A stretch of DNA of 37,941 bases from a virus. Where the stretch lies: IMG/VR virus record IMGVR_UViG_3300047299_000005, positions 1 to 37,941 of that record. The stretch is one strand, 5' to 3'. Positions 1-37,941 of the stretch are shown piece after piece; the first letter of the stretch is position 1; every line of letters starts with the position of its first letter. Position numbers and translations under genes: made by a program. The notes beneath the pieces are model-generated. The model ran no database searches and was not told the DNA's origin. It saw only the letters and a list, made by a program, of their open reading frames with translations.

Positions 1-124
1 AGTTATTATTAATATATTACTTAAATAAGTTACTTATAATGTTATTTCTATATAACATTTATGTTAATGTCTTAGGTACTTTATAGTACTACACTTAAAA
101 GTCTCCCTATAAAGGACAAAGACG
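1..124 (+). promoter_or_regulatory. AT-rich leader upstream of the late (packaging) operon
   Basis: Very AT-rich non-coding DNA before the first late gene. It contains one copy of a 21-bp repeat (60-80) that recurs at 34927-34947. AAAAGT lies at 97-102, followed four bases later by CTATAA (107-112), which resembles the -10 side of the stronger phage promoters but has no good -35. The ribosome site AAAGGA (111-116) lies 8 nt before the ATG at 125. If the window ends join, this region continues the control region 36978-37941 and lies downstream of the promoter at 37770-37798. Confidence 0.5.
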
Positions 125-532
125 ATGTTGCAAGAAGAAGTTAAAGATGATGTCTCCGTGGTGGAACCACTATTGATTAAACCCAAGCTTCGTGGAAAAG
201 GTAGACCACCTAAGAGTGATCTTCAAGCTGTTAAGAATAGAACTAAGAATAAGGTAGGCAGACCCGTAGGGGATGCAGGTAGGCTTCAAGAGTTCAAGGA
301 AAGACTGTTAGCTACAGGTGGTACTAGAATCTTAGATAAGATGATCCAGATTGCCTTGGATGATGAGCATCCCGGACAGATGGCAGCTATCAAGTTAGCT
401 ATGGACAGAATCTTACCAGCCTCAGTCTTTGATACAGCTAAGAGTGGTGGTAATATGCCCCAGATCAGTATCAATATATCAGGTCTTAACAGTCCTGTTG
501 TGTCTACCAACGATGAGGTAATAGACGTATGA
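125..532 (+). CDS. Putative terminase small subunit / DNA-binding packaging protein
   Basis: A 135-residue protein directly upstream of, and overlapping by ATGA, the terminase large subunit, which is the usual place of the small subunit that recognises phage DNA and hands it to the motor. The N-terminal third is basic and has two AT-hook-like segments, GKGRPPKS (about residues 24-31) and GRPVGD (about 45-50), suited to minor-groove contact with AT-rich DNA. A predicted helical middle (about 55-100) could oligomerise. The ATG has AAAGGA 8 nt upstream. The assignment rests mainly on position and AT-hooks. The fold is not one I recognise with certainty, and it could be an accessory DNA-binding protein. 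Confidence 0.6.
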   Translation: MLQEEVKDDVSVVEPLLIKPKLRGKGRPPKSDLQAVKNRTKNKVGRPVGDAGRLQEFKERLLATGGTRILDKMIQIALDDEHPGQMAAIKLAMDRILPASVFDTAKSGGNMPQISINISGLNSPVVSTNDEVIDV

Positions 533-1788
533 CACAACTGAACTTCCAACTGCTTAAATGGCAGCAAAGTGTCTTTAAAGATACTACACGCTTTAAAGTG
601 GTAGCTGCAGGTCGAAGGTGTGGTAAGTCTCGTCTATCAGCTGTATCGTTGTTGATTGAGGCTTTGAATTGTCCAGATGGGTCAGCTGTGATGTACATAG
701 CACCTACCTTAGGACAAGCTAGAACGATTATGTGGGACTTACTGCATGAGCTAGGTAGACCTGTGATCAAGTCTAGCCATGTGAACAACTTAGAGATTAC
801 TCTGATCAATGGTAAGAAGATCCTTGTAAGGGGTGCTGACAATCCCGATTCTCTGCGAGGTGTTTCCTTAATTTACGTAGTGATGGACGAATGTGCCTTT
901 ATTAAGGAAGATGTATGGCAGAAGATCATTCGAGCTTCACTATCAGATAAGAAGGGTAGAGCTTTATTCATTAGCACTCCTAGTGGTCGTAATTGGTTTT
1001 ACGATATGTTTAATCTAGGACAAGATAACCAAGATGAAGAATATAAGAGTTGGCACTTCACCACTCAGGACAATGAAACCATTGATCCTAAGGAGATTGA
1101 AGCTGCAAAGCGTACATTAAGTTCCTTTGCATTCAAGCAGGAATATTTGTCTAGCTTCGATACCGCAGGTGCAGATGTCTTCAAAGAGGAATGGTTTAAG
1201 TTAGCTGAAGAACCTGCATACGGTAGTTACATTGTAGCAATTGACTTAGCAGGTTTTGAAGAAGTAGGTAAGAATGCTGGCGCATCTAAGAAGAGACTGG
1301 ATGAAACAGCTATAGCAGTTGTTAAGTTAGAGGATAACGGTAACTGGTGGGTACATAAGATACAGCACGGTAGGTGGGACATCAGAGAGACAGCTGTCAA
1401 TATCTTAAAGGTTATCAGAGACTTTGAACCTACAAGCATAGGTATTGAGAGAGGAGCATTAAAGAATGCAGTCCTGCCATACCTGAATGACTTGATGAGA
1501 AAGAATAACATCTATGCTCACATACAGGACTTAACTCACGGTAACAAGAAGAAGACTGACAGGGTTGTCTGGAGCTTACAAGGTAGGATGGAGCACGGAA
1601 GGATTACCTTCAATGAGGATGAAGACTGGGATGAGTTCAAAGATCAATTGATTATGTTCCCAACTGCAGGTGTGCATGATGACTTGGTAGATGCTTTAAG
1701 CTACATTGATCAACTGGCTATAGCTAACTACAACCAAGAGTACGAAGAAGATGAGTATGAGGTCTTAGACCCTATCTCAGGTTACTAA
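529..1788 (+). CDS. terL: Terminase large subunit (packaging ATPase-nuclease)
   Basis: The 419-residue motor that pumps DNA into the prohead and cuts it. The N-terminal ATPase domain shows a Walker A-like AGRRCGKS (residues 27-34), a Walker B strand ending in VVMDE (117-121, catalytic Glu121) and the coupling motif STPSG (150-153 region). The C-terminal RNase H-like nuclease shows acidic metal ligands: Asp239 in IVAIDLAG, Glu307 in IGIERGA and the HDDLVDAL cluster (Asp384, Asp385, Asp388). Both domains appear complete and the length is normal. Its start overlaps the stop of the preceding gene (ATGA), so the two terminase subunits are translationally coupled. Confidence 0.95.
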   Translation: MTQLNFQLLKWQQSVFKDTTRFKVVAAGRRCGKSRLSAVSLLIEALNCPDGSAVMYIAPTLGQARTIMWDLLHELGRPVIKSSHVNNLEITLINGKKILVRGADNPDSLRGVSLIYVVMDECAFIKEDVWQKIIRASLSDKKGRALFISTPSGRNWFYDMFNLGQDNQDEEYKSWHFTTQDNETIDPKEIEAAKRTLSSFAFKQEYLSSFDTAGADVFKEEWFKLAEEPAYGSYIVAIDLAGFEEVGKNAGASKKRLDETAIAVVKLEDNGNWWVHKIQHGRWDIRETAVNILKVIRDFEPTSIGIERGALKNAVLPYLNDLMRKNNIYAHIQDLTHGNKKKTDRVVWSLQGRMEHGRITFNEDEDWDEFKDQLIMFPTAGVHDDLVDALSYIDQLAIANYNQEYEEDEYEVLDPISGY

Positions 1789-1804
1789 ACAATAAGGGCT
1801 AACA

Positions 1805-3832
1805 ATGGCACTAACACAAGACGATAACATGGGTGAGAACCACTTGGATAAGTTTGAAGAACCCACTGAGAATGAGAAGGAACTCACCTCATGGGTTAAT
1901 CAACACATTACCCGCTGGCGTGATCACCGTGACGCTAACTACATGGACTTGTGGTTGGAATACGAACGTATCTTCCGTGGTATCTGGGCTGCTGAGGATA
2001 AGGGGCGTGAGAGTGAGCGTAGTCGTATTATCTCCCCAGCTACTCAGCAAGCCATTGAGACTCGTCACGCTGAGATCATGGAAGCTATCTTTGGTCAAGG
2101 TGAATTCTTTGACATCACAGATGATGTAAAGGATGTAGATGGTAATCCTTTAGATGTTGAACAGATCAAGGTTCAACTGCATGAGGACTTCAAGCGAGAC
2201 AAGATTAAAAAAGCTATTGACCAGATTGAGTTGATGGCTGAGATTTATGGTACAGGTATTGGTGAGATCATTGTCAAGACTGAGAAGGAGTACATCCCAG
2301 CTACTCAAGCGATCCCCGGTATTGCTAATGCAGCCGCTATTGGAGTTGAAGAGAAAGATAGAGTTGCGGTCAAGATTAAACCAGTTAACCCTAAGAACTT
2401 CCTTATTGATCCTAATGCTGATTCCATTGACGATGCTTTGGGCGTTGCTATCGAGAAGTATGTATCCGTTCACAAGATTGTGGAAGGCATTGAGCGAGGG
2501 ATTTATAAGAAAGTCGACATCACCCTTACAGCGGAGGATGAAGACTTGGAAGTAACCCAAGATTTGAAGACCTATCAAGATGATAAGGTACGTCTGGTTA
2601 CATACTACGGTTTAGTTCCTCGTGAGTACTTGTCTGAAGATGAAGAGCAAGAGTATGCTGAGCTGTTTCCTGAGGGTTCAGTAGGTGATGAGTACTGCAA
2701 CCTTGTAGAGGCTATCGTTGTAATTGCCAACGGTGATCTACTGTTGAAGGCTGAGGCTAATCCTTACATGATGAAGGATCGTCCAGTTGTAGCTTACGAA
2801 GATGATACAGTTCCCGGTCGCTTTTGGGGTCGAGGTACAGCTGAGAAGGCCTACAATATGCAGAAAGCTATTGATGGTCAGCTCCGTGCTCATATGGACT
2901 CCTTGGCCTTGACTACAGCTCCTATGATTGCAATGGATGCTACAAGGCTACCACGTGGTGCTAAGTTTGAGATTAAGCCCGGTAAGGCTATCTTAACTAA
3001 CGGAGCACCTTCTGAGATCTTGTATCCCTTCAAGTTCGGTCAGACTGATGGTAATGCAGCTGCAGCAGCGCAGAACTTTGAGCGTATGCTCTTGCAAGCT
3101 ACAGGCACAGTGGACAGCGCAGGTATGCCCTCTAACGTACCTCGTGATGCAGGTGCTGGTGGTATGTCAATGGCTATGGCAGGTATCATCAAGAAGTACA
3201 AACGTACCTTGAGTAACTTCCAAGAAGACTTCATGATCCCGTTCATTAACAAAGCTGCCTTCCGTTATATGCAGTTTGACAGTGAGCGTTATCCATCAGT
3301 TGACATGACATTCGTACCAACAGCTACTTTGGGTATCTTGGCACGTGAGTTTGAGCAACAACAGATGATTGGACTCTTGCAGACACTTGGCCCTAATACG
3401 CCAGTACTGCCATTGATCCTTAAAGGTATCTTGCAGAACAGTTCCTTGTCTAACCGTGGTGCTTTGATGCAAGCTTTGGATCAGATGTCTCAACCTAATC
3501 CTGAAGCTCAACAGGCTCAACAGGCTCAGCAGATGGCTCAGATGCAACTTGCACAGGCTCAGGTGGCAGATCTCCAGTCTAAGGCTCAAAAGCAACAAGC
3601 TGAAGCTCAAAAGACCATGATTGAGGCTCAGATGATCCCTGAAGAGCACCGTGTTAAGGTCATTCAAGCTGCTGCAACGAACATTGATCAGAGCAGTGAT
3701 TTCGATAAACGCTTGAAACTGGCTGACATGATGCTAAAAGAGAAGCAAGTTAACCTGAAAGCTGCTGACATCGCCAGCAACGAAAGGATTGCAAGCCTTC
3801 AGATGATGACTAAGAAGAATAAGAACGCATAA
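1805..3832 (+). CDS. Portal (head-tail connector) protein
   Basis: A 675-residue protein of the podovirus portal type, forming the dodecameric ring through which DNA enters and leaves the capsid. It follows TerL by 16 nt, as portals normally do. It begins with an acidic helical segment and has a long alpha/beta body. Residues about 558-612 form an extremely Gln/Ala-rich helical stretch with repeated EAQQAQQAQQ-like units, comparable with the C-terminal barrel or coiled coil of large portals. AAGGG lies before the ATG. The last 23 nt overlap the convergent HNH-like gene on the other strand, so the portal C-terminus marks the insertion border of that element. Confidence 0.9.
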   Translation: MALTQDDNMGENHLDKFEEPTENEKELTSWVNQHITRWRDHRDANYMDLWLEYERIFRGIWAAEDKGRESERSRIISPATQQAIETRHAEIMEAIFGQGEFFDITDDVKDVDGNPLDVEQIKVQLHEDFKRDKIKKAIDQIELMAEIYGTGIGEIIVKTEKEYIPATQAIPGIANAAAIGVEEKDRVAVKIKPVNPKNFLIDPNADSIDDALGVAIEKYVSVHKIVEGIERGIYKKVDITLTAEDEDLEVTQDLKTYQDDKVRLVTYYGLVPREYLSEDEEQEYAELFPEGSVGDEYCNLVEAIVVIANGDLLLKAEANPYMMKDRPVVAYEDDTVPGRFWGRGTAEKAYNMQKAIDGQLRAHMDSLALTTAPMIAMDATRLPRGAKFEIKPGKAILTNGAPSEILYPFKFGQTDGNAAAAAQNFERMLLQATGTVDSAGMPSNVPRDAGAGGMSMAMAGIIKKYKRTLSNFQEDFMIPFINKAAFRYMQFDSERYPSVDMTFVPTATLGILAREFEQQQMIGLLQTLGPNTPVLPLILKGILQNSSLSNRGALMQALDQMSQPNPEAQQAQQAQQMAQMQLAQAQVADLQSKAQKQQAEAQKTMIEAQMIPEEHRVKVIQAAATNIDQSSDFDKRLKLADMMLKEKQVNLKAADIASNERIASLQMMTKKNKNA

Positions 3833-4373
3833 AGTCAGCAATTAGTTGATGTTCTTGGGAAGTTCCATCGTTTTTAATGCGATTAGCTCTCCAAGACATC
3901 ACTATGACATTACCTTTAACGTAACCTTTAGTAGGATCTACACGATCAAAGGATACTGAGTTCTCTAAACGTCCTTTACCCTCTGTAAAGTAGTCAAGTT
4001 CAAGGCCTAATACAGGGCAGTGTGATGGAAACTCTAGATCTCCAAACTCAATAGTCCATTCCCACCCATATTTGTTACCTTTCTTGTTACGAAACTTCTC
4101 TTTCATAGATTGAAAGATTAAAGACTTAGTAAACTCAGGATCGTTCCATTTAGAACCGTTCTTAGCAAACATTTTGTCTGTATATTCTTTAGTTTTGATG
4201 GCTTGACGTATCTTTAAAGCATCAATACCGTTCTTTTGAGCTATTTGTTTAATACGTTGCTTGGTTAATTTACCTTCTAAACGCTTGGAGATCTCAGTAT
4301 ATGAGACTCCTTCACGAAGCCACTGCAACATGTTAGCACGTTCTTGAGCTGTAGTTTTATACTTAAAAGTCAT
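3810..4373 (-). CDS. HNH-like homing endonuclease with N-terminal helix-turn-helix
   Basis: A 187-residue protein encoded against the direction of the late operon. Residues about 11-50 resemble a helix-turn-helix (GVSYTEISKRLEG then LTKQRIKQIAQKNG). Residues 119-169 carry CPVLGLELDY, then SFDRVDPTKGYVKGNV, then MSWRANRIKN. This D-R-x-D, KGY, GNV, AN pattern occurs in phage HNH-like endonucleases. It has its own RBS (AAGGA) and its own TTGACA/TACAAT promoter (4404-4433). Orientation, private promoter and position between portal and the next structural gene all fit a free-standing homing endonuclease. The exact nuclease family is not certain from sequence alone. Confidence 0.75.
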   Translation of the reverse strand: MTFKYKTTAQERANMLQWLREGVSYTEISKRLEGKLTKQRIKQIAQKNGIDALKIRQAIKTKEYTDKMFAKNGSKWNDPEFTKSLIFQSMKEKFRNKKGNKYGWEWTIEFGDLEFPSHCPVLGLELDYFTEGKGRLENSVSFDRVDPTKGYVKGNVIVMSWRANRIKNDGTSQEHQLIADFMRSYSS

Positions 4374-4403
4374 AGTAATCCTTTTTATTTAAGTTAAAAC
4401 GTA

Positions 4404-4433
4404 ATTGTAGCACATGTTACTAGTGCATGTCAA
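4404..4433 (-). promoter_or_regulatory. Sigma70-type promoter of the HNH-like gene
   Basis: On the minus strand TTGACA (4433-4428), an 18-nt spacer, then TACAAT (4409-4404), preceded by TGC, which is an extended -10. It points only at the HNH-like gene starting at 4373. The spacer contains GCAC and GTGC arms (part of an inverted repeat) that could bind a regulator. This is among the strongest promoters visible in the late arm. Confidence 0.75.
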
Positions 4434-4491
4434 GTCTTTTTATGTTAAAATATTAATATTATTTAAGATTTAATAGGAAGGTTCTCCTTAA

Positions 4492-4725
4492 ATGGACAAA
4501 GAACTACAAGTTTACTACGAAGAAACCTTTAATACTATGAGTACTAAGGGTTGGGGCTTCTTAATTGAAGACTTTGAGAAGATTAAAGCTAGTTTAAACG
4601 ACATATCAACTGTAACGGACACACAATCACTTTATTTCCGTAAGGGTCAGTTGGATATTCTTGAATTAGTTTTAGGGCGTAAGGCTACGTGTGAGAAGGT
4701 GTACGAGGAGTTACAGAATGAGTAA
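4492..4725 (+). CDS. Conserved small phage protein between portal and scaffold
   Basis: A 77-residue acidic, mostly helical protein beginning MDKELQVYYEETFNTMSTKGW. Small proteins with a similar opening and a central segment resembling LYFRKGQLDILELVLG are found next to the portal gene in many marine and freshwater podoviruses. Their function is unknown. It overlaps the next gene by 8 nt with a GAGGAG site inside its own 3' end. Before the HNH-like gene inserted, it would have followed the portal directly. Confidence 0.8.
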   Translation: MDKELQVYYEETFNTMSTKGWGFLIEDFEKIKASLNDISTVTDTQSLYFRKGQLDILELVLGRKATCEKVYEELQNE

Positions 4726-4954
4726 ACGTCTGTACGACTTTAAGTGCCCTAACGATCACATAACCGAATCGCTAGTTGATAGTGATCATACGACTGCTAA
4801 ATGCAAAGTATGTAGTAAGGACGCTATCAGGCTCATTTCAGCACCTAGTATTGGTTTAGACGCTATATCTGGCGACTTTCCCGGTGCTACAGCTAAATGG
4901 GCTGCTGTGAGAGCTGACAGGCTCAAGCAGGAACAAAAGAGAGGATCCGAGTAA
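4718..4954 (+). CDS. FmdB-like zinc-ribbon protein
   Basis: A 78-residue protein with CPNDH near residue 9 and CKVCSK near residue 34, a two-knuckle zinc ribbon resembling the small FmdB family, followed by a basic tail (RADRLKQEQKR). Such ribbons are common just upstream of scaffold/capsid genes in podophages, but their role is not established. I chose the ATG at 4718 because GAGGAG lies 7 nt before it and it overlaps the upstream stop. An upstream GTG at 4691 in the same frame has no comparable site and would add nine unconserved-looking residues. Confidence 0.8.
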   Translation: MSKRLYDFKCPNDHITESLVDSDHTTAKCKVCSKDAIRLISAPSIGLDAISGDFPGATAKWAAVRADRLKQEQKRGSE

Positions 4955-5024
4955 CTTCGGGCAACCCACTAGATTCATCTTGTAAATATCCTGTAATCCC
5001 ATCGTGGACAGGGAAAGGTTAGGT

Positions 5025-5825
5025 ATGGCTTTAATTGATAATGAGGAACTAAGTTCTAATCAAGGTAGTGAGATCGAGGCTGAAGACTTTAAGCTGGAAC
5101 AACAACAGACCCAGCAAGCTCAACAGACTGAGACCAGCAATGAGGTAGAGATCCCTGAGAAGTACAAAGGGAAGAATCTTGAAGACATTGTTAAGATGCA
5201 CCAAGAGGCTGAAAAGCTTATCGGTCGTCAAGCTCAGGAGGTGGGTGAAGTACGAAGACTCGCTGACGAACTACTTAAACAGAGTTTAGCTCAAAAGCAA
5301 CAACAAGTTCAACCAAAAGAAGAGACACCAGAGATAGATTTCTTTGAAGATCCTCAGAAACATCTCAACAATGCAGTAGCTAATCATCCAGATGTGTTAG
5401 CAGCCAAGCAAGCAGCGTTACAGCTCAAGCAGATTCAGACACAAGCAATGCTCAACAAGAAGCATCCTGACTTTGCAGATATTGTACGTGATGGTGAGTT
5501 TATTGAGTGGATTAAATCCTCTCCAATGCGCTTAAACATCTATGCTATGGCTGATGCCAACTACGATTTTAATGCTGCTGATGAGTTGATTTCAACATTC
5601 AAACAGATCCGAACATCTAAGACACAACAAACTACTGACGCAGGTAAAGCTGTTAGACAACAGAATCTGAAAGCAGCTAGTGTTGATGTGGGAGGAACTG
5701 GAGAATCATCTAAGAAAGTATATCGTCGTACCGACCTTATCCGGCTACGAATGCAAGACCCAGACCGATACGAAGCTTTACAGCCTGAGATTATGGCAGC
5801 TTACGCAGAGGGACGAGTCAAATAA
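5025..5825 (+). CDS. Capsid scaffolding / assembly protein
   Basis: About 266 residues. It is highly charged and Gln-rich with no hydrophobic core, immediately upstream of the major capsid gene, which is where T7 gp9-type scaffolds sit. It has an acidic N-terminus, a Gln-rich stretch (QQQTQQAQQT), a helical middle, and a basic C-terminus containing RTDLIRLRMQDPDRYEALQP, the kind of helical tail that binds coat protein. The start is taken at ATG 5025 with GGGAAAGG upstream. A GTG 21 nt further upstream is in frame but lies in that ribosome site. It should act inside the prohead and leave before packaging finishes. Confidence 0.85.
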   Translation: MALIDNEELSSNQGSEIEAEDFKLEQQQTQQAQQTETSNEVEIPEKYKGKNLEDIVKMHQEAEKLIGRQAQEVGEVRRLADELLKQSLAQKQQQVQPKEETPEIDFFEDPQKHLNNAVANHPDVLAAKQAALQLKQIQTQAMLNKKHPDFADIVRDGEFIEWIKSSPMRLNIYAMADANYDFNAADELISTFKQIRTSKTQQTTDAGKAVRQQNLKAASVDVGGTGESSKKVYRRTDLIRLRMQDPDRYEALQPEIMAAYAEGRVK

Positions 5826-5858
5826 ACACATTAATTTAATCATCAGGAGATTTATAAA

Positions 5859-6818
5859 ATGGCTTTAGGTACAAATCACGTAACCACAACGACTGCAGCA
5901 ACGTTCATTCCAGAAGTATGGAGTGACGAGATTGTTGCAGCCTATAAGAAGAGCTTGGTTGCAGCTAACCTAGTTAAGAAGATGAGCTTCAAGGGCAAGA
6001 AAGGTGACACAGTTCACATTCCAGTCCCTGCACGTGGCACAGCTTCAGCTAAGGCAGCTTCTACACAAGTGACATTGATTGCAGCCACTGAGACTGAAGT
6101 TCAAGTGTCTATCAACAAGCACTACGAGTATTCACGTTTGATCGAGGACATCGTTGAAGCTCAAGCACTGTCTAGCTTGCGTTCATTCTATACAGATGAT
6201 GCTGGCTACGCTTTGGGTAAGCAAGTTGATACTGACTTGATCACTTTGGGTCAACAGTTCAACGTTTCCACAGCTGGTGCTGGTAACTACCGCTACGCAG
6301 GTGCTTTCATCGGTGGTGACGGTTCTACAGCGTTTGACTACTCAGCTTCCTCAGGTGCTGGTAATGCCTCAGCTTTGACAGCTGCTGGTATTCGTCGTAC
6401 AATTCAGCGTCTTGATGACAGCGATGTTCCTATGGACAATCGTTTCTTCTTGATTCCTCCTTCTGTACGTAACACCATCTTGGGTTTGTCTGAGTTCACA
6501 ACCTTCAACAGCGTTGGTGAGGCAGGTACAGCTAACAGCATCCGTAACGGTATGATCGGTGACATCTACGGTGTTCCAGTCTATGTTACATCCAATGCTG
6601 GTTACGCTAATGCAGCTGCTGACGGTTCCGGTACTAACATTGGTCGTGTGTGCTTGATGGCTCACAAAGACTCAATGGTGTTGGTGGAGCAAGTTGGTGT
6701 TCGTTCACAGACTCAGTACAAACAAGAGTACCTCGGTACATTGTTCACAGCTGATACTTTGTACGGCTGCGCTGAGTTGCGTAACTACGGTGGCGTTGCC
6801 CTCGTCGTTCCAGCTTAA
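5859..6818 (+). CDS. Major capsid protein
   Basis: A 319-residue protein of the phage coat type. The N-terminal arm (ATTTAATFIPEVWSDEIVAAYKK) matches the usual opening of many HK97-fold coat proteins. VHIPVPARG, a long E-loop-like segment and a C-terminal domain with DTLYGCAELRNYGG follow. It follows the scaffold gene by 33 nt, has AGGAG as ribosome site, and ends directly before a strong intrinsic terminator, as expected for the most highly expressed late gene. Codon use is strongly biased toward GCT, GGT and CGT compared with the small neighbours. Confidence 0.95.
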   Translation: MALGTNHVTTTTAATFIPEVWSDEIVAAYKKSLVAANLVKKMSFKGKKGDTVHIPVPARGTASAKAASTQVTLIAATETEVQVSINKHYEYSRLIEDIVEAQALSSLRSFYTDDAGYALGKQVDTDLITLGQQFNVSTAGAGNYRYAGAFIGGDGSTAFDYSASSGAGNASALTAAGIRRTIQRLDDSDVPMDNRFFLIPPSVRNTILGLSEFTTFNSVGEAGTANSIRNGMIGDIYGVPVYVTSNAGYANAAADGSGTNIGRVCLMAHKDSMVLVEQVGVRSQTQYKQEYLGTLFTADTLYGCAELRNYGGVALVVPA

Positions 6819-6828
6819 TAGCTAACTA

Positions 6829-6858
6829 GGTTCCCTCTCACAAGGAGGGAGCCTTTTT
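6829..6858 (+). terminator. Rho-independent terminator after the capsid gene
   Basis: A nine-pair stem, GGTTCCCTC with GAGGGAGCC (one G-U pair), a 7-nt loop and then TTTTT. It lies 11 nt behind the capsid stop. It probably limits or partly terminates transcription so that capsid mRNA exceeds that of the downstream tail genes. I see no strong promoter right after it, so some read-through is expected. Confidence 0.85.
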
Positions 6859-6896
6859 AATGTATCAAGGGTGGTACATCAGAAAGGTTTATTAGT

Positions 6897-7085
6897 ATGA
6901 AATTTAAGTGCAATCAATCAGGTAACACAGTTGAGTTCTTCCAAGAGCATGAGATTGCTGAGATGCGTAAGCACAGCGGCTACACTGAGGTACAAGAGGT
7001 AGTAACACCAGCTGTAAAGACAACTAAAAAGGTAGCTAAAGATGAGATCAGTATCAGTGGGGACAGTGCTGACAGCAGCAACTAA
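6897..7085 (+). CDS. Small conserved protein following the capsid gene
   Basis: A 62-residue protein. The first half, MKFKCNQSGNTVEFFQEHEI then MRKHSGYTEV, resembles short proteins found behind capsid genes in many aquatic podophages, where function is unknown. The second half is Val/Thr/Lys/Ser-rich and low-complexity. AAAGG lies 8 nt ahead of the ATG. It overlaps the next gene by 44 nt, a long overlap for this genome, which shows that the low-complexity tail is encoded in DNA shared with the next reading frame. Confidence 0.7.
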   Translation: MKFKCNQSGNTVEFFQEHEIAEMRKHSGYTEVQEVVTPAVKTTKKVAKDEISISGDSADSSN

Positions 7086-7374
7086 GACAACAATTTATAC
7101 GGTTCCAACTGGTTACTATGCTAAGTGGAATCTTTGTTATGTGGTTAATACAACTGGTAACAACAAAGCTATTGATGCAATCTGGTACGATGCTAGTACA
7201 ACTACTGAGATTCACGTACTAGATAATTATGTCTTAAGCCCAACACAGTTTATTAAGTTTGATGGTGGTGCTTATGTTGTCTTGGAAGAGGGTGATCAGG
7301 TACGTATGGAATCTGAATCTGGCTCGACAATGAACACTATCAATACATTTGAACTATATAGAAAAGGCGAGTAA
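7042..7374 (+). CDS. Putative virion beta-sandwich protein (head decoration or connector-associated)
   Basis: A 110-residue protein, beta-rich, with no charged coiled coil: VLTAATKTTIYTVPTGYYAKW, then LDNYVLSPTQFIKFDGGAYVVLEEGDQVRMESES. The 'tooth-like' pattern of short strands with an EEGDQ turn is common in small phage surface proteins that bind or decorate virions. It sits between capsid and the SGNH-domain protein, so it is probably structural. The start at ATG 7042 is inside the preceding gene. GTG codons at 7057 and 7066 are possible alternatives. The function is inferred from fold impression and context only. Confidence 0.55.
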   Translation: MRSVSVGTVLTAATKTTIYTVPTGYYAKWNLCYVVNTTGNNKAIDAIWYDASTTTEIHVLDNYVLSPTQFIKFDGGAYVVLEEGDQVRMESESGSTMNTINTFELYRKGE

Positions 7375-7376
7375 TC

Positions 7377-9818
7377 ATGGCTATTTCTGATGCGCTTGCT
7401 TGGCGTTTGAATAACGGAGGTACAGCTTCTGACTTGTACGCTGATATTAATAACTTCCTAGCTACTAATCCTACAGCAGCTGAAACTCAAGCTGCAATGG
7501 CTCAGTACGGTATTTCACCTGAAGATGTAGCTGCTGCAACTGGTGGTAAATCAGGTGGGATGCTTAGTGGTAACATCATGGCAGGTGCTAGTTGGAATAG
7601 TACCAATACAGCCTTGCAAGATGCTCTTACTCAAGCTACAGGTCAACAGACATCTAACTACGCTGTAGGTGGGTCTACAACTACTGACACTCTTAACCAA
7701 CTCAATACATTCTTGGCAGGTGGTGGTCAGTTTGATCCTAATGCTACAGTTTATTTGCAAGCTGGTGGTGTTGACTTCATTCAAGGCGTAGATAAAGCTG
7801 TTGTTAAAGACAATCTAAACCAGATCGTTAAGACACTTGGTGACCAAGGTGTCAATGTTGTCTTGACTGGTTCACCTTACGCTACATCAGTGCAAGATGT
7901 TATTGATAATAAGTTTAACCCTGAAGTAGATCAGATTTATAAAGATGTTGCTAAGGCTAACTCTAATGTTGCTTTGGTTAACACTCAAGGTGAGATTCTA
8001 CAGAACAAGAACCTGTTAGTTGATGCTTTGCATACTAATGCTGAAGGCACAGCTATCTATAATCAGTCAGTTATTGACGCTCTATCTCAGTTTAAGAATG
8101 AAGTACCAGCTAGTACACCTCAAACAATTGCTCAAGTCCAAAAGACAGGAGCTATACCGACAGCTCGGGGAACTATCATTGAAGGGGATAATATTGATCA
8201 GCAAATTGCTGGAATTCCCCAAGTCGTTTACGAAACAAAAGTAGATCCTAATAACCCAGCTAACTGGCAGACTGTAAATCCTAAGACTGGTGAAGTAATT
8301 AACTCAGGTACATTTGCAGGTGGTGGTGATCGTGGCTTGTTAGCTGCAGCAGCTCCTGTTATTGGTTTGGCAGCTTCTACGGTAGGTTTGCCTTTTATTT
8401 CAGGTATGCTAGGCAGTGCTACAGGTTTGACAGGCTCGGCTTTGTCCGGGCTTACAGGTGCTACCATTGGTGGAGGTACTACAGCTTTAGCAGGTGGAAC
8501 TACAGAGGACATTCTTAAAGGTGCTCTGTTAGCTGGTGGGGCTTCTTATGGTAGTTCTTTGTTAGATAACTACCTAGCTACAGGTTCTACTGCTGATGTA
8601 GGTATCACAGAGAGACAACTAGCTATTGCAGATGCTAAGCAGTTAGCTGCTCAAGGTTTGTCTCAGAGTCAGATTGCTGATATATTAGGTTCTAGTGGCT
8701 ATAATGAAGTAATGGTAGATAGTGCTATTAGAGCTGCTACCAAAGGACTTACACCTACTACACTCCCAACTTCAACAGCTACAGATGTTGTTAATGTAAC
8801 AGGCACAGCAGCCCCAGTTATTAACACAGGTGGTCTGTTAAGCAGTTTAGTAACAACTCCTGCTGCAACAGTATCTACACCAGCAGTTACAGATGCAGGC
8901 ACAGTTAAGGTTACAGGTACATCCACACCTCAGCAGGTTGATCAAGCTGTATTGAACTTGGTTAACAGCCAGTTAGCTTCTAATGTAACTACTCCAGCTA
9001 ACTTAGCTAATGTACAAGTTACAGGTACAGCTGATAAGGGTATGATGTCTGGTAACACTGATACTACATCAGCTATTCTGAACACTATTGCAGGTTTGCC
9101 TACAACGCCAGCTACTACACCTACAGTAACTGTAACAGCACAGACACCTGTAACTAATCAAGATGTAGCTACTATTATTAGTTCTTTGGTTCCTACAATT
9201 ACTCCGGCTCAGTCTGCAGCTATTGCTGAACAGGTTATTACAAGCAGTAATCCTAAGACAACTCAAGAAGCTGTTAATGCTGTAGTTGCAACTTTAACAC
9301 CTGCTGTAGCTACTCCAGCTGCTACAACGCCAACAGTAACTGTAACAGCCCCTTCAACACCTAAAGTAGCTGATGTTGTAGCTCCTATTACAGCAGCTTT
9401 ACCAGTAATTACTCCTGCAACTGTCACACCTGAAGTAGTTGTAACAGCCCCTTCAACACCTAAAGTAGCTGATGTTGTAGCTCCTATTACAGCAGCTTTA
9501 CCAGCGGTAACGACACCTACTACTACTACTGCACCGACTACCTCTAATAAGACTAATGAGCTAGGTTTAACTGATGCTCAGATGCTTAACTTACTTAAGG
9601 GTGGTCTAGGTTTGTTAGGTGGTTTAGGAGGAGCTGCCTTAGTAGGTTCAGGTGGTACTACTGTAAACACAGCAGGATTACCTACACAGTTGCCTCCAAT
9701 GTACACAGGTGATTATTTCACTAAGGTACAGCAGAACTATAACCAACTTCTTCCAGCAGTTCCTCGTGATGTCGCAACACCATTACGTGACTGGTATCTT
9801 TCACAATACGGAGCTTAA
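7377..9818 (+). CDS. Large virion protein with SGNH-hydrolase-like domain and Gly/Thr-rich repeats
   Basis: An 813-residue protein. Residues about 66-235 follow the SGNH (GDSL-type esterase) block order: GASWN (Ser72), NYAVGGSTT (block II glycine), LQAGGVDF (130-134, where families usually have GxND) and VDALH (Asp216, His219). Ser, Gly, Asp and His positions are present, but block III lacks its Asn. Residues about 315-400 are a Gly/Ala-rich hydrophobic stretch that could insert in membrane. Then comes a Thr/Val/Pro-rich repeat region with two near-identical 33-residue units, and a C-terminal end (YFTKVQQNYNQLLP, then RDWYLSQYGA). It is probably a tail or spike protein acting on cell-surface glycans. 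Activity is uncertain. Confidence 0.65.
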   Translation: MAISDALAWRLNNGGTASDLYADINNFLATNPTAAETQAAMAQYGISPEDVAAATGGKSGGMLSGNIMAGASWNSTNTALQDALTQATGQQTSNYAVGGSTTTDTLNQLNTFLAGGGQFDPNATVYLQAGGVDFIQGVDKAVVKDNLNQIVKTLGDQGVNVVLTGSPYATSVQDVIDNKFNPEVDQIYKDVAKANSNVALVNTQGEILQNKNLLVDALHTNAEGTAIYNQSVIDALSQFKNEVPASTPQTIAQVQKTGAIPTARGTIIEGDNIDQQIAGIPQVVYETKVDPNNPANWQTVNPKTGEVINSGTFAGGGDRGLLAAAAPVIGLAASTVGLPFISGMLGSATGLTGSALSGLTGATIGGGTTALAGGTTEDILKGALLAGGASYGSSLLDNYLATGSTADVGITERQLAIADAKQLAAQGLSQSQIADILGSSGYNEVMVDSAIRAATKGLTPTTLPTSTATDVVNVTGTAAPVINTGGLLSSLVTTPAATVSTPAVTDAGTVKVTGTSTPQQVDQAVLNLVNSQLASNVTTPANLANVQVTGTADKGMMSGNTDTTSAILNTIAGLPTTPATTPTVTVTAQTPVTNQDVATIISSLVPTITPAQSAAIAEQVITSSNPKTTQEAVNAVVATLTPAVATPAATTPTVTVTAPSTPKVADVVAPITAALPVITPATVTPEVVVTAPSTPKVADVVAPITAALPAVTTPTTTTAPTTSNKTNELGLTDAQMLNLLKGGLGLLGGLGGAALVGSGGTTVNTAGLPTQLPPMYTGDYFTKVQQNYNQLLPAVPRDVATPLRDWYLSQYGA
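9341..9504 (+). repeat. Direct repeat, two 65-bp copies at 99-bp period, inside the SGNH-domain gene
   Basis: Positions 9341-9405 and 9440-9504 are identical over 65 bp and encode VTAPSTPKVADVVAPITAALP twice, with a 33-codon period. Weaker VTVTA-type units precede them. The identity at DNA level, including third codon positions, indicates recent duplication or gene conversion in a flexible linker region rather than only protein-level selection. Confidence 0.9.
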
Positions 9819-11510
9819 ATGACTACGATCATTACAAAGAATAGCAGTACATCATCAGCTGTACCTGCATCAGGGGATCTAACTAAAGGTGAGTTAGCCA
9901 TTAACGTCACCGATAAGAAGCTGTACACTAAAGACAACTCAGGTACAGTTGTTAAGGTTGTAGGCTCTCTAGGTAATCAAGAAGCTTCAGCAGCTGCCAT
10001 CACAGGTGGTACAGCCGCTGGAGTGGCTATCACTGGTGGCACTATTAACAATACCCCTATTGGTGGTACTACAGCAGCTGCTGTGACAGGTACAACAGTT
10101 ACAGCTACTACAGGCTTTGTAGGTGCTTTGACAGGTAACGTTACAGGTAACACAACAGGTACTCACACAGGTGCTGTAACTGGTAACGTTACAGGCAACG
10201 TCACAGGTAATGTGACAGCCTCTACAGGTACATCTACATTCAACAATGTAACCATTAACGGTACATTGGACATGGATGCTTCCTCTTCAGCTACCATTAC
10301 TAACCTGCCTAACCCAACTAACTCAGGTGATGCAGCTAACAAAGCCTATGTAGATGCTCAAGTTGCAGCTGTAGTGGACGGTGCTCCAGCAGCTCTAGAT
10401 ACCTTAAATGAACTTGCAGCAGCCTTGAATGATGATGCTTCATTCTCTACCACTGTAACTAACTCTATTGCAGCTAAGCTACCTTTGTCAGGTGGTACAA
10501 TGACTGGCAACATTGCAATGGGCACTAACAAGGTTACAGGCCTAGGTACTCCATCGTCAAGCACAGATGCTGCCACTAAAGGTTACGTAGATACTGTCGG
10601 TGATGCTAAGTTAGCCCTGGCAGGTGGAACTATGACAGGTAACATTGTCATGGGTTCTAATAAGGTTACAAGTACAGCTACTCCAAGTGCTGATGATGAT
10701 CTTACACGTAAGGCTTATGTTGACTCTATCCTCGGTAGTGCAACATCAGCAGCTACATCAGCTTCAGCAGCTGCAACATCAGCGACCAATGCAGCTAACT
10801 CAGCCTCAGCAGCTTCTACATCGGCCTCTGCAGCTAGTGCCTCAGCTAGTGCTGCAGCAGCGTCCTATGATTCCTTCGATGATCGCTACTTAGGCTCTAA
10901 GACATCAGCTCCATCAGTGGATAATGATGGTAATGCACTTCTAACAGGTGCTCTCTATTGGAACTCCACAGGTAGTCAGTTGTATGTGTGGAGTGGTAGT
11001 GCATGGACTCAAGCAGCCTTTACAGCTGGTAGCTTCCTCTCGACAGGGGACATCGGAGTTTCCGTACAAGCTTATGACGCTGACCTAACTACATGGGGTG
11101 GTAAGACTGCTCCATCAGGTACTGTCGTAGGTACTACAGATACTCAAACCCTGACTAACAAGACCATTGAAGCTGGTACATTCACCAATGGTTACGCAGA
11201 AGAAGTCTATGCATTTAATACTGGTACTGCGGCAACGATTGACCTCGCTAATGGCTCAGTTCAAATCCCAACATTGACAGGTAACTGTACTTTTACGTTT
11301 CCTACAGCGACAGCAGGTAAGTCTTTCATTATGTTGCTCAAACAAGATGGTACAGGTAGCCGTACTGTGACATGGCCTGCCGCTGTGAAGTGGCCTAGTG
11401 GAACTGCACCTACCATTACAAGTACCGCTTCTAAGCTGGATAAGTACATCTTTACGGCTGATGGTACTAATTGGTATGGTTCAGATGCTGGCAAGAACTA
11501 CACAGTTTAA
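9819..11510 (+). CDS. Tail fibre-type protein
   Basis: A 563-residue protein. The N-terminus, TTIITKNSSTSSAVPASGDLTKGELAINVTDKKLYT, is the adaptor found on many phage fibres. Then come repeated TGNVTGN units, two copies of a GGTMTGNI-MGxNKVT module (about residues 224 and 270), a long Ala/Ser heptad-like stretch (about 308-345) typical of a trimeric shaft, and a C-terminal beta domain with YWNSTGSQLYVWSGSAWTQ and TGNCTFTFP. It should bind host surface receptors. It starts one base after the preceding stop. Its 3' end abuts a GIY-YIG endonuclease gene, which suggests that fibre DNA is the homing target. Confidence 0.85.
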   Translation: MTTIITKNSSTSSAVPASGDLTKGELAINVTDKKLYTKDNSGTVVKVVGSLGNQEASAAAITGGTAAGVAITGGTINNTPIGGTTAAAVTGTTVTATTGFVGALTGNVTGNTTGTHTGAVTGNVTGNVTGNVTASTGTSTFNNVTINGTLDMDASSSATITNLPNPTNSGDAANKAYVDAQVAAVVDGAPAALDTLNELAAALNDDASFSTTVTNSIAAKLPLSGGTMTGNIAMGTNKVTGLGTPSSSTDAATKGYVDTVGDAKLALAGGTMTGNIVMGSNKVTSTATPSADDDLTRKAYVDSILGSATSAATSASAAATSATNAANSASAASTSASAASASASAAAASYDSFDDRYLGSKTSAPSVDNDGNALLTGALYWNSTGSQLYVWSGSAWTQAAFTAGSFLSTGDIGVSVQAYDADLTTWGGKTAPSGTVVGTTDTQTLTNKTIEAGTFTNGYAEEVYAFNTGTAATIDLANGSVQIPTLTGNCTFTFPTATAGKSFIMLLKQDGTGSRTVTWPAAVKWPSGTAPTITSTASKLDKYIFTADGTNWYGSDAGKNYTV

Positions 11511-11512
11511 CA

Positions 11513-12064
11513 ATGACACAAGCATATCTTTATCGATGGACTGAGAAATCTACTGGAAAGTGGTATGTTGGTAGTCGCACGGCTAAAAACTGCCACCCAG
11601 AAGATGGATATATTTGTTCATCAAAATATGTGAAGCCTTTGATTGTTGCTAAACCTGATGATTGGACAAGAGAAGTATTGGTCGTGGCAGATCGCAAGTA
11701 CATTCGAGAATTAGAAGTTAACTATCTCAAATTACTTAATGCTGTAAAAGATAAGCAAAGCTACAATAAACATTATGGCGGTGCTACTTTTATGAATGAT
11801 GGAGAGCCTTACTCTGATGAAACAAAGAGAAAGATTAGCGAATCATTAAAAGGTTCTAAACATCCTTTATTTGGAAAGCCTTGTACTGATGAACGCAGAG
11901 AAGCAATTATCAAAGGTACAACAGGCATAAAGAAAACAACAACTGAAAAGATGCGTAAACCTAAGCGTAAAGATCAATGTCCTCATTGTGGAATCTGGGC
12001 AAGTGGTGGAAACTTAGCTAAGTGGCATCTTGATAAATGTAAGGAAAACCATGTTCTCAGCTAA
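11513..12064 (+). CDS. GIY-YIG homing endonuclease
   Basis: 183 residues from the ATG at 11513, three nt after the fibre stop. The N-terminus has the GIY-YIG core in the form AYLYRWT then KWYVGSRT (residues 4-22). The middle has a NUMOD3-like DNA-binding segment, SDETKRKISESLKGSKHPLFGKP. The end has a Cys/His zinc finger, CPHCGIW then HLDKC. This is the architecture of phage free-standing homing nucleases. In-frame start codons upstream (from 11471) lie inside the fibre gene and are ignored. AT content is higher than in the fibre genes. It has no visible promoter of its own and is probably read with the fibre operon. Confidence 0.85.
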   Translation: MTQAYLYRWTEKSTGKWYVGSRTAKNCHPEDGYICSSKYVKPLIVAKPDDWTREVLVVADRKYIRELEVNYLKLLNAVKDKQSYNKHYGGATFMNDGEPYSDETKRKISESLKGSKHPLFGKPCTDERREAIIKGTTGIKKTTTEKMRKPKRKDQCPHCGIWASGGNLAKWHLDKCKENHVLS

Positions 12065-14015
12065 TGCCTCACAGGTATCGAATGATGTTAAATACATTGA
12101 GGATTTTTGTTCTGTTTATTTAAGGACAGGCACAGGTGCAAGCCAAACAGTTACCACAGGAGTTAAAGAGAATACTGGTGCTTTGGTTATCTCTAAATCT
12201 CGTTCAGCCGCTACAGACTGGGCTTGGTACGATACTTTTAGGGGTGCTACTTATGACTTGGTGTCTAACTCTACAGCCGCACAAACAACACAATCCCAAG
12301 GTTTAACAGCTTTTAATGCTGATGGACATACATGGGGAACACTTGCAAAGATCAATACAAGCGGTGCTACTTATGTAGATATTGTACTGAAGCCAACACC
12401 AAAGTTCTTTGATGTTGTGACTTATACTGGTACAGGTTCGACATCAACGGAAATTGCACATAATCTTGGTGCTGCACCGGGAATGGTCATTTGTAAAAAA
12501 ATAAACTCAACCAGTGATTGGGCTGTTTGGCATAGAGGATCAGGTGGAAACACAGATGTGACGGGATTTGAGCTTAACTCAACAGTTGCCCCACAAAATA
12601 ATCCTGCTGGTTATTCCACGCTTTTTACAAGCACCACATTTCGTCCACAATTTGTAGGAAGCTCTAACGATAACGCAAATAATGTGGGCGCTACCTACGT
12701 AGCCTACCTATTCGCCCATAACGCAGGAGGCTTTGGTCTGACTGGTACAGACAATGTGATTTCGTGTGGGTCGTTTACGACTGACGCAACAACAGGAGCG
12801 GCAACTGTAAATCTGGGATGGGAACCTCAATGGATTCTTACAAAAATGTCTAATGGATTAAGCAATTGGGCATTATTTGACAACATGAGAGGTATGTCGC
12901 TTAAAAATAGTCAAAATTTATCTGCAAATGCATCTAGTGGAGAAAGCTCTCCCGGAAGTGCAGATATTTTTCCGTCTGCAACTGGGTTTAGCGTTGATTA
13001 CTTATCTGGCTCAGGTCAATTTGGAAAAAACAAAAACATCATCTACATCGCCATTCGTCGTGGCCCGATGAAAGTGCCTACGAGCGGGACGAGTGTGTTT
13101 TCACCTACGCTGGCGACGTTCAGCGGCTCAACAGTAACTAACACCGGCTTTGTCACTGATATGGTTATTAACAAAACTGGCGTGGCAACTACTGATAATA
13201 ATTTTGTGCTTGATAGGCTTCGTGGTTCAAATAATGGAGCAGGTCAAATAACTTTACCTTCAACTTCCTCAACATCTGCGGAAGTTGCTAGTTCCGGTCG
13301 TGTTGCGTTTACTGGCTCTGTAACCATCCAAAATGGTTTTTTAGAGCAAGACACAACTGCAAACAACATCGTTTGGGCGTTCAGACGTGCGCCCAGCTTC
13401 TTTGATGAGGTTTGCTATACAGGGACGGGTGCTGCTCAAACATTGACGCATAATCTACAAGCGACCCCAGAACTTGTAATTATTAAAAGCAGAAGTGGCC
13501 TATTTAACTGGGCTGTTCTTTATCCTCCAGCTGGTTATACGGCTGGCAATGTAAATGTATATTTAAACTTAAATACTAATAGCGCAAACCTTGGCCCGTC
13601 GACTTTGAACGGAGGTGCGGCGTACACATCCACAACATTTTCAGTATCAAATCATAACTTGGTTGGTGCATCTGGTGGGACATATGTCGCCTACCTCTTT
13701 GCAACCTGCGCAGGTGTTTCCAAAGTAGGAAGCTACACAGGTAACGGATCAAGCCAGACTATTAACTGTGGTTTTACAAGCGGTGCTAGGTTTGTATTGA
13801 TCAAGTCAACAAGTGCTGCTGGACACTGGCGTGTATATGACACCGCACGAGGAATTGTGGCTGGTAATGAACCGGAGCTATTCCTTAATCTTACCAATGC
13901 AGAGCAAACTGTATATGACGCTATTGATACTGATTCTTCAGGATTCATTGTTAACTCTAACGGGGCAAATGTAAACGATAGCGGAGTTACATACATATTT
14001 TTAGCAATTGCTTAA
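12051..14015 (+). CDS. Tail fibre / receptor-binding protein with repeated beta modules (DUF7483-like)
   Basis: 654 residues starting at ATG 12051 with AAGGAAA before it, overlapping the GIY-YIG gene by 14 nt. It consists of about five diverged repeats, each with a YTGTG(S/A)-type strand followed by NLG-PxxVIxK, then W-x-(V/L)(Y/W/F)-D-x-RG, then a long beta segment ending in TYVAYLFA. Such repeats occur in fibre-like proteins of aquatic phages. Codon use is visibly different from the flanking structural genes: more GGG, CGT/CGC, GCG and CCG, and fewer of the GCT/ACA runs. This points to recent exchange of this host-range module. Confidence 0.8.
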   Translation: MFSANASQVSNDVKYIEDFCSVYLRTGTGASQTVTTGVKENTGALVISKSRSAATDWAWYDTFRGATYDLVSNSTAAQTTQSQGLTAFNADGHTWGTLAKINTSGATYVDIVLKPTPKFFDVVTYTGTGSTSTEIAHNLGAAPGMVICKKINSTSDWAVWHRGSGGNTDVTGFELNSTVAPQNNPAGYSTLFTSTTFRPQFVGSSNDNANNVGATYVAYLFAHNAGGFGLTGTDNVISCGSFTTDATTGAATVNLGWEPQWILTKMSNGLSNWALFDNMRGMSLKNSQNLSANASSGESSPGSADIFPSATGFSVDYLSGSGQFGKNKNIIYIAIRRGPMKVPTSGTSVFSPTLATFSGSTVTNTGFVTDMVINKTGVATTDNNFVLDRLRGSNNGAGQITLPSTSSTSAEVASSGRVAFTGSVTIQNGFLEQDTTANNIVWAFRRAPSFFDEVCYTGTGAAQTLTHNLQATPELVIIKSRSGLFNWAVLYPPAGYTAGNVNVYLNLNTNSANLGPSTLNGGAAYTSTTFSVSNHNLVGASGGTYVAYLFATCAGVSKVGSYTGNGSSQTINCGFTSGARFVLIKSTSAAGHWRVYDTARGIVAGNEPELFLNLTNAEQTVYDAIDTDSSGFIVNSNGANVNDSGVTYIFLAIA

Positions 14016-14024
14016 AGGACTTAT

Positions 14025-14513
14025 ATGCAAGTACGAATCAGAACATCTGGACAAGTCATGTACGAGAGTGAGTTCCGTACACTCTTTCCAAACACATCAC
14101 TACCCCAACAACTTACAGAGGCTCTCATCAATGATCTAGGGGCTGATGTAGTGTTTGAAGGCCCACAAGCGTCAGGCGGTACTGTTTACCAATACTCTCA
14201 AGCACAAGGTGTTGAGCAAGTAAATGGTAAGTGGTACACAAAGTATGTGTTAGGCCCTACCTTTATTGATACTGTTGTAGATGGTGTAACAACTACAGCC
14301 CTTGAGCACGAAACTGCTTATAAGGCTCAGAAGGATGCTGAACAGGCTAAGAGTGTTCGTTACTTAAGAGACTTTAAGTTATCTGAGACTGACTGGAGAT
14401 TTCGTAGTGATATGACACCTTCACAAGAGTGGAAAGACTACTGCCAAGCATTGAGGGATATTCCATCTCAAGCTGGTTTTCCTTGGACTGTTGAGTGGCC
14501 TGTGGCTCCTTGA
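14025..14513 (+). CDS. Tail fibre assembly chaperone-like protein
   Basis: A 162-residue protein directly behind the fibre gene. The C-terminal third (RYLRDFKLSETDWRFRSD, then WKDYCQALRDIPSQAGFPWTVEWP) fits the phage tail assembly chaperone family (Phage_tail_APC-type): an R-x-R-D helix, TDW, and the ALRDIP plus FP-x-x-x-x-WP ending. The N-terminal part (VRIRTSGQVMYESEFRTLFP) is a beta domain seen in related proteins. Fibre-linked copies of this family usually help fold or trimerise the adjacent fibre, and may travel with it as a host-range cassette. Confidence 0.75.
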   Translation: MQVRIRTSGQVMYESEFRTLFPNTSLPQQLTEALINDLGADVVFEGPQASGGTVYQYSQAQGVEQVNGKWYTKYVLGPTFIDTVVDGVTTTALEHETAYKAQKDAEQAKSVRYLRDFKLSETDWRFRSDMTPSQEWKDYCQALRDIPSQAGFPWTVEWPVAP

Positions 14514-14521
14514 GGTAAGCC

Positions 14522-14755
14522 ATGACAGACGAAGTTACTCACTCACAGATCTATGAGCGTTTATGTGCTGTTGAAGCTAAGGTAGACACTCTAGATAAGA
14601 ACACTCAAGAGGTGGTTAAAGCTTTCAATGCAGCCTCAGGAGCCTTCCAAGTACTTGAATGGATCGCTAAAGCTGTTAAACCTATCATTATTATAGGTGC
14701 TTTCTTTGGAGCTATTTGGTTAGCTTTAGACAACAAACTACATGGGATGAAGTAA
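14522..14755 (+). CDS. Small coiled-coil plus transmembrane protein (XhlA/holin-like)
   Basis: A 77-residue protein. An N-terminal amphipathic coiled coil (HSQIYERLCAVEAKVDTLDKN) is followed by a hinge and one transmembrane segment (KPIIIIGAFFGAIWLAL, about residues 53-70) with a short charged tail. This topology resembles XhlA-type accessory holins and other single-span lysis proteins. The main lysis block, however, lies 8 kb downstream, so it may instead be a membrane-associated virion or antiholin protein. It has its own start 8 nt behind the chaperone and overlaps nothing upstream. Confidence 0.55.
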   Translation: MTDEVTHSQIYERLCAVEAKVDTLDKNTQEVVKAFNAASGAFQVLEWIAKAVKPIIIIGAFFGAIWLALDNKLHGMK

Positions 14756-14756
14756 T

Positions 14757-14936
14757 ATGAGTATGCCTACACGAGGTCAGAGAACAGCTAAGAATAAGAT
14801 GAAGAAGGTTATGGGTGAGTACAAAGAAGGTACTCTCCACAGTGGTAAGGGTGGCCCTGTGGTGAAATCCCGTAAACAAGCTATTGCAATTGCCATTAGT
14901 GAAGCTGAAGCTGCTAAGAAACGTAAGAAAAAGTAA
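14757..14936 (+). CDS. DUF6496-like small basic protein
   Basis: 59 residues, very basic. It contains KKVMGEYKEGTLHSGKGGP followed by VKSRKQAIAIAISEAE and a KKRKKK tail. This KVM-EYKxGxLxSG-(K)GPxVKSRKQAIAIALSEA pattern is the hallmark of the short DUF6496 family common in phages and bacteria, presumed nucleic acid-binding and of unknown role. It begins two bases after the preceding stop and is followed by a promoter (14946-14974), so it is the last gene of its transcription segment. Confidence 0.8.
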   Translation: MSMPTRGQRTAKNKMKKVMGEYKEGTLHSGKGGPVVKSRKQAIAIAISEAEAAKKRKKK

Positions 14937-14945
14937 CTATTTTAC

Positions 14946-14974
14946 TTGACAAGATAGTAAAAGTGTGTTACCAT
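14946..14974 (+). promoter_or_regulatory. Internal late promoter (TTGACA / extended TACCAT)
   Basis: TTGACA at 14946-14951, a 17-nt spacer, TACCAT at 14969-14974, with TG one base upstream of the -10 (extended -10). AAAAGT lies at 14959-14964, exactly 4 nt before the -10, as in the promoters at 34969-34997 and 37770-37798. It would start mRNA for tail tube, internal virion and lysis genes. Confidence 0.85.
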
Positions 14975-14998
14975 ATTAAACAAATATAAGGGAAGATA

Positions 14999-15649
14999 AT
15001 GGCTACGACATATCTACAGTTGGTTAACAACGTATTAGTACGTCTAAGGGAGACTGAAGTATCGTCAGTAGGTGATACTCCATATAGTTCCCTTATAGGT
15101 GTTTTTGTTAATGATGCTAAGCGGGAGATTGAGGATGCTCATGACTGGAATGTCCTCACACAGACTATTGTATTGCCTACAGTAGCTAGTACTCGTAACT
15201 ATACCTTAACAGGTTCAGGTCAGAGATTTCGTACTGTAGATGTATTGAATGACACTGAAGATGTACCTATGAGAGCTGTTCCAACTAACTGGATGAACAG
15301 ACAGTATTACTTAGGTACAACTCAGAATGCAGCTCCGGTGTACTACAACTACAACGGTATCTCCGGTGATGATACTCAGGTGGATGTATGGCCTCAGCCT
15401 GATGGTGTCTATTCACTGAGGTTTGAGTTAGTTATCCCTCAAGCTGACTTAACAGCTGATGCGGATACTTTAAAGGTTCCTCATCACTTAGTACAGATGT
15501 TAGCTTACGCTAAAGCTGTTGGTGAGCGAGGTGAAGATGGAGGTTCAACCTTCAGTGAGATTTATCAACAATATCGTTTAGCTTTGGCAGATGCTGTAGC
15601 TATTGAGCGTAACCGCTACGATGAAGAAACTACTTGGGTGGATGTCTAA
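14999..15649 (+). CDS. Tail tubular protein A-like (T7 gp11-type) head-tail adaptor
   Basis: A 216-residue protein (T7 gp11 is about 196) with the typical opening TYLQLVNNVLVRLRETEVSS, then FVNDAKREIEDAHDWN, a beta-rich middle and a C-terminal helical bundle (HHLVQMLAYAKAVGERGEDG). Proteins of this family form the ring between portal and tail nozzle. It is the first gene after an internal promoter and has AAGGGA 5 nt ahead of its ATG. Its stop overlaps the start of the next gene (TAATG), matching the gp11-gp12 pair of T7-like phages. Confidence 0.85.
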   Translation: MATTYLQLVNNVLVRLRETEVSSVGDTPYSSLIGVFVNDAKREIEDAHDWNVLTQTIVLPTVASTRNYTLTGSGQRFRTVDVLNDTEDVPMRAVPTNWMNRQYYLGTTQNAAPVYYNYNGISGDDTQVDVWPQPDGVYSLRFELVIPQADLTADADTLKVPHHLVQMLAYAKAVGERGEDGGSTFSEIYQQYRLALADAVAIERNRYDEETTWVDV

Positions 15650-17187
15650 TGGTAGCTAAGATATTAACTACTACTGTGTCAGCTCCCGGATTTATGGGGT
15701 TGAACACACAAGACTCGTCAGTCTCTTTAGAGGCTGGCTTTGCTACGGTAGCTAATAACTGTGTGATTGATAAGTTTGGACGTATTGGTGCTCGTAAGGG
15801 ATGGACTACAGCACACTCAACTAATAGTGATTTAGGTGAGGCTAACGTTAAAGCTATCGGTGAGTTGATTGATAACTCAGGTAACTCATACATTGTAGCA
15901 GCTGGTAACAATAAGCTATTTAAACTGGTAGGTACAACACTGTCACAGCTGACCTACGGAGGTGGTGGTACAGCTCCTACCATTACAGATGACAACTGGC
16001 AGATGGCTCCGTTGAATGGCTGTATGTTCCTGTATCAATCTGGACATGATCCTCTAGTGTTCGATCCTGCGACCAGTTCAACTACATATAAGCGTATCTC
16101 TGAGAAGACTGGCTACTTAGGCTCAGTGTCTAGTAACAACTGTGTGATCAGTGCTTATGGTCGTACATGGTCAGCTAACAACACATCAGTTAAGAGTACT
16201 GTACAGTTCTCAGACTTACTCTCAGGTCATGTCTTGAATACAGGTACAGCTGGTACTTTAGATGTCTCTCAAGTGTGGCCTAACGGTGCTGATGAGATTG
16301 TAGCCTTAGCAGCTCACAATAACTTCTTAATCATCTTTGGTCGTAGACAGATATTGATCTATGCCAATGCTGGAGATCCTAACAATATCACACTGTCAGA
16401 TGCTATTACAGGTATTGGCTGTGTAGCTAGGGACTCAGTAGTTGCAACTGGTGGAGATATTATCTTCTTGTCTGATTCAGGTGTACGTTCTTTGATGCGT
16501 ACCATTCAAGAGAAGTCAGCTCCAATGCGAGACATCAGTGCCAATGTACGTGATGACTTAGTATTGGAGGTAAGCTTAGAAGATGCTGATGAGATTAAGG
16601 CTACATACTCAGATAAGGAAGCCTTCTACTTATTGTCTCTACCAGCTCGTCAGATTGTGTACTGCTTTGACATGAGAGCACCTCTACAGAATGGTGCTAA
16701 CAGGGTTACAACTTGGGATGGTCTAGTACCTTATGCTTTTAAGTACACCCGCAGTAAAGAGTTATTGATGGGTAAAGCTGGATACATTGCTAAGTATGGT
16801 GGCTATAAAGACAACAGTAATAACTACTTGATGAAGTATTACACCAATTACTTTGACTTCCAGTCACCTACTGTGATTAAGTTAATGAAGAAAGTAGGTG
16901 TAACAGTTATTGGAGGTCAAGGTTATCCAGTTACATTGAAGTTTGGCTTTGATTACAGTGACATTCTGAACAGTAGACAGTTTGCCTTAGCCAATGCCTC
17001 AGTAGCTGAATATAACATAGCTGAGTACAACATTGCAGAATATGGTGGTACAGCCTTCGATAATAAGATTATTAACATTGGTGGATCAGGTAAGGTTATT
17101 CAACTAGGTTTTGAAACTACAGTATTTGATAAATCAATATCCATTCAGAAACTTGATGTCTATGTTAAGACAGGGAAGACACGATGA
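15649..17187 (+). CDS. Tail tubular protein B-like (T7 gp12-type) nozzle protein
   Basis: 512 residues from the ATG at 15649, which shares its A with the preceding stop. It opens with APGFMGLNTQDSSVSLEAGFATVANNCVIDKFGRIGARKGW, a segment strongly typical of podovirus tail tube B / stabilisation proteins. A beta-propeller-like body follows with repeated strands (NFLIIFGRRQILIYANAGDP; DSGVRSLMRT; VYCFDMRAPLQNG). It should form the distal tail channel that contacts the cell. It is shorter than T7 gp12 (794), similar to other non-RNA-polymerase podoviruses. It overlaps the next gene by ATGA. Confidence 0.8.
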   Translation: MVAKILTTTVSAPGFMGLNTQDSSVSLEAGFATVANNCVIDKFGRIGARKGWTTAHSTNSDLGEANVKAIGELIDNSGNSYIVAAGNNKLFKLVGTTLSQLTYGGGGTAPTITDDNWQMAPLNGCMFLYQSGHDPLVFDPATSSTTYKRISEKTGYLGSVSSNNCVISAYGRTWSANNTSVKSTVQFSDLLSGHVLNTGTAGTLDVSQVWPNGADEIVALAAHNNFLIIFGRRQILIYANAGDPNNITLSDAITGIGCVARDSVVATGGDIIFLSDSGVRSLMRTIQEKSAPMRDISANVRDDLVLEVSLEDADEIKATYSDKEAFYLLSLPARQIVYCFDMRAPLQNGANRVTTWDGLVPYAFKYTRSKELLMGKAGYIAKYGGYKDNSNNYLMKYYTNYFDFQSPTVIKLMKKVGVTVIGGQGYPVTLKFGFDYSDILNSRQFALANASVAEYNIAEYNIAEYGGTAFDNKIINIGGSGKVIQLGFETTVFDKSISIQKLDVYVKTGKTR

Positions 17188-17414
17188 GTAACTATACCAA
17201 GACCACTAACTTTGCAATTAAGGATAGCCTTGTAACAGGTAATCCTAGCAAGATCGTTAAAGGCACTGAAGTTAACACTGAGTTTGATAACATTGCATCA
17301 GCAGTGAATTCTAAACCTGATGCTAACAACGCAGCTTTAACTGGAACAGCCACAGCAGTTAATCTAACTGTCTCTGGTACATTCACAGCAACAGTCGATG
17401 GAGGTACATACTAA
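17184..17414 (+). CDS. Short fibre-N-terminus-like virion protein
   Basis: 76 residues: NYTKTTNFAIKDSLVTGNPSKIVKGTEVNTEFDNIASAVNSK, then ALTGTATAVNLTVSGTFTATVDGG. The first 45 residues match the attachment domain that often heads phage tail fibre or appendage proteins (KTTNFxxKDxLxxGxPxKIVKGTE). Here it stands alone with only a short beta tail. It could anchor another fibre or be a reduced appendage. It overlaps the upstream gene by ATGA and the downstream start by one base. Confidence 0.65.
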   Translation: MSNYTKTTNFAIKDSLVTGNPSKIVKGTEVNTEFDNIASAVNSKPDANNAALTGTATAVNLTVSGTFTATVDGGTY

Positions 17415-18424
17415 TGGCTGACTGGACAGACTTAATTGCCCCTCTGTTGGGCACTGCAGGTAGTGTGTACGCTTCTAATCAAGCTGCTAATGCTACCACT
17501 AACGCTGCTAATCAAGCTGCACAGGCTGCACAGTTCCGACCTGTAGGAGTTACTACAAGGTTTGGTAAGTCAGGCTTCCAATATGATCCTACATCAGGTC
17601 AACTTATCGGTGCAGGCTATCAAGTAGCTCCAGATGTTGCAGCAGCTCGTGAAGGCTTGATGGGCATGGCTGGTACTGCATTGGGGCAAGCTCAGCAGAT
17701 CCAAGCTTATCAGCCTAATGTCAATGCTCAAGCTGCAGGACTATTTAACCTAGGTGCTCAGTATGTAGCTCAGTCACCTCAAGCGGCTGCTCAGCAGTAC
17801 ATGACTCAACAACAGCAACTGTTAGCTCCCGGTCGTGAACAGCAACTAGCTCAGTTGACTAACCAACAACAACAGCAAGGTCGTTTAGGTCTAGCTACAG
17901 GTGCAACTACTCAAGGTTACACAGCTGGTGCTCCCGGCTTGCAAGCAACTAATCCTCAGATGGCAGCTCTGTACAATGCTCGTGCTCAGCAGGATGCTCA
18001 GTTGGCTGCTCAGGCTCAACAAGCTGGTCAGCAACAGGTGCAGTTCGGTCAAGGTTTGATGACAGGTGGTTTGAACTTGTCAGGTCAAGGCTTCGGATTG
18101 CAGACACAAGCTCTAGCTCCTTACAGTCAGTATGCTCAACAGGCTATTAACTTGGAGAATCAAGGCTTGAATGCTTTGACTCAAGGCTCAGCTTTGGGAT
18201 CAGCTATCACAGCAGGTTCTACCAATGCAGCTAACATTCAGAATCAAGCAGCTCAACAGGCAGCAGCTTTGCAGATGCAACGTAACAATGCTGTAGTGGG
18301 TGGTCTAACAGATCCTATCAGTCAGTTGATTGGTGGTCTTACAGGCTCTACAGCAGCTAAGAATGCTAACTATAACGCTGTAGTTAATCCATACTTCCAG
18401 ACAATTGGATACAGTAACCCTTAA
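17414..18424 (+). CDS. Internal virion / DNA ejection protein (T7 gp14-like position)
   Basis: A 336-residue Ala/Gln-rich protein. It begins with a hydrophobic helix (TDLIAPLLGTAGSVYASNQAAN), then a conserved-looking FRPVGVTTRFGKSGFQYDPTSGQLIGAGYQV, then long Gln-rich helices. Its place as the first of three consecutive large helical genes between the tail nozzle and lysis genes matches the T7 gp14-15-16 ejectosome, whose members leave the virion and form a channel across the envelope. The N-terminal hydrophobic segment would suit the outer-membrane-associated member. Assignment is by opening motif, composition and synteny. Confidence 0.7.
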   Translation: MADWTDLIAPLLGTAGSVYASNQAANATTNAANQAAQAAQFRPVGVTTRFGKSGFQYDPTSGQLIGAGYQVAPDVAAAREGLMGMAGTALGQAQQIQAYQPNVNAQAAGLFNLGAQYVAQSPQAAAQQYMTQQQQLLAPGREQQLAQLTNQQQQQGRLGLATGATTQGYTAGAPGLQATNPQMAALYNARAQQDAQLAAQAQQAGQQQVQFGQGLMTGGLNLSGQGFGLQTQALAPYSQYAQQAINLENQGLNALTQGSALGSAITAGSTNAANIQNQAAQQAAALQMQRNNAVVGGLTDPISQLIGGLTGSTAAKNANYNAVVNPYFQTIGYSNP

Positions 18425-18433
18425 GGAACAATA

Positions 18434-19696
18434 ATGGCAACACTACCACAAGGTTTGTTTGGAGGCATGGGTACTCCTGAGGAAATGCAACGACAACTGA
18501 CTGAGCAGAAGGCTTTGCAGTTTGCTCAGATGACTCCTCAGCAGCAGACATCCTACAACATCTACAAGAATACAAGTAATTTAGGTCGTGGCTTAGCTGG
18601 TGCTTTTGGTGTGGATGTACAAGATCCAGCTATCAAGAGAGCTACTATGCTTCGTCAGATGGCTTCTCAGTTTGATACTAATACACCTGAAGGTTTACGT
18701 CAAATGGCTCAAGCTCTTCAAGGAACTGATCCTGAACTTGGTTATCAGATCATGCAACGTGCAGCTGCAATGGAGTTGTCAGGTCAGAAGTTGATTACTG
18801 AACAAGCAACAGCAGCTTCTAGATTGGCTGAGAAGCTTACACCTGAGCAGAAGAATGCTGCAGGTATTGCAGACCAAGAAGCTGATCGAGGCACTCCTGA
18901 GTGGCAGTCAGCTTATAAACGTGAACTTAATCGTTTGACTGCTAAAGAAGGTTCTAAACCTACTATTAAAGAAGTTGGTGTAGCTGAAGGCACTCGTGAA
19001 CCTGTTTATACATATCAAGAAGGTAACACTGTTCGTCAAGTAACATTTAAGAATGTTAACGGTGAGCAGAAAATGGTTCCATATACAGGCGGTGTAGATC
19101 GTACAACTGCTAAAGTCACTGCAACAGCTAGTGCTAAAGGTGAAGAAAGTTTCTCAGTTGAACTTGGTAAGTTGGATGCTAAAGAAGTTTCAAACGCACG
19201 TAATTTGCGTGAAGCAGCTATTGGAGAACTTGGTTCTTTGCAGAAGATGCAAGAACTTAATCAGCAGCAACTGATGTCAGGTTCTTTTGCTACAGGACGT
19301 GTAGGTGCTTTGAATCTATTGAACACATTGGGAATGACAAGTGGTCAGGATGCTGCAAAGCTTGCCAACTCAGAGCAATATACTAAAGTTACTGGCGACT
19401 TATTGCTTGATAAGATTAAGAAACTTGGTACTAATCCTTCAAACACAGATCGAGAGTTTATTGCTAAGATTGTCCCTCAACTTGAGAATAGTCCACAAGC
19501 CCGTCAAGAACTTATTAACTATCTTGTAAAGAAAGCTAATAAAGTAGTGTCTGAGACAACTCGTCTAGATACATATGCTAGAGATAATAGAGGATTGAAA
19601 GGTTTTGTTCCTGAAGTTCCACTTGTAGGACAGACACCTAATGTATCTTCTATGAGTACAGAAGACTTGTTAAAAATTGCTAAAGGACAGAAATAA
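18434..19696 (+). CDS. Internal virion protein (T7 gp15-like position)
   Basis: A 420-residue helical, charged, Gln-rich protein, starting LPQGLFGGMGTPEEMQRQLTEQKALQFAQMTPQQQ. It has no transmembrane segment. The middle is beta-like (VYTYQEGNTVRQVTFKNVNGEQKMVPYTGG), followed by further helices. The second of three ejection-type genes and soluble-looking, it fits the periplasmic-tube role of gp15. It starts 9 nt after its neighbour with AAGGA and shares one base with the next gene. No catalytic motif is visible. Confidence 0.65.
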   Translation: MATLPQGLFGGMGTPEEMQRQLTEQKALQFAQMTPQQQTSYNIYKNTSNLGRGLAGAFGVDVQDPAIKRATMLRQMASQFDTNTPEGLRQMAQALQGTDPELGYQIMQRAAAMELSGQKLITEQATAASRLAEKLTPEQKNAAGIADQEADRGTPEWQSAYKRELNRLTAKEGSKPTIKEVGVAEGTREPVYTYQEGNTVRQVTFKNVNGEQKMVPYTGGVDRTTAKVTATASAKGEESFSVELGKLDAKEVSNARNLREAAIGELGSLQKMQELNQQQLMSGSFATGRVGALNLLNTLGMTSGQDAAKLANSEQYTKVTGDLLLDKIKKLGTNPSNTDREFIAKIVPQLENSPQARQELINYLVKKANKVVSETTRLDTYARDNRGLKGFVPEVPLVGQTPNVSSMSTEDLLKIAKGQK

Positions 19697-21807
19697 TGAC
19701 AACAGCAGAAGAGGCGATTGCAGAACTTAAGAAGCGAGGCATTACAGTCTCTTCTGAGTCAGTCTTAGAAGAGAAAGGCACTACTTTTGACGAATTTAAG
19801 AAAGGCGCTGAAAGTTTCTTAAAAGGATCTGCTAAAGGTATTGTAGATATTGTAGGTGGATGGGGTAATCTTTATGATTACTTGAAAGAAAGCAAAGATC
19901 CTAATGCTTTCTCTTCTACTGGAATTATGCAAGGTATTAAGAAGCTTGGTGGCCCAGATCTTCAACAGATTGCAGGATATAGAGGAGCTTATGAAACAGG
20001 TCAATCTGCAGCTCCTGCTGTAGCTATGTCTGCTGCTGGTCTTCCCGGCCTATTTCCACGTACTGCTTTAGGACTTACTGGGGAAGGTGCTGTTGCAGCT
20101 GGTACAGGTATGGCTGCTCAAGCTATTGCTCCTGATAGTCCATTAGCTCAATTTGCTATTCAAACATCACCTTATCTTGTTAAAGGTGGTTTGACAGCAG
20201 CTAAAGCAGCCGTGACTGCACCTACAGGACAAGTGCCTTCTAATCTTGATGAGCTTCTTCGTGTTGGTCGTATGACTCCCGGTGAAGCTACAGGTAGTCG
20301 TGTACAGTTGGCTAAAGAGGCAGCTGCTGAAGTATCTCCTAAGATTGAAAGCACTGGTAACTTGTTTAGACAAGCACAAGCACAAGATGTTAGTGGTTTT
20401 TTAGACAATGTATTTAAACGAGCAACTTCTGAAGCCGCTGATCCTACTACAGCATCTAACGCAGCTATTTCAGCTTTTAATAACTATGGTAAAGCTTTGT
20501 CAGCAAGACTCCGTAAGGATGCTAATGCAGACTTTAACGCAGCTAAGAAAGCTGGTGGTCTAGTTTCTACAGATCCTGTAGTGGGTGTTATTCAAAGTGA
20601 ACTAGCTTCTATTCCACCTGAAGTACAAGCTTTACAACCAATTAGATCAGCCTTACAAAAAATTATTGATGAATATGTCACACCAGCTAAAGAAGCTGTT
20701 ATTGAGCCTTCAAAAGTTCTTGGCCCAACTGGAGAACCAGCCTTTGTTAACATCACTAAAGCTGAGCCTCAACAACTGTCTAAAATCAGTATTGAACGGT
20801 TGCAGAAAAACTTATCAGCTTGGGGTGAAGCTGCTTACTCAGGTAAGGCTGACTTTGGTAAAGGCAATATCTTTGAAGGAGTAGCTCCCGGACAAGCTAA
20901 AGGTGTAGCTATTAAAGTTCTTCGTGGCTTTAGAGAAGCTCTTGACAACGCTGTTGATTCAGGTGTTGCAGGTGCTGAGGATCTTGCACGAGCACGTGAT
21001 AAGTTTAAAACTAATCTACAGAAAATTGAAGACTACTCAAACTATCCATTAACAAAGTATTTTGATGTTGAGACATCTACTGCCTTAACACCTGAGCTTG
21101 TTATTGATAAGTTGTCTAAAGCTAAACCTTCTGAGCGTATCTTTCTAAGTCAGGTTCTTTCTAACAGTCCTGATGGAAGCATGGTATTAGATACTGTACG
21201 TAGATCACAGCTTGAAGCAGTTATTGCTAAAGCACAGAAAGCTGCTGCAGGGGCTGCTGAAGGAGCACCAACTATTGATATGAAAACTCTCTTAAAAGAG
21301 TTAAATAATAATAAAGGTGACTTTAATTACTTGTTCCCTCAAGCTGCTGATAAAGCCGATGTAACTCTAGCTATTCAGTGGCTTCAGAAAACTGCTAAAA
21401 CAGCAGCTGAATCAGGTAAGAGCTTACAAGCAGATGCTTACGGAGCTACACGAAGCCTCGGAGGAACTTCACAGCAAGGTTTGATTGCACGCGAACTTGC
21501 TTCCTTAGCAGACATGATCACAAAAGATCCTCGTGCTATGGCTGATGTTGTGTTTAATCCTGACACTGTTAAGAAGATGGCTGAAGCACAACGTAAAGGT
21601 AAGCTTTCAAAGGCAGCTGATCTAGCAACAATGTTAGGGACAAGTGCTGCTAAGTTTGCTCCTCGTGTTGGCCCTATGCTCGATACAACTCAGCCTGAAG
21701 ATACGGCACAACAAGCACCTTCAATGGCTGGTCAAGCAGAAGCAACAACAGTTGATCAACAAGCTGCTATTGAAGAGCTTAAGAAACGTGGTCTTTGGAA
21801 TGAATAA
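19696..21807 (+). CDS. Internal virion protein (T7 gp16-like position)
   Basis: A 703-residue protein, mostly helical, with an N-terminal amphipathic region and an Ala/Gly-rich hydrophobic stretch about residues 100-175 (SAAPAVAMSAAGLPGLFP and following) that could cross membrane. No lytic transglycosylase motif like that of T7 gp16 is visible, so peptidoglycan cutting is not supported here. The N-terminus has AIAELKKRG and the C-terminus AIEELKKRG, a duplicated nine-residue element at both ends. It is the third ejection gene, followed by the lysis block after a TATAAAGGA ribosome site for the next gene. Confidence 0.65.
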   Translation: MTTAEEAIAELKKRGITVSSESVLEEKGTTFDEFKKGAESFLKGSAKGIVDIVGGWGNLYDYLKESKDPNAFSSTGIMQGIKKLGGPDLQQIAGYRGAYETGQSAAPAVAMSAAGLPGLFPRTALGLTGEGAVAAGTGMAAQAIAPDSPLAQFAIQTSPYLVKGGLTAAKAAVTAPTGQVPSNLDELLRVGRMTPGEATGSRVQLAKEAAAEVSPKIESTGNLFRQAQAQDVSGFLDNVFKRATSEAADPTTASNAAISAFNNYGKALSARLRKDANADFNAAKKAGGLVSTDPVVGVIQSELASIPPEVQALQPIRSALQKIIDEYVTPAKEAVIEPSKVLGPTGEPAFVNITKAEPQQLSKISIERLQKNLSAWGEAAYSGKADFGKGNIFEGVAPGQAKGVAIKVLRGFREALDNAVDSGVAGAEDLARARDKFKTNLQKIEDYSNYPLTKYFDVETSTALTPELVIDKLSKAKPSERIFLSQVLSNSPDGSMVLDTVRRSQLEAVIAKAQKAAAGAAEGAPTIDMKTLLKELNNNKGDFNYLFPQAADKADVTLAIQWLQKTAKTAAESGKSLQADAYGATRSLGGTSQQGLIARELASLADMITKDPRAMADVVFNPDTVKKMAEAQRKGKLSKAADLATMLGTSAAKFAPRVGPMLDTTQPEDTAQQAPSMAGQAEATTVDQQAAIEELKKRGLWNE

Positions 21808-21824
21808 ACTATAAAGGACTATAA

Positions 21825-22319
21825 ATGATTGATCCCATAGCAGCTCTGGACGGGCTACAAAAAGCAATAGGGATGGTCAAGAAGGCAAGCAAGGTAGCCA
21901 ACGATCTCGGTGGTCTTGCTCCTATGATCGGTAAGATGTTTGATGCTAAGAGCCAAGCTACTAAGGCTATGCTCCAAGCTAAGCGTGAGAAGAAAGGCTC
22001 AAACATGGGAGATGCCCTCCAGATTGAGATGGCATTGGAGCAAGCCAGAGCCTTTGAAGAAGAACTTAAGATGCTCTTCATGCAGACAGGTAAGATTGAT
22101 GTCTGGAATAAGATCAAAGCTAGACAAGCTGAGATGGACAGGGATGATGCTAAGGAGATAGCAGCTCTAAAGGCTGCTGAGAAGAAGCAGAAAGAAGAAG
22201 AGGAAGAACAGATGACATACCTTATTGCAGGTCTTGCTATTGTGTTCTTTGTAGCTCTAGTTGCCTTTGGTATCTCTGAGATTGGTGATATGTGCGCTAA
22301 GGCTAGGTGTGGACGATGA
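21825..22319 (+). CDS. Conserved helical protein with C-terminal transmembrane segment
   Basis: 164 residues. An N-terminal helical region (MIDPIAALDGLQKAIGMVKKA), a conserved-looking LGGLAPMIGKMFDAKSQATKAM, long charged helices with EAEKKQKEEEEEQ, then one transmembrane span (TYLIAGLAIVFFVALVAFGI, about residues 131-150). Similar proteins precede holin genes in aquatic podoviruses. They have been considered structural or lysis-related, and function is not established. It overlaps the next small gene by ATGA. A C-terminal CAKARCGR leaves two cysteines outside the membrane. Confidence 0.65.
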   Translation: MIDPIAALDGLQKAIGMVKKASKVANDLGGLAPMIGKMFDAKSQATKAMLQAKREKKGSNMGDALQIEMALEQARAFEEELKMLFMQTGKIDVWNKIKARQAEMDRDDAKEIAALKAAEKKQKEEEEEQMTYLIAGLAIVFFVALVAFGISEIGDMCAKARCGR

Positions 22320-22465
22320 ATGAATATCAGAAGCAGTTCGATTTATTCTGTAGGATTATGTGCTACGGATGGGCTGCTTGGTGGTTCGTAGGCTTCCTTC
22401 GTTTTCTGCCTGATGATCTCTCTAATAGGATTGTTACTTTATTATTATCTAAGATAGGACTTTAA
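22316..22465 (+). CDS. Small membrane-associated peptide of the lysis block
   Basis: 49 residues: MNEYQKQFDLFCRIMCYGWAAWWFVGFLRFLPDDL then a helical tail. The aromatic hydrophobic stretch (about residues 14-31) is an amphipathic or short membrane helix. It starts inside the preceding stop (ATGA) and ends one base before the holin start, so it is translated as part of the same coupled series. I know no defined family. A role as holin partner or antiholin is possible from context only. Confidence 0.65.
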   Translation: MNEYQKQFDLFCRIMCYGWAAWWFVGFLRFLPDDLSNRIVTLLLSKIGL

Positions 22466-22466
22466 A

Positions 22467-22970
22467 TTGTTATCACTATTCTCGACCTTAGGTGGTCTAT
22501 TAATCTCAGGTCTACCTAAACTATTAGACTTCTTCCAAAATAAAGCTGATCAGAAACATGAGTTAGCTTTAGCGCAGATCCAAGTTGAATTACAACTTCA
22601 AATGATGGCTCAAGGGTTTGCAGCTCAAGAGCGTATGGAGGAGATTCGTACAGATCAGATTGCAATGCAGACTGATGCTGAAATGACTGTAGCAGCCTAT
22701 GATCACGATAAGAAGATCATGGATAAGGCTAGTAGATGGGTGGTTAACTTTGTAGGCACTGTACGTCCTATGGTGACTTATATCTTTGTATTGGAGCTGT
22801 GTGCTATCAATGCTTGGATTGCCTACTATGTCTACTCAAACCCTCATCTAGTCTTGAACATGGGTGATCTTATCATGCTGTCTGACATTATCTTCAGTAC
22901 GGATGAAATGGCTATGCTAGGTGGTATCATAGGCTTCTGGTTCGGATCACGTAGCTGGGCTAAGAAATGA
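22467..22970 (+). CDS. Holin (GTA-type, 3TM family)
   Basis: 167 residues using a TTG start at 22467, with AGGA about 9 nt ahead. The later ATG codons would remove the first hydrophobic helix. Features: N-terminal hydrophobic segment (LFSTLGGLLISGLPKLLDFF), a charged coiled region, and two C-terminal spans (MVTYIFVLELCAINAWIAYYV and MAMLGGIIGFWFGSRSWAKK). The terminal GFWFGSRSWAKK matches the three-span holin family first known from gene-transfer-agent release. It should permeabilise the inner membrane for the lysozyme encoded next, with which it overlaps by ATGA. Confidence 0.8.
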   Translation: MLSLFSTLGGLLISGLPKLLDFFQNKADQKHELALAQIQVELQLQMMAQGFAAQERMEEIRTDQIAMQTDAEMTVAAYDHDKKIMDKASRWVVNFVGTVRPMVTYIFVLELCAINAWIAYYVYSNPHLVLNMGDLIMLSDIIFSTDEMAMLGGIIGFWFGSRSWAKK

Positions 22971-23494
22971 AACTAAGTAAGGCTGGAGCTAATTTGATGC
23001 ACCAGTATGAAGGATGTATGAGTAGGCCCTATCTGTGTCCTGCTCATATCTGGACTATTGGATATGGTCATGTTCTATATCAGGAACAGATCAAATTACC
23101 TATGGTAAACAAAGAAGGTGAGTCTAAGATGATTCGTAGACAATATCCATTGAAACAGGAGGATAGCCGTGTATGGTCTAAAGAGGAGATCGAGAAACTA
23201 TTCGCAGATGATGTCAGTAGTTTTGAACGTGGTGTTCTACGACTTGCTCCTACTCTGGCTGGTCATCAAGGGGCTTTCGATGCGTGTGTCTCTTTTGCCT
23301 TCAATGCCGGACTGGGCAATTTTCAGCGGTCTACTATTCGGATGAAGATCAATAGAGGTGAATGGAAAGAAGCAGCTGAAGCTTTTATGCAGTGGACTAA
23401 GGGAGGCGGTAAAGAACTACCCGGTCTAGTTAAACGAAGGAAAGCTGAAGTAGCTCTATTCCTTAGTAGCTTTGAGGATGACGAAGAGGAATAA
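22967..23494 (+). CDS. Endolysin, GH24 lysozyme
   Basis: A 175-residue T4-lysozyme-like muramidase. The catalytic triad follows the E-8aa-C-5aa-T pattern of many phage enzymes: Glu15 (QYEGC), Cys24 (YLCPAH) and Thr30 (WTIGYGH). A C-terminal domain includes CVSFAFNAGLGNFQRSTI and LPGLVKRRKAEVALFL, both usual for GH24. There is no signal peptide or SAR helix, so release depends on the holin upstream, with which it overlaps by ATGA. It is the last late gene, and terminator structures follow. Confidence 0.93.
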   Translation: MKLSKAGANLMHQYEGCMSRPYLCPAHIWTIGYGHVLYQEQIKLPMVNKEGESKMIRRQYPLKQEDSRVWSKEEIEKLFADDVSSFERGVLRLAPTLAGHQGAFDACVSFAFNAGLGNFQRSTIRMKINRGEWKEAAEAFMQWTKGGGKELPGLVKRRKAEVALFLSSFEDDEEE

Positions 23495-23503
23495 TAAGTA
23501 TGC

Positions 23504-23528
23504 AATTGTAAGTTTTAAGTTTACAATT
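23504..23528. other. AT-rich perfect hairpin between lysozyme and terminator
   Basis: AATTGTAA (23504-23511) and TTACAATT (23521-23528) are perfect inverted arms around a 9-nt loop. It sits 8 nt upstream of the GC-rich terminator. It may be an mRNA 3'-stability hairpin or a protein-binding palindrome at the meeting point of the two operons. Confidence 0.6.
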
Positions 23529-23536
23529 ACAACAAG

Positions 23537-23570
23537 AAAGCCCCTTAGGAGTGATCCTTTGGGGCTTTTT
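23537..23570. terminator. Bidirectional terminator between late and early arms
   Basis: AAAGCCCC (23537-23544) pairs with GGGGCTTT (23561-23568), and the inner AGGA/TCCT adds four pairs past a TT/TT bulge. TTTTT follows on the plus strand and TTTCTT on the minus strand. It lies between the convergent ends of the lysozyme gene and the RNR module, so it can stop transcripts from both sides. Confidence 0.88.
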
Positions 23571-23575
23571 AGTTT

Positions 23576-23731
23576 CTAGTCCATGATAAAGGCTAAGGTG
23601 ATGAATCCTATGTGCAGATAGATAACAGGCACAGGATCGTCTCCCATGTTCTCCTCTTCATCCATGATGTACAGTTGATCAGCTTCTAAGCCAAACACTA
23701 GACCAGCTTTAGTTTCAAATTCAAGAGTCAT
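23576..23731 (-). CDS. Small acidic protein ending the RNR operon
   Basis: 51 residues: MTLEFETKAGLVFGLEADQLYIMDEEENMGDD, then a hydrophobic end (VPVIYLHIGFITLAFIMD). Its ATG overlaps the stop of the glutaredoxin gene (ATGA), the main support for its reality. It ends with TAG just before the terminator. Similar short acidic proteins occur after RNR/NrdH genes in some aquatic phages. Function is unknown. Confidence 0.7.
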   Translation of the reverse strand: MTLEFETKAGLVFGLEADQLYIMDEEENMGDDPVPVIYLHIGFITLAFIMD

Positions 23732-23913
23732 GCAGCTTCTCCTTCAATGACTGTAAACGGTACAGACCGTACTGTGGGAAACTTACTCATGAATTCTTCC
23801 CTTGTGATGTCTCTACCGATGTTAATCTCTTTAAAAGGCTTACCCTCTTGTTTGAGAGTAGCCTTCAAAGTTACACAAGCTGGACAGTTATCCTTTGTGT
23901 AGACTGTAATCAT
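23728..23913 (-). CDS. Glutaredoxin / NrdH-like thiol-redox protein
   Basis: 61 residues from the ATG at 23913, which overlaps the RNR stop (TGATG). A thioredoxin-fold miniature: ITVYTKDNCPACVTLKATL has the CPAC active site (Cys10, Cys13), and SVPFTVI carries the cis-proline (Pro52). It lacks the usual last strand and helix of full-length glutaredoxins, so it is unusually short but covers the active-site half. The most direct role is reducing the C-terminal cysteine pair of the phage reductase encoded immediately upstream. Confidence 0.85.
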   Translation of the reverse strand: MITVYTKDNCPACVTLKATLKQEGKPFKEINIGRDITREEFMSKFPTVRSVPFTVIEGEAA

Positions 23914-25814
23914 CAAATTTCACAGCCTCCTGCAGTGCAAGCTAGTGTCTGAGAACCTTCAACATTGTCGGTACGTTCAATGAACTTATCCCAGTCAATA
24001 CCTAAAGGCATCTTAGACATCATGTCGTGATACTCATACTCGTTAATGGACTCATAAGGAGCTTGGCGGTATGTTCCTCCGTCCATTGGCAAGAAGCTCA
24101 CACCTGTAATCTCATCAAAGTTATTCCACACCCAAGCACCAACTTCAGGCCATTCAGCTTCATTAACTGAAACTGTAATAGATGGTTTGTGTTCTGTGTA
24201 GTGGCGTTGATAAAGTAACCACAGACGCAAGTGCTTAATAGCATTCAAGTCTTCACGCAGTACAGCACCCTTCTCAACTCGCATTGGGAAGCTGAACACT
24301 GTAGTGCTTTCAGGTTTCATAACGCAAGGCTCAGCTGGGAATCCTTGAGACTTCAGGAAGTCAGTGAGAGGGTCTTTGTTATCAGAACGTACACGACGAA
24401 TAAAATACTGACTGTGCTGAGGATGGATACCACTTGCAGTACCTGTAAGCTGCGAAACAGTACCTTCTGGCTTAATGGCAGTAATAGCAGCACTGCGGTT
24501 AATCCCGATTGCATCAGCCATAGCAGCATTAGTATCAATAGCAACATTCTTCAGTCCTTCCAAGATAGCTGGTAACTCAGCGTTATCAGGATCATTCAAC
24601 AAGGCATTATCCAAGATACCTGTCATTGACACACCCAACAAACGCTCTTCTTCAGTGTTTGTCTGCCACACCTTACGCAGGTACGGGAAGTGAGTCATCG
24701 TCGATTGAAAAGTCCCCAGAATAGTTGCCATACGCACTTTAGCCCGTAAAGTATCCACACTATCGCTGCTACGAACAATAACAGAAGATAGATTACAGAA
24801 CTGATAAGGGCGAAGAATAATCTCACTGCAAGGGTTCGTACCCCACTCTTTACCCAATTCCCTACGTCCATTCTTAGATGCTTGAAGTTCACTTGCATAA
24901 CGATTAAAGATACCACGTTCACCTGAGTGAGATTCATAGATGCTTGACCATTCACGCATGAAGTGGCCTACAGCAGGTTTGACATCATACACAGCACTGT
25001 TGTTAGCCAATGCACGTTGACCATTACCGTCCCACCAGTTACCAGCTTTAGCGTGAGCCATACGATCATCACTCAAGTCTGACAAAGAGATCATAGCGGA
25101 GCGACGCACTCCACCGACCACAACAACCTCGCCAACCTTGCAGAGGATATCGTGAGCTTCCAAGCTGGTAAGTTTACGTCCCGCAGCAAGTTTGAATTTA
25201 TTAACAACATACTTGAACAACTCGACAAGAGGCTCAGGGCCAGAGGCTCGTCCACCGAAGGTCTTGAGTCGTGTGCCTGCAGGCCGTACAGCCGATACGT
25301 CCCACTTCGGAATCTCGCCAGCGTATAGTAAGGCAATGACTTGTCGCAACGCTTTAGCCCACCCCTCTTTGGAGTCCTTAACTGTAATTGTAGTACCACT
25401 ATTAAACAACTCAGTTGGGATCTCAGGTAACTTGTTAACATACTTCTGCTCCACACTAAAGCCTACACCTGTACCACACAGCAAGATGTACATAGCTTCA
25501 TCAAAGGCTTTAGGATCATCAATAGGCAAGTATGAGCAGTTGTAACCTGCAATGTTCTGACGCTCCAAAGCTTCACCAGCTGTCATGATGCTACGCATTG
25601 ATGGCATCACTTCCAAGTTAGTCACAGCAGCTTGCAACTCAGAACGCATCTGAGCTGGGATGTCGTAGTTATGCTTGTCTTTCAAGTGCTTGGTCATGAA
25701 GTCAAAGTAGCGATTGACTGTCTCAGGCCAATGCTCTCGACGTCCCTTATCATCCAAGAAGCGAGAATAACGGCTTTTACCGATGTACTCTTGGTAGGGT
25801 GTCATAGTTGTCAT
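23913..25814 (-). CDS. Adenosylcobalamin-dependent (class II, monomeric) ribonucleoside-triphosphate reductase
   Basis: A 633-residue RNR of the monomeric RTPR type, which makes deoxynucleotides from ribonucleotides using a B12 radical. Active-site features: NPCSEI with Asn327, thiyl Cys329 and Glu331; the redox cysteines Cys93 (GYNCSYLP) and Cys340 (YQFCNLS); and a C-terminal shuttle pair, CTAGGC (Cys626, Cys631). There is no ATP-cone and no small-subunit gene. It is about 100 residues shorter than the Lactobacillus enzyme. It is followed in the same operon by its likely reductant and preceded by a 52-residue protein often linked to phage RNR genes. It lets replication proceed without oxygen or iron cofactors, provided the host supplies B12. 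Confidence 0.93.
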   Translation of the reverse strand: MTTMTPYQEYIGKSRYSRFLDDKGRREHWPETVNRYFDFMTKHLKDKHNYDIPAQMRSELQAAVTNLEVMPSMRSIMTAGEALERQNIAGYNCSYLPIDDPKAFDEAMYILLCGTGVGFSVEQKYVNKLPEIPTELFNSGTTITVKDSKEGWAKALRQVIALLYAGEIPKWDVSAVRPAGTRLKTFGGRASGPEPLVELFKYVVNKFKLAAGRKLTSLEAHDILCKVGEVVVVGGVRRSAMISLSDLSDDRMAHAKAGNWWDGNGQRALANNSAVYDVKPAVGHFMREWSSIYESHSGERGIFNRYASELQASKNGRRELGKEWGTNPCSEIILRPYQFCNLSSVIVRSSDSVDTLRAKVRMATILGTFQSTMTHFPYLRKVWQTNTEEERLLGVSMTGILDNALLNDPDNAELPAILEGLKNVAIDTNAAMADAIGINRSAAITAIKPEGTVSQLTGTASGIHPQHSQYFIRRVRSDNKDPLTDFLKSQGFPAEPCVMKPESTTVFSFPMRVEKGAVLREDLNAIKHLRLWLLYQRHYTEHKPSITVSVNEAEWPEVGAWVWNNFDEITGVSFLPMDGGTYRQAPYESINEYEYHDMMSKMPLGIDWDKFIERTDNVEGSQTLACTAGGCEI

Positions 25815-25815
25815 A

Positions 25816-25974
25816 TTAGTCTAGTTCCTTTATTAAATATTCTTGTTTCTTCTCAATTACATCATCAAATCTTTCGACAAGATCATCACTCTGGATTCCT
25901 AGCAGTTCCAAGAGTGTGACCTCATCTAAACGCTTGAGAGCCTCTTTCAGTTCTTCAAATGTTACGGTGTTCAC
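25816..25974 (-). CDS. Small RNR-associated acidic protein
   Basis: 52 residues from a GTG start: TVTFEELKEALKRLDEVTLLELLGI, then SDDLVERFDDVIEKKQEYL. Two short acidic helices. Small proteins with the same TLLELL and SD-LVE-F pattern lie next to RNR genes in many cyanophages and other aquatic phages. Function is unknown. It overlaps the upstream DUF3310 gene by 20 nt and ends one base before the RNR start. Confidence 0.75.
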   Translation of the reverse strand: MNTVTFEELKEALKRLDEVTLLELLGIQSDDLVERFDDVIEKKQEYLIKELD

Positions 25975-26335
25975 GACGATCAATCTCTCTGTCAATGTAC
26001 CATTTAGCTTTCTTCAAGTCTTCAATGGCATCCCTTTTAAGATCACACCGCCAGATATATTTGATTGCATTACCTAAGTTAAAGCCCATGTGCTCAGTAA
26101 TCTGGATGCACTCAATACCTGATGGATGCTCAGTGTAGTGAGCTGGTTGATTCACTACATCTGCCTCTTCCTTGACATCTACCCACTCTTTAATAGCTTC
26201 AGTCAGTGTCTGTGAGGCATCTTTAATGTACAGATCTCGTTTAACCCACTTATCCAAGTTAAAACAATCTACACAAGGATGAATACCTCCATACAACTCA
26301 CTGTAAAAGCAAGTGCTACATGATTTAACATCCAT
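25955..26335 (-). CDS. DUF3310 protein (T7 gp1.7-like nucleotide kinase family) with zinc ribbon
   Basis: 126 residues from ATG 26335 (GGAG 8 nt upstream), overlapping the phosphoesterase stop. The N-terminus has four cysteines, CSTC (6-9) and CVDC (21-24), forming a zinc ribbon. Residues about 60-120 are a DUF3310 domain: VNQPAHYTEHPSGIECIQ, then GFNLGNAIKYIWRCDLK and EDLKKAKWYIDREI. T7 gp1.7, a member, has nucleotide kinase activity, so a role in dNTP supply near the RNR is plausible. An in-frame TTG at 26356 lacks a comparable ribosome site. Confidence 0.85.
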   Translation of the reverse strand: MDVKSCSTCFYSELYGGIHPCVDCFNLDKWVKRDLYIKDASQTLTEAIKEWVDVKEEADVVNQPAHYTEHPSGIECIQITEHMGFNLGNAIKYIWRCDLKRDAIEDLKKAKWYIDREIDRREHRNI

Positions 26336-27089
26336 ATCGTTTCTCCAAGTATTCAATGCTTAAGAACATTTCATCAAAGTGTCCATCATTAACTTCATTC
26401 ATCATCAGTAAGCCACGCCAATGCCGATTACTAAGTTGATCCATATAAGACTCGTCGTGTAGATAGTAGCTGCCAACAATGATAGCGCATATAGGTTTAC
26501 CATCAGCACGCTTTCCGTAAGCAATCTGTTTTCCCTGCTGATGTCCAGCGACACAAGACATATGTAGCTTGTTAATAATGGCACTAGCTGCCCCTGCTGG
26601 TCTTCCCATAGCCCCAACAGGCCAGTAATGATTAAAACCCACCCCATTGATAAATACAGGATGTAGAAAGCCGTGTACTTCCCAATCTTTATCATAGTCT
26701 AAGTCCTTAGTTGAGATCAATCCTTCTAGAGTAGGATTGTTATTCACAGCCCTGTCAATTCTATTCTCATGGTTGCCTAGAGTTAGAACCATACGAGGCT
26801 TGTAGACCTTGTGTTTACCTACTTTCTGTGACCTTTGAAGTTCCCTCAAAGGTGCTAGTAGAAGCTTCATAGCATCCTTAGCAGATTCAATGTCCTTCTT
26901 GTAGCGCAGACCTTCAAAGTACTTACTCCCCTTGATGTCGTGGCTACTAAGGCTTGGCATATCTGCAAAGTCACCTAGATTAACAACTACATCAGGTTTG
27001 TAGTCTACAATGGCTTTACCAGCCCATGTCAGATGCTCTAAAGGTACACCTTCTTTAACTTGCGCGTCCGGTATGACTAAGATTTTCAA
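26325..27089 (-). CDS. Metallophosphoesterase (calcineurin-like)
   Basis: 254 residues from a TTG start at 27089 with AAGGAG 6 nt upstream (an earlier TTG at 27104 lies before that site). Metal-binding motifs appear in order: Asp8 in VIPDAQ, NLGDFAD (Asp40), LGNHENR (106-108), and AGHQQG (His183). These are the usual dimetal ligands of the superfamily. The substrate is unknown. Relatives in phages act on nucleotides or on nucleic acid ends, and the position between nucleases and the dNTP genes suits this. Confidence 0.85.
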   Translation of the reverse strand: MKILVIPDAQVKEGVPLEHLTWAGKAIVDYKPDVVVNLGDFADMPSLSSHDIKGSKYFEGLRYKKDIESAKDAMKLLLAPLRELQRSQKVGKHKVYKPRMVLTLGNHENRIDRAVNNNPTLEGLISTKDLDYDKDWEVHGFLHPVFINGVGFNHYWPVGAMGRPAGAASAIINKLHMSCVAGHQQGKQIAYGKRADGKPICAIIVGSYYLHDESYMDQLSNRHWRGLLMMNEVNDGHFDEMFLSIEYLEKRYGC

Positions 27090-27249
27090 TATCGTCTCCT
27101 TCAACTGTTAATCGATCACCTTCACGTATACCAGCTTTAATGGCTTCTAAGATGCCATAGGTTAGTAGTGCATTAGCTTCATCCTTGGTCAGATCAAACT
27201 GAAATGTTGCACTACCATCTTCATGTTCCTTAATCAGCTGTACGTTCAC
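27055..27249 (-). CDS. Conserved small phage protein
   Basis: 64 residues from GTG 27249, chosen because AGGAGG lies exactly 6 nt before it. An upstream ATG in the same frame (27282) has no such site. Sequence: MNVQLIKEHEDGSATFQFDLTKDEANALLTYGILEAIKAGI. Proteins with the same HEDGSA-F-FDLT motif occur in early regions of many podoviruses, with unknown function. It overlaps both neighbours. Confidence 0.75.
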   Translation of the reverse strand: MNVQLIKEHEDGSATFQFDLTKDEANALLTYGILEAIKAGIREGDRLTVEGDDIENLSHTGRAS

Positions 27250-27493
27250 TTTCAGCCTCCTTAAAGAACTCCTCAGCATCACCGATGAACATGAAGTAAC
27301 TCAAGACAACAGCAATAGCTGCATTAACTTTCTTGTTCTCTTCAATGTCTTCAGGATGACTACTCCAACCACCATTAAGAGTGTTCATGTAAGTCTCTTT
27401 AAGCTTCTCAACTAACAAAGCATCTGTAAAGTCTTCCCATGCAGCCTTAACTTCAGGCGAATTCTCAAGTGCTTTAATAATGTTATTTAACAT
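27230..27493 (-). CDS. Small early helical protein
   Basis: 87 residues with alternating helices (ENSPEVKAAWEDFTDALLVEKLKETY), a central NGGWSSHPEDI turn, and a moderately hydrophobic helix (AAIAVVLSYFMFIG, about residues 60-72) that is probably buried rather than membrane-spanning. It has AAAGGA about 9 nt upstream and overlaps endonuclease I by 11 nt and the next gene by 20 nt. Relatives exist in other phages' nuclease clusters, but I cannot give a function. Confidence 0.65.
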   Translation of the reverse strand: MLNNIIKALENSPEVKAAWEDFTDALLVEKLKETYMNTLNGGWSSHPEDIEENKKVNAAIAVVLSYFMFIGDAEEFFKEAESERTAD

Positions 27494-27920
27494 AGATTTT
27501 CTTTCCTTTACCTTTTTCAGTTAACCATGCTTTAGGAATCTCTTTATCAGCGTACAGAAACCCATGCTTATCACACCACATACCATATGTTGTCTGACTT
27601 AGCTTTGAAAGCTTAGCTTTAGAGTTACTGAATACAAACCTAATGTCTAAGTCTGGATACTGCTCTTTAATCATTAGATGCTTCTGTCTGTCAGCTGTTA
27701 TAAATCTTCCTTTACTCTCGATGATAATACTATTGTTTAGGAGTACGAAGTCAGGAGTGTACTTACGTTCCTTAGCTGGTTGAGTGTAACCAACTACTAG
27801 CTTCTCATACTCAAATGGAATACCTGCAACGGTTAAACTCTCAGCTATCCTGTCTTCCAATCCTGACCTGAACCCGTGCTTCAAAGCCACTTGTTTAGCT
27901 GTTAACTTCTTAGCTTTCAT
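27483..27920 (-). CDS. Endonuclease I, Holliday-junction resolvase (T7 gp3-like)
   Basis: 145 residues from ATG 27920 with GAAGGAG 6 nt ahead (an in-frame earlier ATG at 27983 has none). The PD-(D/E)XK core matches T7 endonuclease I: Glu22 (SGLED), Asp57 in TPDF, Glu68 and Lys70 in IIIESKG, at nearly the same spacing as T7 Glu20, Asp55, Glu65 and Lys67. It acts as a dimer to cut branched DNA so that replication intermediates can be packaged, and to degrade host DNA. It overlaps the upstream metallopeptidase-like gene by 11 nt. Confidence 0.9.
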   Translation of the reverse strand: MKAKKLTAKQVALKHGFRSGLEDRIAESLTVAGIPFEYEKLVVGYTQPAKERKYTPDFVLLNNSIIIESKGRFITADRQKHLMIKEQYPDLDIRFVFSNSKAKLSKLSQTTYGMWCDKHGFLYADKEIPKAWLTEKGKGKKIYVK

Positions 27921-28206
27921 GTGACTCCTTCGTGAGCTGATACTGATGGAGGAAAGCTCCAAAGGTATCGACAAACTCCTCATCGTGGTTTAGTTTACCC
28001 ATTGTGAACAAGATAGCGTGAACTAACTCATGATAGAAGGTCTGCTCAGTAGTTTGTTTATTCATGTCCATTCGTAGGTGGATAGTCTGCCTTTCAGGAT
28101 CACACTTACCCATCTCTTCCATGTGACATAAGTAGTTTACGTGCCACTTAGATCCTGCGAGGATGAAGGTGGTTGCCACATCTGGTTTGTCTCTCTTCTT
28201 AACCAC
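27910..28206 (-). CDS. Small HExxH metallopeptidase-like protein
   Basis: 98 residues from GTG 28206 (start uncertain). A TTG at 28263 would add 19 residues overlapping the exonuclease more deeply. The sequence has FYHELVHAILF with HELVH (59-63) and an acidic third-ligand candidate, Glu77, in DEEFVD, a gluzincin-like layout. Small phage proteins of this type occur widely. A real proteolytic role has not been shown to my knowledge. It overlaps the exonuclease 3' end by 70 nt and endonuclease I by 11 nt. Confidence 0.7.
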   Translation of the reverse strand: MVKKRDKPDVATTFILAGSKWHVNYLCHMEEMGKCDPERQTIHLRMDMNKQTTEQTFYHELVHAILFTMGKLNHDEEFVDTFGAFLHQYQLTKESHES

Positions 28207-28853
28207 AGTAGTTGCCCGTTCTCCAGTACCCTTTGAGAGTCTCCAGAATAAGCTTTGAGGCAAGCATCATATAGTTCCCTTTCAGTTGTACAGTCTTTCA
28301 AGATCTTATCAGCCTTTACAGGGCCAATACCTCTGATTCCTTCGATGTTATCAACTCTATCCCCAGTTAAGATCTGCTTGTAGAAACTGTACAAGCCTTC
28401 AAACTCGGTAACATAGTACTCTTCATCCTTTACAGGATTGTAGTGCCATCCGGGTAACTGGTCTAGATCTTTATCAACGTGAACTATCCAGTAGTTACCT
28501 TGAGCAGATGCTATAGCTACAGCATCATCAGCCTCTTCACCGTCTGACATCTCAGCTCCTAGCTTTAGTAGGTGCTTACGTAGTGCATCATAGTGCTTAG
28601 GCTTAGGAGCATCTTTACGATTCCCCTTGTAAGGAACGGTGGTAGCTACCTCGAATCTAAAGTTAGTTTTACCTGTAATCCAAGCTCTGTAGTCATCACA
28701 CTTCAAGCGCATATAGATGATGTCGGTAAACCATTCAGTGAGTCGATTTAGTGCCCATCTTTCCTCTTCGTCCTCATTAGAGAAGCCGATCTTATAAACT
28801 AGCTAAAGGAAATCAGCATCTACAATAGCTTCTAGCGGTCGATCTAATTTCAT
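28137..28853 (-). CDS. 5'-3' exonuclease (T7 gp6/FEN family), interrupted by an in-frame amber codon
   Basis: The gene starts at ATG 28853 with GGAGG upstream, overlapping the HNH stop by ATGA. Sixteen codons later, directly after the first metal-binding motif VDADFL, lies TAG (28803-28805), and the same frame then runs on to 28137. Downstream parts are intact FEN motifs: GEEADDAVAIA, HVDKDLDQLPG, GDRVDNIEGIRGIGPVKA, and the C-terminal GQLLWLRRETNQMW. T7 gp6 has a similar D-x-D-W-L then V-F arrangement, suggesting about six extra nucleotides here that include the stop. The first in-frame ATG after the stop (28712) would omit the DxD motif, so the product would be inactive unless the stop is read through or is an error. 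Confidence 0.8.
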
Positions 28854-29347
28854 TTCTTACCTCCTTCAAAGTGCCTAATACGATGGCAGTTTGCACAGAG
28901 AAGAACACACTTTGATAGTTCTTTCTCTACGAATTCAAAATCTTTTCTACGCAGAATGTTTCCAAGATTGAATTCTTTTTCACTGGGATCTAAATGATGA
29001 AAATCATAAACAGAAGTAGGAAAGACACCATTACAATCAACACATTTACCACCTAAATAGTCAATGGCTTTTTGTTTCTTTTCAAGGCCATGTTTCGCTA
29101 CTTTATTGTTTCTTTTATCCACCCATTCAGGACTTGTTTTGGCTTTGTTGTAGTATGCTCTTGATCTTTCATTCGCACAACTCTTACAAGAACCGCCTTT
29201 AGATGAAAATAACTCAATAGATAATATGTTAGTACATTGAGAGCAATATTTAAATCCTTGTGGAACTTCTTTTCCGTCCACTAGGAACACATACTCAAGT
29301 ATCTTACCTTTACTATCTCTTTTAGTTACTTTTCGTTCTGTTTTCAT
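28850..29347 (-). CDS. HNH homing endonuclease
   Basis: 165 residues from ATG 29347 with GGAGG 5 nt upstream. It has an N-terminal zinc ribbon (CSQC, CKSC then ANERSRAYYNK) and a C-terminal HNH core: CVDC, DFHHLDP, then CVLLCANCHRIRHF. It is much more AT-rich than its neighbours and has its own promoter at 29379-29407. It sits between the ssDNA-binding and exonuclease genes of the replication cluster. It overlaps the exonuclease start by ATGA, and the exonuclease carries an amber codon 45 nt downstream, which may mark damage at the homing site. Confidence 0.85.
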   Translation of the reverse strand: MKTERKVTKRDSKGKILEYVFLVDGKEVPQGFKYCSQCTNILSIELFSSKGGSCKSCANERSRAYYNKAKTSPEWVDKRNNKVAKHGLEKKQKAIDYLGGKCVDCNGVFPTSVYDFHHLDPSEKEFNLGNILRRKDFEFVEKELSKCVLLCANCHRIRHFEGGKK

Positions 29348-29378
29348 GCTACCTCCAATAAATATAAAATACAACAGT

Positions 29379-29407
29379 ATTCTACACTATTGGAGATAAT
29401 TTGTCAA
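29379..29407 (-). promoter_or_regulatory. Sigma70-type promoter of the HNH gene
   Basis: On the minus strand TTGACA (29407-29402), 17-nt spacer, TAGAAT (29384-29379): one mismatch from the sigma70 consensus. It lies in the short AT-rich gap between the ssDNA-binding gene and the HNH gene, so the endonuclease can be expressed apart from the phage operon and will also lift transcription of exonuclease and downstream genes. Confidence 0.8.
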
Positions 29408-29424
29408 GTTTTATTTAACTTATT

Positions 29425-29865
29425 TTAGAGGATGTCATCTAACTGTTCTTCAGTTATACGATCATCGCTACCTTCAGGGTTATACACCTTCAGCTCAGTG
29501 ATCACCACCTTCTTAATAGATGGTGCAGCACCGAACTTAGCTGACATCTTGTGACGGTATGAAGACACCAAAGCATAACACTTAGTACCGTTACCGATCT
29601 TGCTGATGTCTACAGGTTGACCATCTTCAGTGACTGGCTCGAATACAAACTTAGACTTACCAACAATGAACTTACCCATTGTGTCTTTGTCTTTGATCTT
29701 GATACCTAACTCTTCAAGCTTAGCTGCTGCAGCATCGCTCAACTGTCCCAATGTGCACTCATACTTATCGTTAGCTTCGTTGAACTTAGTGTTGTACTCT
29801 TTCATCCAGTTAGACCAGTACAACTCACCAGCAACTTTAACGGGTTTCATGCTATCAATACTCAT
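29425..29865 (-). CDS. Single-stranded DNA-binding protein (T7 gp2.5-like)
   Basis: 146 residues with an OB-fold-like body and an acidic C-terminal tail (SDDRITEEQLDDIL). It carries KYECTLGQLSDAAAAKLEELGIKIK and FIVGKSKFVFEPV, then GNGTKCYALVSSY, a pattern common to podovirus ssDNA-binding proteins. The acidic tail is where gp2.5-type proteins dock with the polymerase and primase-helicase encoded upstream. It binds replication intermediates in the cytoplasm. The ribosome site AAAGGAAA precedes the ATG by 6 nt. Confidence 0.88.
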   Translation of the reverse strand: MSIDSMKPVKVAGELYWSNWMKEYNTKFNEANDKYECTLGQLSDAAAAKLEELGIKIKDKDTMGKFIVGKSKFVFEPVTEDGQPVDISKIGNGTKCYALVSSYRHKMSAKFGAAPSIKKVVITELKVYNPEGSDDRITEEQLDDIL

Positions 29866-29879
29866 TTCATTTTCCTTTT

Positions 29880-30080
29880 TTAATGTAGCTCTTTAGATTC
29901 TGGGTGAGCTACCATACCCAATGCTAGATCTTCCAAGTATACAACAGCCGATAAAAGCACTGTGTATACCTCTTCTAGATCCAGATCCTCTCCTATCTTG
30001 ATCTTGAAAGTTTCCCCTTCAACATCAAAGATAATCTGTTGTTTACCCACTTTAATGGGTTTCTCGCCAGTTGTTACCAA
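29880..30080 (-). CDS. Small conserved acidic protein next to DNA polymerase
   Basis: 66 residues from a TTG at 30080 that has GGGGAG 7 nt ahead. A GTG at 30050 directly after the polymerase stop is an alternative. Sequence: VGKQQIIFDVEGETFKIKIGEDLDLEEVYTVLLSAVVYLEDLALGM, mixed beta and helix, with two acidic helices. It lies between polymerase and SSB genes. The pattern is unrecognised by name. A small replication accessory is possible from context only. Confidence 0.65.
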   Translation of the reverse strand: MVTTGEKPIKVGKQQIIFDVEGETFKIKIGEDLDLEEVYTVLLSAVVYLEDLALGMVAHPESKELH

Positions 30081-31767
30081 TTTTAAACTCCCCATCTAAA
30101 GGACAACGAAGCTTAAAGTGTTCACCAGCTTCAATGATACTTTTCCTAGCAGCCTCACCTACTATTGTAGCATATTCCTTAGAAACTTCCATCTGAAACT
30201 CATCATGGACGTTAGCTACTAGCTTCACAGGCCACTTATTAGCCTTAGTCTTATCATAAAATAATACTAAAGCTTTCTTCATAACGATTGCACCTGCACC
30301 TTGAAGCAAGGAATTAAGTGCTGCGTGCTCCGAGCGTACCCATATCTTACGACCATCAAGCCCCGGTACAAAGCCCTTACTCGCATACTTGCTAACCGTA
30401 CTTCTAAGACGTTGTAGGGCAGGTGTGTTCGCAAGGAAGGAGTCAATAAGTTTCTGTCCCGCCTTAGCATTACCACCGACAATGGAACCAATCTTAGCTG
30501 GCCCTGCACCGTATAGGAATGCGTAAATAAATGTTTTCGCTTGATCCCTTGTCTGCAAACCTGCAGCTTTCTGGTTCTGCGTGTGTACATCAGTTCCATC
30601 CTTTGATGATCCTTCAGTGACTGTCTTAACATAGCTATCATCCTTCATGTAATGTGCAAGCATACGCAACTCAAGGCCACTAGCGTCACAACCAACCAAT
30701 ACATTACCTGCTTCCACAGTCCAACATTCTCTACATTCTTTCCCATAGATACTACCTGCATTTGGAATCTGTGCCATGTTAGGACTACTGTGTGTCATCC
30801 TACCTGTAACAGCTCCATTCGTTATCACCTTACCGTGAACCCTGCCGTCCTTACCTACAGCTTCTAACCAGCTTTCAATCTGAGCTACACGTTTCTGTAG
30901 CATCAAATACTCAGCAATAATTTGACCCTCTGGGAACTTAATGTCCTTTAAAGTGTCCTCATCCACTATAGGTTGTCCTGTTGGGGTCAACTTAGTTGGC
31001 TTCCATCCTAGCTCCATCAGCTTCTGTCCGATTTGTTGTCTACTTCCGGGGTTGAAAGTATCAACGGCATCTTTGATAGGCTTTCCATTGGTTTTGTGGA
31101 ACCTTGGAGTGATGACTGGAGGCCATCTCTGTTGCATTTGCTCATATATTCCAGCCATCTTTCCTTTGATGTCAGCAAGTAAACAAGTTGCATAGGGTAA
31201 GTCCAGTTTGAATCCATTACGTTCCTGTTCAGCAATGATAGCTGCTACTTTGTGCTCCAAGATAATACTTTCTTGTGAAAAGTCTTTCTTAGTGAATTCA
31301 TTAGTAAGATGCTTGTAAAGATCACAAGTGACCTCAACGTCCCTAATGCAATAATGCTCCAGAAGAGCCATGTGAGGAACATTAAAGCACTCACCTTTGT
31401 AGTCCTCTCGTCTGTCCATCAACCATGTCCATACCCCTGTGTAATCAATCTTGTTCCTTCCCAGTCTTACTCCCCAAGCGTCTAGACTGTGCCCATTCTC
31501 TATCGAGGGGTCTAGTAGACGGCTTGCTATAAGCGTGTCGTAGATCTGGCTCAAGCGAATCTTCGTCCCCCAGATACGATTCAGGATCACTGCATCGAAT
31601 CCGATTAGATTGTGTCCGCAGATCAAGGTGACGTCCTTTAGATACAGCTTTAATGGTTCTGGTGCTTTCCATACGTTAACTTCTCCAGTGTCTATGTCCT
31701 TAGTTACAGCCATCCAGATCGTGTTGTGATCTAATGTTGTCTCGATGTCTAGCACGATACGCTTCAT
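30052..31767 (-). CDS. DNA polymerase, family A, with 3'-5' exonuclease
   Basis: A 571-residue replicative polymerase. Exonuclease motifs: LDIETT (Asp7, Glu9), GHNLIGFD (Asp58), YCIRD (Tyr139, Asp143). Polymerase motifs: A, VGCDASGLELR (Asp361); B, RDQAKTFIYAFLYGAG (Lys411, Tyr415, Tyr419), very close to the T7 gp5 motif; C, NVHDEFQ (His521, Asp522, Glu523). It is about 130 residues shorter than T7 gp5, and the thioredoxin-binding loop is not evident, so processivity may come another way. It starts inside a 60-residue coiled-coil gene (68-nt overlap). Confidence 0.95.
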   Translation of the reverse strand: MKRIVLDIETTLDHNTIWMAVTKDIDTGEVNVWKAPEPLKLYLKDVTLICGHNLIGFDAVILNRIWGTKIRLSQIYDTLIASRLLDPSIENGHSLDAWGVRLGRNKIDYTGVWTWLMDRREDYKGECFNVPHMALLEHYCIRDVEVTCDLYKHLTNEFTKKDFSQESIILEHKVAAIIAEQERNGFKLDLPYATCLLADIKGKMAGIYEQMQQRWPPVITPRFHKTNGKPIKDAVDTFNPGSRQQIGQKLMELGWKPTKLTPTGQPIVDEDTLKDIKFPEGQIIAEYLMLQKRVAQIESWLEAVGKDGRVHGKVITNGAVTGRMTHSSPNMAQIPNAGSIYGKECRECWTVEAGNVLVGCDASGLELRMLAHYMKDDSYVKTVTEGSSKDGTDVHTQNQKAAGLQTRDQAKTFIYAFLYGAGPAKIGSIVGGNAKAGQKLIDSFLANTPALQRLRSTVSKYASKGFVPGLDGRKIWVRSEHAALNSLLQGAGAIVMKKALVLFYDKTKANKWPVKLVANVHDEFQMEVSKEYATIVGEAARKSIIEAGEHFKLRCPLDGEFKIGNNWRETH

Positions 31768-31882
31768 ATTCAGCTTTCAAGTCTTCATAGTGATGGATAA
31801 GCAGTTGATACTTGTCTTGCAACTCATAGTACTTACTTTCCAAGTCAAGCATTCTACCTGCTATTTTGTCTAAGTCCATCAT
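31700..31882 (-). CDS. Small coiled-coil protein upstream of DNA polymerase
   Basis: 60 residues: a regular heptad coiled coil, LDLESKYYELQDKYQLLIHHYEDLKAEYEAY, with a basic tail. Its ATG overlaps the preceding stop (GCATGATGG), and its 3' third overlaps the polymerase 5' end in another frame. The coupling supports expression. The coil suggests self-assembly or partner binding, perhaps with a replication protein. No family is recognised. Confidence 0.65.
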   Translation of the reverse strand: MMDLDKIAGRMLDLESKYYELQDKYQLLIHHYEDLKAEYEAYRARHRDNIRSQHDLDGCN

Positions 31883-32151
31883 GCTTTACCTCGATAAGTC
31901 AATTCAGGGCATTCATACACAGGAGCTTCCTTCCAGTTAGGACGATACACACTCTTGATAATCACACCTTGATAAGCTGTAGCTTTCTTCTTAGCTCTGT
32001 AAGCTCTCTTATGAGCAGCCTTAGCTTCTTTGTTCTTCAAAGCCCACTCACGATCTCTAAGCCTACGCTTCTCAGCTCTCTGTGCAATGATATCCGGATG
32101 AATACCAATGTCAATCATTCGCTGCATCCACTTAGGTACAGATTTAGTCAC
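31879..32151 (-). CDS. Small basic protein
   Basis: 90 residues with about a quarter Lys/Arg, dense in EKRRLRDREWALKNKEAKAAHKRAYRAKKK, so probably nucleic acid-binding. The N-terminus (VPKWMQRMIDIGIHPDIIAQRA) could form a short helix pair. The end has an extended beta segment (YQGVIIKSVYRPNWKEAPVYECPEL). It overlaps both neighbours by 4 nt. It is unrecognised, though similar basic proteins are found near phage polymerases. Confidence 0.65.
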   Translation of the reverse strand: MTKSVPKWMQRMIDIGIHPDIIAQRAEKRRLRDREWALKNKEAKAAHKRAYRAKKKATAYQGVIIKSVYRPNWKEAPVYECPELTYRGKA

Positions 32152-32297
32152 TTTGCACTTGCCTCCATGTACAGTCCAACATTACCCAAAGCATAGCCTA
32201 CAAAGGCTATACCCAGACCTGTATTCCCTTTGATGATCAAGTCTACAGCCACTACAGCATAGACAACACCTACAATTGCAATTAAGGTACTACTCAT
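32148..32297 (-). CDS. Small two-span membrane protein
   Basis: 49 residues from ATG 32297, which has GGAG 8 nt upstream. Two hydrophobic spans: LIAIVGVVYAVVAVDLII (about 4-21) and GLGIAFVGYALGNVGLYM (about 27-44), joined by a GNT turn. It overlaps the preceding stop by 8 nt and the next gene by 4 nt. A membrane protein within the replication cluster could act in host-membrane takeover or superinfection exclusion. No direct evidence. Confidence 0.65.
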   Translation of the reverse strand: MSSTLIAIVGVVYAVVAVDLIIKGNTGLGIAFVGYALGNVGLYMEASAK

Positions 32298-32445
32298 CTT
32301 CAGTCTCCTCATGTTGTTCTTCTTCAGGTTTTTCTTCCTTAGGCTTATCCCGTCCAAAAATTAAGTCCCAACGAGCTTCATACTCAGCCTGAGTCACACT
32401 GTATGGACGAGGTGTTGAGCCTTTACCTCCGTCTGACTTGCTCAT
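32290..32445 (-). CDS. Small conserved early phage protein
   Basis: 51 residues: MSKSDGGKGSTPRPYSVTQAEYEARWDLIFGRDK, then an acidic tail (KPEEEQHEETEDE). The pattern GSxPRPYSVxxxEYxxRWDxIFG recurs in short proteins of many podoviruses and siphoviruses, with unknown function. The start is fixed by GGGGAAG 5 nt upstream and by ATGA overlap with the preceding gene. It ends in TAG, relevant to whether TAG is a functional stop in this phage. Confidence 0.8.
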   Translation of the reverse strand: MSKSDGGKGSTPRPYSVTQAEYEARWDLIFGRDKPKEEKPEEEQHEETEDE

Positions 32446-32720
32446 ATGTTCTTCCCCTTGAGCCTAGCGTTCTCATTGGTCAGCCGAGCAATCTCTGTTC
32501 TCAGTTCACACAAGGCGTCCATGTTTTCATGTGGGTGACTGCGACTGCACTCATAGACCAGTTGTGCTAATGGGGATTGCGTATGGTTTGGCAACTCCAA
32601 TACTTCATTGATGCTTCGTGCTTGTAGCTTCTGCATTGACTTACTCATGCCACGAAACAAATTGTCACGCACCAAGATAAGCTGGTCAGTAATCATTTGC
32701 AATCTTTGTTCGTCTGTCAT
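32442..32720 (-). CDS. Small helical protein downstream of primase-helicase
   Basis: 92 residues in two helical parts: an N-terminal amphipathic region (DEQRLQMITDQLILVRDNLFRGMSKSMQKLQARSINEV) and a C-terminal leucine-zipper-like coil (LCELRTEIARLTNENARLKGKN). It overlaps the primase-helicase stop by ATGA and the next gene by ATGA. No family recognised. The zipper suggests a dimer. Confidence 0.65.
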   Translation of the reverse strand: MTDEQRLQMITDQLILVRDNLFRGMSKSMQKLQARSINEVLELPNHTQSPLAQLVYECSRSHPHENMDALCELRTEIARLTNENARLKGKNI

Positions 32721-34345
32721 AATGTTTCCTCTTCAAGTTCTATCATACGTCCAGTATCCATGTCGTATTTCAAGACACAGGCGGGGCCAGTATATCCGTT
32801 ATATCTATTCTTTGCCACTGAAACTTTTGTTTGGTGTCGTTCCAGCTCACTCTCAGCCATGCTGTTCCGTTCAAGTGTAATGACTGCATCGCTAAGTTGT
32901 GCGATAGCTCCAGATCCTCGAAGTTGAGAGAGGGATACTGATTGTCCATCTTCGTGTCCTGCATTTCCTTGTGGCCTCCGTAGGTGTGATACACAGATCA
33001 ATGTAATCTCTAACTCCTGTACCAGTGTACGAAGCTTAGTCATCATGTTATCAATAGCTTTACGCTCATCTCCATTGTCCTGACCAGATATAACAATACT
33101 AATGTGATCAAGAAATATAACCCTGCAATCGCAAGCCTTAGCCATATATCTGATTCTGTTAGCAATGTTGTCCACATCACTACTGCCAAAGTGATCAAAT
33201 AAATAAATGCGATTACTTCCAAGAGTTGCATCGAAAGCATCTTTAAGCTCCTGTTCAGTTGTAGGTGTGTCAGGTAAGTGTAACAACTTGTTAGCGTGCA
33301 AGCTCATGATACTTCGAGCTGTCTTCCGAGTGGACTCTTCAAGGAATAATCCTCCAATGTTCCACTTCGTAGTGTTCAGAATGTTAAACAATATCTCTCG
33401 TAAGAACTGACTCTTACCCAAGCCTGAACCTGCAGTTACTGTGATCAACTCAGAAGGACGCATACCATAGAGAAGCTTATTCAAGCCCTTCCAAGGATAC
33501 ATAGCCTCAGCCTTAGCCTCAGGTTTAATCACTTCCTCCCACAGAGAGGCTGCATTGATGATCCCATCAGGTACGTAAGTCTCAGCTCTCCACCACTCAT
33601 TAACGAACTCTTTATTAGCTCCTGCAATTAGATAGTCACAAGCATCTTTGTAGCCACTCAAATGCTTAACGATCTTAGCCTTCTGTCCGAACAGTTCAGC
33701 AACCTCTTTAGAGGCCTTCTTACCCGGCTCATCAGCATCAAAGCAGATCACTATTGTTTCAAAGGTGTTAAGCCATTCATACTGAGCTTTACAGTCCTTT
33801 AAGGCTGCTTGAGCGCCGTTTCTAATTGAGACACTAGGCCATTGAGATCCTGTAAGCTGGTATCCTGCGAGAGCATCAAGTTCTCCTTCATAAAGCGTGA
33901 TGTATTTTCCCCCAGCATGGAATAACTGTTGTCCAAAGAGTGTAGCATCTTTAAAGTCTCCTTTGATACTAAAAGTCTTGTCGGCTGTTCTCCGTACTTT
34001 GAAAGCTGTTCGATTACCTCCTGCATCCGTGTAAGGGTAATAATGGTGCTCTGCATCTTGAGTAACTCCATACTTTTCACAGGTTTGTAAGGTAATACCT
34101 CTGTCAGGTATCGCTTTAATAGTCCCTTTAATCTCTAACATTTGAGTCTTTCGTGGCTGTACAGCCTGTTGCATGACTGATAAGTTACAAGCATCTGTTT
34201 CATGCTCATGGTGATGACAATTGAAGCAGTAGAAGTGTCCATCGTCATACTCAGCACCTGCGTCTGAGCTACCACAATGTTCACATGGAACGTGTTTTAG
34301 GAACTTAGATTCAGGTCGAGGCTTTCGTACGAGGTTAAGCTTCAT
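32717..34345 (-). CDS. DNA primase-helicase (T7 gp4-like)
   Basis: 542 residues joining primase and replicative helicase, the pattern of T7 gp4 (566). The N-terminal zinc-binding domain has CEHC (21-24) and CFNC (40-43). The TOPRIM primase core has YEGELDALA (Glu153) and CFDADEPGKK (Asp203, Asp205). The RecA-like helicase has GSGLGKS (306-312, Lys311), LEES around 335-338, VIFLDH (409-414) and SHLRRP. It drives the fork and makes primers for the family A polymerase. It overlaps the upstream small gene by 11 nt. Confidence 0.95.
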   Translation of the reverse strand: MKLNLVRKPRPESKFLKHVPCEHCGSSDAGAEYDDGHFYCFNCHHHEHETDACNLSVMQQAVQPRKTQMLEIKGTIKAIPDRGITLQTCEKYGVTQDAEHHYYPYTDAGGNRTAFKVRRTADKTFSIKGDFKDATLFGQQLFHAGGKYITLYEGELDALAGYQLTGSQWPSVSIRNGAQAALKDCKAQYEWLNTFETIVICFDADEPGKKASKEVAELFGQKAKIVKHLSGYKDACDYLIAGANKEFVNEWWRAETYVPDGIINAASLWEEVIKPEAKAEAMYPWKGLNKLLYGMRPSELITVTAGSGLGKSQFLREILFNILNTTKWNIGGLFLEESTRKTARSIMSLHANKLLHLPDTPTTEQELKDAFDATLGSNRIYLFDHFGSSDVDNIANRIRYMAKACDCRVIFLDHISIVISGQDNGDERKAIDNMMTKLRTLVQELEITLICVSHLRRPQGNAGHEDGQSVSLSQLRGSGAIAQLSDAVITLERNSMAESELERHQTKVSVAKNRYNGYTGPACVLKYDMDTGRMIELEEETL

Positions 34346-34556
34346 CTAATGCCTTTCCCGTGCCAAGGGCACATCTAAGACCCTCAATGGTCTTTAGAGC
34401 CTTTTTATCTGGGTAGCCATAGTAGATGTCGCCACGAAGCTGAAAAGCCGTGAAATCCTCTAACATGGACAGCATATCAGCCAAAGCTTTGATACTTGAG
34501 TCGCCACCCACAATGTTAGATGGGAAAGGCCAAGGTTTGTTTGGGTCAATGTTCAT
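34335..34556 (-). CDS. Small early protein upstream of primase-helicase
   Basis: 73 residues: MNIDPNKPWPFP then helical (IKALADMLSMLEDFTAFQLRGDIYYGYPDKKALKTIEGLRCAL). Soluble-looking. Its start overlaps the stop of the 19-codon membrane micro-ORF (ATGA) with little ribosome site of its own, so translation probably relies on that upstream ORF. Function is unknown. Confidence 0.65.
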   Translation of the reverse strand: MNIDPNKPWPFPSNIVGGDSSIKALADMLSMLEDFTAFQLRGDIYYGYPDKKALKTIEGLRCALGTGKALDEA

Positions 34557-34612
34557 TTGCTTAGTACCAATTTAATCATAGTTACGATGAAGACAAACAA
34601 AGCCATCATCAT
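34553..34612 (-). CDS. 19-residue single-span micropeptide
   Basis: MMMALFVFIVTMIKLVLSK, a single hydrophobic helix with a C-terminal lysine, which could only be a membrane peptide. Its start overlaps the upstream stop (ATGA) and its stop overlaps the next start (ATGA), so it exactly fills the gap between two genes and would couple them. Three consecutive ATG codons are present. Length makes it easy to miss. It may be a true micropeptide or a coupling device. Confidence 0.55.
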   Translation of the reverse strand: MMMALFVFIVTMIKLVLSK

Positions 34613-34815
34613 GGCAGTGGGTCATCCAACGGAGCGTCAATGGGTGAGACATGACCATTACTGATCTTAGTCAAGACAGCCTCAGCTACATGAGACATTA
34701 CCTTATCACGACCACTGTTAATGATTAAATCAGCCATACTGTCAATGACAGACCAATACCAGCACTCATATTCGACAACATCAAGTTCATTGTCATCAAT
34801 AAGTTCTATAGACAT
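34609..34815 (-). CDS. First gene of the replication operon, small acidic protein
   Basis: 68 residues, acidic: MSIELIDDNELDVVEYECWYWSVIDSMADLIINSGRDKVMSHVAEAVLT. It is the first gene after the promoter at 34969-34997, with a good ribosome site (AAAGGA 8 nt upstream) and a 150-nt AT-rich leader. Unrecognised. Leading-position acidic proteins in phage early operons often target host proteins, but nothing in this sequence proves that. Confidence 0.65.
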   Translation of the reverse strand: MSIELIDDNELDVVEYECWYWSVIDSMADLIINSGRDKVMSHVAEAVLTKISNGHVSPIDAPLDDPLP

Positions 34816-34926
34816 AAATTATCCTTTCATGGGTTAGTGTCTATTTTGCATTATGAAACTTCCACACTTTAAAGTAACTTTATAAGTAAATATATAAATA
34901 TATACTTTAATAGTTATATTAACTTA

Positions 34927-34947
34927 TATGTTAATGTCTTAGGTACT
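34927..34947. repeat. 21-bp repeat copy in replication-operon leader
   Basis: Identical over 21 bp to 60-80, with the same strand sense, ending in TTAGGTACT. It lies just downstream of the leftward promoter, so it is in the 5' leader of that transcript in antisense sense. A related shorter inverted version is at 37651-37670. It is likely a protein-binding site shared by the early and late start regions. Confidence 0.7.
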
Positions 34948-34968
34948 CTGTAGTTACTCTAAAGTATT

Positions 34969-34997
34969 AGGGTAGCATACTTTTAAGATTCTGTCAA
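34969..34997 (-). promoter_or_regulatory. Leftward replication-operon promoter
   Basis: On the minus strand TTGACA (34997-34992), 17-nt spacer, TACCCT (34974-34969), with TG one base before the -10. AAAAGT lies exactly 4 nt upstream of the -10. This is the same design as the late promoter at 14946-14974. It drives the replication genes from 34815 down. Confidence 0.85.
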
Positions 34998-35005
34998 GCC
35001 CCTAC

Positions 35006-35236
35006 TCAATAATCCCTACTGTCAGTAGTGTCTATATTGTCTTCCTCCTCACTATCGACTGTATCGTCCATGTCATCAGCTGAGAGTAAGTCTTGCCTAT
35101 CCTTTGTAGGCAGGTGTGAGTCACTCTGTACAGTTTTAAAGCATTGTTGGCATAGGTCTAAGAACATCCCTGTAACAGCGTGCTTACGGGTGCTCTCAAA
35201 GTCTGTTAAAGCATGATTACAGCATAGACAGCGCAT
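35006..35236 (-). CDS. Small zinc-ribbon early protein
   Basis: 76 residues. CLCC (3-6) and CQQC (29-32) form a zinc ribbon around ALTDFESTRKHAVTGMFLDL, a motif seen in small phage proteins where function is unknown. The tail is strongly acidic (MDDTVDSEEEDNIDTTD). Its ATG shares a base with the upstream stop (TAATG). Last gene of the upstream early segment. Confidence 0.8.
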   Translation of the reverse strand: MRCLCCNHALTDFESTRKHAVTGMFLDLCQQCFKTVQSDSHLPTKDRQDLLSADDMDDTVDSEEEDNIDTTDSRDY

Positions 35237-35388
35237 TAGACATCCTCCAGTACTTCAACTAGGTCCATGTCATCAGGGTCATAACCTAGCTCTTGATACA
35301 CCTTGTCAATGGCTTCATCTTCACTTGCAGCACATACCCAAATAGTCCTTGTTGGGCTTACCTGATAGCAATATTCATTCATGATCAT
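35236..35388 (-). CDS. Small acidic early protein
   Basis: 50 residues: MIMNEYCYQVSPTRTIWVCAASEDEAIDKVYQELGYDPDDMDLVEVLEDV. It has a beta-strand start and an acidic helical end. The shape (short strands, then EDEAI-KV-QELG) resembles small phage proteins of unknown role. GGAGG lies 7 nt before the ATG. It starts one base after the upstream stop and overlaps the next gene by one base. Confidence 0.75.
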   Translation of the reverse strand: MIMNEYCYQVSPTRTIWVCAASEDEAIDKVYQELGYDPDDMDLVEVLEDV

Positions 35389-35389
35389 G

Positions 35390-35599
35390 TCATTTCCTCC
35401 GCTTGAAAGGGTTAACTGTTGCCCAAGCCCTCATGTGGACTGGGTTGCCTTGGACATCATAACAGAGGCTATAAGCCCCGTCAATGTGCTTGAACCATAA
35501 CAAACCAAAGTGAGTCTTAATTGGTGTCTCCTTGGGTACGTCATACAATGGGACTGAGGGTTGCTCAATCCAGTCTTTTAAGTCAATTTCTGATAACAT
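35390..35599 (-). CDS. Small early phage protein
   Basis: 69 residues: MLSEIDLKDWIEQPSVPLYDVPKETPIKTHFGLLWFKHIDGAYSLCYD, ending basic (NPFKRRK). The DLKDW and PLYDVP elements are seen in short proteins of other podovirus early regions. Function is unknown. It sits in a series of small genes typical of host-takeover segments. Confidence 0.7.
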   Translation of the reverse strand: MLSEIDLKDWIEQPSVPLYDVPKETPIKTHFGLLWFKHIDGAYSLCYDVQGNPVHMRAWATVNPFKRRK

Positions 35600-35612
35600 G
35601 GCTACCTACCCC

Positions 35613-35891
35613 TTACCTGATGTGAAATGAAGGCTTAGAGAGGCCATAGATGGCTTCTAAGTCATGGTTTATGGTCTGTTGTTCAGTGTATTCCAAGTCA
35701 TAGGCCTTTTTAGCGTCCCATTCTAGCTCAGTCCACTGATTGTCAGACAGTACATCGAAGACATTAAAGCCCTCATAAAGTACATGGTTGAATTCTACAA
35801 TGTCACCATCTTGATCAACTTCACAGGATACTGACACCAAAGCCCTACTGTCAGCCAATAGAGTGTCAAATGTAAAAGTTACAGTACTCAT
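35613..35891 (-). CDS. Small acidic early protein
   Basis: 92 residues with a beta-rich N-terminus (TVTFTFDTLLADSRALVSVSCEVDQDGDIVEF) and an acidic helical second half (DNQWTELEWDAKKAYDLEYTEQQTINHDLEAIYG). Its start overlaps the preceding stop by ATGA. Acidic, DNA-mimic-like composition is possible but not demonstrated. No recognised family. Confidence 0.65.
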   Translation of the reverse strand: MSTVTFTFDTLLADSRALVSVSCEVDQDGDIVEFNHVLYEGFNVFDVLSDNQWTELEWDAKKAYDLEYTEQQTINHDLEAIYGLSKPSFHIR

Positions 35892-36043
35892 GATTGTTTT
35901 CCCTTTCGAGTTATGACAAGTTTATAAAGGTTTGCAGGTTGACCCTCTAGATTGTTGTTATCTTGGAGCCACTCCTGAGCGAATGATAGCTTATTAAAGG
36001 TTGCAACTACAATGCCTGAGGATATAGACACAATCTTATACAT
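35888..36043 (-). CDS. Small early protein
   Basis: 51 residues: MYKIVSISSGIVVATFNKLSFAQEWLQDNNNLEGQPANLYKLVITRKGKQS. Two beta strands, a helix and two more strands, a compact alpha/beta mini-domain resembling the small 'tab' proteins of phage early operons. It overlaps the upstream gene by 8 nt and the downstream start by ATGA. Function is unknown. Confidence 0.65.
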   Translation of the reverse strand: MYKIVSISSGIVVATFNKLSFAQEWLQDNNNLEGQPANLYKLVITRKGKQS

Positions 36044-36215
36044 CTAGAGTCCCCTTCAGAGGTGTAAGTCTCTGCACTGGCTTAGCCAATAGCCACTTGT
36101 CACCCATTAGACGCACTGAGCGAACCCATTTAAGGCGGTATTCTCTCCGAGTCGATTCAGGGACGTTATAGGTTTTGAATAGCTCTCGAGTGTGTTTGAG
36201 TAGTTTAGTATTCAT
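36036..36215 (-). CDS. Small basic early protein
   Basis: 59 residues, basic: LKHTRELFKTYNVPESTRREYRLKWVRSVRLMGDKWLLAKPVQRL. The segment WVRSVR-LGDKWLLAKPV is shared with short proteins of many podovirus early regions, of unknown function. It is probably nucleic acid-binding or protein-binding through the basic helix. Confidence 0.75.
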   Translation of the reverse strand: MNTKLLKHTRELFKTYNVPESTRREYRLKWVRSVRLMGDKWLLAKPVQRLTPLKGTLDV

Positions 36216-36227
36216 TTTGATATATTC

Positions 36228-36557
36228 TTAGAAGTTTTGATATATAAAAGAACCTTTAGAGGTTGATCCAATTACTGTTGTATTATCACACAGATAATTC
36301 ATTACCTGCTGGGCTTGTTCTTCCTCATTCTCATTTTCGTCAATGTCAACGTCATAATCTGATGCTATGGCTTGCCAAGTTTGTTCACTATATTCGCAAC
36401 AAATAGCGATAACGTCAAATTCAATTTCTTCGCCTGTATCTCTCTCATAGGACTCAAAATAATCCCATAATTGCTCCAAACCTTCGTGACTGAAGTTATC
36501 AGGACGAATAGCCTTAAAAGCTTGTATAAAGTCAGAGAACGTGACGGTTGTTTTCAT
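36228..36557 (-). CDS. Conserved acidic early protein
   Basis: 109 residues: TTVTFSDFIQAFKAIRPDNFSHEGLEQLWDYFESYERDTGEEIEFDVIAICCEYSE, then an acidic stretch (DYDVDIDENENEEEQAQQ). The FS-EGL-LWDY-E-YE-DTGEEIE-DVIA-CC-YSE pattern is widely shared by phage hypothetical proteins. Such acidic small proteins have been suspected of inhibiting host DNA-binding enzymes. I know of no test for this one. A stem-loop rich segment precedes it. Confidence 0.8.
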   Translation of the reverse strand: MKTTVTFSDFIQAFKAIRPDNFSHEGLEQLWDYFESYERDTGEEIEFDVIAICCEYSEQTWQAIASDYDVDIDENENEEEQAQQVMNYLCDNTTVIGSTSKGSFIYQNF

Positions 36558-36615
36558 GGTTTAACCTCTTTAAAGTTAGGCCGTAGCCTTTGAAGTACTG
36601 CGACAGTGCAGTGCA

Positions 36616-36666
36616 TAGCAGTCTGTCACACTGCTACACAATAGGCTGTCTCCGACGTGACACGTC
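36616..36666. other. Two inverted repeats upstream of the 36557 gene
   Basis: TAGCAGT (36616-36622) and ACTGCTA (36630-36636) form perfect 7-bp arms with a 7-nt loop. GACGTGACACGTC (36654-36666) is a perfect 13-bp inverted repeat. Both lie in the 113-nt gap between two leftward small genes and look like operator or mRNA-structure elements. Confidence 0.55.
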
Positions 36667-36670
36667 TTAC

Positions 36671-36769
36671 TTATGCGACTAAGACGTCAAAGTATGCGAG
36701 AGCACCTACTGCCAAGAGTAGGCCGATGGATACTGCGCAGAGTACATCATAGAGTGTTTCTTTGCTCAT
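36671..36769 (-). CDS. 32-residue single-span membrane protein
   Basis: MSKETLYDVLCAVSIGLLLAVGALAYFDVLVA: a short charged head and one transmembrane helix. It begins one base after the upstream stop, with GGAG 7 nt before its ATG. Small single-span early phage proteins often affect host membrane or exclusion. The function is not deducible here. Confidence 0.6.
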   Translation of the reverse strand: MSKETLYDVLCAVSIGLLLAVGALAYFDVLVA

Positions 36770-36770
36770 G

Positions 36771-36977
36771 TTATACTCCAGCGTGTTTGTAAAGTTGATG
36801 ATGCGCTTCAACTTCATCATCATATTCAGCAATATATTGAAACTCATAGTTTCCTATTTTCTTAGCAAGTGCCCATCCTTTACGGACACCCTCAGGTGAA
36901 TAGTACTCAGTCTCTGAAAGTATATAATCACGTTCTCTGCTGATAATGTGACCATATCCAATTTCATTAATAGCCAT
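36771..36977 (-). CDS. First gene of the leftward early arm
   Basis: 68 residues: MAINEIGYGHIISRERDYILSETEYYSPEGVRKGWALAKKIGNYEFQYIAEYDDEVEAHHQLYKH. Mixed beta and helix, soluble. It has AGGAGAG about 6 nt before the ATG and is the first gene next to the non-coding control region, so it would be among the earliest made. Not recognised. Confidence 0.65.
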   Translation of the reverse strand: MAINEIGYGHIISRERDYILSETEYYSPEGVRKGWALAKKIGNYEFQYIAEYDDEVEAHHQLYKHAGV

Positions 36978-37181
36978 AATGCTCTCCTAGTGGTTAACTG
37001 GTCAGCTCCTTGCCTTCCATGACCTCTATTGTCCAGTCCTACCTTACATGAACCTTACAATCTACAGTTTATCTGTACTTATTCTCACAGACTGTGTGAG
37101 ATTTCTTCATAGTGGCTAGAAGCCCTTAGAACGGCCTCTGAGCGATTATTCCTGTTTTGGTCACTGACCCCTTGGCAAATG

Positions 37182-37312
37182 TTATCAACACTGCAAGTGA
37201 TACTTATCCACAGTTTCAACTCTTATATAAGACCTAACCAGTGGAACGTCTGTGCATAACTGTATACCCCTAGGAGTATCTTATCCACAGCCTGTGATTA
37301 TCTTGTGGATAA
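37182..37312. other. Cluster of DnaA boxes (putative origin)
   Basis: Three perfect TTATCCACA boxes (37204-37212 plus, 37281-37289 plus, 37304-37312 minus), one TTATGCACA (37251-37259 minus) and one TTATCAACA (37182-37190 plus) within 131 bp. AT-rich DNA suited to unwinding lies about 250 bp to the right. This is an oriC-like layout for host initiator DnaA. Confidence 0.75.
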
Positions 37313-37372
37313 CTTTAGTGTTGCTTTTATGCTACACTGTATACCCTCCAGAGTATATACCCCTACCAGTAT
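37264..37372. repeat. Three 16-bp operator-like repeats
   Basis: ATACCCCTAGGAGTAT (37264-37279), ATACCCTCCAGAGTAT (37341-37356) and ATACCCCTACCAGTAT (37357-37372). The first is an almost perfect palindrome. The second and third abut. They sit just behind an extended -10 like TGCTACACT (37330-37338), so bound protein could block transcription there. Confidence 0.65.
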
Positions 37373-37422
37373 AGGTATGCCTTAATAGGTGCTACATCGT
37401 CCCCTACGCAGTAACTTTCTAG

Positions 37423-37529
37423 ACTACTTAGTCACAACATGAACTACTCAGTCACTCTAAATGCGAATGATTCTCATTAACGTTTAGCTTTCGAGTGACT
37501 TGTAAGTGAGTACTAACTACAAAGTGACT
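37423..37529. repeat. Direct and inverted AGTCAC elements around a Fur-box-like palindrome
   Basis: ACTACTTAGTCAC (37423-37435) and ACTACTCAGTCAC (37443-37455) are direct repeats. GTGACT at 37495-37500 and 37524-37529 are inverted matches. Between them AATGATTCTCATT (37466-37478) is a palindrome with the core of a Fur-type iron-regulator site. Confidence 0.5.
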
Positions 37530-37541
37530 GGGGGGAGGGTC

Positions 37542-37610
37542 ATGGCTTGGGAGTTTACTTTTGTGGGAGCCTCTAAAGTACACAAAAAAGAATTAATTAG
37601 GGACAGATGA
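37542..37610 (+). CDS. Possible 22-residue peptide behind a strong Shine-Dalgarno-like run
   Basis: ATG after GGGGGGAGGG reads MAWEFTFVGASKVHKKELIR plus two residues, then TGA. The purine run is very close to the ATG (2-3 nt), less than ideal for ribosomes. No homologue is recalled. It may be chance in a regulatory region. Confidence 0.25.
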   Translation: MAWEFTFVGASKVHKKELIRDR

Positions 37611-37706
37611 GACTAAGATAAGTGCTTGATCTACAAAGGAAAAGAAGTAGAGACTACAAAGTACCTAAAATGTGTACAGAAGTGTATACAATTAAGGATA
37701 AGTACT

Positions 37707-37762
37707 AGACAAATAATTAGAGTTTAGACTCTAAAGTGAAAGAAATTAGATAAATAATTAGA
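37707..37762. repeat. AT-rich 15-bp direct repeats
   Basis: AGACAAATAATTAGA (37707-37721) and AGATAAATAATTAGA (37748-37762) differ at one base and are 41 bp apart. Between them TTTAGACTCTAAA (37723-37735) is a perfect inverted repeat. This is the most AT-rich block near the DnaA boxes and could be the unwinding element or iteron-like binding sites. Confidence 0.5.
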
Positions 37763-37769
37763 CATACTA

Positions 37770-37798
37770 TTGTAAGTCAAGTAAAAGTATGATACAAT
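37770..37798 (+). promoter_or_regulatory. Rightward promoter toward the late arm (across window ends)
   Basis: TTGTAA (37770-37775), 17-nt spacer, TACAAT (37793-37798), with TG one base before the -10 and AAAAGT exactly 4 nt upstream of it: the same design as the promoters at 14946-14974 and 34969-34997. It reads off the window's right end, so it would enter the terminase operon if the map is circular. Confidence 0.8.
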
Positions 37799-37818
37799 AT
37801 TCTATAAAGGAAATAATT

Positions 37819-37851
37819 GTGTTTACTAAGAAGCCTGACCCCACTTCTTAG
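37819..37851 (+). CDS. Possible 10-residue leader peptide
   Basis: Directly after the rightward promoter, TATAAAGGA (the same ribosome-site string as before the terminase gene) precedes a GTG that reads MFTKKPDPTS then TAG. A perfect hairpin (TAAGAAG 37827-37833 with CTTCTTA 37844-37850) overlaps the reading frame. This could be a regulatory leader or chance. Confidence 0.3.
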   Translation: MFTKKPDPTS

Positions 37852-37941
37852 ACAGACTTCTAAGGCTAATCCGTACACCCTAGTAGGGGAACATAGAAGT
37901 TAAATACACTATTAAAAGTAATGTTATAAGTATATTAATAT

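Follow-up and report, generated by a model that had tools for sequence, protein, structure and literature searches.

In-frame stop hopping has hitherto been described from synthetic constructs in E. coli (Weiss et al. 1987, as presented in the review PMC5009743). According to that 2016 review by Atkins and colleagues, the product of a stop hop is two amino acids shorter than the product of readthrough, and no natural in-frame stop hop was known (PMC5009743). The closest natural system to the locus considered here is the bypass of T4 gene 60, which lies beside the HNH gene mobA (PMC5009743, PMC3014915, PMC2988022). Here, we analyzed an interrupted exonuclease gene in a 37,941-nt stretch of viral DNA (IMG/VR record IMGVR_UViG_3300047299_000005, hereafter “the window”) and compared its site of interruption across viral contigs and cultured phages. 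No earlier report of this site was found in the open-access literature.

The exonuclease frame runs on the minus strand from an ATG at 28853 to a TAA at 28137 and, as the original prediction had correctly described, is open but for one TAG at codon 17 (28805–28803). This stop stands directly 3′ of MKLDRPLEAIVDADFL, a leader (28806–28853, minus strand) that carries the D-x-D metal-binding motif and varies synonymously across lineages while its protein sequence is conserved. The last codon of the leader, CTT (28806–28808), and the first codon after the stop, CTA (28800–28802), both encode Leu and are the proposed take-off and landing codons of a hop; the remainder of the protein is encoded at 28137–28799. 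The gene is a FEN-type 5′-3′ exonuclease: its native relative L001 matches phrog_107 (E 2.4e-60), the best solved-structure matches to the predicted model of that relative are T5 D15 and E. coli ExoIX, i.e., a FEN fold, and the acidic motifs D-x-D and EADD are present.

Immediately upstream on the same strand lies a gene for a 165-aa HNH endonuclease (28850–29347), whose TGA overlaps the exonuclease ATG, which matches PHROG HNH families (E 4e-27) and which has relatives at the same place in other genomes. It is preceded by a promoter-like TTGACA-N17-TAGAAT (29379–29407, minus strand), a consensus match at 11 of 12 positions. The GGAGG ribosome-binding site of the leader, anticipated from the sequence at the outset, is present at 28864–28860 within the end of the HNH gene. 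Native exonucleases instead begin at ATGACATCCTC, overlapping their upstream gene, and HNH-less relatives use this same start; in the window, the former start (ATGACATCCTCTAAAATAAGTTAA, 29415–29438, minus strand) is orphaned at 29438, and the cassette supplies its own GGAGG and ATG. Elsewhere in the window, a lone minus-strand ORF (3810–4373), described as HNH-like in the original prediction, overlaps the end of the gene at 1805–3832.

The suspicion that the frame carries about six extra nucleotides was borne out by comparison with 80 close IMG/VR relatives, 77 of which read GAY TTY YTN GTN TAY and continue without them; it is exactly these 6 nt that HNH-less relatives lack. The other three (L006, L007, and L010) combine the HNH gene and leader of the window with CTT TAG CTA on different exonuclease alleles, which excludes an assembly error. 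A scan of viral contigs for D-x-D-x-CTT-TAG-CTN-x-Y matched 26 contigs, in all 26 cases within exonucleases, and these belong to very different families, with protein identities as low as ~0.3. This census is a lower bound, since the pattern required Y at the second base of the codon after landing and thereby missed the type found in phage LUZ24 (see below). When any Leu codon was allowed on both sides, all 23 true hits read CTT TAG CTN; when the codon after the stop was left free, every true hit again had CTN there, the single extra (L159) being a chance hit. Searching for TGA in place of TAG returned one true case, contig L154, with CTG TGA CTA and an HNH gene upstream, and four spurious hits (L155–L158); TAA in the viral contigs gave spurious hits and no true case. 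The first pattern applied to 257 Gb of bacterial and archaeal genome contigs gave five hits, none in an exonuclease and all by chance. Overall, the 27 site-bearing contigs, most of them partial, derive from 25 metagenomes, and TAG stands at the same place in 26 contigs and in seven cultured isolates. Recurrence on this scale excludes the sequencing error that had been listed among the possible explanations: the amber codon is real, and reflects neither such an error nor gene decay. Close Zobellviridae isolates (TC6, GP100, CRP-5, CRP-6, Asterion, and others) carry a native exonuclease, and probing GenBank phages with short DNA from other cassette blocks found nothing.

The cultured carriers came from a distant DNA search, which matched LUZ24-like Pseudomonas phages at an unannotated stretch. 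In LUZ24, the HNH gene gp40 is followed by ATG ATC GCA GGA ATT GAT GGC GAC GTA CTT TAG CTT CGC TAC, and the site occurs in 11 records representing seven distinct phages (LUZ24, DL54, TL, phiPA01_EW, FJK, Pa223, and Ab22). GenBank starts LUZ24 gp41 downstream (NC_010325.1, at 22200), which leaves the annotated exonuclease without its D-x-D motif, and this first metal-binding motif is likewise missing from the annotated enzyme of the six other carriers, as gene callers place the start behind the recoded stop. Among the matches listed, the next records align 6 nt shorter (244 query vs. 238 subject bases), and in the three that were opened (PaP4, SaPL, and Clew-1) the HNH gene is absent and the frame uninterrupted. 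Codons 2–16, a tract that spans the stop, show 12 synonymous changes between LUZ24 and PaP4 and none that alters an amino acid; beyond them differences become rare, a pattern that has the look of a transferred tract of a translated gene. The LUZ24 product expected from a hop would be 294 aa long, the same as in PaP4, and 98% identical to it.

Next, we evaluated selection on the interrupted genes. For unsaturated pairs, dN/dS ranged from 0.05 to 0.14, and the frame downstream of the stop was open in every case, which indicates strong purifying selection on the interrupted exonuclease; its amino acid sequence is maintained both before and after the stop. Comparisons between lineages are saturated at synonymous sites, and yet CTTTAGCT is unchanged except in L154, while within a clade its constancy partly reflects recent spread of the cassette. 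In native genes, by contrast, 55 of the 65 Leu codons at this place are TTA or TTG, mostly TTA. Assuming 12 independent lineages, the codon usage gives P values of 1e-7 for the take-off and 3e-4 for the landing codon, which, given shared ancestry, we take as signs of constraint only.

The 6-nt insertion is nearly always accompanied by an HNH gene just upstream, drawn from either of two unrelated families: the LUZ24 enzyme is an HNH_3 protein (PF13392) with no similarity to that of the window. Interrupted alleles are scattered among native ones in the exonuclease tree, with eight changes of state, at least four of them forced by well-supported branches. Within the L149 clade, only two columns vary in the ~180 nt that lead up to the third base of the landing codon, at which point variation sets in abruptly, so that a sharp border of the co-transferred cassette is apparent in the alignment at the insertion, inside the landing codon. 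HNH genes thus scattered among alleles of the same site, together with such a border, are what we read as homing with a cut at or near the insertion, in which the HNH enzyme would be the putative nuclease for the cassette-less allele. The original prediction had offered a lesion linked to the neighboring HNH gene; the link holds, but a lesion does not fit an exonuclease that stays under purifying selection. The site can also persist without an intact endonuclease, since in Pa223 (Pseudomonas virus Pa223, L187) the middle of the HNH gene is deleted and the exonuclease stop kept, and L139 has the stop and no HNH gene upstream.

Other variants of the arrangement were also observed. Between GLEADDAMCIYQ and TIICSRDKD, the interrupted exonuclease of L139 (IMGVR_UViG_3300021440_000021) contains a long in-frame stretch that resembles a homing endonuclease of the HNH + AP2 type and may be an intein-like element or a homing insertion kept in frame. 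Related HNH genes occur at the same place, with neither stop nor insertion, in L099–L101, L103, L104, and L113; they have the N-terminal half in common with the HNH genes of the stop-carrying L132 and L148 but not the catalytic half, which points to a different target or a different route to immunity. A tRNA-Leu(UAA) gene lies ~1 kb from the site in L135, L138, L140, L142, L143, L145–L147, and L149; it may function as a phage tRNA or mark an attachment site, and is unable to read CUN by normal pairing.

Given these patterns, a conserved recoding site of some kind is almost certainly present, and the ways in which the stop might be passed or tolerated differ widely in how well they fit. It is very improbable that the exonuclease is inactivated or truncated, with only a C-terminal product made by re-initiation. 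The GenBank start of LUZ24 gp41 would agree with such a restart, but no conserved restart codon was found, the D-x-D leader is kept at the protein level with low dN/dS, and the records searched contained no second intact copy of the exonuclease. Removal of the stop by frameshifting, transcript slippage, or a tiny intron is more remote still: although CTTTAG looks like a shifty stop, the frame would have to change by a net 0 or 6 nt, the +1 and −1 frames of the window close after one and four codons, respectively, and a search for introns and known RNA elements returned one sub-threshold chance match and no intron family at threshold. We assign a similarly negligible probability to amber suppression or TAG recoding by phage or host. 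TAG is indeed the rarest stop in the window; however, it does end other genes there, as originally noted (3 of 46 ORFs), many of these exonucleases themselves terminate with TAG, the variant in L154 uses TGA, and no suppressor tRNA was found in the window or in the cassette contigs, the latter being partial. In addition, the seven cultured carriers infect P. aeruginosa, whose genetic code is the standard one.

With frameshifting, restart, and a suppressor tRNA each disfavored, what is left is readthrough or a hop. In programmed readthrough, a near-cognate tRNA would read UAG or UGA, and two extra residues (X-Leu) would follow D-x-D-x-L. An in-frame stop within conserved coding sequence, with an open frame and selection on both sides, is what readthrough would look like, and a C invariably follows the stop, a context thought to be leaky through weakened termination, which would suit readthrough as well as a hop. 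Still, readthrough seems to us unlikely, since it leaves unexplained the CUN codons on both flanks, where natives mostly have TTA, and breaks an otherwise constant motif. Specifically, the D-x-D-x-x-x-Y spacing is invariant in 70 native exonucleases, whose search pattern assumed it, and in nine GenBank phages, for which it was not assumed; T7 gp6, T5 D15, and Taq polymerase share the same spacing. Two added residues would break this fixed spacing and a hop would keep it, so that the motif argues against a residue being inserted at the stop. AlphaFold2 confidence (pLDDT) across residues 11–20 was 93 for the native and 72 for the read-through form, in which the first helix begins at residue 17; this drop at the insert is weak evidence for the hop.

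Thus, of the programmed read-through put forward originally, programmed recoding stands, while the read-through form gives way to a reading in which CUN flanks every stop, including the TGA, and native spacing is restored only by skipping. Based on these flanking codons, the motif spacing, and the AlphaFold2 confidence, we favor a hop over readthrough and consider it likely that this is a natural in-frame stop hop, i.e., a translational bypass of 6 nt that HNH homing cassettes bring with them. In every true copy, the take-off codon is CTT or CTG and the landing codon CTN, all of them Leu, and one tRNA would presumably read both. Once the stop occupies the A site, the peptidyl-tRNA-Leu would release CUU and re-pair with the next CUN, from which translation would resume; nine nucleotides would then yield one Leu, and the predicted product would be of native length, with no residues encoded by the gap. 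Several features count against such a hop. The leader is short (10–16 codons), which leaves too little room for a nascent-peptide stimulator like that of gene 60; RNA folding near the site gave no structure signal (mean z −0.7 to 0.2), and hence no candidate stem-loop stimulator; and CUU to CUA or CUG is a non-identical codon pair that needs wobble. Synthetic stop hops are, moreover, inefficient.

With somewhat more reserve, we also think it probable that this natural programmed stop hop serves as the immunity mark of HNH homing cassettes, has spread among phages in that role, accompanied at one and the same position of the exonuclease gene by HNH genes of at least two unrelated families, and was overlooked in the cultured model phage LUZ24. 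The insertion and its accompanying synonymous changes would render the cassette's own target uncleavable, and the hop would spare the exonuclease. If true, in-frame stop hopping would occur in nature, in dozens of variants that can be compared with one another, and a selfish endonuclease would be able to write its immunity mark into the reading frame of a gene for DNA metabolism whose protein is retained. The absence of the catalytic N-terminus from the annotation of some phage exonucleases would also be explained, and a hop would have to be considered for some sites that look like readthrough. LUZ24-like phages make the proposed hop directly testable.

Relative to the synthetic stop hop of E. 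coli constructs, the exonuclease site is natural, conserved, and tied to a mobile element. It resembles T4 gene 60 in having a stop right behind the take-off codon, a landing codon for the same amino acid, and an HNH endonuclease gene 5′ of the interrupted gene, with an insertion thought to protect from the endonuclease. Unlike gene 60, its gap is 6 nt and in frame rather than 50, no stem-loop signal was found, the leader of 10–16 codons is too short for a peptide signal of the gene 60 type, and the site is found in many phages and with two HNH families, its hop being predicted from sequence; stem-loop and nascent-peptide stimulators, for their part, characterize gene 60 and not the synthetic stop hops. 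With stop-codon readthrough it shares an in-frame stop within selected coding sequence, but it differs in that CUN is kept on both sides and a product of native length requires that two codons be skipped. Finally, like the byp elements of yeast mitochondria, it would be an insertion neutralized in translation, although those elements are mitochondrial, differ in sequence and length, and occur many times per genome (PMC5009743).
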